Source: a virus. From it: a DNA stretch of 38,632 nucleotides. The stretch is from IMG/VR virus record IMGVR_UViG_3300031840_000779, positions 1 to 38,632 of that record; one strand, written 5' to 3'. The notes beneath the pieces were generated by a model, which made no database searches, had not been told where the DNA came from, and was given only the letters and a program-made list of their open reading frames with translations. Shown piece by piece: positions 1 through 38,632 of this stretch (within the stretch, counting starts at the first letter, position 1; the number at the start of each line of letters is the position of its first letter). The position numbers and the translations under genes were made by a program.

Positions 1-91
1 GAATGCGGAAGCCGCCGTTGATCAGCGCCGAGCGTACCCGGTCCTTGCTCTCGCGCACGGCGGTATCGGGCAGGCCCACCATGGTGAAGCC
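1..91 (-). pseudogene. comM: Host yifB/comM, part downstream of the prophage insertion (partial)
   Basis: Read on the minus strand, this stretch gives one open frame with the segment TMVGLPDTAVRESKDRVR, a hallmark of the N-terminal domain of the Mg-chelatase-like AAA+ protein YifB/ComM. ComM is known as a helicase acting on branched DNA during natural transformation. The frame begins GF at the 6-bp duplication and leaves the window at base 1. The preceding codons lie 38.4 kb away, beyond the prophage (38542-38631). The gene is therefore split close to its 5' end and this downstream part has no start codon of its own here. The identification rests on the two short flanks, which join in frame and in the expected family order. 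Confidence 0.88.
86..91. repeat. Target-site duplication GAAGCC, left copy
   Basis: GAAGCC occurs directly outside the TG end of the prophage and again directly outside the CA end (38542-38547). Removing the prophage and one copy restores an uninterrupted comM reading frame. Mu itself makes 5-bp duplications; here 6 bp are needed if the element is bounded by TG and CA. Confidence 0.85.
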
Positions 92-102
92 TGAAGCCGC
101 GC

Positions 103-133
103 GCGATAAATCGCGCCCTATGATGCGATAAAT
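103..133 (+). other. Transposase-binding sites, left end (two sites)
   Basis: GCGATAAAT is present at 103-111 and 125-133, 11 and 33 nt from the TG tip. At the other end GCGATAAAT lies at offset 33 (38500-38508, inverted) and the related GGGTTAAAT at offset 11 (38522-38530). Identical offsets and inverted orientation are what is expected of transposase recognition sites in a Mu-type transpososome. Binding is inferred. Bases 134-176, up to the methylase stop, show nothing else. Confidence 0.75.
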
Positions 134-176
134 GATAGGCCGAGATTGTTGCGCGTGGTGAAACCGCCTTGCAAGC

Positions 177-968
177 TCAAAACAGACCAGCCGGCTCAGC
201 GGCCAAGTCCCAGCTGAAGATCAGCACCTCCTGTCGCTCCACACCGGTACCGCCGCCAACGGTGTATCGGATACCGGTGGTCTCCATGTGGAAGTCGGCG
301 AACACCTGGCGGATATCCGGGTGGTCGTTGAGGCTGATGATGGCCTTGCCCTGGATCTGGCCCAGCAGCTCGGCCATACGCTGGTAGTGCTCCCACCCGA
401 AATCGACGCCGTAACCCTCCGTCTCCCAGTACGGCGGGTCCATGTAGAAGAGCGTGTGCGGCCGGTCGTACCGGCGGATCACTTCCTCCCAGCCCAGGTT
501 CTCGATCCAAACGTCTGATAGCCGCAGGTGGGCGGCTGAAAGGCTCTCCTCCAGGCGCAGTAGGTTCAGGCCGGGCGGAGACGTGGTGGCGGTGCCAAAG
601 CTCTGGCCCTGGACGCGGCCGCCGAACGCCAGGTGCTGGAGGTAGTAGAAGCGCGCCGCGCGCTGGATGTCCGTAAGCGTCTCCGGCCGGGTCATCTTCT
701 GCCACTCGAACACCTTCCGGCTGCTGAGCGCCCACTTGAACTGGCGCACGAACTCTTCCAGGTGGTGCTGGACGACGCGGTACAGGTTGATCAGCTCACC
801 GTTGATGTCGTTCAACACCTCGGTCTCGGCGGGTACAGGGCGCATGAACAAGAGCGCGGCGCCTCCGGCGAACGGCTCCACGTAGCACTTGTGAGGGGGT
901 AGGAACGGGATGATCCGGTCGACCAGGCGGCGCTTGCCGCCCAGCCACGGGATGATGGGGTCTGCCAT
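177..968 (-). CDS. DNA adenine methyltransferase (Dam/D12 class), in the mom position
   Basis: The 263-residue protein is an N6-adenine methyltransferase of the D12 (Dam-like) class. It has the N-terminal GGK motif (residues 10-12), the SAM-binding EPFAGG motif (31-36) and the catalytic DPPY motif (177-180). It is the last gene of the late strand and follows com by 11 bp. In Mu the same place holds mom, whose base modification protects phage DNA from host restriction. By position and expression logic this enzyme probably does the same by methylating phage DNA late in infection. The start ATG at 968 follows an AGGAGG that is largely buried in a hairpin (970-991). The methylated sequence cannot be told from the protein. 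Confidence 0.93.
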   Translation of the reverse strand: MADPIIPWLGGKRRLVDRIIPFLPPHKCYVEPFAGGAALLFMRPVPAETEVLNDINGELINLYRVVQHHLEEFVRQFKWALSSRKVFEWQKMTRPETLTDIQRAARFYYLQHLAFGGRVQGQSFGTATTSPPGLNLLRLEESLSAAHLRLSDVWIENLGWEEVIRRYDRPHTLFYMDPPYWETEGYGVDFGWEHYQRMAELLGQIQGKAIISLNDHPDIRQVFADFHMETTGIRYTVGGGTGVERQEVLIFSWDLAAEPAGLF

Positions 969-969
969 G

Positions 970-991
970 AAGCCTCCTGCTATCGAGGCTC
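970..991 (-). promoter_or_regulatory. Translation-inhibiting stem-loop over the methylase RBS
   Basis: On the transcript the arms GAGCCTC (991-985) and GAGGCTT (976-970) form a 7-bp stem with one G-U pair and an 8-nt loop. Four of the five bases of the Shine-Dalgarno GGAGG (977-973) lie in the 3' arm, and the 5' arm is made of the last codons of com. In Mu, a stem-loop hides the mom start region and Com protein binds next to it to free it. The arrangement here is the same in principle, though with a different methylase. Confidence 0.7.
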
Positions 992-1111
992 AGGGGCCTT
1001 CTGGTGGGTATTCAGTTGCCCGCAGCGCGGGCATTTGATGCTGATCCAGGTGTAGACCGCTTCGGCCAGCTTCCGCCGGCACCGGTCACAACGCACTTCT
1101 TGTTTCGTCAT
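980..1111 (-). CDS. com: Com-like zinc-finger translational regulator
   Basis: A 43-residue protein, ATG at 1111 to TAG at 980. It has two CxxC pairs (C8-x2-C11 and C27-x2-C30) with the KCPRCGQLN segment typical of the Mu Com family, small zinc-finger proteins that bind RNA and activate mom translation. It lies directly upstream of the methylase with an 11-bp gap, matching the Mu com-mom order. It is probably translated from the long structured leader described at 1116-1234. Partner and mode of action are inferred from the Mu system; the family assignment from the motif and position is firm. Confidence 0.88.
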   Translation of the reverse strand: MTKQEVRCDRCRRKLAEAVYTWISIKCPRCGQLNTHQKAPEPR

Positions 1112-1115
1112 CTGC

Positions 1116-1234
1116 AAAGCCTTTGCGGTATCTGCTAGGCTTTCTCCGCTCGGTACCGGGCGGGGAGCCTTGCCGGCTCGCAGCGTGCTCTGCGGGTTGG
1201 GCCTGGTTAGGGTGTTACCGCACCCGCGCCAGGC
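1116..1234 (-). ncRNA. Structured RNA leader upstream of com
   Basis: The transcript from the 1.34-kb promoter would carry about 190 nt before com without an evident open frame. This leader contains a chain of perfect stems: GCCTGG/CCAGGC (1229-1234 with 1201-1206) enclosing GGGTG/CACCC (1221-1225 with 1210-1214), then CGCAG/CTGCG (1190-1194 with 1179-1183), GAGCC/GGCTC (1175-1179 with 1165-1169; these two share base 1179), and a 7-bp AAAGCCT/AGGCTTT hairpin (1137-1143 with 1116-1122) ending 4 nt before the com ATG. Such packing over 120 nt suggests a functional RNA: a leader that controls com, or a separate small RNA. I do not recognise the family with certainty. Confidence 0.5.
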
Positions 1235-1308
1235 GCTCCTCTTTTCCTGTGCTGGTTACATCTGAGACTCCGTCGGTGCCTGGGTAGTGATGAAATTAAG
1301 TGCCTTAG

Positions 1309-1353
1309 ATCATCGCCCAGAGTGCCGGCGCCGTCGTTTGAACTCGGGCAAAG
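1309..1353 (-). promoter_or_regulatory. Late promoter P4 (com-methylase)
   Basis: This is the weakest copy of the four-member late promoter set. The dyad reads, on the minus strand, CTTTG-N8-CAAAC (1353-1336) with the shared core TTTGCCC..GTTCAAA. A -10-like GATGAT lies at 1314-1309 with the same 21-bp spacing as two other copies, predicting a start near 1302. The outermost dyad bases are degenerate, so activation may be weaker or later than at the other copies. Confidence 0.65.
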
Positions 1354-1370
1354 CTCGGGTGGGTAGCGGA

Positions 1371-2123
1371 TCATACTCCAATCCCCATAGTGTAATTCCC
1401 AAGAATTGCTGTTGGGGTGAGTGCGTAGTCGTAAATAGCTGCCTCAGCTAGCCGGCCAGTAAAGTACTGAGATGCGGTGTTTGCTCTCGCCAGATTCATG
1501 GAGCGGGTGGTGCTGAGGCTTCCCGCTGCACCGAGGCCGATCATGTCCGAATCAGTGATTGAGCCTATTGAATCTCCATCGATGTAAAGCGCGAGGTTCC
1601 CGGTTTCATCGTTATAAACCAGCGCTACATGATGAGGGTTTCCGTCCAGGAGAGCCTGATAGCCGCTAGACGCTAGGTCGTAGATGCTCTCGCCATTGTC
1701 CGCCTCGACCGACGTGTTCTTCCAACCAGCGTCTTCCGGAGAAATGGCAAATCCCGGAACTCCGGTGCCAAACGTCCCCTGACCGCGATGATCAAAAATT
1801 CGGACGATGCCCGCCAGCGGCTGCGTGGACGAGAACCATACCTCCGCAGTGAAGGAGCCACCAGGGTTCCAGATCCCCAGATCAACATAATTGGTGCCAT
1901 CGAACACCGCCGACCCGCCACCTACAACGAGCGCGCCCTGATTTAACACTGCTCCGTCCGTGTAGGCGCCGTCCATACCACCCGCCAGATCAAAAGCGGT
2001 TGCCCCGTCGGTTTCGTTCAGCCGCCAATAATGAGCAGGTTGTCTACTTAAAATCAGTTGCTCGTAATTTGTAGGCTTCAGCCCACCGGCCGCCAAGAGC
2101 CCATGATTCAACGGAAACATCAT
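1371..2123 (-). CDS. LamG/concanavalin-like domain protein, probable receptor-binding tail protein
   Basis: A 250-residue protein; the ATG at 2123 overlaps the preceding stop by ATGA. After an N-terminal segment with PAHYWRLNE, it shows the pattern of the laminin-G/concanavalin-like jelly roll: DLAGGMDGAY, FDGTNYVDLG, FTAEVWF, HHVALVYN, LALYIDGDSIG, GRLAEAAIYDYAL. Such domains bind sugars or surface ligands and are common at the tips of phage tails and in adhesins. It is the last tail gene before the com cassette, a usual place for receptor-binding proteins. Base composition is visibly less GC-rich than in the neighbouring genes, which suggests recent acquisition. Confidence 0.75.
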   Translation of the reverse strand: MMFPLNHGLLAAGGLKPTNYEQLILSRQPAHYWRLNETDGATAFDLAGGMDGAYTDGAVLNQGALVVGGGSAVFDGTNYVDLGIWNPGGSFTAEVWFSSTQPLAGIVRIFDHRGQGTFGTGVPGFAISPEDAGWKNTSVEADNGESIYDLASSGYQALLDGNPHHVALVYNDETGNLALYIDGDSIGSITDSDMIGLGAAGSLSTTRSMNLARANTASQYFTGRLAEAAIYDYALTPTAILGNYTMGIGV

Positions 2124-2845
2124 ACGCGCTGACCTCCGAGCCACCAGAGATTGGCGGACTGCCGGAAGAACGACAGCGGCGCCCATTTCGCAGAGGTGGA
2201 TAGCTTGTCGCCCTCAGCAACGACATCTGAATCTGAGTCGCCCTGGACGCTCACCGGGCCGTCCCCGGCCTGGATGATCGCACCTTCGACATTGGCACCC
2301 ATGGTCAGCGCGGTACTGCCTGGGAACGTGATGATCACCGGGTCATCGCTGGTGCACCATAGAGTCTTCCCACTGTCGCTCTCTTCGAGTGTGTAGTTGG
2401 TACCGCTGATCACCTTAATGCTGGCACCGGCGCTACTGCCGCCGGTGGGAGCTAGGCTCCATGCCCCATTCTTCCGAACGTAGGAATTCCCATCGCTCGG
2501 GGCGTCGTTAACCGTCGCCATTGAGCCCAACTCATCCAGCGTGAGAGAGGTTTTCGCCCATACAGCGGCGCCTTCGGCGGCGTCGAGGCAGCGAAATATC
2601 TCCCCCGAGCTGACGTTGAACCAGGTGGAACCAGCGCTGTACCCAAGGCTGCTGTCATCCGCCGCGCCGGGGTCGGTGCTCGCGGATAGATTGTCCAGAT
2701 ACCCCGAACCGCCAGAGCCGAGGTAGGCCTGGAGGACTGATAGCGCGACCCGGCGGGATTTCAGGTCGCCCCCGACCGTCTGGCTGACTTCGAGCAACTC
2801 CGTGCCCTGCAGCGCCTCCGCGTCGCTGAGGTCAGAAATCTTCAT
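2120..2845 (-). CDS. Tail protein of unknown function (241 aa)
   Basis: The true start is the ATG at 2845 (MKISDLSDAEAL…), overlapping the stop of the large upstream tail gene by ATGA. The N-terminus with ISDLSDAEALQGTELLEVSQ resembles start regions of tail-fibre-like and tail-attached proteins of many phages, where a short helix precedes fibre or pectin-like repeats. The remainder is rich in Ser, Gly, Asp and Thr with beta-type spacing and ends in LWWLGGQRV. Position between the tip protein and the LamG protein suggests a fibre or adaptor role. No catalytic motif is visible. Confidence 0.6.
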   Translation of the reverse strand: MKISDLSDAEALQGTELLEVSQTVGGDLKSRRVALSVLQAYLGSGGSGYLDNLSASTDPGAADDSSLGYSAGSTWFNVSSGEIFRCLDAAEGAAVWAKTSLTLDELGSMATVNDAPSDGNSYVRKNGAWSLAPTGGSSAGASIKVISGTNYTLEESDSGKTLWCTSDDPVIITFPGSTALTMGANVEGAIIQAGDGPVSVQGDSDSDVVAEGDKLSTSAKWAPLSFFRQSANLWWLGGQRV

Positions 2846-5046
2846 TCGATACTCCTCGTTTGTCCTTCTTCGGTGCGGCGAAGCGTGCCGTCTTCGGCGG
2901 CGCGCGGCTCCGTGACCGTGTAGTTGAATGTGTGGCGGAAGGCTTGCCAGCTCTGCAGGCCGTCTCGCAGCGCCGTCACTTCGATGGTGAACACGCCGTC
3001 GTAGCCTGGATGGACCGTGGCCTGGTTGCCGCTGACCGTCTCCTGGAGCACCTGGCTGGCGCCGTCGAAAACAGTGAACTGGTAGGTGGTGCTCTCTTCT
3101 GGCAAAACACCGCCGTCCATCCAGGGCACGAGCACGTCTTGTTGCAGCAGGCGATTGCGGTGGACCCAACTGACGACCAGGTCCCCGAAAAGCGCTTCCG
3201 GCCATAGCTGGCCGTTGAGTCGGGCGCGTGCCGGTGGGTACGGCCGCGCCTGGCGTTGGTCCAGCTGCAGGGACACGGTGGTGGCAAGCGCGGGATCCAG
3301 CTGCTCGCCCGTGGTTCGGGAGATCAGCTTCGCGTCGACGCTGTCGCCGTCGACGTACTCGGTCGGGTCTGCGGCCGCGTAGGTGTCGTAGAACCAGATC
3401 CGGGTCCCGGCTGGGTGCCGTGCCGGCACGGTGTCCACGCAGGCCCGTGAGACGCTAACTTCGAACGTCTCGATATCGAGGCTGTCGACGCGGACGATCT
3501 CCTCGCCGATCAGTGCGGCGCGGCCCGGCTTGACCAGGTCGAGATCGATGCCGGCGGACAGGATGGCCACCGTGTCCTCCGGGCCCAGCTCGGCATCGAG
3601 CACGGCCGTGGGCACCCAGTCGCCCACGTCGCGCTTCTCGAACGCGGCCGACCCGACCCGGGTGGTGAGGTTGTAGTTGAGGGAGAGGCCTGTGGGGCGG
3701 ACACCGAGCGCGCCCAGGAAGCCGGAATCGGGCTCCAGCGCGTCGCGCTGCGCCTGGGTGGTCTGACGCACCAGGTCACGGTAGGACACCTCCAGGAGGC
3801 GTTGATAGAGCGCCGGCTGGGCCGTCCTGTTGGGCGGCTGCCACGTGGACGGCTGCTGGTCGGTGTAAACGTTGCTCGGCAGCCCGAACACGTCGAGCAG
3901 CGCTGTCACAGTGATCGCCGCGTCGTTGACGGTACCGGCTTCGATGCGGCCCACACGAAGCACTACCTTGTCGATGCCATCGTCCGGCGCGCTGATGCGG
4001 AAAACACCGCCGGGCTCCAGCGCCGCCCCCCGCCGGTCCAGACGGACCTTGAACTTGCGCACGCCGCGTTGAGCCCGGATCTCGCGCTGGGCGACGCGGC
4101 TGGCCAGCTCGTGGGTGGGCAGCCCGGGGTAGTCGGCGCTGGTGCTGATCACCGTGCCGGCGGACTGGATGGCGCCCAGGTTCTGCTCGCGCGCCGTGCG
4201 GTCTTCATTTGTGATCGGGTCGCGGTAGTTGACCACCACTTCGTTGGGAATGGTCTCGCCGGCAGAGAGCGTATCTTCCTCGATCGAGAGCAGCCCGCTG
4301 TCGTAGGTGAACAGCGGCAGATCTTCGGGCACGTAGTCGTCGCGGATCAGCCGGAGCGTCATCAGACCGGTGCGCCGGCTGATGAACTGCGCGCCGCCGA
4401 TATGATCGATGATCGTCTGCATGAAGGCGTTCACGGACTCTTTCCGCGTCCAAAGCAGGCAGAGGCCGAACCCTTCGTTGTAAAGCCGATCGGCGGCCTC
4501 TGTGTACGACTGGTAGTCGATGCGGTTGTCGCTGAGGCCTCGGCCCCAGCGGCGGTCGGTCTGACACGCGACCAGCATGTGGGCCGGGTTCATTGCGTGG
4601 ATCTGGCCATCGGCCAGCTCGATCTTGACCTTCTCCGGATACCAGCATGCGCCGTCCCAGCCTTTGGTGTGCCGGCGGTACCGGATTTTCCACGGCTTCG
4701 GATACGGGTTCATGGCCCCGATCTGGCCGTCGAAGAACAGGGTGAACATGCCTCTGAACGCCGGCACTAGGCCACCCAGCATGTTCTTCAGGCGCGTCAG
4801 CACGCCCTGGTTGGGCTCGCCCATTAGGACGTCCAGGCCACCGACAATGCCACCCTCCGCCTCATCGCCGCCGAAGAGGTAACCCTTGTTGATGTTGATG
4901 CGGGTGTTACCCGTTACCGAACCGTTCCAAGCCCGGCGATCGCCGACTCGGATCTCGACAAGCTCATCGACCGGCCCCCGGCCGATCCCCATATGTATGC
5001 CGAAGTAGTAGCGGTACCCGACCGTGACTTCCTTACTGCCGCCCAT
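2842..5046 (-). CDS. Tail tip protein (host-specificity/J-like, Phage-tail_3 type)
   Basis: A 734-residue protein. The ATG at 5046 is preferred over the upstream start at 5076 because a GGGAGG lies 8 nt before it. The middle region with IPNEVVVNYRDPITNEDRTA and repeated beta-rich domains resembles the putative phage tail protein family (Phage-tail_3) and lambda gpJ-like tip proteins, which form the central tail tip and contact the receptor. The C-terminal part (…TVFDGASQVLQETVSGNQ…) looks like fibronectin-type beta domains. It follows the hub protein and two small proteins, the usual order in transposable siphophages such as B3 and D3112. Confidence 0.8.
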   Translation of the reverse strand: MGGSKEVTVGYRYYFGIHMGIGRGPVDELVEIRVGDRRAWNGSVTGNTRININKGYLFGGDEAEGGIVGGLDVLMGEPNQGVLTRLKNMLGGLVPAFRGMFTLFFDGQIGAMNPYPKPWKIRYRRHTKGWDGACWYPEKVKIELADGQIHAMNPAHMLVACQTDRRWGRGLSDNRIDYQSYTEAADRLYNEGFGLCLLWTRKESVNAFMQTIIDHIGGAQFISRRTGLMTLRLIRDDYVPEDLPLFTYDSGLLSIEEDTLSAGETIPNEVVVNYRDPITNEDRTAREQNLGAIQSAGTVISTSADYPGLPTHELASRVAQREIRAQRGVRKFKVRLDRRGAALEPGGVFRISAPDDGIDKVVLRVGRIEAGTVNDAAITVTALLDVFGLPSNVYTDQQPSTWQPPNRTAQPALYQRLLEVSYRDLVRQTTQAQRDALEPDSGFLGALGVRPTGLSLNYNLTTRVGSAAFEKRDVGDWVPTAVLDAELGPEDTVAILSAGIDLDLVKPGRAALIGEEIVRVDSLDIETFEVSVSRACVDTVPARHPAGTRIWFYDTYAAADPTEYVDGDSVDAKLISRTTGEQLDPALATTVSLQLDQRQARPYPPARARLNGQLWPEALFGDLVVSWVHRNRLLQQDVLVPWMDGGVLPEESTTYQFTVFDGASQVLQETVSGNQATVHPGYDGVFTIEVTALRDGLQSWQAFRHTFNYTVTEPRAAEDGTLRRTEEGQTRSIE

Positions 5047-5242
5047 CGGCTTCCTCCCGTGCGACAGCGGCGACACGCAAGCCGAGCGCGTCGCCGGTGG
5101 CCTCGACCTGGTCGACCGTCAGTTGACCGCGCCGGCAGTCCTCAAACGCCAGGTCGTGCCGCTTGAACCACGCGCGCGCGCCGGACATGCAAAGCCCGGC
5201 TTCGTGGATGTGTCGCGGGTAGACCCGGACAGGCTCGGTCAC
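5033..5242 (-). CDS. Small tail-module protein (69 aa)
   Basis: The start is the GTG at 5242, which overlaps the upstream TGA (GTGA). The product overlaps the next gene by 14 bp. The segment GLCMSGARAWFKRHDL is a recognisable core of a small protein commonly found between the BR0599-type hub protein and the large tip protein in siphophages. Its role is unknown; the conserved position suggests a tip-assembly factor. It contains no membrane segment. Confidence 0.7.
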   Translation of the reverse strand: MTEPVRVYPRHIHEAGLCMSGARAWFKRHDLAFEDCRRGQLTVDQVEATGDALGLRVAAVAREEADGRQ

Positions 5243-5475
5243 TTCTTGCCTCCGTCGGATTCGATCGGTGTTGTGCGGTAGTTGCCGACACCGAGCACCG
5301 TCCAGCCCGTCGACCAAACGTCACCGAAAGCGACGGCCTGGGGGGTGCCCTCTTCAGCGGTTGGGAAGTCGAAATCCGTGAACGCCGCCGGCTTTGGCTT
5401 TGGCGGTTTCGGTGCCAGAGCCGAGCTGAGGGCGGCCACCACCAGCATGATCGCGATATTGACCAGAAAACCCAT
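5239..5475 (-). CDS. Small membrane-associated tail-module protein (78 aa)
   Basis: One hydrophobic N-terminal helix (about residues 4-21) is followed by a Pro/Lys-rich stretch (APKPPKPKPAAF) and a polar domain with TPQAVAFGDVWSTGW. Proteins of this shape sit at this place in the tails of several transposable siphophages. The helix could insert in the host membrane during DNA entry or act in tail-tip assembly. A GGAG lies upstream of the ATG at 5475. The reading frame ends inside the next gene's start. Confidence 0.7.
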   Translation of the reverse strand: MGFLVNIAIMLVVAALSSALAPKPPKPKPAAFTDFDFPTAEEGTPQAVAFGDVWSTGWTVLGVGNYRTTPIESDGGKK

Positions 5476-5487
5476 GTCGTCGTCTCC

Positions 5488-6306
5488 TCAAAAAACCGGG
5501 TTGCCATCGAACGGTGAGCGCCCGGGCAGCGCCGGCACGCCGCCGTAGTTCTCGACGTTGTCAAACTTGCTGTCGCACACCGCCACCGTTCGGGCGCAGC
5601 CTGGGTAAGCGCGCACCTGGACACCTGGCTTCAGCTCCAGGGAGCCGCCGAGCAGGGTGAGGTTGGTGCCCACGTGGCTGTCGATGCCGCGCTGTTCCAC
5701 CGCGCCGCTAACGACCTCCCACTCGATGAAGCCGCCGGTGAACCAGCCGTCCGGATGGGCGCCGAACGGCCCGGCGGTGATCGTGATGCCGCTGGCGCTG
5801 GTGAGGGTAGCCGTGGTGCGGAACTGCTCCTTATCGACGCGGCAGTTGGTGTCGTAAAGCGCGTAGGGGCATTGGCGGCCCCACACCAGGCGCAAGCCGG
5901 TGTTGTCCTGCTCGGACGACAGTGGCCTGCAGACCAGCTTCGCCTTGCCAGCGCGACGCTTCAGGATGACGTCGCTCAGCAGCCCCACCCACTTCACCAG
6001 CGCAGCCGGGTCGCCCAGGTCTTTGTCCCAGATCGTCAGCTCGATGGGCGTGCTGGGCGGGTAGATCCGGTAGATGCCGAGCAGCTCCAGATCCAGGGGG
6101 ACATCGATGTTCAGGGCGTCGGCGCTGGCTTCGCCGGTTTGGCGAATGCCGTCGTCTTTGATCTGGATGCTGTGGAAGGTCTGGTTATCCTGGACCACGT
6201 CCAGGCCAGCGTTGGTATAGCGCCACCGTTGCGCACCTCGGGCGAACTCATACAGCTGAATCGGCCGAGCGTTCGAGATTGAGGCGTCCAGATCGTCATA
6301 GCTCAT
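5488..6306 (-). CDS. Baseplate hub protein, DUF2163/BR0599 family
   Basis: A 272-residue protein with the two parts of the BR0599 family: an N-terminal DUF2163 domain (about 15-140) and a C-terminal part with conserved Cys residues (CPYALYDTNCR, GCARTVAVCDSKFDN) and the closing NYGGVPALPGRSPF. This family is a tail-tip hub component of siphophages and gene transfer agents, acting between the distal tail tube and the tip protein. It overlaps the upstream 560-residue gene by 11 bp, so the two are probably translationally coupled. Confidence 0.88.
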   Translation of the reverse strand: MSYDDLDASISNARPIQLYEFARGAQRWRYTNAGLDVVQDNQTFHSIQIKDDGIRQTGEASADALNIDVPLDLELLGIYRIYPPSTPIELTIWDKDLGDPAALVKWVGLLSDVILKRRAGKAKLVCRPLSSEQDNTGLRLVWGRQCPYALYDTNCRVDKEQFRTTATLTSASGITITAGPFGAHPDGWFTGGFIEWEVVSGAVEQRGIDSHVGTNLTLLGGSLELKPGVQVRAYPGCARTVAVCDSKFDNVENYGGVPALPGRSPFDGNPVF

Positions 6307-7978
6307 CGCGCACCCCTCGGAGCACCAACTGGGCCCGGGCCGAGCCTTCCACGTCAGTGATGTGCTCCAGCTCGACGGTGTCGCTGTCCAACCGCATCAG
6401 CGTCATCCAGCTCACGCGGCGCACCTGGTTGCCCTCGAACTCGACGTCCCAGGGCTCACCGAGGTTCAACCGCTCAGTTGCGGCGTCCAGCTCCGAGGAT
6501 CCCAGCACACGCCGGTACCGGACCGTCCCGTCATTCAGCTCCACCCGAATATCGCGCCGGCCGGTGATGCCGGCGGCGAAACGGCCGTATTGGATGTGGG
6601 CCACGTCGAGGAACGACGTGCTGGTGGCCACCGGCGCAGTCACGTCCAGATCGTCCATCCACGTAGGCATCCAGAGCGCCCCTTGGCGGCCGCGTAACGC
6701 GTACATCAGGCTGCGGAAATCGGCGCGCTCCTCGGCACCATCCAAGAGCCAGCCGTGGCCCTGCACCGGGAAACTGATGCCGGCCTGGTCGCGCACGTTC
6801 GGTGCGGCCGTTCCGTTATCGAGCACCTTAAGCAGGCGCTCGTAGGACAGGCTCAAGTCCCGGCTCTCTTCCGGCCGGATATCCAGAACGGGCCAGCCGC
6901 GATATTCAGGGAGCACGTGGCTGGCCGGCCAGGCCGACGGCGTTTCGAGACGGAACTCTACATCGCCACGCACCGCCCGGTTGGTCATCCGCGTGAGCGC
7001 CGGCTGATCGGTCAGGCGCGCGGTGCGAACCGGATAGAGCCGCACGGTGTGCGGCCAGTCCCGCTTCACCGGGTTGCGCAGACCGATGCGATCGGCTTCC
7101 ACCGTGAGGATCTCCAGCACCTCATAGTCAACGGCCTGCTCACCGAGCAGCAGCACCAAGCCGCCTTCGACAAAGTCCCGGTACCGGGTGTCACAGGCGA
7201 TCTCCGGGCTGCCGGCGGCGACGCCTGGCAGCCACTGAACGTCGTGCCAGATCGGCAGTGCCCACAGACGGGCACCCCATCCGAACACGGCCAGATCCAG
7301 CAGAGCGCGGTCGGGACCCTCCGCCGAGATCGAGAACTCGTAGTGCCGGCGGGGGAGGTCGCGGCCGGCGCGGCGCTGCTCGACGCCCGACTGGCTTGGG
7401 AGCATGTCGGTGAGCCACTCCAGGCGCTCCTGGACGCTCTCCCGCCAGTTCGGCGCCCACGGCCAGGCTGTCACTCGGTTGCCGGTGATGAGGAGTACTG
7501 CCGGCGGCTCACCGGTGAACTGCCAGGTGAACGCAGCGTTGACTACCGGCGGACCATCGACGCCGATCGCGATCTCCCACATGCGCTCGCGTAACGGCTC
7601 AAATTCCATCGGCGGGTCGCCCGGGCCGATGATCTGTATCCCCTCTGCACCTTCACTGGAAAGGTCGTTGAGTAACTTCGGCTCCATGTAAGAATTCCAG
7701 ATTCGAACCTCATGCCGCTGCGCCGAGACTACGTTGCCCGCTTCCAGCACGGGTGGAGTAACGTGGATCCGGTAGTAGTAGTCATCAAGAAAGCGGCCTA
7801 GCCGCTGCCCGGACTCCGTTCGCGGATTCTCCTCAACCGGCTGGCTGTTCGCGATCAAACCGGCTGTCACTCGGCTTCCCAGCCATGAATTCGTTCGTTC
7901 CCCGGGCAAGTCACGCTGCACATCGATCGCCGGTGTAAAGCCAGCTGTGACCGGGAAAATCGCACTGATCGTTTGCAT
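6296..7978 (-). CDS. Tail protein (560 aa), distal-tail region
   Basis: A 560-residue protein with ATG at 7978 overlapping the preceding stop by one base. It is rich in beta-type segments and aromatic residues (IRVFGWGARLWALPIWHDV-type patterns near residue 230) and contains GALWMPTWMDDL. I do not recognise a catalytic motif. Its place, immediately before the DUF2163 hub gene and after the tape-measure block, matches a structural protein of the distal tail in B3/D3112-type phages. Confidence 0.65.
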   Translation of the reverse strand: MQTISAIFPVTAGFTPAIDVQRDLPGERTNSWLGSRVTAGLIANSQPVEENPRTESGQRLGRFLDDYYYRIHVTPPVLEAGNVVSAQRHEVRIWNSYMEPKLLNDLSSEGAEGIQIIGPGDPPMEFEPLRERMWEIAIGVDGPPVVNAAFTWQFTGEPPAVLLITGNRVTAWPWAPNWRESVQERLEWLTDMLPSQSGVEQRRAGRDLPRRHYEFSISAEGPDRALLDLAVFGWGARLWALPIWHDVQWLPGVAAGSPEIACDTRYRDFVEGGLVLLLGEQAVDYEVLEILTVEADRIGLRNPVKRDWPHTVRLYPVRTARLTDQPALTRMTNRAVRGDVEFRLETPSAWPASHVLPEYRGWPVLDIRPEESRDLSLSYERLLKVLDNGTAAPNVRDQAGISFPVQGHGWLLDGAEERADFRSLMYALRGRQGALWMPTWMDDLDVTAPVATSTSFLDVAHIQYGRFAAGITGRRDIRVELNDGTVRYRRVLGSSELDAATERLNLGEPWDVEFEGNQVRRVSWMTLMRLDSDTVELEHITDVEGSARAQLVLRGVRDEL

Positions 7979-8949
7979 TACAACGGCACCTTCCGGTATG
8001 CATAGCCGAAGGTCCAGCTGTTCACCTCGCCTTGCGGACCGTTCACGGTCGCCCCTCTCTTCTTAACCGGAAAGACGAGCCATTCATCAGGGCCGATCGT
8101 AATCGTCTCTCCAGGCACCAGGTTCTTCATGTTCACCATTCGTAGGTCCAGCGGGGCGCCGGCAAAAAAACCCAGCTGATTCCGGATATTGACAACGACC
8201 AGAAGGTTATTAAACGGAGTGACGGCGTTGACCGTATTGGGCGTGGAATCTGAGTAAAACTGGAACGGGGTGCGGTTCACGTTTGATCCATAGGCACGCA
8301 TCGGTCCCCACGCCGTCGAGGAGCTGCTGGGACTGGCAATATCAAACCGGGCCCATTCACTGGTGTATCCGGCGACGTCCATCCGCACGGCCCCAGACCC
8401 GCCTGATCGGGATGTTGCGCAGTCGAACGGTACCGCGTGGTCCCGGTCATCAGCACGAGCATGTTCTGGGCTCGTGTCAATCATCAGGTAATACCAGAGC
8501 GTCCCGGTGAAGTACTCGCCCCCGACGTAGTCCCCTTGTGTCTCGAGCCGGCCAAAATGCAGATGGGCGAACTCACCAGGCACTATCTCAATCACGCAAT
8601 GGATGTACTGCTGCGTCCCAAAGAGGTGGTACGCCGTGAAGGGCCCGCGCAAGCCATTCGTGCGCCCAGAGCTGAAGCCCGCGGATGTGCCGGGCTGGTT
8701 GGTGTGAGAAGCGCCTGCATCGAACCCAGTTTGGCCGAAAATCTCTATCGATGGTTCGGGATTGGCGACGGTGTTGATGTCGTCCTCTTGAGGGTTCGCT
8801 ATCAACGTGAAGTAGCCTGCCGTCGCGTGATGCAGAGCCAGTTCGTTGGTGTCATCCCGATCGATCGTCCAGCCCAGTTCATCGGCAAATGCACGGATAG
8901 TCCCGAGCATCGCAGTAACGCCTGTTGAGACGCCGGTTTCGTAAGCCAT
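7978..8949 (-). CDS. Putative tail structural protein (323 aa)
   Basis: ATG at 8949 to TAA at 7978, one base before the upstream stop region of the 405-residue gene. The sequence shows a short N-terminal helix with a W-T-I-D pattern, then beta-rich sequence with FTAYHLFGTQQYIHCVIEIVPG followed by AHLHFGRLE, and a C-terminus ending in WTFGYAYRKVPL. Proteins of this type appear as a pair with a similar neighbour between tape measure and hub in transposable siphophages. The precise role is unknown. The base composition is less GC-rich than in the head genes. Confidence 0.6.
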   Translation of the reverse strand: MAYETGVSTGVTAMLGTIRAFADELGWTIDRDDTNELALHHATAGYFTLIANPQEDDINTVANPEPSIEIFGQTGFDAGASHTNQPGTSAGFSSGRTNGLRGPFTAYHLFGTQQYIHCVIEIVPGEFAHLHFGRLETQGDYVGGEYFTGTLWYYLMIDTSPEHARADDRDHAVPFDCATSRSGGSGAVRMDVAGYTSEWARFDIASPSSSSTAWGPMRAYGSNVNRTPFQFYSDSTPNTVNAVTPFNNLLVVVNIRNQLGFFAGAPLDLRMVNMKNLVPGETITIGPDEWLVFPVKKRGATVNGPQGEVNSWTFGYAYRKVPL

Positions 8950-8950
8950 A

Positions 8951-10168
8951 TCAGGTTAACCTCACTGCGCCGTATTCCGTCCAATTCGTCCGGTTCATGT
9001 TTTGAACCACCAGATGGTCCGCACCATCGACAGAGACGATGTTTTCCGAGGCGTTTGCTGTCCCGGTGATCCAGTAGATCCCATCCAACTCACCAAACTG
9101 GTTGATTCCGGCATAGTCACTCTGCGTGCATAGAGGGATTAGAGGCAGCAAGGTATAGCTTCCGTCAGGCGCGGGCTGTATCTGGGGCCCTGACCAATCA
9201 GGTTCGCGGTCGTCGATTTTGCCGAGCCCTTGCAGGTGAGTAGGGAAAAGCTGCAGGTACTGAGTGCGCCAGTAGGAATTCCCGTTGGAGCCGTCTCTGT
9301 TTCTGATTTGACGCCAGCCGACGTCGCCAACGTAGAGGTAGGATCCGAAGCCCGGGTTGAAGATTAAAGATTCATTCGTGTCCCTGGATGACCAGCGCGC
9401 CTGACTGTCTCCGGTGGTGCCAGCCACCAAAAGCGGATAAGGGAACTGGCTCGGAGTGCCGTAGGGCAAGATTTTGCCCAGGTACATCACCTGATATGTG
9501 GTACTGACCTTGGCTACGACAATGACCCGCTGGCCATTGGCGATAAACCAGTACGGGGTTTCGCTCTGCCACAGCAGGGTGTAGGCATCGGGGCTGCGAC
9601 CGGGCTGCCCATCAAAGGTGAATGTAGACTCAAAGCCTATCGCCCCGGCGACCTTCCAGTTGTAGTAGTCGTTCGCTGCGCTCTGGTAAGCAGCGATGTT
9701 TATGTAGATTTCTTCCGTACCGGTGAGCCCCGGGGCGCGCAGGTAATAGTCCTGGTCGAACGCGCCATCCAGTCCGGCGGCCAGCAGCTCCCACGCGGAT
9801 CCCGCCGCGCTCATGACCCCCTGGGTGACGTCCCACGTGAACACGTCGCCCACCACGTAGCCGGTACCGGTGATCAGGAACTCGATTAGCCCGTTGTCGT
9901 AAGCGGTACCGGTGGTGGCGTCGGCGGTGGCGCCGGTGACCGAGCCGTTGACCGTCCATATCTCCTCGCCGGGGATATCCGCGTTGGTGCAGGTGAGGGT
10001 CCAGGTCTCGGTCACCGTGGCCGGCGCGGTGGCGATATCGGTGATGGCGCCGGGGCCGTCGCCGGTGAACTGCGGCTCGGCGGACCAGGTGCCGTGGCCG
10101 CAGACGAAGCGCTGCAGGCGGTGCAACAGGTCCAGGTGGCCGCTGGCCGTGCCGATCTCGACGGGCAT
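8951..10168 (-). CDS. Putative tail structural protein (405 aa)
   Basis: A 405-residue protein; ATG at 10168 overlaps the tape-measure stop by one base. The first half has repeated short beta motifs with many Thr, Ala and Asp (TETWTLTCTNADIPGEE, TGTGYVVGDVFTWDV), the second half is rich in Tyr, Trp and Asn. It shares with the next gene the closing pattern of a surface beta-domain protein (DHLVVQNMNRTNWTEYGAV). No enzyme motif is seen. The context says tail; function is otherwise unknown. Confidence 0.6.
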   Translation of the reverse strand: MPVEIGTASGHLDLLHRLQRFVCGHGTWSAEPQFTGDGPGAITDIATAPATVTETWTLTCTNADIPGEEIWTVNGSVTGATADATTGTAYDNGLIEFLITGTGYVVGDVFTWDVTQGVMSAAGSAWELLAAGLDGAFDQDYYLRAPGLTGTEEIYINIAAYQSAANDYYNWKVAGAIGFESTFTFDGQPGRSPDAYTLLWQSETPYWFIANGQRVIVVAKVSTTYQVMYLGKILPYGTPSQFPYPLLVAGTTGDSQARWSSRDTNESLIFNPGFGSYLYVGDVGWRQIRNRDGSNGNSYWRTQYLQLFPTHLQGLGKIDDREPDWSGPQIQPAPDGSYTLLPLIPLCTQSDYAGINQFGELDGIYWITGTANASENIVSVDGADHLVVQNMNRTNWTEYGAVRLT

Positions 10169-12915
10169 TAGCCGCCTCCTTTGATCAGTTGGTTGAACTT
10201 GCTGGGGTTCCGGCTGATGTGCAGCTCTAGCATCTCTTCGCCGGCCGGGCCGCGCAGCGCGTCGGCCACGACGTCTTCGGAGAGGATGGGCAGCAGCCGC
10301 TGCTTGAGCTGCGCCGGCGGAATGTTCGCGGCCAGGGTGGCGGCCGGGCTTTCCATGATCGCCGGCGACGGCTGCACCAGGCCGCCGTTGGCGTAGCCCC
10401 GGAAACCGGCGAGCGCGGCCATGCCCTGCTGCCGGAACGACTCCATGAACTGCTTGGCGCCTGGCTGGCGCATGACGTGCGCCGGCTGCACGTACTCGCC
10501 CGCATGAACGACGCCGGCGACGGTGTACTTGGTGCCCGGGCCGGTCCAGCCGCCCTCTGCGAAGCCGCCCGCCACGGCGCTGGTGGCGTTGGCGGCCGCG
10601 ATCTGGGCGGCGCCGGCGGCGAAGGTGGCGGACAGGCTGGTGGACAACGTCGCCGCGCCAACCGCGAACGAACTGGTGAGCGACGTGCCGATGGTCGCGG
10701 CGCCGGCGGCCGTTGAGGTGGCAATGCTGGTACCGATCGTCGCGGCACCGGTCGCGGTGGACGCGGTGATCGCCGTGGACATGGTGGCGGCGCCGGCGGC
10801 GGTGGCGGCGGCTTCCGTCGCGGCCTCGGCACCACCGGTCAGCAGGTTGCTGAGGCCCTGAGTGGCCATCTGTGCGACGTTCTGAGCGGCCAGCTGCAGC
10901 ATGGCGTCGGCGATGGCCTGGGCCACGCCACGGACCGTGTCTTCGAGGTCCTGGGTGCCTTTGGCGAGCTTCTGCAGGCCGTCCGCCAGTCCCTCTTCGA
11001 AAGAATCCCGCAGAGTGGTGGCGAACTGGTTGGTGACCAGACGCAGATTCTGCATCTCGGCGCGCAGATCCTTAACCCGCTCCAGCGCGGCCTTGTCGCC
11101 GGTGACTTCGGCCAACTGCTGCATCTTCGGCAGCAGCCCGTCGACCTGGTCGGCGGTGGCGCGGTGCAGCTCCACCAGCTGCTCGCGGGCGTTCAGCTCG
11201 CTGATGACGCCGGCTTCTTGCTGCGCCTGGATCCGGCTCTCCTGGCGGGACTGTGCCGCGAACATGCGGTCGATCTGCCCCTGCAGCTCCTGCAGGCGAG
11301 CGCTGGCGACCTCGACGTTGATCAGGCTGTTGATGAGTTCGACGCCGGCGTCGTCACCGCGCGCTTTGAGGCGCTTCAACAGATCCGCGTACTCGGCCTC
11401 CAGCTCGGCGCCCACGGCTTCGGCGCCACGGCCCTGACCCTCCAGCAGCTGGTTCTGGATGTCGTTCAGGGCCGCCGCGTCCTTGGTCGCCTGGGTCAGC
11501 TTCTCCTGCTCGGTGAGCGCTTTGTTGGCCGCCTCGGCGCGCTCCAGCAACTTACCGGTGAGACCCTGCTGGGTGATCTCATACTGGCGAACGGCCGCAT
11601 CGGAGGCCTCGTACAACTCCGTCTCGCGCTCCAAGGCCTCGACGAATTTGCGCTGGCGCTTTAGTCGCTTTTCGGCCTCTTTGTCGTTGCCGCCACCCAG
11701 CAGCGGTTTGTCGTCGTCATCGTCGTCTTCGTCCTTGTTATCGGTGGACGATGATTGACCGAGCTTGCGGGCCAACTCCTGGGATTCGTAGGCGCGCTTG
11801 AGCTGGGCTTCGGTCTCAGCGATCTGCCGCTTGATCTCTTCGTCGCCGGTGAACACCAGGCCGACGTCCATCTCCAGCCACGGTGTGTCCGGATCCAGTT
11901 CTTTCCTCAGCCCCGCCAGCTTCTGCTCCAGCCGGGGGATGTCGTTCGCGGCAATGCCGTTGATCTTCGCGGCCAGCTCTTCGCCGAGCCAGCGCGTAAA
12001 CTCGACCCCTTCGGTGGTCCCTTTCGCCAACCAACCGACGAGGGTCGCGAATGCCGTCCCGAGCTGGACCACAGACTTCTGGAACTGAGGGTCGGTGACG
12101 ATAGTGCGCAGTTCATCAATCGAGTCGACAAAGCCGGTCGTATCGGTTTGCCCAAACGTCACCACCAAGTCGTTGCGCAGCTGCTGCAGCGCTTGGCCGA
12201 CCGTGCGCTCCATGTTCTGGAAGTCGTCGTTGATAGTGTCAGCCGTGCGCAGCAGCGCCTTTGTCACCGCTTCGCCGGTGAGCTGGCCCTCTTGGCCCAG
12301 CGTCCGCAGCTCGCCGATGGTCACGCCCAGCCCCTTAGCGATCGCTCTCGCCAGGCGAGGGCTGTTTTCCAGGACGGAATTCAGTTCCTCACCACGCAAC
12401 GTCCCGCTCGCGATGCCCTGGCTGAGCTGCAGCGTCGACGACGCCGCTTCCTGCGCCGACGCGCCGGACACGATGAACGACTGATTGATTGCCCGGGTGA
12501 CAGTGAGCAGCTGCTGCTGGTTGAGATCCAGCTCTTCGGTGGCTCGTGCCAGGCGCGCGTAGAGGTTTATCGTCGGTGCCAGGCCCTGGCGGGTTTCCTG
12601 AGCCAGCGCATAGTTCGCTTCCCAGGCGCTGTTCAGCTCCTCCTGGCTGTCGGTCACCAGGCGTAGCTGACTGCGCAAGTTGGTGTAGGTATCCGCTGCA
12701 CGGACGATCTCACGCAGCAACAGCGCGCTGGCGACGGCCGCCATGGTGTTGCGGAGTTTTTTCGCGGCACCATCCAGGGTGCCCAGATCCCGGCTGGCAC
12801 GCCGCGCCCGCTTACCAGATTGGTCCAGTCCTTTGTCGAACTGGTCCAGCTGGCGCAGGGCGCTTTTAAGGTCCGCGCGGATGCGGAGTGCGAGATCGAG
12901 GTTGTCGGAGGCCAT
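10168..12915 (-). CDS. Tail tape measure protein
   Basis: A 915-residue protein that sets tail length and is ejected with the DNA. The N-terminal region has a helical segment (LRIRADLKSALRQLDQFDKG) and the tape-measure domain with SGASAQEAASSTLQLSQG and LRGEELNSVLENSPRLAR (about 155-195), followed by long coiled coils with an acidic run (DNKDEDDDDDDK) and Gln/Arg-rich helices. Five 15-residue repeats lie at residues 705-779. Its length is short for siphophage tape measures, which suggests a tail in the range of 130-150 nm by the usual 1.5 Å per residue. There is no good Shine-Dalgarno before the ATG; the P3 promoter predicts a leaderless mRNA. Confidence in the family is high. Confidence 0.93.
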   Translation of the reverse strand: MASDNLDLALRIRADLKSALRQLDQFDKGLDQSGKRARRASRDLGTLDGAAKKLRNTMAAVASALLLREIVRAADTYTNLRSQLRLVTDSQEELNSAWEANYALAQETRQGLAPTINLYARLARATEELDLNQQQLLTVTRAINQSFIVSGASAQEAASSTLQLSQGIASGTLRGEELNSVLENSPRLARAIAKGLGVTIGELRTLGQEGQLTGEAVTKALLRTADTINDDFQNMERTVGQALQQLRNDLVVTFGQTDTTGFVDSIDELRTIVTDPQFQKSVVQLGTAFATLVGWLAKGTTEGVEFTRWLGEELAAKINGIAANDIPRLEQKLAGLRKELDPDTPWLEMDVGLVFTGDEEIKRQIAETEAQLKRAYESQELARKLGQSSSTDNKDEDDDDDDKPLLGGGNDKEAEKRLKRQRKFVEALERETELYEASDAAVRQYEITQQGLTGKLLERAEAANKALTEQEKLTQATKDAAALNDIQNQLLEGQGRGAEAVGAELEAEYADLLKRLKARGDDAGVELINSLINVEVASARLQELQGQIDRMFAAQSRQESRIQAQQEAGVISELNAREQLVELHRATADQVDGLLPKMQQLAEVTGDKAALERVKDLRAEMQNLRLVTNQFATTLRDSFEEGLADGLQKLAKGTQDLEDTVRGVAQAIADAMLQLAAQNVAQMATQGLSNLLTGGAEAATEAAATAAGAATMSTAITASTATGAATIGTSIATSTAAGAATIGTSLTSSFAVGAATLSTSLSATFAAGAAQIAAANATSAVAGGFAEGGWTGPGTKYTVAGVVHAGEYVQPAHVMRQPGAKQFMESFRQQGMAALAGFRGYANGGLVQPSPAIMESPAATLAANIPPAQLKQRLLPILSEDVVADALRGPAGEEMLELHISRNPSKFNQLIKGGG
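10579..10803 (-). repeat. Five tandem 45-bp repeats (15-residue units) in the tape measure gene
   Basis: In frame, units of 15 residues follow one another: TAAGAATMSTAITAS, TATGAATIGTSIATS, TAAGAATIGTSLTSS, FAVGAATLSTSLSAT and a degenerate FAAGAAQIAAANATS. Each corresponds to 45 bp. The consensus is a Gly/Ala/Thr/Ser-rich unit in a hydrophobic stretch that may cross the host membrane during DNA ejection. Confidence 0.85.
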
Positions 12916-12921
12916 AGCGGG

Positions 12922-12966
12922 ATGATGGCGCCGACGGTGGGCAGAGTCTTTTGAACGAGGGCAAAA
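12922..12966 (-). promoter_or_regulatory. Late promoter P3 (tape measure and tail)
   Basis: The minus strand carries TTTTG-N8-CAAAA (12966-12949) with the conserved core TTTGCCC..GTTCAAA and a -10-like CATCAT at 12927-12922, 21 bp further on. The start predicted 6 nt after the -10 is the A of the tape-measure ATG (12915). The promoter follows the terminator at 12973-12988 and so begins a new transcription unit. Confidence 0.75.
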
Positions 12967-12972
12967 CCAAGC

Positions 12973-12988
12973 GGCGGCCGGAGCCGCC
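12973..12988 (-). terminator. Hairpin with UNCG tetraloop after the chaperone gene
   Basis: Three bases after the frameshifted T stop (12991) the transcript forms GGCGGC-UCCG-GCCGCC, a perfect 6-bp GC stem closed by a cUCCGg tetraloop, followed by GCUUGGUUUUG. The U-run is imperfect, so termination may be partial. It separates the head/tail-tube unit from the tape-measure unit. Confidence 0.6.
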
Positions 12989-12990
12989 GA

Positions 12991-13643
12991 TCAGTCTTTC
13001 TTCAGGGCACGCATGTGGTCATTCGCCTGGTGTTTATCCGCGCCGAACGCCGCCCTGACGTCCAGGAAGAGATCGGCGCGGTGGTGGCGCTCTCGGCGCT
13101 GTGCAGCGTCGTAGTAGAGCTTTAGCTGTCGCTCGGTGTATCGCCCGAGTCGGTCGGCGGGGTGTCCGTCGGCGATGAGTGCGGCGTAGACGTCCCGCCA
13201 GCGGAACTCCGTGTCGCCGTCGTTCGACCGTGAACGCGAGCCACCTGCATCTTCCGCTGCACAGCCCGAATAAAAAAAGCCGAGTTGACCACCCACCAGG
13301 TGTCCATCAGCAGGCTGCCGTCCCCATCGCTGAGTCCCTGGATGAATTCGAGATCCTGGTCGATCGAGGCCGCCATCAGCTCCACCAGAAGCCGGTGGTG
13401 CTCGGCGAGCAACGCATAGATGCTGTCCAGGTCCGAGTCACCGCCGCGCATGACCTGGTACAGCTCATCGATCAGCGGCGCGGCCGCCGCACGGATCCGC
13501 AGGCCCTCGACGAAACCGTACTCACGGACGGTGACCGTCTCACCCCCCACGTGGATCTCCCGATCCGGGTGGAGGATGGACAGATCGTCCTCGGCCTCGG
13601 CCTGCTGCTTCGCCTGCTTTTTCTTGGGATGCCGGCGTGCCAT
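12991..13643 (-). CDS. Tail assembly chaperone GT, -1 frameshift product
   Basis: A predicted 217-residue fusion: the first 124 codons of the G frame (13643-13272), a -1 slip, then 93 codons in the T frame (13272-12991). The T frame has no plausible start of its own between the slippery site and the conserved segment EFRWRDVYAALIADGHP, yet that segment and the following YTERQLKLYYDAAQRRER look like genuine coding sequence. In lambda and many siphophages a minority GT fusion and a G protein both assist tape-measure folding and tail-tube assembly. The arrangement between tail tube and tape measure fits. Not demonstrated experimentally. Confidence 0.75.
13122..13643 (-). CDS. Tail assembly chaperone G
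   Basis: A 173-residue protein read without frameshift. It starts with a Lys-rich tail (MARRHPKKKQAKQQAEAEDD), then a compact domain with REIHVGGETVTVREYGFVEG and LLMDTWWVVNSAFFIR. The C-terminus is Thr/Ser/Pro-rich and low in complexity, as is common for the unshifted product. It would bind the tape-measure protein together with GT. The ATG at 13643 overlaps the tail-tube stop by one base (TAATG), indicating translational coupling to the abundant tube protein. Confidence 0.78.
   Translation of the reverse strand: MARRHPKKKQAKQQAEAEDDLSILHPDREIHVGGETVTVREYGFVEGLRIRAAAAPLIDELYQVMRGGDSDLDSIYALLAEHHRLLVELMAASIDQDLEFIQGLSDGDGSLLMDTWWVVNSAFFIRAVQRKMQVARVHGRTTATRSSAGGTSTPHSSPTDTPPTDSGDTPSDS
13272..13278 (-). 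other. Slippery heptamer T TTT TTT for -1 frameshifting
   Basis: Seven T residues on the coding strand fall as GCT TTT TTT ATT in the G frame, i.e. X XXY YYZ with all T. A -1 slip reads on in the T frame (TAT TCG GGC…) without a stop until 12991. A downstream pseudoknot or stem was not established. Confidence 0.75.
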
Positions 13644-14410
13644 TACGCGCCCTCGTCCAGCAGCTCGATACGGCCAAAGCCACCGAGTGCCGGATCCGGC
13701 TCGCTCAGCGGGTCGAACAGCGCGGTACCGCTGAGCGCCAGCTCACCGAAGGACTCGTTGATCAGGTCCAGCTGGTTCACCGGATTGAACTTCAGGCGAT
13801 ACAGGCGCGCGCGGATACGATCCCCGCTGTCATCGACGGTGTTGACGCCGTCGAGCATCAGGTAACGGATCGGTGGACGCTCGGTGAACATGGTCACATC
13901 GGTGCTGGCGCCGAACTCATAATCCGCCTCGAACGGCGCGGTAAAGCCGCTGAGATCGCTGAGGATTTCGAGCACGCCACCCGGCACCGACTCGATGCGG
14001 TAGTCCGTGTCCTCCACTAGCTCCGTCGGTGTGCCCGCTGAATCGGACAGGACCAGGCTACTGATGTTGCCGCGATCCAGAATCACCCGGTCACCGATGG
14101 CGAGAGGCTCGGGCAGCGGCTCGCCAGTCTTGGAGCCAGACGCCACGGTCAGCGCCTTGCCGTAGAGGCCGAGCGCCAGGTTCTTGGCGTCGCCGTGGCG
14201 AAGCGTGAGGTTGAAGGTCACCTCGGTCGCGGTGTTCAGGGTCGCGCTGGTCTGCCGGTTGCCGGAATAGCTTTCCTGCCGGTTTTCCTCCGTGACGCTC
14301 ATCGCGATGTTCAGGAGGCCAGCGTCGTTCACCCAGCGCATTGCGCCGGGCTTACCATTGGCCAGGCGCTCACCCAGATACACTTTGCCTTGTAGCGAGA
14401 AATCCCTCAT
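13643..14410 (-). CDS. Major tail (tube) protein
   Basis: A 255-residue protein beginning MRDFSLQGKVYLGERLANG, which resembles tail-tube proteins of transposable siphophages. It continues with beta-rich sequence (ATEVTFNLTLRHGDAKNLALGLYG, VLEILSDLSGFTAPFEADYEF) and ends with YRLKFNPVNQLDLINESFG, also frequent in this family. The tube forms the channel for DNA. The gene lies between the neck-type genes and the chaperone, the standard place. No sheath gene lies next to it, which argues against a contractile tail. Confidence 0.82.
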   Translation of the reverse strand: MRDFSLQGKVYLGERLANGKPGAMRWVNDAGLLNIAMSVTEENRQESYSGNRQTSATLNTATEVTFNLTLRHGDAKNLALGLYGKALTVASGSKTGEPLPEPLAIGDRVILDRGNISSLVLSDSAGTPTELVEDTDYRIESVPGGVLEILSDLSGFTAPFEADYEFGASTDVTMFTERPPIRYLMLDGVNTVDDSGDRIRARLYRLKFNPVNQLDLINESFGELALSGTALFDPLSEPDPALGGFGRIELLDEGA

Positions 14411-14634
14411 TGGTCAGCCCCCTTGTTGCTGTCTTTGCCGCCGGTCTTCTCCGGCGGGGCGGTCTCGGCGGGCTGGTAGCCGCCGGGGCGGGAGCCTTCC
14501 AGCTTCCCGATCTTCTCCAGCCACGCCTTCTGGCGCGGCGTGACTTCGATCTGGTCCCCTTTTTTGCACGGGCGGCCTTTGTGTTCGTGCGGGCCGGCCA
14601 GGGTGACCGTCACAGTCTTTTGCTTGGTGGTCAT
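14407..14634 (-). CDS. Small conserved phage protein (DUF7210/DUF2635-like, 75 aa)
   Basis: The start is the ATG at 14634, overlapping the gp37-like stop by ATGA. The N-terminal half (VTVTLAGPHEHKGRPCKKGD followed by VTPRQKAWLEKIGKL) is a small compact domain seen in many Mu-like phages between the gp37-like gene and the tail tube. The C-terminal third is Pro/Gly/Lys-rich and probably flexible. Function unknown; the context suggests a connector or tail accessory part. Confidence 0.65.
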   Translation of the reverse strand: MTTKQKTVTVTLAGPHEHKGRPCKKGDQIEVTPRQKAWLEKIGKLEGSRPGGYQPAETAPPEKTGGKDSNKGADQ

Positions 14635-15092
14635 GGGGCGTTGCCTCCGATAAAGCGGTGAGTTGAAAAGACTTCCATCCAAAGCAGCATGTCGGCGTCG
14701 TAGTCCAGCACTTCCGCCTGGCGCCACTTGATCTCTCGGAACTGGCCGAGGCCAGGGGTCCAGCCCATCAGGGCTTCCCGGACCCGGCCAATCAGCGGCC
14801 GGGCGTCCTCAGAGGCGGCGTGCCCCAAGTTGTCTCGGAAATTCCGCAGCCCCAAGATCACGCCGAACGTGCACTCGATCCTCTGCCGCCCGCTGCTCCG
14901 CGCCTGGCGGTCGGCTGAGGGGTCAGAGTCACCTTTCTCCTGGGCGAGAACCACGTAGGCGCTGGGCGGCCGGAGATCCCGCAAGCTCTTGACGGCCGCA
15001 TAGTCAGCGGCCTGACCGACCTGCTGGAACTCGGGGACGCTCTCGCGCAGATGCTCCGCGATCAGGTCGGTATCGAGCGGCACGAAGGTCAT
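14631..15092 (-). CDS. Mu gp37-like neck protein (DUF1834)
   Basis: A 153-residue protein with LIAEHLRESVPEFQQVGQAA near the start and the closing VLDYDADMLLWMEVFSTHRF, both in keeping with the DUF1834/Mu gp37 family. Together with the gp36-like neighbour it belongs to the head-to-tail connection or tail terminator set in Mu. ATG at 15092 overlaps the gp36-like stop by ATGA, so the pair is coupled. Confidence 0.78.
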   Translation of the reverse strand: MTFVPLDTDLIAEHLRESVPEFQQVGQAADYAAVKSLRDLRPPSAYVVLAQEKGDSDPSADRQARSSGRQRIECTFGVILGLRNFRDNLGHAASEDARPLIGRVREALMGWTPGLGQFREIKWRQAEVLDYDADMLLWMEVFSTHRFIGGNAP

Positions 15093-15604
15093 CGGAACCT
15101 CTTTAGCTGATCACGGCTGAAGACGTTGGGGTCGGATTCGAACTGGACATCCAGTTGAGCCGGATCCGATTCGACCGGGTCGTTCTGACCCAGGCTGAAC
15201 TTGCCGTCTGCGGTAAGCTGCAGGAACCGGACAGCATCCTTGTAGTCGCGCACGATCGGATCGTCGCTGTCGTCGCCGAGGCGGTTCTGGTGCAGGTGAT
15301 AGCGCGTAATGGCCCGAGCCCAGGTGACGACGATCCCCGGGACCGGGTCCAATGGCAGATAGCCGCGCCGGGAGAGAAACCCATCTATGAGGGCTTGAGC
15401 ATCCGCCGTCGCATCATCGATGCGCTGAAGAGCGTCATCGGCCAAAGCGACCTGGTCCGGCGTCCAGCCAGCACGGTCCGCGCCCAGCAGGGTGGCTTCC
15501 ATCAATTCCGGATCCACCATCGGCTTGTGCGCGGCGGTGGCGACCTGGGCCAGCTCTCTGGCGCCAGGCCGTTCCGCAAGTTGTGCATGGCTGATGTAGC
15601 TCAT
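15089..15604 (-). CDS. Mu gp36-like protein (DUF1320)
   Basis: A 171-residue protein starting MSYISHAQLAERPGARELAQ. The segment ADAQALIDGFLSRRGYLPLD followed by ITRYHLHQNR and VRDYKDAVRFLQ is typical of DUF1320, the Mu gp36 family thought to form part of the head-tail connector. It sits in the Mu order between the gp35-like gene and gp37-like gene. Confidence 0.88.
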   Translation of the reverse strand: MSYISHAQLAERPGARELAQVATAAHKPMVDPELMEATLLGADRAGWTPDQVALADDALQRIDDATADAQALIDGFLSRRGYLPLDPVPGIVVTWARAITRYHLHQNRLGDDSDDPIVRDYKDAVRFLQLTADGKFSLGQNDPVESDPAQLDVQFESDPNVFSRDQLKRFR

Positions 15605-15610
15605 TACCGT

Positions 15611-16150
15611 TTAGCTCTCTTCGATCGGAAACGTGCAGCGCTCAACCTTCAAGTTGGGCTCTGACTCCAGGGCTTCCAGCTGGTCCTCAGACAGCGCTTC
15701 GAGAGCGATGCCCACGCCGTTACGGTCAAAACGAAACCCAGCCCGGCGAAAGGACTCGGGCACCGAGGTGACCCATACAGCATCGATCTCGCCCGACGGC
15801 GGATCCTCGCCTGGCTTCGGCCCCTGGGAGCCCGGCGACGGCTGCTCAGCTTTGCGGGCCTCGCTTTCCGCCGCCGTGGTGTCTTGCGTCGCTGCCCCCG
15901 TATCCTGCGGCTTGTCCAGGGCTTGGTCTCCCGAAGCCTGGGTCGACGGCTCAGCGGCCTTCGGCTCAGCCGGTGCGGGGGTATCGGATGCCTTGGTTGG
16001 TTCAGATGCGGACGGCTGTGTGGCCGGCGCTTGATCACTCTGAGCACCCGTGCCCTTGGTCTTGTCCGGACTGGATGTCTGATCCTGGCCTTTGGCGCCC
16101 TTCGCCGCCTGGGAGCGGGTAGATGCGGCCTTTCTCTTGTTCGCTGCCAT
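15611..16150 (-). CDS. Mu gp35-like protein with long low-complexity N-terminus
   Basis: The 179-residue protein has a Lys/Ala/Ser/Thr/Pro/Gln-rich N-terminal part (about residues 1-120) with no fold expected. It is followed by a short domain (VWVTSVPESFRRAGFRFDRN, then LSEDQLEALESEPNLKVERC) that matches the small Mu gp35/HI1506-type domain. The family's role in the virion is not settled. The disordered extension is unusual and may interact with the capsid or be a linker. Confidence 0.72.
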   Translation of the reverse strand: MAANKRKAASTRSQAAKGAKGQDQTSSPDKTKGTGAQSDQAPATQPSASEPTKASDTPAPAEPKAAEPSTQASGDQALDKPQDTGAATQDTTAAESEARKAEQPSPGSQGPKPGEDPPSGEIDAVWVTSVPESFRRAGFRFDRNGVGIALEALSEDQLEALESEPNLKVERCTFPIEES

Positions 16151-16172
16151 GAGACGTTCCTCTTTATGGGCG

Positions 16173-16209
16173 CCCGAGCACCCCCGATCCGTCGGAGGTG
16201 TCGCTCGGG
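16173..16209 (-). other. Long hairpin downstream of the major capsid gene
   Basis: In the 98-bp gap between the capsid and gp35-like genes the transcript has CCCGAGC (16209-16203) pairing with GCTCGGG (16179-16173), with further pairing inside (CACC/GGTG). No U-run follows, so it is more likely a stability element or partial attenuator for the abundant capsid message than a terminator. Confidence 0.5.
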
Positions 16210-16248
16210 TGCGCTCTTCCTTGATCCTCGTTCACTGCGACTACGCGG

Positions 16249-17142
16249 TTATGCCAGCCACGGAGTGGCCAGGACGTCCACCACGTCGCGGTTAATGTTG
16301 GTAGCGCCGTTCGCAGAGCGCTCCGCTTTGACGACTTCCAGAGCCGCTGCACGATCGCTGGGCGACACCACGAGCAGCTTCGGGCGCACGCCCAGCGGTC
16401 GACCGTTATCGCCCTTCAGGCCGCTCATCTGAGCGTAAAGATCGTTGAAGGAAGAGGCGTCGATGGCTTCTTTACTGGAGAACGCCAGCTGCCACAGCCC
16501 GTAACCCGCATTCAGACGACCGTCCACCCCATACACGTACTTGTTCTGGAAGAAGGTGTTGTCGTCGGTCTCGCGGTCTTTGGTCACGAAGCTGTACGGG
16601 CGGCGCTTCTGCAGAATGATCGGCCGGATGACCCGGGAGGTATCCAGGAGGAACCACGGCTTGCCGCTGCCGCCCTGGTGGTTACTGACGGAGGTTTCCT
16701 TTCCGTTCTTGTCGAGGACCGGATGGTCGGTATCGAAGAAGTTCTGCCCGTCGTAGCACTCGCCGGTAAAACCGTTCTGCAGCAGGCTGTAGACCAGTTC
16801 AGCGGGATGTTCGCGAGCATCCTGGCCCATCTGTGCCATCAGCGGCGTAAACAAGCCGTAGCTGTCGTCTTCGATGGCCTCACGACCAACGCCCACCGTG
16901 TTCTCGAACGTCTTGTTCTTGATGGTGAAATCGTGGGTGCCGATGTTTTGGATCACCCGGTCGCCGAGCCATTCACGGAACCTGGTCGTCGAGCCGAGCC
17001 AGCCGTAGGTTTCTTTCGAGGTCGTGGACGTGGTCTCCAGAACGATCTGGTCGTAGTCCACCTCGGCGCCGTTGAAGGCTTCCTGAAACGCGGCTTTGTA
17101 GCCGGTGAACAGGAAGTCCAAATTCTGGCGATTAATTTCCAT
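16249..17142 (-). CDS. Major capsid protein, Mu gpT family
   Basis: A 297-residue protein of the Mu-like gpT family. Typical features are the N-terminal INRQNLDFLFTGYKAAFQEA, then GWLGSTTRFREWLGDRVIQN, TIKNKTFENTVGVGREAIED, ENFFDTDHP-type sequence at QNFFDTDHPVL and the C-terminal PKLLVVSPSDRAAALEVVKA. It forms the icosahedral shell. Neighbours are the protease/scaffold and small decoration-like protein upstream, as in Mu. Confidence 0.95.
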   Translation of the reverse strand: MEINRQNLDFLFTGYKAAFQEAFNGAEVDYDQIVLETTSTTSKETYGWLGSTTRFREWLGDRVIQNIGTHDFTIKNKTFENTVGVGREAIEDDSYGLFTPLMAQMGQDAREHPAELVYSLLQNGFTGECYDGQNFFDTDHPVLDKNGKETSVSNHQGGSGKPWFLLDTSRVIRPIILQKRRPYSFVTKDRETDDNTFFQNKYVYGVDGRLNAGYGLWQLAFSSKEAIDASSFNDLYAQMSGLKGDNGRPLGVRPKLLVVSPSDRAAALEVVKAERSANGATNINRDVVDVLATPWLA

Positions 17143-17166
17143 GCTCTTGCCTCCTCGGCTTGGCGG

Positions 17167-17571
17167 TTAGATCGCGACCCACACGCCGGTCGCGTCGACG
17201 TCGTCGATTCTGCCAGCGATGGATCGGGTTCCAGTTCCGTCGGTAGCCGCCACCGTGTGGTCATCCACGATGTAGGCGTCGGAACCGATGTGCGCCCGGG
17301 TGATTTCATCCGCGTCGGCGCTGTTGTCGAAGCAAAACACTCCCCGGGAGGAGCGAATGCGCTGGTCGCCGGCCGCACCATCGGTATTGTCGATGTGCTC
17401 GTCGGCACGGCCCCGGGCCACCAGATCGGTCGCCGTGGCGCCAGGTACAGCATTGCCACTGGCGTCCAGACACATCAGGGCACCGGCGAAGATGCGGGTG
17501 TTGGCAGCAACCGGGTCGCTATGCAGATCCCCCGCTTTCAGCAGGGTGTTACGGTCTTTGCTCAGGGCCAC
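17167..17571 (-). CDS. Small head protein, possible capsid decoration protein
   Basis: A 134-residue protein starting with GTG at 17571, preceded by AAGGAGG at 8 nt. It lies between the protease/scaffold and the major capsid genes. The sequence has a short N-terminal segment (KDRNTLLKAGDLHS) and beta-rich repeats (AHIGSDAYIVDDHTVAA, AGRIDDVDATGVWVAI) like decoration or head-fibre proteins found at this place in D3112/B3-type phages. The role is inferred from order and fold pattern. Confidence 0.68.
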   Translation of the reverse strand: MALSKDRNTLLKAGDLHSDPVAANTRIFAGALMCLDASGNAVPGATATDLVARGRADEHIDNTDGAAGDQRIRSSRGVFCFDNSADADEITRAHIGSDAYIVDDHTVAATDGTGTRSIAGRIDDVDATGVWVAI

Positions 17572-17573
17572 GG

Positions 17574-18197
17574 CTAGTCCTCCTTCGCGGCTTTGTATTG
17601 ATCAGCGGTGATCCCCATGCGGGAGCACACCGCCAACTCGTCCTGGGTGAGGCCGGTCTTGTCATCGGCCGGCGCCTCACCTCTGGTCTGTGAACCCTTC
17701 AGCGCCGCCAGGGGCTCGGCGGCGCCCAGATACGCGGTCAAAGCCGCGACATCTTTCTTCGCCAGACCCCGTGCCCACGACTCCAGGGGTTTCACCAAGC
17801 GCCCATCTTCCAGCGCGCTTTCGATCATGGCGTCGACGTCCTTTTCTTCGGACGCCTTGACCCGGGCGGAAAGCGCGGTGATCTCGTGCTTCAGACCGTC
17901 GACCGTATCGATCGGGACGTACTTCGCGGGATCCGGACCGGCGGCTGCCTTTGCTTTCAAGGCAGTGCATGCCGTTACAACGGCCTGGTCATCGGCGTTT
18001 TCGTCCAGCGAAAGCGCTTTGCGCAGATCAACCAGCGGATCCTTCTGCAGACGAGCAGACAATGCGGCCACCACCTGCTCTTCGCCCGCGTCGTCTTCCA
18101 GGCCGAGGCTGGCGTTCAATGCAGTGAGGGCTTTGTCCTCCTCCACATCGTGAGCCAGGCCCATGGCGGTAAGCAGCATCTTGAGCAGTTCATTCAC
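17574..18197 (-). CDS. Scaffolding protein from an internal start (Z-like)
   Basis: Same frame as the protease gene, starting at codon 178 (GTG). A consensus GGAGG lies 8 nt before it, stronger than any site before the full-length start. The predicted 207-residue product is acidic and helical with Ala/Glu/Asp-rich heptads (TALNASLGLEDDAGEEQVVA, TAYLGAAEPLAALKG), as expected of a scaffold removed from the procapsid. Inferred by analogy to Mu I/Z. Confidence 0.6.
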   Translation of the reverse strand: MNELLKMLLTAMGLAHDVEEDKALTALNASLGLEDDAGEEQVVAALSARLQKDPLVDLRKALSLDENADDQAVVTACTALKAKAAAGPDPAKYVPIDTVDGLKHEITALSARVKASEEKDVDAMIESALEDGRLVKPLESWARGLAKKDVAALTAYLGAAEPLAALKGSQTRGEAPADDKTGLTQDELAVCSRMGITADQYKAAKED

Positions 18198-18728
18198 GGG
18201 GTCTTCCTCCGTTTCGTGGTTAATCCCGAACGTCGCTGCGGCCCGAAGCGCTATTGCCTCCATGCCGTCGATCGCCGGGGTGTTGGTAAGCGCACCCATA
18301 TGGACGTCCTGGACCTCGCCGGTGCGTCGGTGATAAGCGAAGACAGGGCTGAAATATCGATATTCACCATTTGTGACGAATTCGCGGGCGCGACTGGTCA
18401 GCTCGATCGTTGCCCAGAGGCCACTGCCATCCCGCCACTCCAGTGACTTCCACCAGCCAGCGGCGGGTGCCGGCTGACCGTTCTCGTCCTTGTTGAGCGT
18501 CTGATGCTCATAGTCCAGAACCAGCGGGGTCTTCCTGGCGTTGAATCGCTCGATGACACGCTGTGCGATGTCAGCGTCGATGTACCAGCCAGGCACTTTC
18601 AGCTCGCGACCGTCACTCGGTAAGAATCGGCCGGCGGGCGTCACCTGCAGAGACACCAGGTTGTCGGTGGGCGCTGTCGGCAGCGAGAAGCTGCAGGGCG
18701 CAATGGCTATGAGGCGCTTTCGTTTCAT
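17574..18728 (-). CDS. Head maturation protease with C-terminal scaffold (Mu gpI family)
   Basis: A 384-residue protein. The N-terminal half has the phage I-like protease pattern (VPGWYIDADIAQRVIERFN, PLVLDYEHQT, FVTNGEYRYFSPVFAYHRR, ALTNTPAIDGMEAIAL). The C-terminal half is helical and charged like a scaffold. In Mu the scaffold Z is made from an internal start in I; here GTG at 18197 has GGAGG 8 nt upstream (18210-18206) and would give a 207-residue scaffold beginning VNELLKMLLTAMGL. The main ATG at 18728 coincides with the predicted P2 start, so its mRNA may be leaderless. The weak AGGA 10 nt upstream would lie outside such an mRNA. Confidence 0.9.
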   Translation of the reverse strand: MKRKRLIAIAPCSFSLPTAPTDNLVSLQVTPAGRFLPSDGRELKVPGWYIDADIAQRVIERFNARKTPLVLDYEHQTLNKDENGQPAPAAGWWKSLEWRDGSGLWATIELTSRAREFVTNGEYRYFSPVFAYHRRTGEVQDVHMGALTNTPAIDGMEAIALRAAATFGINHETEEDPVNELLKMLLTAMGLAHDVEEDKALTALNASLGLEDDAGEEQVVAALSARLQKDPLVDLRKALSLDENADDQAVVTACTALKAKAAAGPDPAKYVPIDTVDGLKHEITALSARVKASEEKDVDAMIESALEDGRLVKPLESWARGLAKKDVAALTAYLGAAEPLAALKGSQTRGEAPADDKTGLTQDELAVCSRMGITADQYKAAKED

Positions 18729-18734
18729 AGCGCC

Positions 18735-18780
18735 ATCATCCTGGGCGGTGGCCAGCGGGGTCTTTTGAACGAGGGCAAAA
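18735..18780 (-). promoter_or_regulatory. Late promoter P2 (protease-capsid unit)
   Basis: TTTTG-N8-CAAAA on the minus strand (18780-18763), with the same TTTGCCC..GTTCAAA core, and a -10-like GATGAT at 18740-18735, spaced 22 bp. The predicted start lies at the ATG of the protease/scaffold gene (18728). Confidence 0.75.
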
Positions 18781-18939
18781 CTTGAACAATTTGGCGGGCA
18801 CAGCGCCGGGGACGACAATCGCCGGGCCGACCCGGGGGGATTTAGGGTCGACGAGGATTTATAAACGATTTATGGGCCTGGAAAGCGATCTCGGGCTACC
18901 GTCGGAGGGTTACGGGGTCGCGGCGGCTTCTAGGGCCGC
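18781..18939. other. Non-coding G-I gap near the prophage midpoint, candidate gyrase site
   Basis: No supportable gene lies here. It contains GATTTAT-AAAC-GATTTAT (about 18863-18880), an AT-rich island in a GC-rich genome, and a weak stem GCGGC/GCCGC (18923-18939) just after the gpG stop, without a U-run. The gap is between the gpG-like and gpI-like genes, about 18.8 kb from one prophage end and 19.7 kb from the other. Mu has its strong gyrase-binding site exactly between G and I. The assignment is by position only. Confidence 0.4.
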
Positions 18940-19401
18940 TTAGCCCCGGGCCGCTTTTTCGAGCCGTATGCGTGCCAAACGGACCATGTGGAGGTCCTGA
19001 TCGTCATTGGTGCCGAGCCACTTTCTAGACGGAATATAGATCGGCCCGACGATGGGATGTTGGATCCAACCGCCGAGGTGCTGAATTGCCCCGTAGACAC
19101 GGTTGGTACCGAACTCCAATCCGCCGGCATCGTACTGGCCGACGAGCGTACCGCTGAGATAGCCCCGGAACGTCAGGATCTTATCCTTGTTGCGATGCTT
19201 ACGCTTCCGCCAGGCCGGGCTGAGCGCCTCCCACGGCTTGCCCTCCGGCGACCGTTGCTCACGGAACCGCTCGCGGTGCACGCGGCGAAGGTATTCAATA
19301 ATCTCCTGATAGAGCGGGATCGGGTTCTGCAGCTCGCCGATCATGCGGCCGAGCGTGGCCTGGGCCCGGGAGCTATCCAACTCGATTCTGGCGCCTGCCA
19401 T
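18940..19401 (-). CDS. Virion morphogenesis protein, Mu gpG family
   Basis: A 153-residue protein of the phage virion morphogenesis (tail completion S/gpG) family: short N-terminal helix region, RVHRERFREQRSPEGKPWEA, then LSPAWRKRKHRNKDKILTFRG and GTNRVYGAIQHLGG. In Mu gpG acts in head-tail joining. The start has a strong AGGAGG 6 nt upstream of the ATG at 19401. It is the last gene of the P1 unit. Confidence 0.92.
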   Translation of the reverse strand: MAGARIELDSSRAQATLGRMIGELQNPIPLYQEIIEYLRRVHRERFREQRSPEGKPWEALSPAWRKRKHRNKDKILTFRGYLSGTLVGQYDAGGLEFGTNRVYGAIQHLGGWIQHPIVGPIYIPSRKWLGTNDDQDLHMVRLARIRLEKAARG

Positions 19402-19476
19402 TCAAACCTCCTAAACTAAGCGTCCGGCTTGCGCATGTGCTGCCCCCGGCAGTTGGGCCACCAGGTGCGTAAGCTG

Positions 19477-19498
19477 CCCGCTGGAGCCGGCCAGCGGG
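19477..19498 (-). other. Hairpin in the gpF-gpG gap
   Basis: Five bases after the gpF stop the transcript can form CCCGCTG-N8-CAGCGGG (19498-19492 with 19483-19477), a perfect 7-bp stem. The 101-bp gap (19402-19502) has no convincing gene. No U-run follows, so a processing or stability role is more likely than termination. Confidence 0.45.
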
Positions 19499-19502
19499 AT
19501 CC

Positions 19503-20759
19503 TTACTCTTCGTCTTCCCGCCGATACAGCCTGATGCCCAGGCGCATATCGTTGATGTCCCCCGACTCCAGCTGGAATGCCGTGATGCCCGCCCAGCCGG
19601 ACTCGCTCCACTCAAACACCGCCAGGGCCGGCACGGTCATGCCGGGGAGCAGATAGCGCGCCAGGTAACGCCGGCGCACCACCGCCACCTTGCGCGCCGC
19701 CTGCCACTCAATGCGCACCCAGATCTCGTCGGGGCTCTGAATCGCGTCGGCCAGCACCTTCATGAAGCGGCCCCGGCCGTTCTTGTCCGCCTTGAGGGCG
19801 CCAGTGCGGCGCTGCTCGAAGAGTCCGCGGCCGATCGCCAGCGTTTCACCCAGGACGTCCCTGAAGAGCCGTGGCCGGTCGAGCGTTGCGCCGAACTCTT
19901 CCAGGAAGGCTTCGGCATACCGTTCCTCACTGAGACCCTCCTGCAGCAACCGGCTGGCCGGCGCGATGCGTGCCGGCGGCATCGCATCCGGGGCGCGCCG
20001 GTTCGGCAGCCCTGGGCCACCCATGGAGCCGGCGATCGGCGGATCCGGCCGCTCCGGCGGCACGGCGCCTTCCAGCCGGCTCCGGCCGGGGATGTGGTCG
20101 AAGCCCGGGTCCAGGCCCTCGGGGACGCGCACCGTGCGCGGGCCGTCCGGGCTGCGCTGGCCGATCTCCCGGGTGACCCAGTTGATCGGCGGCGCCTGGT
20201 CGGGGCCACTCTTACCCATGTCTTCCAGATCCAGATCCGTAACGCCCGTCACCGAGCACTGGCACCCGTAGGCGTTGATCGGAAAGTGGGTGCGCCACCA
20301 CGGGTCGTCTGCAGGCAGCACCAGGCCGTTCCACGAGAGGTGTAGCTCCCGTGGGTTCGTCACCGCGTCTGAGTGGTTGTACTGCCAGTAGGGGATCGCA
20401 TCTCGGGCATCCCACAGCTGCTGGTACCGGCCGGCGTTGTAGCTGGAATAGAGGTTCGTGTCGTAGATGATCCGCGAGCGCCACTGCCGCCCGCCGTTGT
20501 AGTCCCACCCGTGGCGCTCAACGATGCGATCGAAGTCCTTACGGAACTGCTCCAGCGTACCGCCGCCGGCGATGGCGTCCTCCACCGCTTCCCGGAAGTC
20601 GGCGACGATCGCGTTCCGGTTCGCGCCGGCGACCATGAAAGCAAAGTCGTGCTCGGCGCCGTAGATATCAGTCCAGGCCTGGGTCGGGACGTTCAGCTTC
20701 TGCCGAAAGAAGTTGATCTGCTCACGGAAGGGTACGGATCCGTAGCTAGCGGAGGGCAT
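19503..20759 (-). CDS. Head morphogenesis/minor capsid protein, Mu gpF (SPP1 gp7) family
   Basis: A 418-residue protein from the ATG at 20759 (GAGGAG 9 nt upstream), overlapping the portal gene end by 14 bp. The N-terminal domain holds FREQINFFRQKLNVPTQAW and the conserved SPP1 gp7 core GRYQQLWDARDAIPYWQYNH, then PADDPWWRTHFPINAYGCQC. It is a minor head protein near the portal, involved in head assembly and possibly DNA ejection. The C-terminal third (residues about 290-418) looks like an additional nuclease-type or toxin-like domain fused to the MuF core: EIWVRIEWQAARKVAVVRRR and VPALAVFEWSESGWAGITAF. Confidence 0.9.
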   Translation of the reverse strand: MPSASYGSVPFREQINFFRQKLNVPTQAWTDIYGAEHDFAFMVAGANRNAIVADFREAVEDAIAGGGTLEQFRKDFDRIVERHGWDYNGGRQWRSRIIYDTNLYSSYNAGRYQQLWDARDAIPYWQYNHSDAVTNPRELHLSWNGLVLPADDPWWRTHFPINAYGCQCSVTGVTDLDLEDMGKSGPDQAPPINWVTREIGQRSPDGPRTVRVPEGLDPGFDHIPGRSRLEGAVPPERPDPPIAGSMGGPGLPNRRAPDAMPPARIAPASRLLQEGLSEERYAEAFLEEFGATLDRPRLFRDVLGETLAIGRGLFEQRRTGALKADKNGRGRFMKVLADAIQSPDEIWVRIEWQAARKVAVVRRRYLARYLLPGMTVPALAVFEWSESGWAGITAFQLESGDINDMRLGIRLYRREDEE

Positions 20760-22338
20760 CCGGCGACTCCTCTGTGACCTCATTGCGGCCGGCGAGGTGG
20801 CTGGCCGCCATCGCTTCGGCGAGCGCATCCGCGTACTGGTCGAGGGTCATTTGCGGGTACAGCTCCACGAGCCTGGACCGGAACTCCTCCAGGGACTCGA
20901 CGTCGTCGAGCAGAGCCCGTGCCTGGTCGATCCAACGATCGGTGATCGGCCGCAGGGCTTCGCGGGTCCGTTCCAGCATCTGCCCTGGCGGTGCCGGAGT
21001 CTCGTCCAGCGTTGGTCGTTGTGCCGCCGCCGATGCCACCGCAGGGCGCTCGCCAGCAGCAGGCCGGCTGGGCATGGCCAGGATATCCTCGCCGTCCTCC
21101 GGCTCCGGTATAGCGACCCGCTCCTGGGCCCACTGTCGCGGGATCTGAAAGCCGAGGCGAACCAACGACGGTAAAGCCTTGGCGTAATCCGCCAGGTCTT
21201 CGGCCTGCTGGGTGTTGAAAACGAACCGTGGGCAACGTGCCCAGCTTTCGGTCAGCCCATTCAGAACCGCCATGGGATACACCAGATCCCGACTGATGGT
21301 TTTGGCGACCTGGCCGGCATCCGAATCGCGCAGGTCCAGCCGGACCTCGTTGTGGACATTGCCGAGTGCGTTGGTGCTGGTTTTGCCATCGGCTTGGCTG
21401 GTCAGCGTGCCGCCCAGGATCGCCTTGGATTGCGTCTTCTCGCACCAATCAATCATCAGCTCAAAGGCGGCCGGGTCGCCTTCTGCGGACTTCAGGAATT
21501 CCAGCTCCATGCCGCTGGGGACGATGCCCGCCGCGTTGTGACCCAGCTGAGCCAGCGCCCGTAGCAGGGCGAGTTTCTCGTCCTTGGTAGCGCCAGATGG
21601 ATATTTGCCGACTCTCATGGGGATCCCGTAGATCTCCAGGAATTCAGCCAGGTCACCGACGGAGTAGTTCTTGAAGAGGTAGGGCCACACCAGGACTCGA
21701 AACAGAGCCGCACGCTCCAGGTAGCCGGATTTCGCCTTATGGGTGTGGGTGATCCAGCCAAACGGCTCCAGTTCAATCCCGCCGGCGACACCACGCAGTC
21801 GGATCTCTTGCCGTTGGCCTCTAACCAGCTGAAACCAGGATTGCGGGCGGTGGATGATACCCCGTGGTACCCAGTCGCCGTCGACTCGATGCCACCCGTC
21901 GAATTCCAGATTGGCGAAGGCCTTCCCGATCGCATCAGTGATATCGAAGATGGTGTCTTCCAGATCCTCCAGCCCCATCATGAGTTCCTGCAGGGCCTTG
22001 GCGTTGTCGCGCTCCCGCTGGGACGGGTTTTTAGGCGGCACGATGTCCCACTCCAGACCGAGGACGGCCCGGCGCCGTTTACCCATCTCCGACATGATGT
22101 GGCCGTCTTTCTCTTCCATGTCCTCGAACAGCTCGTACTGACCGACGATGTCGCCGGTCTCGGCCTGGTCGAGAATTGCGGCCAGCTTTGAGGGGGTCAT
22201 GCCCCTGGATGGGTGGCCGGCGAACTCATGGTGTAAACCAACCATGTGGGCGGTCTGGGGCTCTTTGGGTGCGCCCTTTCGGACATCACTGCGGCTGAGC
22301 ATTCGCGTTGCCGCCGCGCGAATCGACTTCATTACCAT
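20746..22338 (-). CDS. Portal protein, DUF935 (Mu gp29) family
   Basis: A 530-residue protein with the DUF935 pattern: EEKDGHIMSEMGKRRRAVLG, LEWDIVPP, NLEFDGWHRVDGDWVPRGI and FLEIYGIPMRVGKYPSGATK. The portal ring is the DNA gate of the head and the docking site for terminase. ATG at 22338 overlaps the TerL end by 7 bp. The C-terminal region (from about 430) is Pro/Ala-rich followed by helices (DRWIDQARALLDDVESLEEF). Confidence 0.94.
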   Translation of the reverse strand: MVMKSIRAAATRMLSRSDVRKGAPKEPQTAHMVGLHHEFAGHPSRGMTPSKLAAILDQAETGDIVGQYELFEDMEEKDGHIMSEMGKRRRAVLGLEWDIVPPKNPSQRERDNAKALQELMMGLEDLEDTIFDITDAIGKAFANLEFDGWHRVDGDWVPRGIIHRPQSWFQLVRGQRQEIRLRGVAGGIELEPFGWITHTHKAKSGYLERAALFRVLVWPYLFKNYSVGDLAEFLEIYGIPMRVGKYPSGATKDEKLALLRALAQLGHNAAGIVPSGMELEFLKSAEGDPAAFELMIDWCEKTQSKAILGGTLTSQADGKTSTNALGNVHNEVRLDLRDSDAGQVAKTISRDLVYPMAVLNGLTESWARCPRFVFNTQQAEDLADYAKALPSLVRLGFQIPRQWAQERVAIPEPEDGEDILAMPSRPAAGERPAVASAAAQRPTLDETPAPPGQMLERTREALRPITDRWIDQARALLDDVESLEEFRSRLVELYPQMTLDQYADALAEAMAASHLAGRNEVTEESPDALR

Positions 22339-23966
22339 GCTTGGGGCTCCGGCAACTGCAGGTCGTCATCGCCGTCTATGACGTTGTCGAACCCGCGACT
22401 GTGTTTGGGGAGGGGAGTGAACTCGATACCACCGGCATCCATCCAACTGGCGCGGACTGCCATTACCAGCGCTACAGCGAAGTCGCCGTGCCGCTTCTTG
22501 GAGCCGGTGAGCGCGTCGAGATCCTTCTGGCGGCCCTTGTCGATCTGAGGAACGCCTTTGATCACTTTTATCTGGAGCAGGTCATCCATGACGCTCTGGT
22601 GGCGCGGCAGCTCCAAATTGAAGGATTCGAACTCTCCCTTCATCTTGGGCATCCATTCGTGATACCACGCCTGGCTCAGGTTCACCTGGTCGACCATCGT
22701 GCTGCCGTAGCGCAAGCCTGCCTGCTCGGCCAGATACCCGCCGTTGCCGGTCGCGTCGAAAGCGGAACCGGAGAAACGGGGCAACCGATCCAGGATGAAG
22801 TACATGATCTGGCGCTGCTGCTCATACGTGACGCCACGCAGCTCCACGGCGAACGGTACCCGCTTACGCAGGTTCGGCAGAATCGCCAGCGGGGCGAACA
22901 CGGTGAGGTCTCCACGGCGGGCAAAGTCTTCGCCGAAGACGTGGCGATGCCCGTGTTCGAGCTTATCCAGCTCCGGAGCCAGGTTCTCAACGCACCAGGC
23001 TTCTATTTCGGCCTCGCGCTGCGCGGGTGTCCAGCTTTCGAAGGACTCCGGGGCTTCATAGCGGTAAATGGGAATCGACCGGTCGGCCACCATCGCGGCC
23101 TCGATCAGAACGCGGCTGAGGTAGTTCCCGCCGGATCGTTTGGGCACGCACCCGTACTCTTCGTCCGCACTGTCGGCGTTGGGCGCATTCTTGTAGAGGT
23201 CAGCCCTCCACTTCTTCTCGCTTTCGGGTGACCATTCCTGACCCGTCACGTAACAGATTCGCTTGTAGAGCCCCTCGGCGATGGCCAGGTCGAGCGTAAT
23301 GCGGTGCACGCTGTAGTCCTTACGTCCTTCACGCGCATCTTGGATGTACTGGTTAAAGGCGTTGTCGACGCCATTATGGGTGCTGATCAGCCGGACCTTA
23401 TTGCCCCACATCGTCAGTGCCAGAGCGGCCTTCAACAGCTCCTCCAAGGATTCATGGAATGCGGCTTCGTCGATCACCACGTCACCCTGCAGGCCCCGCA
23501 GGTTGCTCGGGCGGGAGCTGAGTGCCTGGATCTTCCGGCCGCTCTTCGGGAAGCGGATCATGTAAGTTAGGATCTCTTCCTTCTTCCCGTCGTCCCAAAA
23601 GCTCTGCTCGTAGACGTCGGCGGTTGCCAGCTCATTGAAGGCCCGAGCAAAAAGCGCGCAGGCGGCGATGTACTCCAGCGCCATCTCTTGCTTGCTGCCG
23701 ACGTAGAACGTATTGCAGCCACCACGACTGCGTGGCTTCGCGGCGTTCATCACGTTCCGGCCGGCTTCCGCCCATGTCAGGCCAGTCCGCCGGGATTTTT
23801 CCGCGATCATGATCTGGCTTTCGTCCTCGAACCAGCGCTGCTGGTACGGCAGAAAGATAGCCTCGCCACCCGGAATGGACTCGGCGATGTTGTCAGGCAC
23901 ATCGACGCCGTAAAGCTCCATCTCTTCGGATAAGTCGATCTTTCTCGGCGCGCCAGTGGGCTGCAT
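22332..23966 (-). CDS. Terminase large subunit (Mu gp28-like)
   Basis: A 544-residue packaging motor. ATPase motifs: Walker A-like EKSRRTGLTW (56-65) and Walker B VVIDEA (163-168). A nuclease domain follows with FDATGNGGYLAEQ. Mu-type phages package by headful from host-integrated copies, cutting past the phage end. The start could be GTG 23969 or ATG 23966; the ATG has GGGGA at a better distance (7 nt). It overlaps the gp27-like gene. Confidence 0.94.
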   Translation of the reverse strand: MQPTGAPRKIDLSEEMELYGVDVPDNIAESIPGGEAIFLPYQQRWFEDESQIMIAEKSRRTGLTWAEAGRNVMNAAKPRSRGGCNTFYVGSKQEMALEYIAACALFARAFNELATADVYEQSFWDDGKKEEILTYMIRFPKSGRKIQALSSRPSNLRGLQGDVVIDEAAFHESLEELLKAALALTMWGNKVRLISTHNGVDNAFNQYIQDAREGRKDYSVHRITLDLAIAEGLYKRICYVTGQEWSPESEKKWRADLYKNAPNADSADEEYGCVPKRSGGNYLSRVLIEAAMVADRSIPIYRYEAPESFESWTPAQREAEIEAWCVENLAPELDKLEHGHRHVFGEDFARRGDLTVFAPLAILPNLRKRVPFAVELRGVTYEQQRQIMYFILDRLPRFSGSAFDATGNGGYLAEQAGLRYGSTMVDQVNLSQAWYHEWMPKMKGEFESFNLELPRHQSVMDDLLQIKVIKGVPQIDKGRQKDLDALTGSKKRHGDFAVALVMAVRASWMDAGGIEFTPLPKHSRGFDNVIDGDDDLQLPEPQAW

Positions 23967-24481
23967 CACTTTTTCCCCAGCAGGATATGCTTGATTCGAC
24001 CCTCCAGGTCCTCGCTCATGCCGTCGCTGCCGCGCATCTCTTCAAGCCGCTCCTGCTGCTCGTTCAGGACCTGCTGGCGCACTTCTGCGGCCAGGCGCTT
24101 CTGGCTCACGCTGGCCCGACCGAGGTCGGCGATCGCTTTCGCGATTTTGCCGATGTCGCCCGGGGCCATCTCGATCTCCATCACCACGCCGAACAACTTC
24201 TCCTGCACCAGGCGCATCAATGCTTCGTTGATTGCGCCCTCGTCGTCCGGGGCCTCGGCGACAACGGCGCGGGCCTGCTCGGTGACCAACTTCACGCTGT
24301 CCAGGCGGTCTTTGAACGTGGAGCCGTAGCGATGCAAGCTGCTGCTCGCTATGTCGATGCCGCGCTCCTTACAGAGCGCCTCTAGCTCCGTGTAGCCTGA
24401 GAAGCCGCGCTGAACCAACTGCTGGTCCAGCCACTGCTTGTCTTCAGCGCTCAGCCGTTGAACTTTCGATACCTGCGGCAT
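23966..24481 (-). CDS. Terminase small subunit-like protein, Mu gp27 (DUF3486) family
   Basis: A 171-residue, largely helical protein with LSAEDKQWLDQQLVQRGFSG, then ELEALCKERGIDIASSSLHR, a DNA-binding-like first part, and a C-terminal helical region. This is the DUF3486/Mu gp27 family located before TerL and believed to act as the small terminase subunit. The stop overlaps the TerL start. Confidence 0.88.
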   Translation of the reverse strand: MPQVSKVQRLSAEDKQWLDQQLVQRGFSGYTELEALCKERGIDIASSSLHRYGSTFKDRLDSVKLVTEQARAVVAEAPDDEGAINEALMRLVQEKLFGVVMEIEMAPGDIGKIAKAIADLGRASVSQKRLAAEVRQQVLNEQQERLEEMRGSDGMSEDLEGRIKHILLGKK

Positions 24482-24488
24482 AGGCGCC

Positions 24489-24791
24489 TCACCAGTACTT
24501 TTCAGGGCGGGCGATGCCGGGGAAGCAGGGAACCGTGTACTCCGCCACGTCGACGCCGTAATGGTTCAGCTTCGCGCGCCAGAAGCCGCTGGGATCACGT
24601 TCTATCTCAACGAGTTTCCGGTCCTCCAGGTACTCAAGCTCGCGCCTGACCTCGGTCAGCGTCGCATCGGGAAAAATGCCCTGCACGGTCTGCACGACGA
24701 GCTGCTCATGGGCGCCGATCGGGCGCGCGTTGTTTAGTGTCAGGATGAGACTCCAACGCATGCTCTCCCGACGCACTTTCCTATGATCCAC
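24489..24791 (-). CDS. Mu gp26-like small protein, winged-helix type
   Basis: A 100-residue protein starting with GTG at 24791, preceded by GGGAGG 6 nt upstream. LILTLNNARPIGAHEQLV and LTEVRRELEYLEDRKLVEIE form a winged-helix-like pattern seen in the Mu gp26-type proteins before the gp27-type gene. It may be a DNA-binding accessory to packaging. ATG at 24761 is a possible later start. Confidence 0.75.
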   Translation of the reverse strand: MDHRKVRRESMRWSLILTLNNARPIGAHEQLVVQTVQGIFPDATLTEVRRELEYLEDRKLVEIERDPSGFWRAKLNHYGVDVAEYTVPCFPGIARPEKYW

Positions 24792-25131
24792 GTTTCGCCT
24801 CCCTCAGCTGCACGTTTTCTAGTTTCATCGCCAGACCGTCCAACTTGCTCTCTATCAAGCTCTGCCCCCGGATATAGTCCTCGCGCCTGACGTACTTCTC
24901 CGGCAAGTCCGCTTTGAGTTCGAGCAGGTCCCGCTCGACCTTCGCGATCTGCCTGGCGCTAACGTCCTTCGCGTCATTCAGTCGGGTCAGTTCCTTGTCC
25001 AAGTTCTCGAACTTTGTATCCAGGTGCGCCTGGAAGGCTTTCTCCAGGCGCCGGCTCATGGCGTTAAAGATCACGATGACGCTGATCACGATCGCCAAGA
25101 ACTTGCCGACTTCAATCGACAACTCACTCAT
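24781..25131 (-). CDS. Membrane-anchored coiled-coil protein (DUF2730/Mu gp25-like)
   Basis: The start is the ATG at 25131 (MSELSIEVGKF), overlapping the Rz1 end by 8 bp. One N-terminal membrane helix (FLAIVISVIVIF, about residues 8-22) is followed by a long charged coiled coil with Lys/Glu heptads. Such proteins stand between the lysis genes and gp26-like gene in Mu (DUF2730/gp25). Function unknown; a lysis or DNA-packaging accessory role is possible. Confidence 0.7.
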   Translation of the reverse strand: MSELSIEVGKFLAIVISVIVIFNAMSRRLEKAFQAHLDTKFENLDKELTRLNDAKDVSARQIAKVERDLLELKADLPEKYVRREDYIRGQSLIESKLDGLAMKLENVQLREAKRGS

Positions 25132-25387
25132 CGCGCCCCCCGGTGCCGTGGCGGTACTGCTCAAACTTCAGGCCTGCGCATTCCCCATACAGGTCGTACA
25201 TCTTTTTCAGCACCACCGGGCATTGGTTCGGGTCATTGCTCGGCTCCGGCAGGTTCGCCGGGCACGGCCCCGCTGAAACCTCCGGCTGCGGCTTGGATAG
25301 CTCGCTCACGGCTGTCCTGGAGGATGCGCATGACGCGAGCGCTATAACGGAGATCAGCACGCAGGTCAGCGTTCTCAGATAACGCAT
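25124..25387 (-). CDS. Rz1: Rz1-like outer-membrane spanin lipoprotein
   Basis: An 87-residue lipoprotein starting at ATG 25387 with AGGAG upstream. It has a signal peptide with lipobox LASC (ISVIALASC) and a Pro-rich mature part with several Cys. It is out of frame with and starts inside Rz and extends past it, the classic Rz/Rz1 overlap. The two fuse inner and outer membranes at the end of lysis. Confidence 0.88.
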   Translation of the reverse strand: MRYLRTLTCVLISVIALASCASSRTAVSELSKPQPEVSAGPCPANLPEPSNDPNQCPVVLKKMYDLYGECAGLKFEQYRHGTGGRDE

Positions 25388-25640
25388 CTCGAAGCTCCTG
25401 GGTCGTGGTTTCATCGAATCGATATTTTTTCGCCAGCATCTGCGAGATGCGCAGGCTGGCGGCGTCGGCTTCCTGCACCAGCTCTTGGTGGCTGGCGAGG
25501 ATGGCATTGAGCTTGTCGACGGCCGCGCTACTCGTTTCGGCCTCCACGTTGGTGGCGCCGTAGTCGCTCCCAAAAAAGAATCCGCCCGTTGCCGAAAGCA
25601 CCGAGCACACGACGATGGCGAGCAGCCAGCGGGCAATCAT
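25233..25640 (-). CDS. Rz: Rz-like inner-membrane spanin
   Basis: A 135-residue protein with a single N-terminal membrane helix (LLAIVVCSVLSATGGFFFG, about 6-24) and a periplasmic coiled coil (ELVQEADAASLRISQML, TQELRDALSENADLRADL). It overlaps the endolysin stop by ATGA (25637-25640). It forms the spanin complex with Rz1. Confidence 0.87.
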   Translation of the reverse strand: MIARWLLAIVVCSVLSATGGFFFGSDYGATNVEAETSSAAVDKLNAILASHQELVQEADAASLRISQMLAKKYRFDETTTQELRDALSENADLRADLRYSARVMRILQDSRERAIQAAAGGFSGAVPGEPAGAEQ

Positions 25641-26290
25641 GGGCAGACCCCCGCGCCCCAGCCGGCCCGCTCATACAGCGGTTCCCACCGATGCAGGATG
25701 GCCCTGGGGTAGTGACGATTTTCGCGGAATGCTGCGGCAGAACGGCCCGCGTTGAACCGCTCCACCGAATTAAACCAGGCGCGCTGGTCGGCCCCGGAAG
25801 CCGAGGCGAGCCTCTGGTCTTTGTAGATCCATCCGAGGCCACCGTTGTAGGCGGCCAGTGTCATCGCCCACCGTTCGCAGGTGGGCGTCGCCTGGATGCG
25901 TTCGTACAGCCAGCGGTCGTAGAGCACGAGCGCCTGCAGGGCCCAGCCCGGGCTGTACGGTTGCCGCTCGCCGAGGTGGTCGGGATACAGGTCGGCGAAC
26001 CAGTCCGACGTGGCCGGCATGAACTGCGCCAGCCCTTCGGCGCCGACCGGCGATTTTGCATCGTGCCGCCAGGCGCTCTCTTGATGCACCTGGGCGGCCA
26101 TCGTCGCGATTGGCGCGTCGAGGCCCCAGTGAGCGTGTGCGGCACGGATCAGCGTGCGCTGGTGGGTATGGGCGGCCCGTGGGATGTCATCCGCATAGGC
26201 CGGCTGGCAGGCGCTGACGGCGAAGGCCATGACGAGCAAGGTCAGCGTACCCAGCATCGTGATGTAGCCCCTGCGTTGCAGGCGAGTCAT
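25637..26290 (-). CDS. Lytic transglycosylase endolysin (SLT domain), lipoprotein-like signal
   Basis: A 217-residue protein (ATG at 26290, two bases after the holin stop). The N-terminus is a signal sequence with a lipobox-like VSAC (C28), then an SLT fold: HQESAW with catalytic Glu71, GAEGLAQFMPAT (83-94) and AAYNGG. It cleaves peptidoglycan glycan strands. The N-terminal signal suggests it is exported by the host Sec system or tethered until lysis, like signal-arrest-release or lipoprotein endolysins, rather than needing a large holin hole. Confidence 0.9.
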   Translation of the reverse strand: MTRLQRRGYITMLGTLTLLVMAFAVSACQPAYADDIPRAAHTHQRTLIRAAHAHWGLDAPIATMAAQVHQESAWRHDAKSPVGAEGLAQFMPATSDWFADLYPDHLGERQPYSPGWALQALVLYDRWLYERIQATPTCERWAMTLAAYNGGLGWIYKDQRLASASGADQRAWFNSVERFNAGRSAAAFRENRHYPRAILHRWEPLYERAGWGAGVCP

Positions 26291-26292
26291 GG

Positions 26293-26604
26293 CTATAGCC
26301 CCAGCGTCAGGCCAAGAATGCATGCCAGGACAATGAGCGAGCGAGCGACCAGAGCGGCCGCTGCCAGGACCACCATCCGTGTTGCATCATCGCCCTCGGC
26401 GCGCCTTATGAACTGGTCGATAAATGTGTGCGGGCGTGCGTAGGGAAAGAGGCTGCGGCCGATCCAGTAGCCGACGACGCCGCCGAGAGTCACCAGCGCG
26501 CCTTTGTACAGAACGACGAGTAATTGCTGCGGCTGGAACAACGCGATGGCCAGGAGCAAGCCGATAGTGATCATCAGCCAGCCAGTAAGACGAGGAATAT
26601 GCAT
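26293..26604 (-). CDS. Putative holin (2-3 membrane helices)
   Basis: A 103-residue membrane protein: helices at about 7-25 (LTGWLMITIGLLLAIALF), 28-48 (VVLYKGALVTLGGVVGYWIG) and 78-100. The pattern LFPYARPHTFID between helices is typical of putative 2/3-TM holins of Mu-like phages. It is the first gene after promoter P1, directly before the endolysin. GGAG lies 7 nt before the ATG. Confidence 0.82.
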   Translation of the reverse strand: MHIPRLTGWLMITIGLLLAIALFQPQQLLVVLYKGALVTLGGVVGYWIGRSLFPYARPHTFIDQFIRRAEGDDATRMVVLAAAALVARSLIVLACILGLTLGL

Positions 26605-26639
26605 GAGCTTCTCCGGTTTCCAATGTCAGAAAACGACTA

Positions 26640-26659
26640 CGCCCCCAACATAGGGGGCG
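26640..26659 (-). terminator. GC hairpin ending the lysogeny unit, overlapping P1
   Basis: CGCCCCC-TATGTT-GGGGGCG on the minus strand: a perfect 7-bp stem with a 6-nt loop, followed by TAGTCGTTTTC. It would act as a terminator for the transcript from the repressor side (lipoprotein stop at 26695). Its loop is the predicted -10 hexamer of P1. The U-run is weak. Confidence 0.5.
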
Positions 26660-26691
26660 CAGCGAAGAAACTCTTTTGAACGCGGGCAAAA
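26647..26691 (-). promoter_or_regulatory. Late promoter P1 (lysis-packaging-head unit)
   Basis: TTTTG-N8-CAAAA on the minus strand (26691-26674) with a -10-like TATGTT at 26652-26647, spacing 21 bp, predicting a start near 26640 and a 35-nt leader before the holin ATG (26604). This copy has a usable leader and a GGAG before the start codon. Confidence 0.75.
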
Positions 26692-26694
26692 CCG

Positions 26695-27024
26695 CTATTT
26701 AACGGTCGTCGGCATGTTGATGCGTTGGTGGATCCGGATCATCTGGCCGTCACCATTGAACAGGACTGCCAGCTGCTGAAGGTCGGTGTTCACCGAGGTC
26801 CCACGGGCGCGAGACTCGACGTACTGCCAGATATAGAGCTGGTTGCCGTCGCTGGTTGTCACGACCTTGTAGGGCTCGCCCAGCAGCTCGCGCGCTTCGC
26901 TCACCGTCGTTTGCCCGGGGTGCAGCTGCTCCACGTTTTCCGCGTGGAACGGCGTTCCGGACGTGGCCGTGGCGCAGCCGGTGCAAAGCGCCGCGAGCAG
27001 TACGGCAGCAGATATCAGTCGCAT
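26695..27024 (-). CDS. BamE/SmpA-OmlA-like lipoprotein
   Basis: A 109-residue protein from the ATG at 27024 (GGGGA upstream). It has a signal peptide with a lipobox-like LCTGC (Cys17) and a BamE-like domain (QLHPGQTTVSEARELLGEPY, then YIWQYVES). The gene is the last of three on the repressor side and is separated from the late unit by P1. In phages, envelope lipoproteins made from the prophage often block superinfection at the cell surface. This role is inferred. Alternatively it could be a cargo gene of unknown benefit. Confidence 0.78.
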   Translation of the reverse strand: MRLISAAVLLAALCTGCATATSGTPFHAENVEQLHPGQTTVSEARELLGEPYKVVTTSDGNQLYIWQYVESRARGTSVNTDLQQLAVLFNGDGQMIRIHQRINMPTTVK

Positions 27025-27025
27025 T

Positions 27026-27556
27026 TCAATCCCCTTTTCCTTGTCGTTTTCGGATGAGTAAGACGGCCCGGATCGCCTCGATGTCAGCGCCGTTCTCCTG
27101 CAGTACTCGCTGCTCGACCCGGAGCACGCTGTTCGCCCATGTCGCCGCGACCGCGAGTGCGGCAGCGAGCAACAGGAAGCCGACGACGCTGGCCGGGCCC
27201 GGCGATGGGCCAACCCCAATCGCCGCGAGGAACCTATCACTGGAGACCAGAAAAAAAGCGGCTACGACCGTCAGTAATGTGGCGATCTGTTTGTTCAGGA
27301 TGAGCGCCCAGGCCGAGTCACGCCGCTCACGTTCCAGCCGGGCCAGGCACCGCCTCAGCTCATCGCTGGAGTATTGGCTCCAGCCGCCGGACTCATGGTT
27401 CAGGTTGACCGTGAACTGTGGCCCCGTCGAGATACTGCCGTGATTGTTGCCCCCAATGGAAATAGTCACGTTTCGCGGCTCCACATCGGTTGGCAACTCG
27501 TCGGCGTCTTCCTGTAGGCGCTGAATGAACTCATCCAAATCCTGCTTACTGCCCAT
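27026..27556 (-). CDS. Two-helix membrane protein of the lysogeny operon
   Basis: A 176-residue protein: cytoplasmic-like polar N-terminus with VTISIGGNNHGSISTGPQFT (residues 30-49), an Arg/Glu-rich helix (LRRCLARLERERRDSAWALI), then two membrane helices (about 92-110 and 122-140) and a C-terminal Arg/Lys-rich helix. GGGAGG precedes the ATG at 27556. It lies directly after the repressor gene and one base before the lipoprotein, so the three are probably made together in lysogens. Role unknown; exclusion of other phages is one possibility. Confidence 0.72.
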   Translation of the reverse strand: MGSKQDLDEFIQRLQEDADELPTDVEPRNVTISIGGNNHGSISTGPQFTVNLNHESGGWSQYSSDELRRCLARLERERRDSAWALILNKQIATLLTVVAAFFLVSSDRFLAAIGVGPSPGPASVVGFLLLAAALAVAATWANSVLRVEQRVLQENGADIEAIRAVLLIRKRQGKGD

Positions 27557-27590
27557 GTTCCCTCCCAGGTAGGCGGGAGAGTGGCTGGCG

Positions 27591-28040
27591 CTATTGATTC
27601 ACGACCAAGCGCATCACCCTCTCCATCTTATTGTCGTCGACATCACCGGACTCCTCTTCCAGGAAGTTGTAGACCTCGACTGCTTTTTTCAGCAGTAGGC
27701 GCGCCGGCCATTTTTTTCCTTTCCGAGACGCCACGTCTTCCAGAGCCTCAACGATCCGGACCATCCGATCGACATCGATCAAACCGGTCAGCGCTGACCG
27801 GTTTGGTGATTGGTTCTCATTCTCGCTTCCCTGCCGAGCCCCCGTGACGACATAGACGATATCGACACCGACACCAGAAAGTGCGGAAAGCTGCACCGAA
27901 CTGGGCGACGTGGACCCTTTCTCCCACTCGATGACCGTTCGCTTTGATGCGCCAGCAATGGCGGCGAAGTCAGGCTGGTTCAGGCCCAGGCGGCGCCGTT
28001 CGTCGCGCAGGCGCCCCCCGATTAATGGTGCAGATTCCAT
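27591..28040 (-). CDS. Phage repressor, XRE-type HTH
   Basis: A 149-residue protein starting at ATG 28040 (AGGA 6 nt upstream; a GTG codon precedes it). The N-terminal XRE domain (GRLRDERRRLGLNQPDFAAI, then GASKRTVIEWEKG, residues about 8-60) is followed by a Ser/Asn-rich linker and a helical C-terminus (VRIVEALEDVASRKGKKWPA). Divergent to the early operon, it is the probable lysogeny repressor that binds the dyad at 28059-28080. The linker region encodes a 26-bp perfect palindrome. Unlike LexA-type repressors there is no visible autocleavage peptidase, so induction would work by another route. Confidence 0.85.
   Translation of the reverse strand: MESAPLIGGRLRDERRRLGLNQPDFAAIAGASKRTVIEWEKGSTSPSSVQLSALSGVGVDIVYVVTGARQGSENENQSPNRSALTGLIDVDRMVRIVEALEDVASRKGKKWPARLLLKKAVEVYNFLEEESGDVDDNKMERVMRLVVNQ
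27780..27805. repeat. Perfect 26-bp palindrome inside the repressor gene
   Basis: The sequence is its own reverse complement over 26 bp: half-site CAAACCGGTCAGC mirrored about 27792/27793. It falls in the codons for the linker (NRSALTGL). It may be a binding site for a regulator or a hairpin. Confidence 0.9.
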
Positions 28041-28080
28041 CACTTTTCCTGTTGACTCATGGTGCAGATACCTGCACCAT
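28025..28080. promoter_or_regulatory. Repressor-early operator region
   Basis: A 22-bp dyad with 9-bp arms ATGGTGCAG and CTGCACCAT around ATAC (28059-28080). The half-site recurs at 28025-28035 (ATGGTGCAGAT), 34 bp away, about three helical turns, and overlaps the repressor start codon. A -35-like TTGACT (28052-28057) for the plus strand lies just before the dyad; its -10 (CACCAT, 28075-28080) is weak. Repressor and/or the gp16-type regulator are the likely binders. Confidence 0.7.
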
Positions 28081-28133
28081 GCTTACAAACATCTACTAAA
28101 CATCTTATAGCAACGGCAGGAGGAGCCACGGGC

Positions 28134-28340
28134 ATGGCAACCCCGCAATCACTGACACCGGAACAGGTCAAAGAGCGCTTTCGCGCAAAAGGTCTGACCG
28201 TTACCCGATGGGCCGAAGAAAACGGCTACCCACGCAACGCTGTATACCGCGTCCTCAACGGGTTCGATAAAGCCCACTACGGCCGCGCCCACGAAATCGC
28301 TGTGGCGCTCGGCCTGAAAGGCGAGGCCGCAGCGGCATGA
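28134..28340 (+). CDS. BcepMu gp16-type DNA-binding regulator (Ner/Cro-like position)
   Basis: A 68-residue protein from ATG 28134 (AGGAGG upstream), first gene of the early operon. The HTH region LTVTRWAEENGYPRNAVYRV followed by LNGFDKAHYGRAHEIA is the signature of the BcepMu gp16 phage-associated DNA-binding family. By position it corresponds to Ner of Mu, which shuts down early and repressor transcription. Confidence 0.85.
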   Translation: MATPQSLTPEQVKERFRAKGLTVTRWAEENGYPRNAVYRVLNGFDKAHYGRAHEIAVALGLKGEAAAA

Positions 28341-28343
28341 TCA

Positions 28344-28664
28344 TCAACGTTCCGCTCTCGCGAACGCGCCGCCTTTTTCCAGCAGGCCATAGAGCAGGCT
28401 CATTGGGTGGAGCATGTCGGCCGAAAACCCGACGTTCTCGCCCCGATCAGCGCGCTCATACAGCTGGCGCCGATCGCGCAGCCTTGGTTCCAGGTCGCGT
28501 ATCACCGCTGGGGCATGGTCACTCAACACTTGCAGCAGCTCATTCAGCGCCGCGCATACGCCAGCGGCTGAATCGTCCGCTGCATCTACGAGTGCAGCCA
28601 GCTTCTCCATGTTTTCTTCCGCTGCACGTGCCCGCGCTTCCAGGGCCTCAATCGTGCTCGCCAT
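28344..28664 (-). CDS. Helical protein of unknown function on the opposite strand (106 aa)
   Basis: A 106-residue protein from ATG 28664 with a good AAGGAG 9 nt upstream. It is convergent with the regulator (ends 3 bp from it) and thus antisense to the early transcript. It is largely helical (TIEALEARARAAEENMEKLA, DLEPRLRDRRQLYERADRGE). Being transcribed against the early operon, it is likely made in a different state (lysogeny or before early transcription). Function unknown. A plus-strand frame in the same place has no comparable ribosome-binding site. Confidence 0.65.
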   Translation of the reverse strand: MASTIEALEARARAAEENMEKLAALVDAADDSAAGVCAALNELLQVLSDHAPAVIRDLEPRLRDRRQLYERADRGENVGFSADMLHPMSLLYGLLEKGGAFARAER

Positions 28665-28748
28665 ACGGCGTCTCCTTGCGTCGATTAATGATGCCGGAAT
28701 TACCGCATAGAGCAACCCTGTTTCACCAGATGCAACGCCGGGGTTTGT

Positions 28749-28777
28749 TTGGAAGCCGTCATGAGGGGGGCTTCCAA
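28749..28777 (+). promoter_or_regulatory. Hairpin over the RBS of the 28777 gene
   Basis: TTGGAAGCC (28749-28757) and GGCTTCCAA (28769-28777) form a perfect 9-bp stem; the 11-nt loop contains GAGGGG and the stem ends on the A of the ATG. The start codon is part of the stem, so folding should limit initiation. Confidence 0.6.
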
Positions 28778-29265
28778 TGAGCCGGAGACGTTGGAACAAG
28801 CGGGTTCCCAGCAACCTTTGCCAAGCCTTCGAGTGGTGCAAGGACTACGCGCTGGACGTCCACAATCTGAGCGTTGAGCAAATCGCTGAGGGCATGGGGA
28901 TCGCGAACCACTGGGTGCTCTATAAGTGGATTGCCGGGGCCAACATGCCGGCGGTCAAGATTCCTGCCTATGAACGGGTCTGTGGCGTGACCTTCGTAAG
29001 CCGCTGGCTAGCCGCGAGCGGTGGTCGCATGGTGGTCCAGATCCCCACCGGCAAAACGCCTTCCGCTGCCGAAGTCCTCACTCTGCAGGGCGAGTGCAGC
29101 GACGCGATCAGTGCCCTGATCGCCTTCTACAACGGCAAGACCGAAGCACCCGAAACCATGGCGCGCTTACGCCGCGCAATGGAGGGCCTTGCTCACCATC
29201 ACCGCAACGTTGAGCAGCACCGCACGCCGGAGCTGCCCCTTGATATTCCGGAGGACGATTCATGA
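28777..29265 (+). CDS. HTH protein of the early operon (162 aa)
   Basis: A 162-residue protein with an HTH-like segment (NLSVEQIAEGMGIANHWVLY then KWIAGANMP, about 30-60) and a C-terminal helical domain (TMARLRRAMEGLAHHHRNVE). Similar proteins occur before the transposase in Mu-like phages of Pseudomonas and Burkholderia. It is probably a DNA-binding early regulator or replication accessory. The next gene overlaps by ATGA. Confidence 0.7.
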   Translation: MSRRRWNKRVPSNLCQAFEWCKDYALDVHNLSVEQIAEGMGIANHWVLYKWIAGANMPAVKIPAYERVCGVTFVSRWLAASGGRMVVQIPTGKTPSAAEVLTLQGECSDAISALIAFYNGKTEAPETMARLRRAMEGLAHHHRNVEQHRTPELPLDIPEDDS

Positions 29266-29519
29266 GACCAAGCATGTTGAAACCTGGCCAACCGCTGATG
29301 GTGAGCTGCCCGCTGGGCGGCGCCGAGTCGCGCGAACGCCTGGCGTATTTCGTCCGGCGTGAGCCGGCACGAGGGAAAGGCCAGCCGGCCAAGTGTTTCC
29401 TGCGCTTCCCTGACTACGCCGGGCTGGACGGCCCTGACGACGACGGCACCTGCCAGATCAGCGACTACGAGCTGTCACGCCGGGGCCGCTACCCGGAGGA
29501 GCTGCGCCATGTCAGCTGA
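29262..29519 (+). CDS. Small early protein (85 aa)
   Basis: Overlaps the upstream stop by ATGA and the downstream start by 11 bp, so tightly coupled. A compact sequence with MVSCPLGGAESRERLAYFVR and CFLRFPDYAGLDGPDDDG. No known domain recognised. Early operon context. Confidence 0.65.
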   Translation: MRPSMLKPGQPLMVSCPLGGAESRERLAYFVRREPARGKGQPAKCFLRFPDYAGLDGPDDDGTCQISDYELSRRGRYPEELRHVS

Positions 29520-29811
29520 TAAGGCGACCTACCTGCACAAGGGGGTGCGCGTTCTGAAGGCGCTGAAGGGCCACACGCTGGCCGGCATGAGCAACCAAGA
29601 GCTGTGCCGCGCGACGGACCTTACCCCGTCCGGGATATCCCGAATCATGCAGGTGCTGATTGAGGAAGGTTTGGCCGAGCGCCGCCAGGACGGCCGGTTC
29701 TCACTCTCGATCAGCATGCTGCAGATCGCGCAGTCCCACGCGAACGAGATGCAGCGCGCCCAGGACCGGATCAACGAATTACAAAGCCGAGTCGCAATCG
29801 GCGCTCAGTAG
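29509..29811 (+). CDS. IclR-type winged-helix protein (100 aa)
   Basis: Start at ATG 29509; the longer frame upstream overlaps the 85-aa gene and lacks support. The winged-helix core is GHTLAGMSNQELCRATDLTP, SGISRIMQVLIEEGLAERR, a single IclR-N-type domain, with a short C-terminal helix (MQRAQDRINELQSRV). Such stand-alone wHTH proteins are found early in transposable phages. It could regulate early or host genes. Confidence 0.78.
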   Translation: MSADKATYLHKGVRVLKALKGHTLAGMSNQELCRATDLTPSGISRIMQVLIEEGLAERRQDGRFSLSISMLQIAQSHANEMQRAQDRINELQSRVAIGAQ

Positions 29812-29846
29812 TTTCACGTCGAGCCATAGAACGGGGGTCAGACCAC

Positions 29847-30689
29847 ATGACGAAAGCGAAAGAAACCAAGGCGGAAGTGCAGCTCAGGAACGAATGGGTC
29901 GAGCATTCGCGCGAGATCACTGAAGCCTATTTGGATGGCCAGCCCTACGACCGGCTGCGCCTGGTCAACGAAGCGGGCTGGTGCCTGGCGCAAAGCGCTG
30001 AGGCCATGCTCGAGGCCGGCAAGCGCTTGCTGGTCATCCGCGAGCATGAGCCACACGGGGAGTTCATTGAGATCGTCGAACAGCGGCTGGGAATGAGCGA
30101 GCGCATCGCACGGCGGCTGATGCAGGCGTCCGCGAAATTTCTGTCGCCGCGCCTGCAGGGCAAAACCAAGCAGCTGGCCGCACTCGGCAAAACCAAACTT
30201 TATGAGCTGATGCTGGAGGACGATGACGATCTCGAGGCGCTGGCCGAGGGCGGCACGATCAACGGCATGACGCTGGACGACATCGACACAATGAGCAGCC
30301 GCGAGCTGCGCAAGGCACTCCGCGAGGCACGCTCCGACGCGACCGCCAAGGACGAGGTGATCGCGGATAAGAACAAGAAGCTGGACTATCTCTCGGCGAA
30401 GAAGAAGCGCCTCAAACCCACCACACCCGACGAAGACAGCAAGGCCATCAGAATCGAGGCCGCGGATCTCTGTTTCCAGGCCGAGGCGCTGATTCGCGGG
30501 CAGGTTCACGAATCCCTCAAGGCGGTCCTGGCCCACGGTGCAGACAACGGCATCGACGTCGACGCCTGGCTCGCCGGCCAGCTCGATCAGCTCGATCAGG
30601 CGTTGCTGGAAGCCCGCGAGGACCTCGGCATCCATCGGTCCGTCCATGGCCCGGAATGGGAGGGGCACGTCGAGGGGGGCGGCGAATGA
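29847..30689 (+). CDS. DUF3102-like protein upstream of transposase
   Basis: A 280-residue protein with the DUF3102-type core (AEAMLEAGKRLLVIREHEPH, then GMSERIARRLMQASAKF) and long charged helices (KDEVIADKNKKLDYLSAKKK). It precedes the transposase gene with a 4-base overlap (ATGA). Members of this family are found next to the transposase in many Mu-like phages; function unknown, a DNA-binding or regulatory accessory is likely. Confidence 0.75.
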   Translation: MTKAKETKAEVQLRNEWVEHSREITEAYLDGQPYDRLRLVNEAGWCLAQSAEAMLEAGKRLLVIREHEPHGEFIEIVEQRLGMSERIARRLMQASAKFLSPRLQGKTKQLAALGKTKLYELMLEDDDDLEALAEGGTINGMTLDDIDTMSSRELRKALREARSDATAKDEVIADKNKKLDYLSAKKKRLKPTTPDEDSKAIRIEAADLCFQAEALIRGQVHESLKAVLAHGADNGIDVDAWLAGQLDQLDQALLEAREDLGIHRSVHGPEWEGHVEGGGE

Positions 30690-32458
30690 ATCCGGCAATG
30701 ACCGAACAACTGATCGCGATCGCCCGGCGCGCTGAGAGCGCCGGTCACGGCCGCAAGAGCCAGATCTACGCCGAGGCCGCTCAGGACATGGGCGTCAGCG
30801 TGGCGACGCTGCAGCGCCGGCTCAAGACGGTTTCCGATCGCCCGCGCCGGCGGCGCCGGAGCGACGCCGGCAACAGCGCGCTGGGTCACGACGAAGCCCT
30901 CCGGATCGCCGCGTATCTCAGGGAGAGCCAGCGCCGCAACGGCAAGCGCCTGGCGTCGATAGAGGACGCGGTGGAAGTGCTTCGGGCCAACGGCCAGATC
31001 ATGGCGGGCCGCGTCGACGAGGAAACGGGCGAATTCCAGCCGCTGTGCACCGCCACCATCGGCCGGGCGCTGCGAGGCTATGGCCTGCACCCGGAACAGC
31101 TGCGACGGCCATCGCCGAAGATGAAGCTTGCCAGCAAGCACCCCAACCACGTCTGGCAGATCGACCCCTCGCTCTGCGTGCTCTACTACATGCCCTCCAA
31201 GGCCGGCCAGGCCCTGCAGGTGATGGAGGAAGACCGCTTCTACAAGAACAAGCCGGCGAACATCCGGAAGATCGAGAAAGAGCGGGTCTGGCGATACGTG
31301 ATCACCGACCACACCAGCGGCGTGATCTACGTGCACTACGTGCTCGGGGCCGAGTCCGGTAGGAACCTGGTCGACGCGTTCATCGGCGCGACTCAGAAGC
31401 GCCACCGCGAGGATCCTTTCCACGGTATCCCGCGCCTTGTGATGGTGGATCCGGGTTCGGCGAACACCGGCGCGGTATTCCGCAACCTGTGCCGGGCGCT
31501 GGGCGTCCACCTGCAGGTGAACGAACCGGGCAAGCCCTGGGCGAAAGGCCAGGTCGAGAAAGCCAACGACACGGTCGAGCGCTCGTTCGAGCACCGCATG
31601 CGGTTCATGCAGCGGCCGCCGACGTCGCTCGAGGAGATCAACCAGGCGGCGCACGGCTGGATGCGCTGGTTCAATGCGATGAAGCCGCATAGCCGCACCG
31701 GCAAGCCGCGCTACGCGGTCTGGCAGACGATCACCGAGGAGCAGCTGATCGTTGCGCCGGCGCCGCAGGTGATGCGTGAGCTGGCGGTTAACGCGCCGTT
31801 ACCACGGAAGGTGACCCCGAGCCTGACGATCAGCTATCGCGGCCAGACGTTCCCGGTCGGCGACATCCCGAACGTGGCGGTTGGCGAGCGGCTGCTGGTG
31901 ACGCGCAACCCGTGGCGGGATGACGCGGCGCAGGTGATCTACACCGACGATGAAGGCCGGGAGCGCATGCAAGTCGTCGAGGCGGAGCGGGTCAACGAAT
32001 ACGGGTTTACCCACGACGCGCCAGTGATCGGCGAGAGCTACCGCGCCCACGCCGACACTCACGTTGACACCGAGCGCAAGGCCGTGGAACGCCTCGCCAT
32101 GGACGCGCCCACCGACGAAGCGGCCGCTCAGAGCCGCAAGAAGCAGGCGACCCCGTTCCAGGGCGACGTCGATGCGATGAAGCCGATCACCGACACGCGG
32201 CTGCCGGACTACCTGCCCAAGCGAGGCACGGATCTGGATATCCAGACGCCGAAGGTCGACCCCCTGCAGCTCAACCACGTCCAGGCCGCCAAGCGCCTGC
32301 ACAGCCGCCTCGGCGACGCCTGGCGCGGCGGTGAGCACTTCCAGTGGCTGCAGCAGCGTTACCCCGACGGTGTGCCCGAAGACCAGCTGGAGGCGATCGC
32401 GGAGGCGCTCACACAGCGTCCGACTGCGCCCCTGCGCCTGGTGGGAGGTGAAGCCTGA
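30686..32458 (+). CDS. A: Transposase A (MuA-like, DDE family)
   Basis: A 590-residue protein, ATG at 30686 (overlapping the previous TGA). Order: N-terminal HTH region (SQIYAEAAQDMGVSVATLQR), integrase core with catalytic residues Asp160 (HVWQIDP), Asp255 (LVMVDPG) and Glu291 (GQVEKAN), i.e. an exact D-D(35)E spacing; then a beta-barrel and Mu-type C-terminal domain (…LTISYRGQTFPVGDIPNVAV). It cuts the phage ends and joins them to target DNA in replicative transposition. Its binding sites are presumably the pairs near both tips. Confidence 0.97.
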   Translation: MNPAMTEQLIAIARRAESAGHGRKSQIYAEAAQDMGVSVATLQRRLKTVSDRPRRRRRSDAGNSALGHDEALRIAAYLRESQRRNGKRLASIEDAVEVLRANGQIMAGRVDEETGEFQPLCTATIGRALRGYGLHPEQLRRPSPKMKLASKHPNHVWQIDPSLCVLYYMPSKAGQALQVMEEDRFYKNKPANIRKIEKERVWRYVITDHTSGVIYVHYVLGAESGRNLVDAFIGATQKRHREDPFHGIPRLVMVDPGSANTGAVFRNLCRALGVHLQVNEPGKPWAKGQVEKANDTVERSFEHRMRFMQRPPTSLEEINQAAHGWMRWFNAMKPHSRTGKPRYAVWQTITEEQLIVAPAPQVMRELAVNAPLPRKVTPSLTISYRGQTFPVGDIPNVAVGERLLVTRNPWRDDAAQVIYTDDEGRERMQVVEAERVNEYGFTHDAPVIGESYRAHADTHVDTERKAVERLAMDAPTDEAAAQSRKKQATPFQGDVDAMKPITDTRLPDYLPKRGTDLDIQTPKVDPLQLNHVQAAKRLHSRLGDAWRGGEHFQWLQQRYPDGVPEDQLEAIAEALTQRPTAPLRLVGGEA

Positions 32459-33609
32459 TGTTGGTGCTCAAACGTGTGCTGCAAGAGCGGAGCCTCAGCC
32501 AGTCCGGGTTTGCCCGGGAGCTGGATGTGTCACCGGCGACCGTCGCCCAGCTGGTCAACCACGGCATCTGGCCGAAGCGCCCGACGCCGACCGAAATGAA
32601 AGCACGAATCACCGAGATCTTGAGCGGAAGCGGCAGCGTGCCTGCCGATCTGTTCGAGGAAGATGACCGCGCCCCGGGTAGTGACCAGGACGCGGCCGAA
32701 ACACCAGACCAATCCAAAGACCTGGAGAACGATATGTTACTACGTAAGCAAAGCCTCTCACCAGACGCCCGTCGTGCGTTCACCCTGGCGCGGGATCCGT
32801 TCGCCGAAGTGCGCAGCTCCGACGAAGTGTTCCTGACCAGCGATTTCCGCTACGTGCGCGAGAGCCTGCGCCAGACCGCGAAGCACGGCGGCTTTATCGC
32901 CGTCGTCGGCGAGTCCGGCGCCGGCAAGTCGACGCTTCGCAGGGATCTCGCAGAGTGGATCCACCGCGAGAACGAGCCGGTGATTCTGATCGAGCCCTAC
33001 GTGCTCGGCATGGAAGACAACGACGTCAAGGGCAAGACCCTGAAGGCGGGGCACATCGCCGAGGCGATCCTCGCGGCCGTCGCACCTCGGGACACGCTGA
33101 AACAGTCCCCGGAAGCCCGGTTCCGTCAGGTGCACAATGCGCTGCGCGAATCCCACCGCGCCGGCCACCGCCACGTCCTGGTGATCGAGGAGGCCCACGG
33201 CCTGCCGCTGCCCACCCTGAAGCACCTCAAAAGATTCTTCGAGCTGGAGGATGGCTTTTCCAAGCTGCTCGGCATCGTCCTGATCGGCCAGCCCGAGCTG
33301 GGCCAGAAGCTGGACGAGCGCAACCCGTCGGTACGGGAAGTCGTCCAGCGCTGCGAAGTGGTGACCCTGCGGCCGCTGGATGACGAGCTGGAAGGCTACC
33401 TGCGCCACCGCTTCCAGATGGTGAACAAGCCGCTCGACCAGGTGATGGACGCCACGGCGATCGATGCGCTGCGCATCAAGCTGGCCGGCCGGGGGCAGTA
33501 CTCCGTGCTGTACCCGCTCGCCGTGCACAACGTGGTCACCGCCGCGCTGAACGAAGCCGCGACGCTGGGCATTCCCCATATCACCGCCAACGTGGTCGAG
33601 GGGGTGTGA
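32458..33609 (+). CDS. B: Target-selection ATPase B (MuB-like AAA+)
   Basis: A 383-residue protein starting at ATG 32458 inside the TGATG overlap. N-terminal HTH (about 11-40, SLSQSGFARELDVSPATVAQ), then an AAA+ domain: Walker A GESGAGKST (151-159), Walker B VLVIEEAH (240-247), and sensor-like IVLIGQPEL. It binds DNA and ATP, marks target sites and activates A. Confidence 0.96.
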   Translation: MLVLKRVLQERSLSQSGFARELDVSPATVAQLVNHGIWPKRPTPTEMKARITEILSGSGSVPADLFEEDDRAPGSDQDAAETPDQSKDLENDMLLRKQSLSPDARRAFTLARDPFAEVRSSDEVFLTSDFRYVRESLRQTAKHGGFIAVVGESGAGKSTLRRDLAEWIHRENEPVILIEPYVLGMEDNDVKGKTLKAGHIAEAILAAVAPRDTLKQSPEARFRQVHNALRESHRAGHRHVLVIEEAHGLPLPTLKHLKRFFELEDGFSKLLGIVLIGQPELGQKLDERNPSVREVVQRCEVVTLRPLDDELEGYLRHRFQMVNKPLDQVMDATAIDALRIKLAGRGQYSVLYPLAVHNVVTAALNEAATLGIPHITANVVEGV

Positions 33610-33610
33610 C

Positions 33611-33817
33611 ATGGCGAAGTACACGATCGAAATCGAAGACGCGAACGGGGCGGTGGTGATCACCGCGACAGGCTGCGCCAAAGAAGGCGAAAAAAGCCAT
33701 GCCCAGGCCTTGTTGCTGGGGATCCTGTTCTCCGTGAAGCCGCTGCAGAAGGTGGGTGACGACATGGTTCGGCAAGGCGTCGTCGTCCCCGCTGCTCGCA
33801 AACAGACGGTGCACTAG
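33611..33817 (+). CDS. Small early protein (68 aa)
   Basis: Begins MAKYTIEIEDANGAVVITAT two bases after the B stop. The first half is a beta-hairpin pattern, the second a helix with SHAQALLLGILFSVKPLQ. Function unknown; early operon. Confidence 0.6.
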   Translation: MAKYTIEIEDANGAVVITATGCAKEGEKSHAQALLLGILFSVKPLQKVGDDMVRQGVVVPAARKQTVH

Positions 33818-33825
33818 GAGGCCCC

Positions 33826-34047
33826 ATGAGCGAGGTAATCGATCTGAAAGAGAAGCCCGTCGTTCTGCGCTGGACCTGCGCCGATGTGGAGATCGACGGC
33901 CGCCAGCTGGAGCTGGCTGTCTGCCACGAAACCGATCGCCCGATGGTCATCGACTGGCGCACCGAGCGGGCCTGGGTAGGCCCCTGGGATGAGCTGGTGG
34001 GCGATGTCGCCGAGCAGCTGCGTGAGGAGGTGCCCCATGGCCGTTGA
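33826..34047 (+). CDS. Small early protein (73 aa)
   Basis: ATG 33826 preceded by AGGAGG. An acidic protein (VLRWTCADVEIDGRQLELAV, then DRPMVIDWRTERAWVG) without recognised family. Overlaps the next gene by 11 bp. Confidence 0.6.
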   Translation: MSEVIDLKEKPVVLRWTCADVEIDGRQLELAVCHETDRPMVIDWRTERAWVGPWDELVGDVAEQLREEVPHGR

Positions 34048-34336
34048 AACCGAGCAGCTGGAGTACTGGGCCGACGTGTTCTGCCTGCACGCGATCAGCA
34101 AGTACATGACGCTCGCGGCGTTCTTGGAGCATCCGGAGAAGTACTTCCGGGAGATCACCGGCGGCGACTACCGGCCCCTGCTGCCGCGCCAGAAGGGGGT
34201 GGTGGCCCGGATCCATCGGCGCTTCGACGATCTGGACGCGGCGATCGATGAACTGGAGGCGCAGGTCGAGGGCCTGCGCCGTATCGAGAACGGGCACTGC
34301 TACGAGCAGCTCAAGCATCACGCGAACGGGAGATGA
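34037..34336 (+). CDS. Early protein of unknown function (99 aa)
   Basis: Start at ATG 34037 with AGGAGG upstream, overlapping the prior gene. It is a mostly helical protein (YWADVFCLHAISKYMTLAAF, then LPRQKGVVARIHRRFDDLD). No family recognised. Confidence 0.62.
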   Translation: MAVETEQLEYWADVFCLHAISKYMTLAAFLEHPEKYFREITGGDYRPLLPRQKGVVARIHRRFDDLDAAIDELEAQVEGLRRIENGHCYEQLKHHANGR

Positions 34337-35016
34337 CCGTGGATAGAGACGACGCGATCCGAAGGATCAAGAAATGCCTGGCGCTGGCCAAAAGCCAGAA
34401 CGCCAACGAAGCCGCCACCGCGCTCCGCCAGGCACACAGGCTGATGGCGGAGTGGAACGTCGAGCAGGGCTTTATCGACTGCATGGACGTAACCAAGGAG
34501 TCCCTGGACAGCGGTGCTCGACGGTACCCACCCATTTGGAAGTGCAGGCTGGCCCGAGTCGTGGCGGACGCCTTTGATTGTGAGGTGATCGTCCAAAGGA
34601 CCGTGTTTTCCACCGATTTCGCGTTCATCGGTGCGTCACTGTCGCCGAAGCTTGCGACCTACGCCTATGACGTGCTCGAGCGTCAGCTCACCCGTGCCAG
34701 GTCGGCCCACGTGGCCGGCCTGAAGCGGTGCAAGCTCGCGACAAAACGCCGGCGCGGTGACGCCTTCGCCAACGCCTGGATATCCGCCGTGAGTGAGAAG
34801 GTCAGCGCATTCGCCGGTGCCGACGAAGTCACGGAACAGGCTGTTCGGGCGTATATGGATTGCTACCACCCGAACCTGGAGCGCCGGGAGCAACGAGCGA
34901 AGAAGTACCACGCCCGGGACGCCACGTCCTTCAATGCGGGTTATCAGGCAGGCCGCAAGGCCGAACTCAACCACGGCGTGGCCGCCGGCGATCGCCCGGC
35001 CCGCCTCACTCATTAG
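34333..35016 (+). CDS. DUF2786 domain protein
   Basis: A 227-residue protein with the DUF2786 pattern at its start: AIRRIKKCLALAKSQNANEA, then ATALRQAHRLMAEWN. A middle domain (RLARVVADAFDCEVIVQRTV) and a Lys/Arg-rich C-terminus follow. Found in early regions of several Mu-like phages; molecular role unknown. Overlap ATGA with the preceding gene. Confidence 0.82.
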   Translation: MTVDRDDAIRRIKKCLALAKSQNANEAATALRQAHRLMAEWNVEQGFIDCMDVTKESLDSGARRYPPIWKCRLARVVADAFDCEVIVQRTVFSTDFAFIGASLSPKLATYAYDVLERQLTRARSAHVAGLKRCKLATKRRRGDAFANAWISAVSEKVSAFAGADEVTEQAVRAYMDCYHPNLERREQRAKKYHARDATSFNAGYQAGRKAELNHGVAAGDRPARLTH

Positions 35017-35026
35017 GGAGACCACC

Positions 35027-35647
35027 ATGGATCTCGATCAAGTCATTCCCGACGGCTACATGCGCAACGCCGCCGGCCACCTGGTTCCGGAGGAACAGGT
35101 TCGCGAGCACGACAAGCTGCGCGACCAGACCGCCCGGGATCTGGCGTACGAGGCAATCCGCCTGCATGAAGCGCTCAAGGCGTTCAAGCGGCGCGCACTC
35201 GACGATATCGCCGACGTGGTGCGCATCAGCGCGGAGCGCTACGACGTGAAGCTGGGCGGCCGGAAAGGCAACGTCAGCATCGCCACCTACGACGGCGACC
35301 TGAAGGTCGTGCGGTCCTACGCCGAGCGGATCACCTTCACCGAGGAGCTGGAAGCGGCGAAAGAGCTGATCAACCAGTGCATCCGCGAGTGGAGCGAGGG
35401 CGGTAACAGCAACATGAAGGTGCTGGTGGACCGAGCTTTCCGGACCAACACGCAGGGCCAGCTGAAAACGAGCGCGATCCTGGATTTGCTTCGCTCAGAT
35501 ATTGATGACCCGGCCTGGCTGCGCGCCATGGAGGCGCTGAAGGACAGCATCCAGGCGGTCGGCACCTGCGTATATGTCCGGTTCTACCGCCGGGTCGGCC
35601 GCAGCGACAAGTACGAAGCCATCCCGCTGGATCTGGCGGCGGTATAA
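35027..35647 (+). CDS. DUF3164 family protein
   Basis: Start at ATG 35027 (GGGAG 7 nt upstream). The 206-residue sequence has PDGYMRNAAGHLVPEEQVRE at the N-terminus and KGNVSIATYDGDLKVVRSYA in the middle, typical of DUF3164 from transposable phages. The C-terminus (LDLLRSDIDDPAWLRAMEAL) is helical. Function unknown, conserved next to the DUF2786 gene. Confidence 0.88.
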   Translation: MDLDQVIPDGYMRNAAGHLVPEEQVREHDKLRDQTARDLAYEAIRLHEALKAFKRRALDDIADVVRISAERYDVKLGGRKGNVSIATYDGDLKVVRSYAERITFTEELEAAKELINQCIREWSEGGNSNMKVLVDRAFRTNTQGQLKTSAILDLLRSDIDDPAWLRAMEALKDSIQAVGTCVYVRFYRRVGRSDKYEAIPLDLAAV

Positions 35648-35663
35648 CCCGAGGGGTGAGCTG

Positions 35664-35906
35664 ATGCAGCCGAAACTACACGAACTAGCCAACCGGAACC
35701 GTGCTCGCGCGCCGTCGTTTCCCCACCAGGTGGGAAAGCTGGTGGTGGCGATCGAGCGCGGCGACAACCAGGCCCGCGACGAAACCCTGCAGAGCATTCG
35801 GGAGACGCTCCAGGGCGCGATCACCATCGGTGCCGGCGACGAGGCCGTAGCCGCCATGCAGCGGACGCTGGGCCGTATGACACAGTTGATCAAGGGGGAG
35901 CAATGA
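35664..35906 (+). CDS. Small early protein (80 aa)
   Basis: Start at ATG 35664 (GAGGGG upstream). A helical, Arg/Gln-rich protein (PHQVGKLVVAIERGDNQARD, then AVAAMQRTLGRMTQLIKGE). Overlap ATGA with the next gene. Function unknown. Confidence 0.62.
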   Translation: MQPKLHELANRNRARAPSFPHQVGKLVVAIERGDNQARDETLQSIRETLQGAITIGAGDEAVAAMQRTLGRMTQLIKGEQ

Positions 35907-36790
35907 CACAAGGAACGAAACGACTCACCGAGGAACTGCACCGCCTGGAGGCGCTGCCTCTCCGCGATATCCTCGACCAGATGGCCAAGACTGGCTCGCC
36001 AACGGTCGTTTGCGCCTTCAACGGCACCCAGGACAAGCCGGTGGCCGCCGTGGCGCTGATCACTGGACCGGACACCGCTGACCGGATTGAGGCGCTGGAA
36101 AAGCCCAACCGGGTGGCGGTGCCATATCAGAACCGCGTACATGCATGGATGCTGGAGTGCTTCGGCCAGAAGATCGCCAGCGATATCACGGAACGAAATC
36201 ACCGGTTCTTAGAGGAGGCCCTGGAGTTGGTGCAGTCCACCGGCTGCACATCCACCGAAGCGCACCGGCTCGTGGACTATGTCTTCGGTCGCGCCGTCGG
36301 TGATCCACCGCAAGAGGTCGGTGGCGTCCGGGTAACTCTAGCTGCCCTTTGTCTTGCCGCCGGCATCGACGGCGAGGCGGCCGCCGAGACTGAATTGGCG
36401 CGCATCGTCCAGCCCGAAACGATCGAGCGTATCCGGGCAAAGCAAAGGCGAAAGCCTGCAGTCGGTCCGCTGCCGGGCGTATATCCCGAGCGAGATCCCG
36501 CCTGTTCTACCTCGCCCTCCGGGAAGCCGGATGAATGGTGGCGGGATCCGGTTAACTTCGGCCCGGACCCAGGCGGTTGGGACCAGCTCTGCCAGAACGT
36601 GGCAGCGATGCGTCGCGACGCGCAGCGATATCAGTGGCTGAGGGATCCCGACAACTTCGGCCCGGATGAGGGCGAAGGCCCAAGCGGTTGGGACCAGCTA
36701 TGCGAGTTGGCTGGGGACGACTTCGACGCCTTCGTCGACGGGCGCATGGATCAGGATCACAAGGTGGAGTCTAGCGATGTACCTGAATGA
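35903..36790 (+). CDS. MazG-like nucleotide hydrolase domain with C-terminal duplication
   Basis: A 295-residue protein. Residues about 74-160 resemble the phage MazG-like all-alpha NTP pyrophosphatase pattern: RVHAWMLECFGQKIASDITE, then RNHRFLEEALELVQ (EExxE at 104-108) and VDYVFGRAVGDPPQEVGGVR; the second metal-binding ExxD is EVGG here (138-141), as in other phage members. The C-terminus holds two copies of a DPxNFGPD…GWDQLC motif (about 215-230 and 248-267), the second followed by GDDFDAFVDGRMD. The product may control nucleotide pools or alarmone-like signals. Confidence 0.72.
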   Translation: MTQGTKRLTEELHRLEALPLRDILDQMAKTGSPTVVCAFNGTQDKPVAAVALITGPDTADRIEALEKPNRVAVPYQNRVHAWMLECFGQKIASDITERNHRFLEEALELVQSTGCTSTEAHRLVDYVFGRAVGDPPQEVGGVRVTLAALCLAAGIDGEAAAETELARIVQPETIERIRAKQRRKPAVGPLPGVYPERDPACSTSPSGKPDEWWRDPVNFGPDPGGWDQLCQNVAAMRRDAQRYQWLRDPDNFGPDEGEGPSGWDQLCELAGDDFDAFVDGRMDQDHKVESSDVPE

Positions 36791-36914
36791 CAAAGACTTC
36801 ATCGGGTGTCTGGTTGGCGGCGGCATCGTGTGCGCTCTTATCGGCTGGGGATTGATCGAGGGCGCCATCTGGCTCTCCGGCTTCGTCCATATCACGTTTG
36901 GTGGTGCGTCATGA
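36777..36914 (+). CDS. Single-helix membrane peptide (45 aa)
   Basis: Start at ATG 36777 with GGAG 8 nt upstream, inside the end of the MazG-like gene. Almost all of the product is hydrophobic (FIGCLVGGGIVCALIGWGLI, IEGAIWLSGF). One or two membrane helices. Function unknown, too short for a confident family. Confidence 0.55.
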   Translation: MYLNDKDFIGCLVGGGIVCALIGWGLIEGAIWLSGFVHITFGGAS

Positions 36915-37117
36915 ATCAACGCACTCCCTCCTATAACTGCCATCGAGTATCTGCAGAAACCGGCCGGCGCCTGGTGGCGGATAGCAAACTGGAACTGCGA
37001 GAGGTAGCTACGGACGTGATGTCCCGTGTAATTGAGGGTACCGCCTCACCATTCGCTCTCATTCGACGTTCGGACCTGGCGCGCCTTAAGCAAGCCGTAG
37101 AGCAGGAGGACGCGTGA
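36911..37117 (+). CDS. Small early protein (68 aa)
   Basis: Start at ATG 36911 overlapping the prior stop by ATGA. A charged helical protein (LVADSKLELREVATDVMSRV, then IRRSDLARLKQAVEQEDA). Function unknown. The next gene starts at a GTGA overlap. Confidence 0.6.
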   Translation: MNQRTPSYNCHRVSAETGRRLVADSKLELREVATDVMSRVIEGTASPFALIRRSDLARLKQAVEQEDA

Positions 37118-37638
37118 AAGTCGGTCGTTGCCCTATCTGCCACCACCACCTCGATCTGCAGGCTCTGGCACAGGATGAGTCTGCCCGGGACCTGCTGGCC
37201 CTGGTCGCCAAGACGCCGCACACGGTGATGATGCCCCTGCTCTCGTACCTGGGCCTGTTTCGGCCGGAAAAGCGTGACCTGGCCAACGACCGGGCGCTTC
37301 GCCTTGCCGAGGAGGCCCTGGAGCTGACCACCGATCAGCACCTGCTGGCGGCCGCGATCAGAGAAACCGTTGAGCAGATCCATAGAAAGCGCCAGGCCGG
37401 CGAGAACGGCCAGCCGCTGAAGAACCACAACTACCTGAAGCAGGTGATGAAGGGCATCGCGGACCGGATCGGGCAGTCGGTACCGCAACGTGGCGCGCTG
37501 CAGGGCAAGGACGATACCCAGCAGCGAGACGTCGCCCGGGCTGACGACGACGCGGCCTGGCGCCGGCAGATGCGCCAGCTGGGTTACGACCCCGATTCGG
37601 CCGCCAAGGGCGAGGTGAGGAAACTGAACGATGGCTGA
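37114..37638 (+). CDS. Early protein with CPIC-HHH N-terminus (174 aa)
   Basis: Start GTG 37114 overlapping TGA. N-terminal CPICHHH (residues 6-12) could bind metal as half of a zinc ribbon. The middle region is helical (LRLAEEALELTTDQHLLAAA, then KNHNYLKQVMKGIADRIG), the C-terminus charged. Similar proteins stand before GemA in Mu-like phages. Function unknown. Confidence 0.65.
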   Translation: MKVGRCPICHHHLDLQALAQDESARDLLALVAKTPHTVMMPLLSYLGLFRPEKRDLANDRALRLAEEALELTTDQHLLAAAIRETVEQIHRKRQAGENGQPLKNHNYLKQVMKGIADRIGQSVPQRGALQGKDDTQQRDVARADDDAAWRRQMRQLGYDPDSAAKGEVRKLNDG

Positions 37639-38083
37639 TGCAGACCAGAAGCGCCGGGATCTCGCGAAGATACACATCGCTCGCAAAGAGCTGGCGATGG
37701 ACGAAGACGCCTACCGCCTGATGCTGCAGTCAGTCGCCGGCGTGACGTCCTCGGCGAAGTTGTCGGCGCGTGGCCGGGCCAAGGTGCTGCACAGGCTGCG
37801 CCAGCTGGGCTGGAAGCCGAAAACCAGCGCCCGCCCTCGGCGCCGCGTGACAGCCCAGCAGCCCCAGGATAAGAAGATCCGGGCGATCTGGCTGGATCTC
37901 GCTGAGCAGGGAGTCGTTCGCGACCGCTCGGAGCAGGCGCTGGGGCGCTACGTGAAGCGCCAGACCGGCGTCGAAGCGCTCGATTGGCTGGACGAACGCC
38001 AGGCCGCGAAGGTGATCGAGGCCCTCAAGGCCTGGCGCCAGCGTTTCATTGATGCAAAAGGGGATACCGATGAACCAGCGTGA
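37631..38083 (+). CDS. gemA: GemA (Mu gp16-like, DUF1018)
   Basis: A 150-residue protein with the DUF1018/GemA pattern: KIHIARKELAMDEDAYRLML at the N-terminus, RAKVLHRLRQLGWKPK, then KKIRAIWLDLAEQGVVRDRS and ALGRYVKRQTGVEALDWLDE. In Mu GemA influences host gene expression and DNA supercoiling-related functions. It stands directly before the activator gene as in Mu. Confidence 0.9.
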   Translation: MADADQKRRDLAKIHIARKELAMDEDAYRLMLQSVAGVTSSAKLSARGRAKVLHRLRQLGWKPKTSARPRRRVTAQQPQDKKIRAIWLDLAEQGVVRDRSEQALGRYVKRQTGVEALDWLDERQAAKVIEALKAWRQRFIDAKGDTDEPA

Positions 38084-38420
38084 CTCCAACATGGAAATCC
38101 GCCGCAACGAGCTGCTGGAGGAAGTGCAGGCCCACACCCAGCAGATTCTGGTCGAGCACGGCATCGATGAGGATCTGGCCGAACAGGCCGGCTGCGCGAT
38201 CTGCGATCGGCTGGCGGACACCTGGGGTGGGCAAGTCGTGACCTTTCCGAAGGATCACCGTTTCCGACTCTCTCTTCGTGACCTGAAGATCTACGAGCAG
38301 TTCGACGGCCGGAATCACAACGAGCTGGCGAAGAAGTACAACCTGACAACCCGGGCCATCTATAAGATCATCAGGAGGGTGCGTGAGCGCGGAGACCCGA
38401 ATCAGCCGCGTCTGTTCTGA
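38070..38420 (+). CDS. mor: Mor-type transcription activator (Mor/C family)
   Basis: A 116-residue protein from ATG 38070 (GGGGA upstream), overlapping gemA. N-terminal dimerisation helices (about 12-50), the beta segment GGQVVTFPKD (54-62), and the C-terminal HTH (RNHNELAKKYNLTTRAIYKI, 81-100) are the three parts of Mu Mor and C. No second family member was found in the window, so this single activator probably drives the four late promoters. It is the last gene of the early operon, close to the prophage end. Confidence 0.9.
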   Translation: MNQRDSNMEIRRNELLEEVQAHTQQILVEHGIDEDLAEQAGCAICDRLADTWGGQVVTFPKDHRFRLSLRDLKIYEQFDGRNHNELAKKYNLTTRAIYKIIRRVRERGDPNQPRLF

Positions 38421-38499
38421 GCCTCTTTTTGTTCTACATGGTGCAAAGTCTTTTCACTACCCATCCCGAATAGCCCCGTTTCGTCCCGCGTCTTCCCGG

Positions 38500-38530
38500 A
38501 TTTATCGCATTACCTGGTAGTATTTAACCC
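38500..38530 (-). other. Transposase-binding sites, right end (two sites)
   Basis: Read inward from the CA end (minus strand), GGGTTAAAT lies at offset 11 (38530-38522) and GCGATAAAT at offset 33 (38508-38500). These mirror the left end exactly. The stretch between the activator stop (38420) and these sites holds no gene; a direct repeat ACCCATCCC is seen at 38459-38467 and 38527-38535. Confidence 0.75.
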
Positions 38531-38541
38531 ATCCCTAAACA

Positions 38542-38547
38542 GAAGCC
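38542..38547. repeat. Target-site duplication GAAGCC, right copy
   Basis: Second copy of the 6-bp duplication, directly outside the CA terminus, encoding GF of ComM on the minus strand. Confidence 0.85.
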
Positions 38548-38631
38548 GGGCAGGCCCGGGCCCAGATGGATTTCGACGCGCACCGGTACGGCGCGGATCC
38601 CCAGGGTGGCACGGCTGTGTAGCAGGGCAAT
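38542..38631 (-). pseudogene. comM: Host yifB/comM, 5' part upstream of the insertion (partial)
   Basis: On the minus strand the frame reads LLHSRATLGIRAVPVRVEIH, then LGPGLPGF, the N-terminus of YifB/ComM, and runs to the duplication. The start codon lies just outside the window. It would read into the phage end and stop after a few codons. Together with 1-91 it shows that the phage interrupted comM near its start. Confidence 0.88.
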
Positions 38632-38632
38632 A

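Follow-up and report, generated by a model that had tools for sequence, protein, structure and literature searches.

Control by the regulator Com has so far been worked out mainly on the com-mom pair of phage Mu. The question raised by the present locus is whether the same kind of control has come to act on a different enzyme, a D12-class DNA methylase, and if so through which RNA structure. The DNA analysed (hereafter the window) is the full 38,632-nucleotide stretch of IMG/VR virus record IMGVR_UViG_3300031840_000779. A sequence-only reading of it had proposed that a short, 43-aa zinc-finger Com precedes a DPPY methylase, and both genes were found where they had been placed, with matches to PF10122 (1.7e-10) and PF02086 (1.5e-25), respectively. 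The features on which the argument depends are as follows.

1132..1242, minus strand: structured leader RNA, a long enclosed hairpin with further stems (alignment A4, model R1).
980..1111, minus strand: com, a 43-aa zinc-ribbon regulator, with its ATG at 1111 and its stop UAG at 982-980 (PF10122, PHROG 6417).
986..999, minus strand: Com operator hairpin and predicted docking site, AGGC (999-996), loop CCCUGA (995-990) and GCCU (989-986).
970..991, minus strand: hairpin covering the Shine-Dalgarno (SD) sequence, with arms GAGCCUC (991-985) and GAGGCUU (976-970), from RNAfold.
973..978, minus strand: Shine-Dalgarno AGGAGG of the methylase, from the sequence.
177..968, minus strand: D12-class DNA methylase of 263 aa, with its ATG at 968 (PF02086).

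The window Com scored 40.6 bits with the Pfam Zn_ribbon_Com model, whose cut-off is 22.9, and PHROG 6417, annotated as 'translational regulator', matched at 1.5e-13. The reading frame is intact with two CxxC pairs and all four cysteines, and the RC..C...L and CP.C elements that are invariant in an alignment with Mu and B3 Com are both present. A sequence search for a solved Com structure returned none; the zinc-ribbon matches obtained, eS27 among them, were weak. The com gene lies directly upstream of the putative D12 adenine methylase on the same strand, separated from it by 11 nt. The methylase carries its DPPY motif as YMDPPYW and scored 98.6 bits against the Dam-family model TIGR00571, which is below the cut-off of 114.85. 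A Mor-family gene is located at 38049-38417, and the window also encodes GemA, a gpT capsid protein, an integrase-core transposase and its AAA partner, a setting that fits a Mu-like transposable phage. At one end of the window (about 117-140) stands GCGATAAAT and at the other (38500-38515) its reverse complement ATTTATCGC; the pair is likely to represent the transposase end sites of a prophage. A small palindrome, GCAAAGGCUUUGC, was observed at 1113-1125 on the minus strand over the likely ribosome-binding site of com, with similar ones in several relatives, and com may itself be controlled.

The initial reading had further described a 7-bp hairpin, formed with the end of com, that covers the ribosome-binding site of the methylase. 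This hairpin was recovered in the predicted minimum-energy fold of every stretch tried; its 7 bp include one G-U pair and its loop (984-977) contains the com stop. Considered alone, the hairpin of the window does not rise above chance. The folded stretches gave z values from +0.3 to -1.7, the com end of the window was complementary to the methylase start region at p = 0.19, and an SD at least as buried was present in 32% of GC-matched ordinary genes from the same loci. Across 29 com-D12 loci the mean SD-unpaired probability was 0.25 versus 0.39 in the matched background (p = 0.0013). The predicted SD-covering hairpin, weak for the window by itself, is thus supported by its relatives.

The element that ties this structure to Com is a second hairpin. 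In SELEX and SHAPE experiments, which used the Com of a Haemophilus and the mom site of Mu, the sequence on which Com docks was defined as CC(N)2-3GAG in the loop of a hairpin whose closing pair is C-G (PMC6483171); this definition is independent of the loci compared here. Positions 999-986 of the window have the SELEX/Mu docking form, C-G closing pair included, and this operator, AGGC[CCCUGA]GCCU, sits within the last codons of com. Hairpin-based Com control had been suspected from the SD hairpin, which is present, and the docking hairpin had been missed. The 5' arm of the SD hairpin (991-985) overlaps the loop end and the 3' arm of the operator. Since the GCCU arm of the operator is the core of the SD-covering GAGCCUC, the docked form and the SD-blocked form are mutually exclusive. 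Fourteen operator-like strings occur in total on the two strands of the window, and the weight of the single copy discussed here therefore comes from its position and from its relatives.

These relatives were collected by protein similarity, as relatives of the methylase and of com from viral and genome collections plus named phages, and were then scanned for the operator. The 272 loci with a recognisable com were reduced to 86 by removal of near-copies, and an operator was called when its stem reached 4 bp or more within the 150 nt after CPxC. Operators were found in 75 of the 86 com loci, compared with a chance rate of 2.3% for windows taken from these loci, and tandem operators in 50 of 86 versus 0.026% by chance; these counts ignore kinship, but different cargo classes and phage types have different stems. 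When codons were resampled with the Com peptide held fixed, an operator appeared in a mean of 7.1 loci (maximum 16) against 73 observed, and tandem operators in a mean of 0.24 (maximum 2) against 48 observed. Operator 2 occurs in two different reading frames with a spacing of 19-25 nt, and this variability indicates that it is no peptide feature. The codon resampling and the two frames of operator 2 exclude the possibility that the operator is a by-product of Com peptide conservation. Some of the 11 com loci that lack a strict operator (Chuche, for example) keep the loop motif on a shorter stem. Among com-less D12 loci an operator was detected in 0 of 33, with one locus of broken com (L046) set aside. 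Upstream of position 3001 that locus has a com with an apparent frameshift, both operators intact, and then a D12 methylase.

The operator stems covary. Among 67 loci, pair 3 of the operator 1 stem is kept in 66 and pair 4 in 64, compared with shuffle maxima of 58 and 49, and both sides change together (AGGC/GCCU, GGGC/GCCC, CAGC/GCUG, AUGC/GCAU and others). Operator 2 likewise appears as GCGC/GCGC, UCGC/GCGA, ACGC/GCGU and others. The stem stops at exactly 4 bp, with an A.C mismatch at the fifth position of operator 1 in 61 of 67 loci and also in Mu. A literature search that covered few subscription papers found no earlier report of conserved, tandem, covarying Com operators; this operator and the geometry by which the two hairpins exclude each other both appear to be new.

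The gene that follows com varies far more than the operator. It encodes a D12 methylase in 31 loci, Mom in 14, an N6/N4 methylase in 13, a C5 methylase in 13 and an ABC-ATPase/GNAT fusion in 2, and the remaining loci form a set without a recognised modification gene; these classes were assigned by sequence similarity with one member per group checked against Pfam, so a few outlying members are less certain. The same docking hairpin therefore stands before at least four unrelated DNA-modifying enzymes in the 86 com loci, which indicates that the control element is kept and the enzyme varies. The earlier suggestion that the circuit was kept and the enzyme exchanged holds in that one operator precedes D12, Mom, N6/N4 and C5 genes; the exchange may have run from mom to D12 or the reverse, and the novelty was overstated. 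In FluMu and related prophages, Drozdz et al. 2012 (NAR) reportedly described adenine methylases that occupy the place of mom. Phage B3 is annotated with Com and Dam (ORF47-ORF48), and com next to a methylase also occurs in AP3, Smp131 and others. Com and an N-4/N-6 methylase are annotated in KS5 (PMC3091744). As com beside a methylase is already annotated in B3 and KS5, the pairing and the enzyme exchange were known before. On a D12 tree with some doubtful long branches, the presence of com is explained by about 4 changes, so com mostly travelled with its methylase; this count gives no support to the idea that D12 genes acquired com independently and often.

Several individual loci extend the range of cargo. 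One (L004, 2655-4530) has Com with two operators, a conserved ORF of about 49 aa, the ABC-ATPase/GNAT fusion and then a formyltransferase gene, and another (L099, 3125-4422) has Com with two operators before a conserved small ORF and the fusion. Of the two ABC-ATPase/GNAT loci, Komp_PAO1_1 is the one with a formyltransferase gene after the fusion. The ABC-ATPase/GNAT fusion, together with the formyltransferase of L004, is a candidate for a new phage DNA-modification pathway. In nine Pseudomonas loci (L116, L118, L131, L132, L137, L147, L156, L206 and L207) com is present and the operators are mostly conserved without a modification gene. A B_lectin protein follows com in L132 and different cargo in the others, suggesting that Com may control bacteriocin-type genes. 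A single draft genome, that of Methylophaga thiooxydans DMS010 (G003), contains about a dozen com loci and twelve identical-scoring matches to the leader RNA, many of them near contig ends; either one Mu-like phage is present there in many copies or the assembly has produced the pattern.

Upstream of com lies the leader RNA (about 115 nt), for which a 20-sequence alignment contained compensatory changes at 16 of the 20 pairs predicted. Model R1 scored the window leader at 86 bits (2.8e-19), the window being among its training rows. Its matches, located immediately before the module, cover about half of the com loci, with D12, Mom, N6/N4, C5 and ABC-GNAT cargo, and roughly 20 of the 31 com-less D12 loci. 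In Pseudomonadaceae the leader was present in 39 of 198 genomes, usually once. Of 28 such loci that were read, 23 have it before a D12 or N6/N4 methylase and 5 before other genes. In one locus (L352) it precedes a protein that is lectin-like by sequence. Identity of the leader and operator region with a known RNA family was rejected, as no Rfam match reached the gathering score in the 17 loci scanned, and relaxed thresholds applied to the window and L028 gave only matches far below gathering scores. Our guess is that the leader may serve late transcription of extra genes.

Taken together, we consider it likely that a Mu-like transposable phage here carries a DNA-modification operon under com control, in which Com docking frees the methylase SD. 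The leader-com-methylase message would be made late in phage growth. Without Com, GAGCCUC at the end of com would pair with GAGGCUU, burying the SD and keeping the methylase silent. Com translated from the same message would dock on AGGC[CCCUGA]GCCU at 999-986, and formation of the operator would take the GCCU strand, release the SD and allow the methylase to be translated. The methylase would then mark phage DNA late, presumably against host restriction. Locking the operator in the predicted fold raised SD exposure in 18 of 30 D12 loci, including the window (from 0.33 to 0.58), and lowered it in a few relatives, among them the closest (L011); in some loci with a GUG start (L012 and L094) the start codon itself is paired by the operator. 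Complementarity between operator 1 and the start region of the next gene exceeds chance in D12 loci (mean z -1.8, p<0.05 in 13 of 29) and in Mom loci (mean z -2.4, significant in 9 of 13), and is weak for N6/N4 and C5 cargo. Control of C5 cargo through operator 1 was rejected for lack of a complementarity signal, and these loci seem to use operator 2 instead, a view that is partly supported. In the window the locked fold (-8.7 kcal/mol) costs about 8 kcal/mol relative to the free fold (-16.9 kcal/mol). At this price Com alone may be too weak at equilibrium, and the order of co-transcriptional folding or the ribosome translating com is probably part of the mechanism.

The main rival is pure translational coupling without Com binding, in which ribosomes translating com melt the hairpin and are handed over to the methylase. 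The high energetic price of opening speaks for it, as does the com stop of the window, which lies inside the SD-hairpin loop 11 nt before the methylase ATG and is ideally positioned. However, the com stop of relatives can fall as early as 40 nt before the methylase start or more than 100 nt beyond it, with about 30-50 nt beyond it being the commonest arrangement, whereas operator 1 remains steady at 27-55 nt before the start in all relatives but one. Coupling also leaves the covarying Com docking hairpin unexplained, and Com of Mu exerts its effect by binding mom RNA (PMC6483171). We regard coupling without Com binding as unlikely. Alternatively, Com could act mainly on its own message, with the operators serving autoregulation or RNA stability and the methylase being a passenger. 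The operators do lie in com or at its end, and they persist where no modification gene follows. Yet no other element follows them before the next gene starts, and the complementarity of operator 1 to that start in D12 and Mom loci argues against this proposal, which we hold to be improbable. That the structure is a chance hairpin beside a relic com gene, with no regulation at all, agrees with the non-significance of the window hairpin taken alone and is nonetheless very improbable given the conserved position, the covariation, the codon resampling, the com-less controls and the intact Com frame with all four cysteines.

In the preferred reading, in which Com docking frees the next start, the control circuit known from Mu looks like an exchangeable module. 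The locus represents a known circuit in altered form; its RNA element is well supported, and the interpretation given in the sequence-only reading is partly supported. On a broader scale, the evidence is about evenly balanced on whether the leader RNA, Com and one or two operators form a mobile cassette that circulates in Mu-like phages, P2-like phages and loci for phage-tail bacteriocins, with D12, Mom, N6/N4, C5, ABC-GNAT plus formyltransferase and perhaps lectin-type bacteriocins as interchangeable cargo. If such a cassette exists, Com and its operator would serve as a marker for new phage DNA-modification genes, so that unrecognised ones could be found from what comes after them, and the leader would constitute a new structured RNA family. 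With a docking element that covaries across the 86 com loci, what had been worked out mainly in one phage also becomes a rule of general scope that can be tested: once Com docks, the docked strand is unable to block the next start, and the exact bases to mutate are given.

Comparison with known systems places the window close to, yet distinct from, Mu com-mom. Both have a zinc-ribbon Com, and each has a second hairpin over the start of the gene that follows, the one in the window being predicted and weak when taken alone. Both docking hairpins have a 4-bp stem, a C-G closing pair, a C-N3-GA loop and A and C flanks, and both are positioned at +25 after CPxC (AUGC-CUGCGA-GCAU in Mu). The cargo of Mu is Mom (PF25680), whereas that of the window is a D12 methylase. 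In Mu the docking hairpin stands beside the blocking hairpin, which contains the GUG start (PMC6483171); in the window, unlike Mu, the 3' arm of the docking hairpin doubles as the SD-blocking strand. A leader RNA is present at the window and was undetected in Mu by the model R1 search. B3 ORF47-ORF48 resembles the window in having Com followed by a related D12 methylase and in possessing the leader RNA, but B3 has two tandem operators and a com that overlaps the methylase start, in contrast to the one operator and 11-nt gap of the window. The P2-like phages KS5 and AP3 resemble the window in placing Com, one or more operators and the leader RNA ahead of a modification gene, although they belong to an unrelated phage type and carry a methylase of another family (PF01555).

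Follow-up and report, generated by a model that had tools for sequence, protein, structure and literature searches.

Predicted leaderless late mRNAs and start-site hairpins at putative activator-dependent promoters of a Mu-like transposable phage

In a transposable phage, the genes for the protease/scaffold and tape-measure proteins are preceded by promoter-like sites so close to their start codons that the predicted RNA start falls on the A of the ATG. This raises the question of whether these late genes are expressed from leaderless mRNAs and what such an arrangement might serve. The window, meaning the whole 38,632-nt stretch of DNA that was analysed, is a B3/D3112-like transposable phage from a single virus record. 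Its plus strand encodes MuA (phrog_310), MuB (phrog_296), GemA and a Mor-family activator, and its minus strand carries the lysis, tail and head genes. Among the latter are the tape-measure gene (10168..12915; phrog_2335, 2e-107; conserved N-terminus), the protease/scaffold gene (17574..18728; phrog_328, 2e-109; N-terminal alignment) and a holin gene (26293..26604; phrog_1528). The activator gene present in the phage itself (38049..38420, plus strand; PF08765, 3.8e-34) belongs to the Mor/C family, and its product is likely to be the protein that binds the dyads described here.

A dyad of the form TTTTG-N8-CAAAA is common to three late promoters, designated P1, P2 and P3. The motif TTTTGCCCNCGTTCAAAAGA[CG] occurs at 12966, 18780 and 26691, in each case read leftward on the minus strand, and a search with the 21-bp dyad motif, allowing up to three mismatches, gave three matches in the window versus none in 100 shuffles. 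At P3, ahead of the tape-measure gene, the activator dyad TTTTGCCCTCGTTCAAAA followed by GAC occupies 12946..12966 (dyad 12966-12949) and the -10-like hexamer CATCAT lies at 12922..12927. At P2, ahead of the protease gene, the dyad and its GAC occupy 18760..18780 (dyad 18780-18763) and the hexamer GATGAT lies at 18735..18740. P1, upstream of the holin gene, combines a dyad with two differences (26671..26691; dyad 26691-26674) with the hexamer TATGTT at 26647..26652. A fourth site, P4, was absent from the earlier sequence-only reading of this DNA; it consists of a degenerate dyad at 1353-1336 and the hexamer GATGAT at 1309..1314, also on the minus strand and at the same dyad distance as in the other sites. 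It stands upstream of genes for a Com-like zinc ribbon (PF10122) and an adenine methyltransferase, which is the placement of the mom promoter in Mu. In every hexamer the second base is A and the sixth is T, which keeps A(-11) and T(-7); the hexamers resemble TAnnnT and depart from TATAAT.

The spacing of these elements is nearly fixed. Counted from the first base of the dyad, the hexamer starts at base 40 in P1, P3 and P4 and at base 41 in P2, and the ATG stands at base 52 in P3 and base 53 in P2. Both hexamer and ATG of P2 therefore lie one base farther from the dyad than those of P3, and the gap between them stays constant at six bases. With +1 placed at the ATG, the dyad centre falls at -42.5 (P3) and -43.5 (P2). 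The gene downstream of P1 starts at base 88, behind CGGAG. A standard -35/-10 promoter was rejected for P2 and P3, as a search for intrinsic (sigma-70) promoters gave no match within 12700-19100.

It had been proposed from the sequence alone that the A of both start codons sits at the predicted +1, and this holds for P2 (18728) and P3 (12915), where six bases follow the hexamer and the A is the seventh, the customary position of +1; the observation is confirmed and exceeds chance. The accompanying claims about ribosome-binding sites were also borne out. Anti-Shine-Dalgarno (SD) pairing at -18..-5 was -1.7 kcal/mol for P3, where the tape-measure gene had been described as having no SD, -4.1 for P2 and -6.6 for P1, compared with about -10 to -12 for strong starts of the window, some of the listed window starts being mechanical ORF starts and several also being weak. 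The weak AGGA of the protease gene (18742-18739) overlaps the -10 and would be excluded from a transcript starting at 18728. P1, as had been claimed, has the same promoter form with a leader: its predicted +1 is at 26640 and its ATG at 26604, so that 36 nt with CGGAG are counted where the sequence-only reading gave 35 nt and GGAG.

The protease start was then compared across relatives: two protease families contributed their 80 best loci each, and six phage records and the window were added. A total of 153 upstream regions was read and reduced to 101 at <75% identity. Twelve of the 80 family A loci (L142, L148, L150, L159, L167, L175, L177, L193, L195, L198, L201 and L203) were dropped for an unclear ATG, a broken frame or too little upstream DNA, as were two of the 80 family B loci (L222 and L251) from their set. 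Nine phage loci were considered, and L287, L288 and L289 were left out of the counts. In L289 (D3112), the frame at the start is shifted relative to its relatives. P2 of the window was itself dropped as redundant with a 97% relative, L124, which was placed in the 'other' class for its AGGA.

By this comparison, the -10 A/T pair was found to be phased 6-7 nt before the ATG in 72 of the 101 protease regions, as opposed to 12 of 228 non-redundant SD-led control starts from the same loci (Fisher p about 7e-36, uncorrected for shared ancestry), and was absent in 29. The pairs stood at -11/-7 in 42 regions and at -12/-8 in 31 (n=101), versus no more than 9 at each of the other shifts between -30 and +5. 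The phase was seen in 38/43 and 34/58 regions of the two families; family A start codons were picked manually, and without loci with multiple ATGs the value is 35/40. An SD of at least four bases was absent in 88 of the 101 relatives. The 68 regions that combine a phased -10 with no SD of at least four bases were defined as the leaderless class; base -1 is C in 65 of them. Of the 68, 38 have a dyad in which 7 or more of 9 positions pair; about 25 of these 38 are centred at -42 to -45.5, around the -43.5 from +1 at which Mor binds in Mu (PMC4390567), and the dyad letters vary between lineages. The spacing of the -10 and that of the activator site thus both indicate one RNA start, the A of the ATG. 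The protease arrangement is not the oddity of one phage but the commoner form in the sampled relatives.

Two other accounts of these bases bear on this result. Since RNA polymerase often makes a mixed choice of +1, and the gap between -10 and ATG is 6 nt in some relatives and 7 nt in others, the RNA might start at mixed sites, at the ATG or 1-5 nt before it. The prevailing C at -1 together with A at +1 favours a single start, and such near-leaderless transcripts are considered unlikely. Alternatively, the bases before the ATG might be conserved because translation starts farther upstream and yields an HGGM-like peptide, in keeping with a frame that often reads GGM ahead of the ATG. In 33 of the 68 regions, however, an in-frame stop lies within 60 nt, in 41 of 68 there is no other in-frame start within 60 nt after the last stop, and the hairpin arms formed by these bases (see below) vary while their complementarity stays; almost no credence is given to this account.

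The leaderless reading of the protease start is also consistent with most loci located by dyad pattern, scans for which yielded 49 viral and 66 genomic stretches. Most operator-pattern matches in genome contigs were scattered singles in unrelated genomes, probably due to chance, and were not used as promoters; genomic matches were kept from Microbulbifer, Alcanivorax and Pseudomonas WN033 only. The protease ATG stands at base 53 from the dyad in L004, L011, L019, L020, L040 and L045, of which L020 and L040 encode a different protease subfamily, and the phase of the P2 hexamer is conserved in relatives. L006, L028 and L046, which have the very same dyad, also retain the A (base 51-53), but as part of an ATC codon, and their protease starts farther downstream, so that the predicted RNA start is retained in front of a leadered gene. 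JBD25, with a protease 57% identical, has a variant dyad at the same spacing, and LPB1 shows CACCAT, six bases and then the ATG.

For the tape-measure gene, the ATG was found exactly at base 52 from the dyad in four lineages (L004 and L027; L034, L038, L051 and L087 of Alcanivorax; L058, L103 and L113 of Microbulbifer; and L036), and the P3 hexamer is at the same place in L034, L058, L103, L113 and L036. In-phase starts occur only in the window lineage, the L034 type, the L058 type and L036. In most B3-like loci, about 20-30 nt without an SD separate a -10-like box from the tape-measure ATG, and no leaderless tape-measure start was found in these loci. A search by N-terminal motif matched only 25 non-redundant starts, and the tape measure was rejected as a second wide test for this reason. 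Predicted leaderlessness is accordingly narrower for the tape measure, with four lineages, than for the protease. Altogether, the phase, the dyad position, the C at -1 and the four tape-measure lineages lend good comparative support to the leaderless prediction, and the late mRNAs from P2 and P3 are probably leaderless. Against this stand the 29 protease regions without the phase, the mapped start of Mu gpI well ahead of its ATG (see below), the leadered protease genes behind an identical dyad in L006, L028 and L046, and the tape-measure starts of the B3-like loci.

The starts also carry a hairpin, which the sequence-only reading had missed. At P2, a hairpin with the start codon in its loop (18709..18739, minus strand) is possible only in RNA read through the promoter, with a fold of -20.3 kcal/mol for 60 nt of read-through RNA (z -2.27) versus -2.2 kcal/mol for RNA starting at the ATG. 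At P3, the corresponding read-through hairpin (12904..12935, minus strand) has the start codon in its 3' arm, with -13.0 kcal/mol over 60 nt (z -1.47) versus -0.8 kcal/mol; this z-value lies inside the shuffle range, and the P3 hairpin alone is not significant. At P1, the 60-nt read-through RNA folds at -27.9 kcal/mol (z -3.91). The P2 stem of the window is not conserved in a 97% relative, L004, which folds differently (-15.9, z -1.72).

Across the relatives, many sequences show a stem whose loop holds or adjoins the -10 and whose 3' arm borders the ATG. Over -116..+23, the fold z-scores from dinucleotide shuffles were most extreme at the start for either class, with -2.23 for the leaderless class (-28..+7) and -2.42 for the remaining one (-36..-1). 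In a repeat with controls, the leaderless class gave a mean of -2.21 at -28..+7, with 68% below -1.5, compared with 0.07 and 6% in controls; the remaining class gave -2.47 at -36..-1, with 64% below -1.5, compared with 0.01 and 7%. Furthermore, stems of at least six pairs ending at -8..-1 occur in 27 of 68 sequences, whereas 60 row permutations gave a mean of 7.8 and never more than 14; with redundancy cut at 55%, the values are 16 of 40 against a mean of 3.2 and a maximum of 6. At two upstream control positions, stems were found in 6 and 5 of 68, near the permuted maxima of 5 and 6. Because the stem drifts by a few bases, the analysis relied on free-register stems and on fold z-scores; a fixed-loop repeat exactly symmetrical about the hexamer gave only a weak signal (2.39 vs 2.24 pairs of 6 at loop 6) and was rejected. 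Burial of the AUG was likewise rejected as a general measure of the hairpin: in read-through RNA the AUG is paired no more than in controls (unpaired 0.44 vs 0.49), and the claim is therefore one of a structured start region, not of a buried AUG. The arms vary between sequences while complementarity persists. For members of the SD-led class, the repeat is found near the ATG, and the SD itself can be part of the 3' arm, as in L223 with 13 pairs.

Whether this inverted repeat acts in RNA or in DNA can be weighed from the same data. At the leadered P1, the hexamer lies exactly in the loop of a 7-bp repeat (CGCCCCC/GGGGGCG), as would fit a cruciform or supercoiling-aided strand opening. Mismatches within stems comprise 17 G-T, 5 A-C and 18 others, however, and this excess of G-T over A-C (p 0.017) leans to RNA pairing. 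The position of the repeat near the ATG in the SD-led class also speaks against a role in DNA, as does the start of Mu gpI, which was mapped by S1 analysis (PMC4461284, Table 1), lies about 24 nt upstream of the Mu_3F6 ATG (L123), give or take one or two bases, and falls inside the repeat. Action in DNA instead of RNA is considered doubtful. The inverted repeats flanking the -10 of P1 are unexplained by translation control at the AUG, and the P1 hairpin shows that the role of the hairpin is not limited to the AUG. As a T-rich stretch comes after it, the P1 stem may shield the lysis genes against RNA arriving from upstream; action in DNA is the other possibility.

Read-through RNA could also be the message itself: both genes might be translated from a long mRNA whose leader has no SD, with the dyad marking something else. 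Gene order permits read-through from P1, and several other starts of the window have no SD. This account leaves the base-exact phasing of the -10 to the ATG without a reason, and likewise the dyads about 43 nt upstream, and the start region is folded in the very RNA it invokes. A terminator-like stem just upstream of P3 (12972..12989, minus strand), whose T run is the TTTT of the P3 dyad, would further oppose read-through, such matches being equally frequent in shuffles. Translation from a read-through message is judged very unlikely.

A late promoter inside a start-site hairpin, with RNA beginning at the AUG, is the simplest account of both features. P2 and P3 would be activator-dependent promoters of the sigma-70 type in which the role of a -35 element is taken by the dyad, centred about 43 nt ahead of +1 and bound by a Mor/C-family dimer, probably the product of gene 38049-38420. 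RNA polymerase would use the TAnnnT-like -10 and begin at the A of the ATG, and we infer that 70S ribosomes initiate at the 5' AUG of the resulting leaderless protease/scaffold and tape-measure mRNAs. With less certainty, the -10 and the bases preceding the ATG would contribute the 5' arm or the loop to a hairpin, which only RNA entering from promoters farther upstream can form and which there covers the start region. RNA from the local promoter is predicted to begin inside this 5' arm or beyond it; it would be without the arm and hence free. Expression of both genes would thereby be tied to their own late promoters, as in T4 gene e but with a leaderless start. With good confidence, the best model joins leaderless late mRNAs to a silencing of read-through RNA like that of T4 gene e, the function of the hairpin being less sure. 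A wider claim is offered tentatively, at somewhat short of even confidence: in Mu-like phages, one stretch of DNA would serve both as the -10 of an activator-dependent late promoter and as the 5' arm or loop of a start-site hairpin, so that read-through RNA is silenced and RNA begun there is leaderless and active, the hairpin being kept by compensatory change during exchange of activator sites and protease families. That leaderless translation is tied to host state, as had been suggested, is speculation; the hairpin suggests another reason for the design.

If the model is true, the head operon of a large phage group of Gram-negative hosts is driven by leaderless starts, and a phage head gene has a way to depend on its own promoter within a long late region. 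Leaderless mRNA is generally considered rare in such hosts. A leaderless start would also offer a reason why the deposited DMS3 protease start lies 126 nt inside the gene. In the open-access literature searched, no report was found of leaderless gpI or tape-measure mRNA in Mu-like phages, or of a leaderless start combined with a start-site hairpin in their late genes.

The model has counterparts in known systems. In Mu, the C-dependent late promoters (lys, I, P and mom) and the Mor-dependent middle promoter likewise have a dyad near -43 to -46 that replaces the -35, together with a non-consensus -10 (PMC4461284; PMC4390567), the Mor site being centred at -43.5 from +1 (PMC4390567). Several late promoters also precede lysis, protease, tail and mom genes in Mu (PMC4461284; PMC4390567), and the four sites of the window occupy similar places. 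The dyad sequence differs, the third promoter has moved to the tape measure here, and in place of the AGCAGGA-containing leader of the Mu I mRNA, about 24 nt long, a start at the ATG is predicted. Silencing of the long early RNA reaches about 100-fold in T4 gene e, where the 5' strand of the stem harbours the late promoters (PMC3014915). The sites here share with this gene, and with soc, 49 and I-TevI, a late promoter placed within the 5' strand of a start-site hairpin that only the longer RNA can fold (PMC3014915); T4, however, hides the SD or AUG of a leadered RNA, whereas most genes here are without an SD and their RNA is predicted to begin at the AUG. In Deinococcus-Thermus, a -10 adjoining the ORF makes the mRNA leaderless by its position, as predicted here, but these are host genes of another phylum, and no activator dyad or hairpin is described in the available part of that report (PMC12340547). 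Finally, lambda cI, for which leaderless translation is established in E. coli, offers the 5'-terminal AUG without an SD that is predicted here (PMC4965119; PMC9031893); the present case differs in involving head and tail genes behind activator-dependent late promoters, conserved in diverse phages.

In DMS3 (locus L284), an ATG matching the conserved protease N-terminus lies 126 nt upstream of the deposited start (7995-8121), and from the sequence a predicted leaderless start of the protease gene seems to have been overlooked in the deposited annotation. In the D3112 record (locus L289), the protease N-terminus near position 8001 is out of frame relative to that of its relatives. Among relatives whose protease gene is preceded by a Shine-Dalgarno sequence, L223, L218 and L227 have a long hairpin of up to 13 pairs, and its 3' arm, adjoining the ATG, contains the Shine-Dalgarno region.

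Upstream of the tape-measure gene of JBD25 (locus L121, 17380-17491), a variant of the dyad, the putative activator-binding site, is directly abutted by a terminator-like hairpin, and the gene likely has a leader of about 23 nt that lacks a Shine-Dalgarno sequence. Within the window, a small HTH gene at 28059 (+ strand) may represent another leaderless start; its ATG is not preceded by any Shine-Dalgarno-like sequence.

Sequence and predicted folding place the -10 hexamer of P1, the leadered promoter before the holin gene, in the loop of an inverted repeat, which together with the trailing TCGTTTTC looks like a terminator (26625-26660, - strand). At 980-1354 (- strand), a degenerate fourth dyad with GATGAT is followed by genes for a Com-like zinc ribbon (PF10122) and a D12-class adenine methyltransferase; judged by dyad and gene content, this region is a predicted mom-like late unit.
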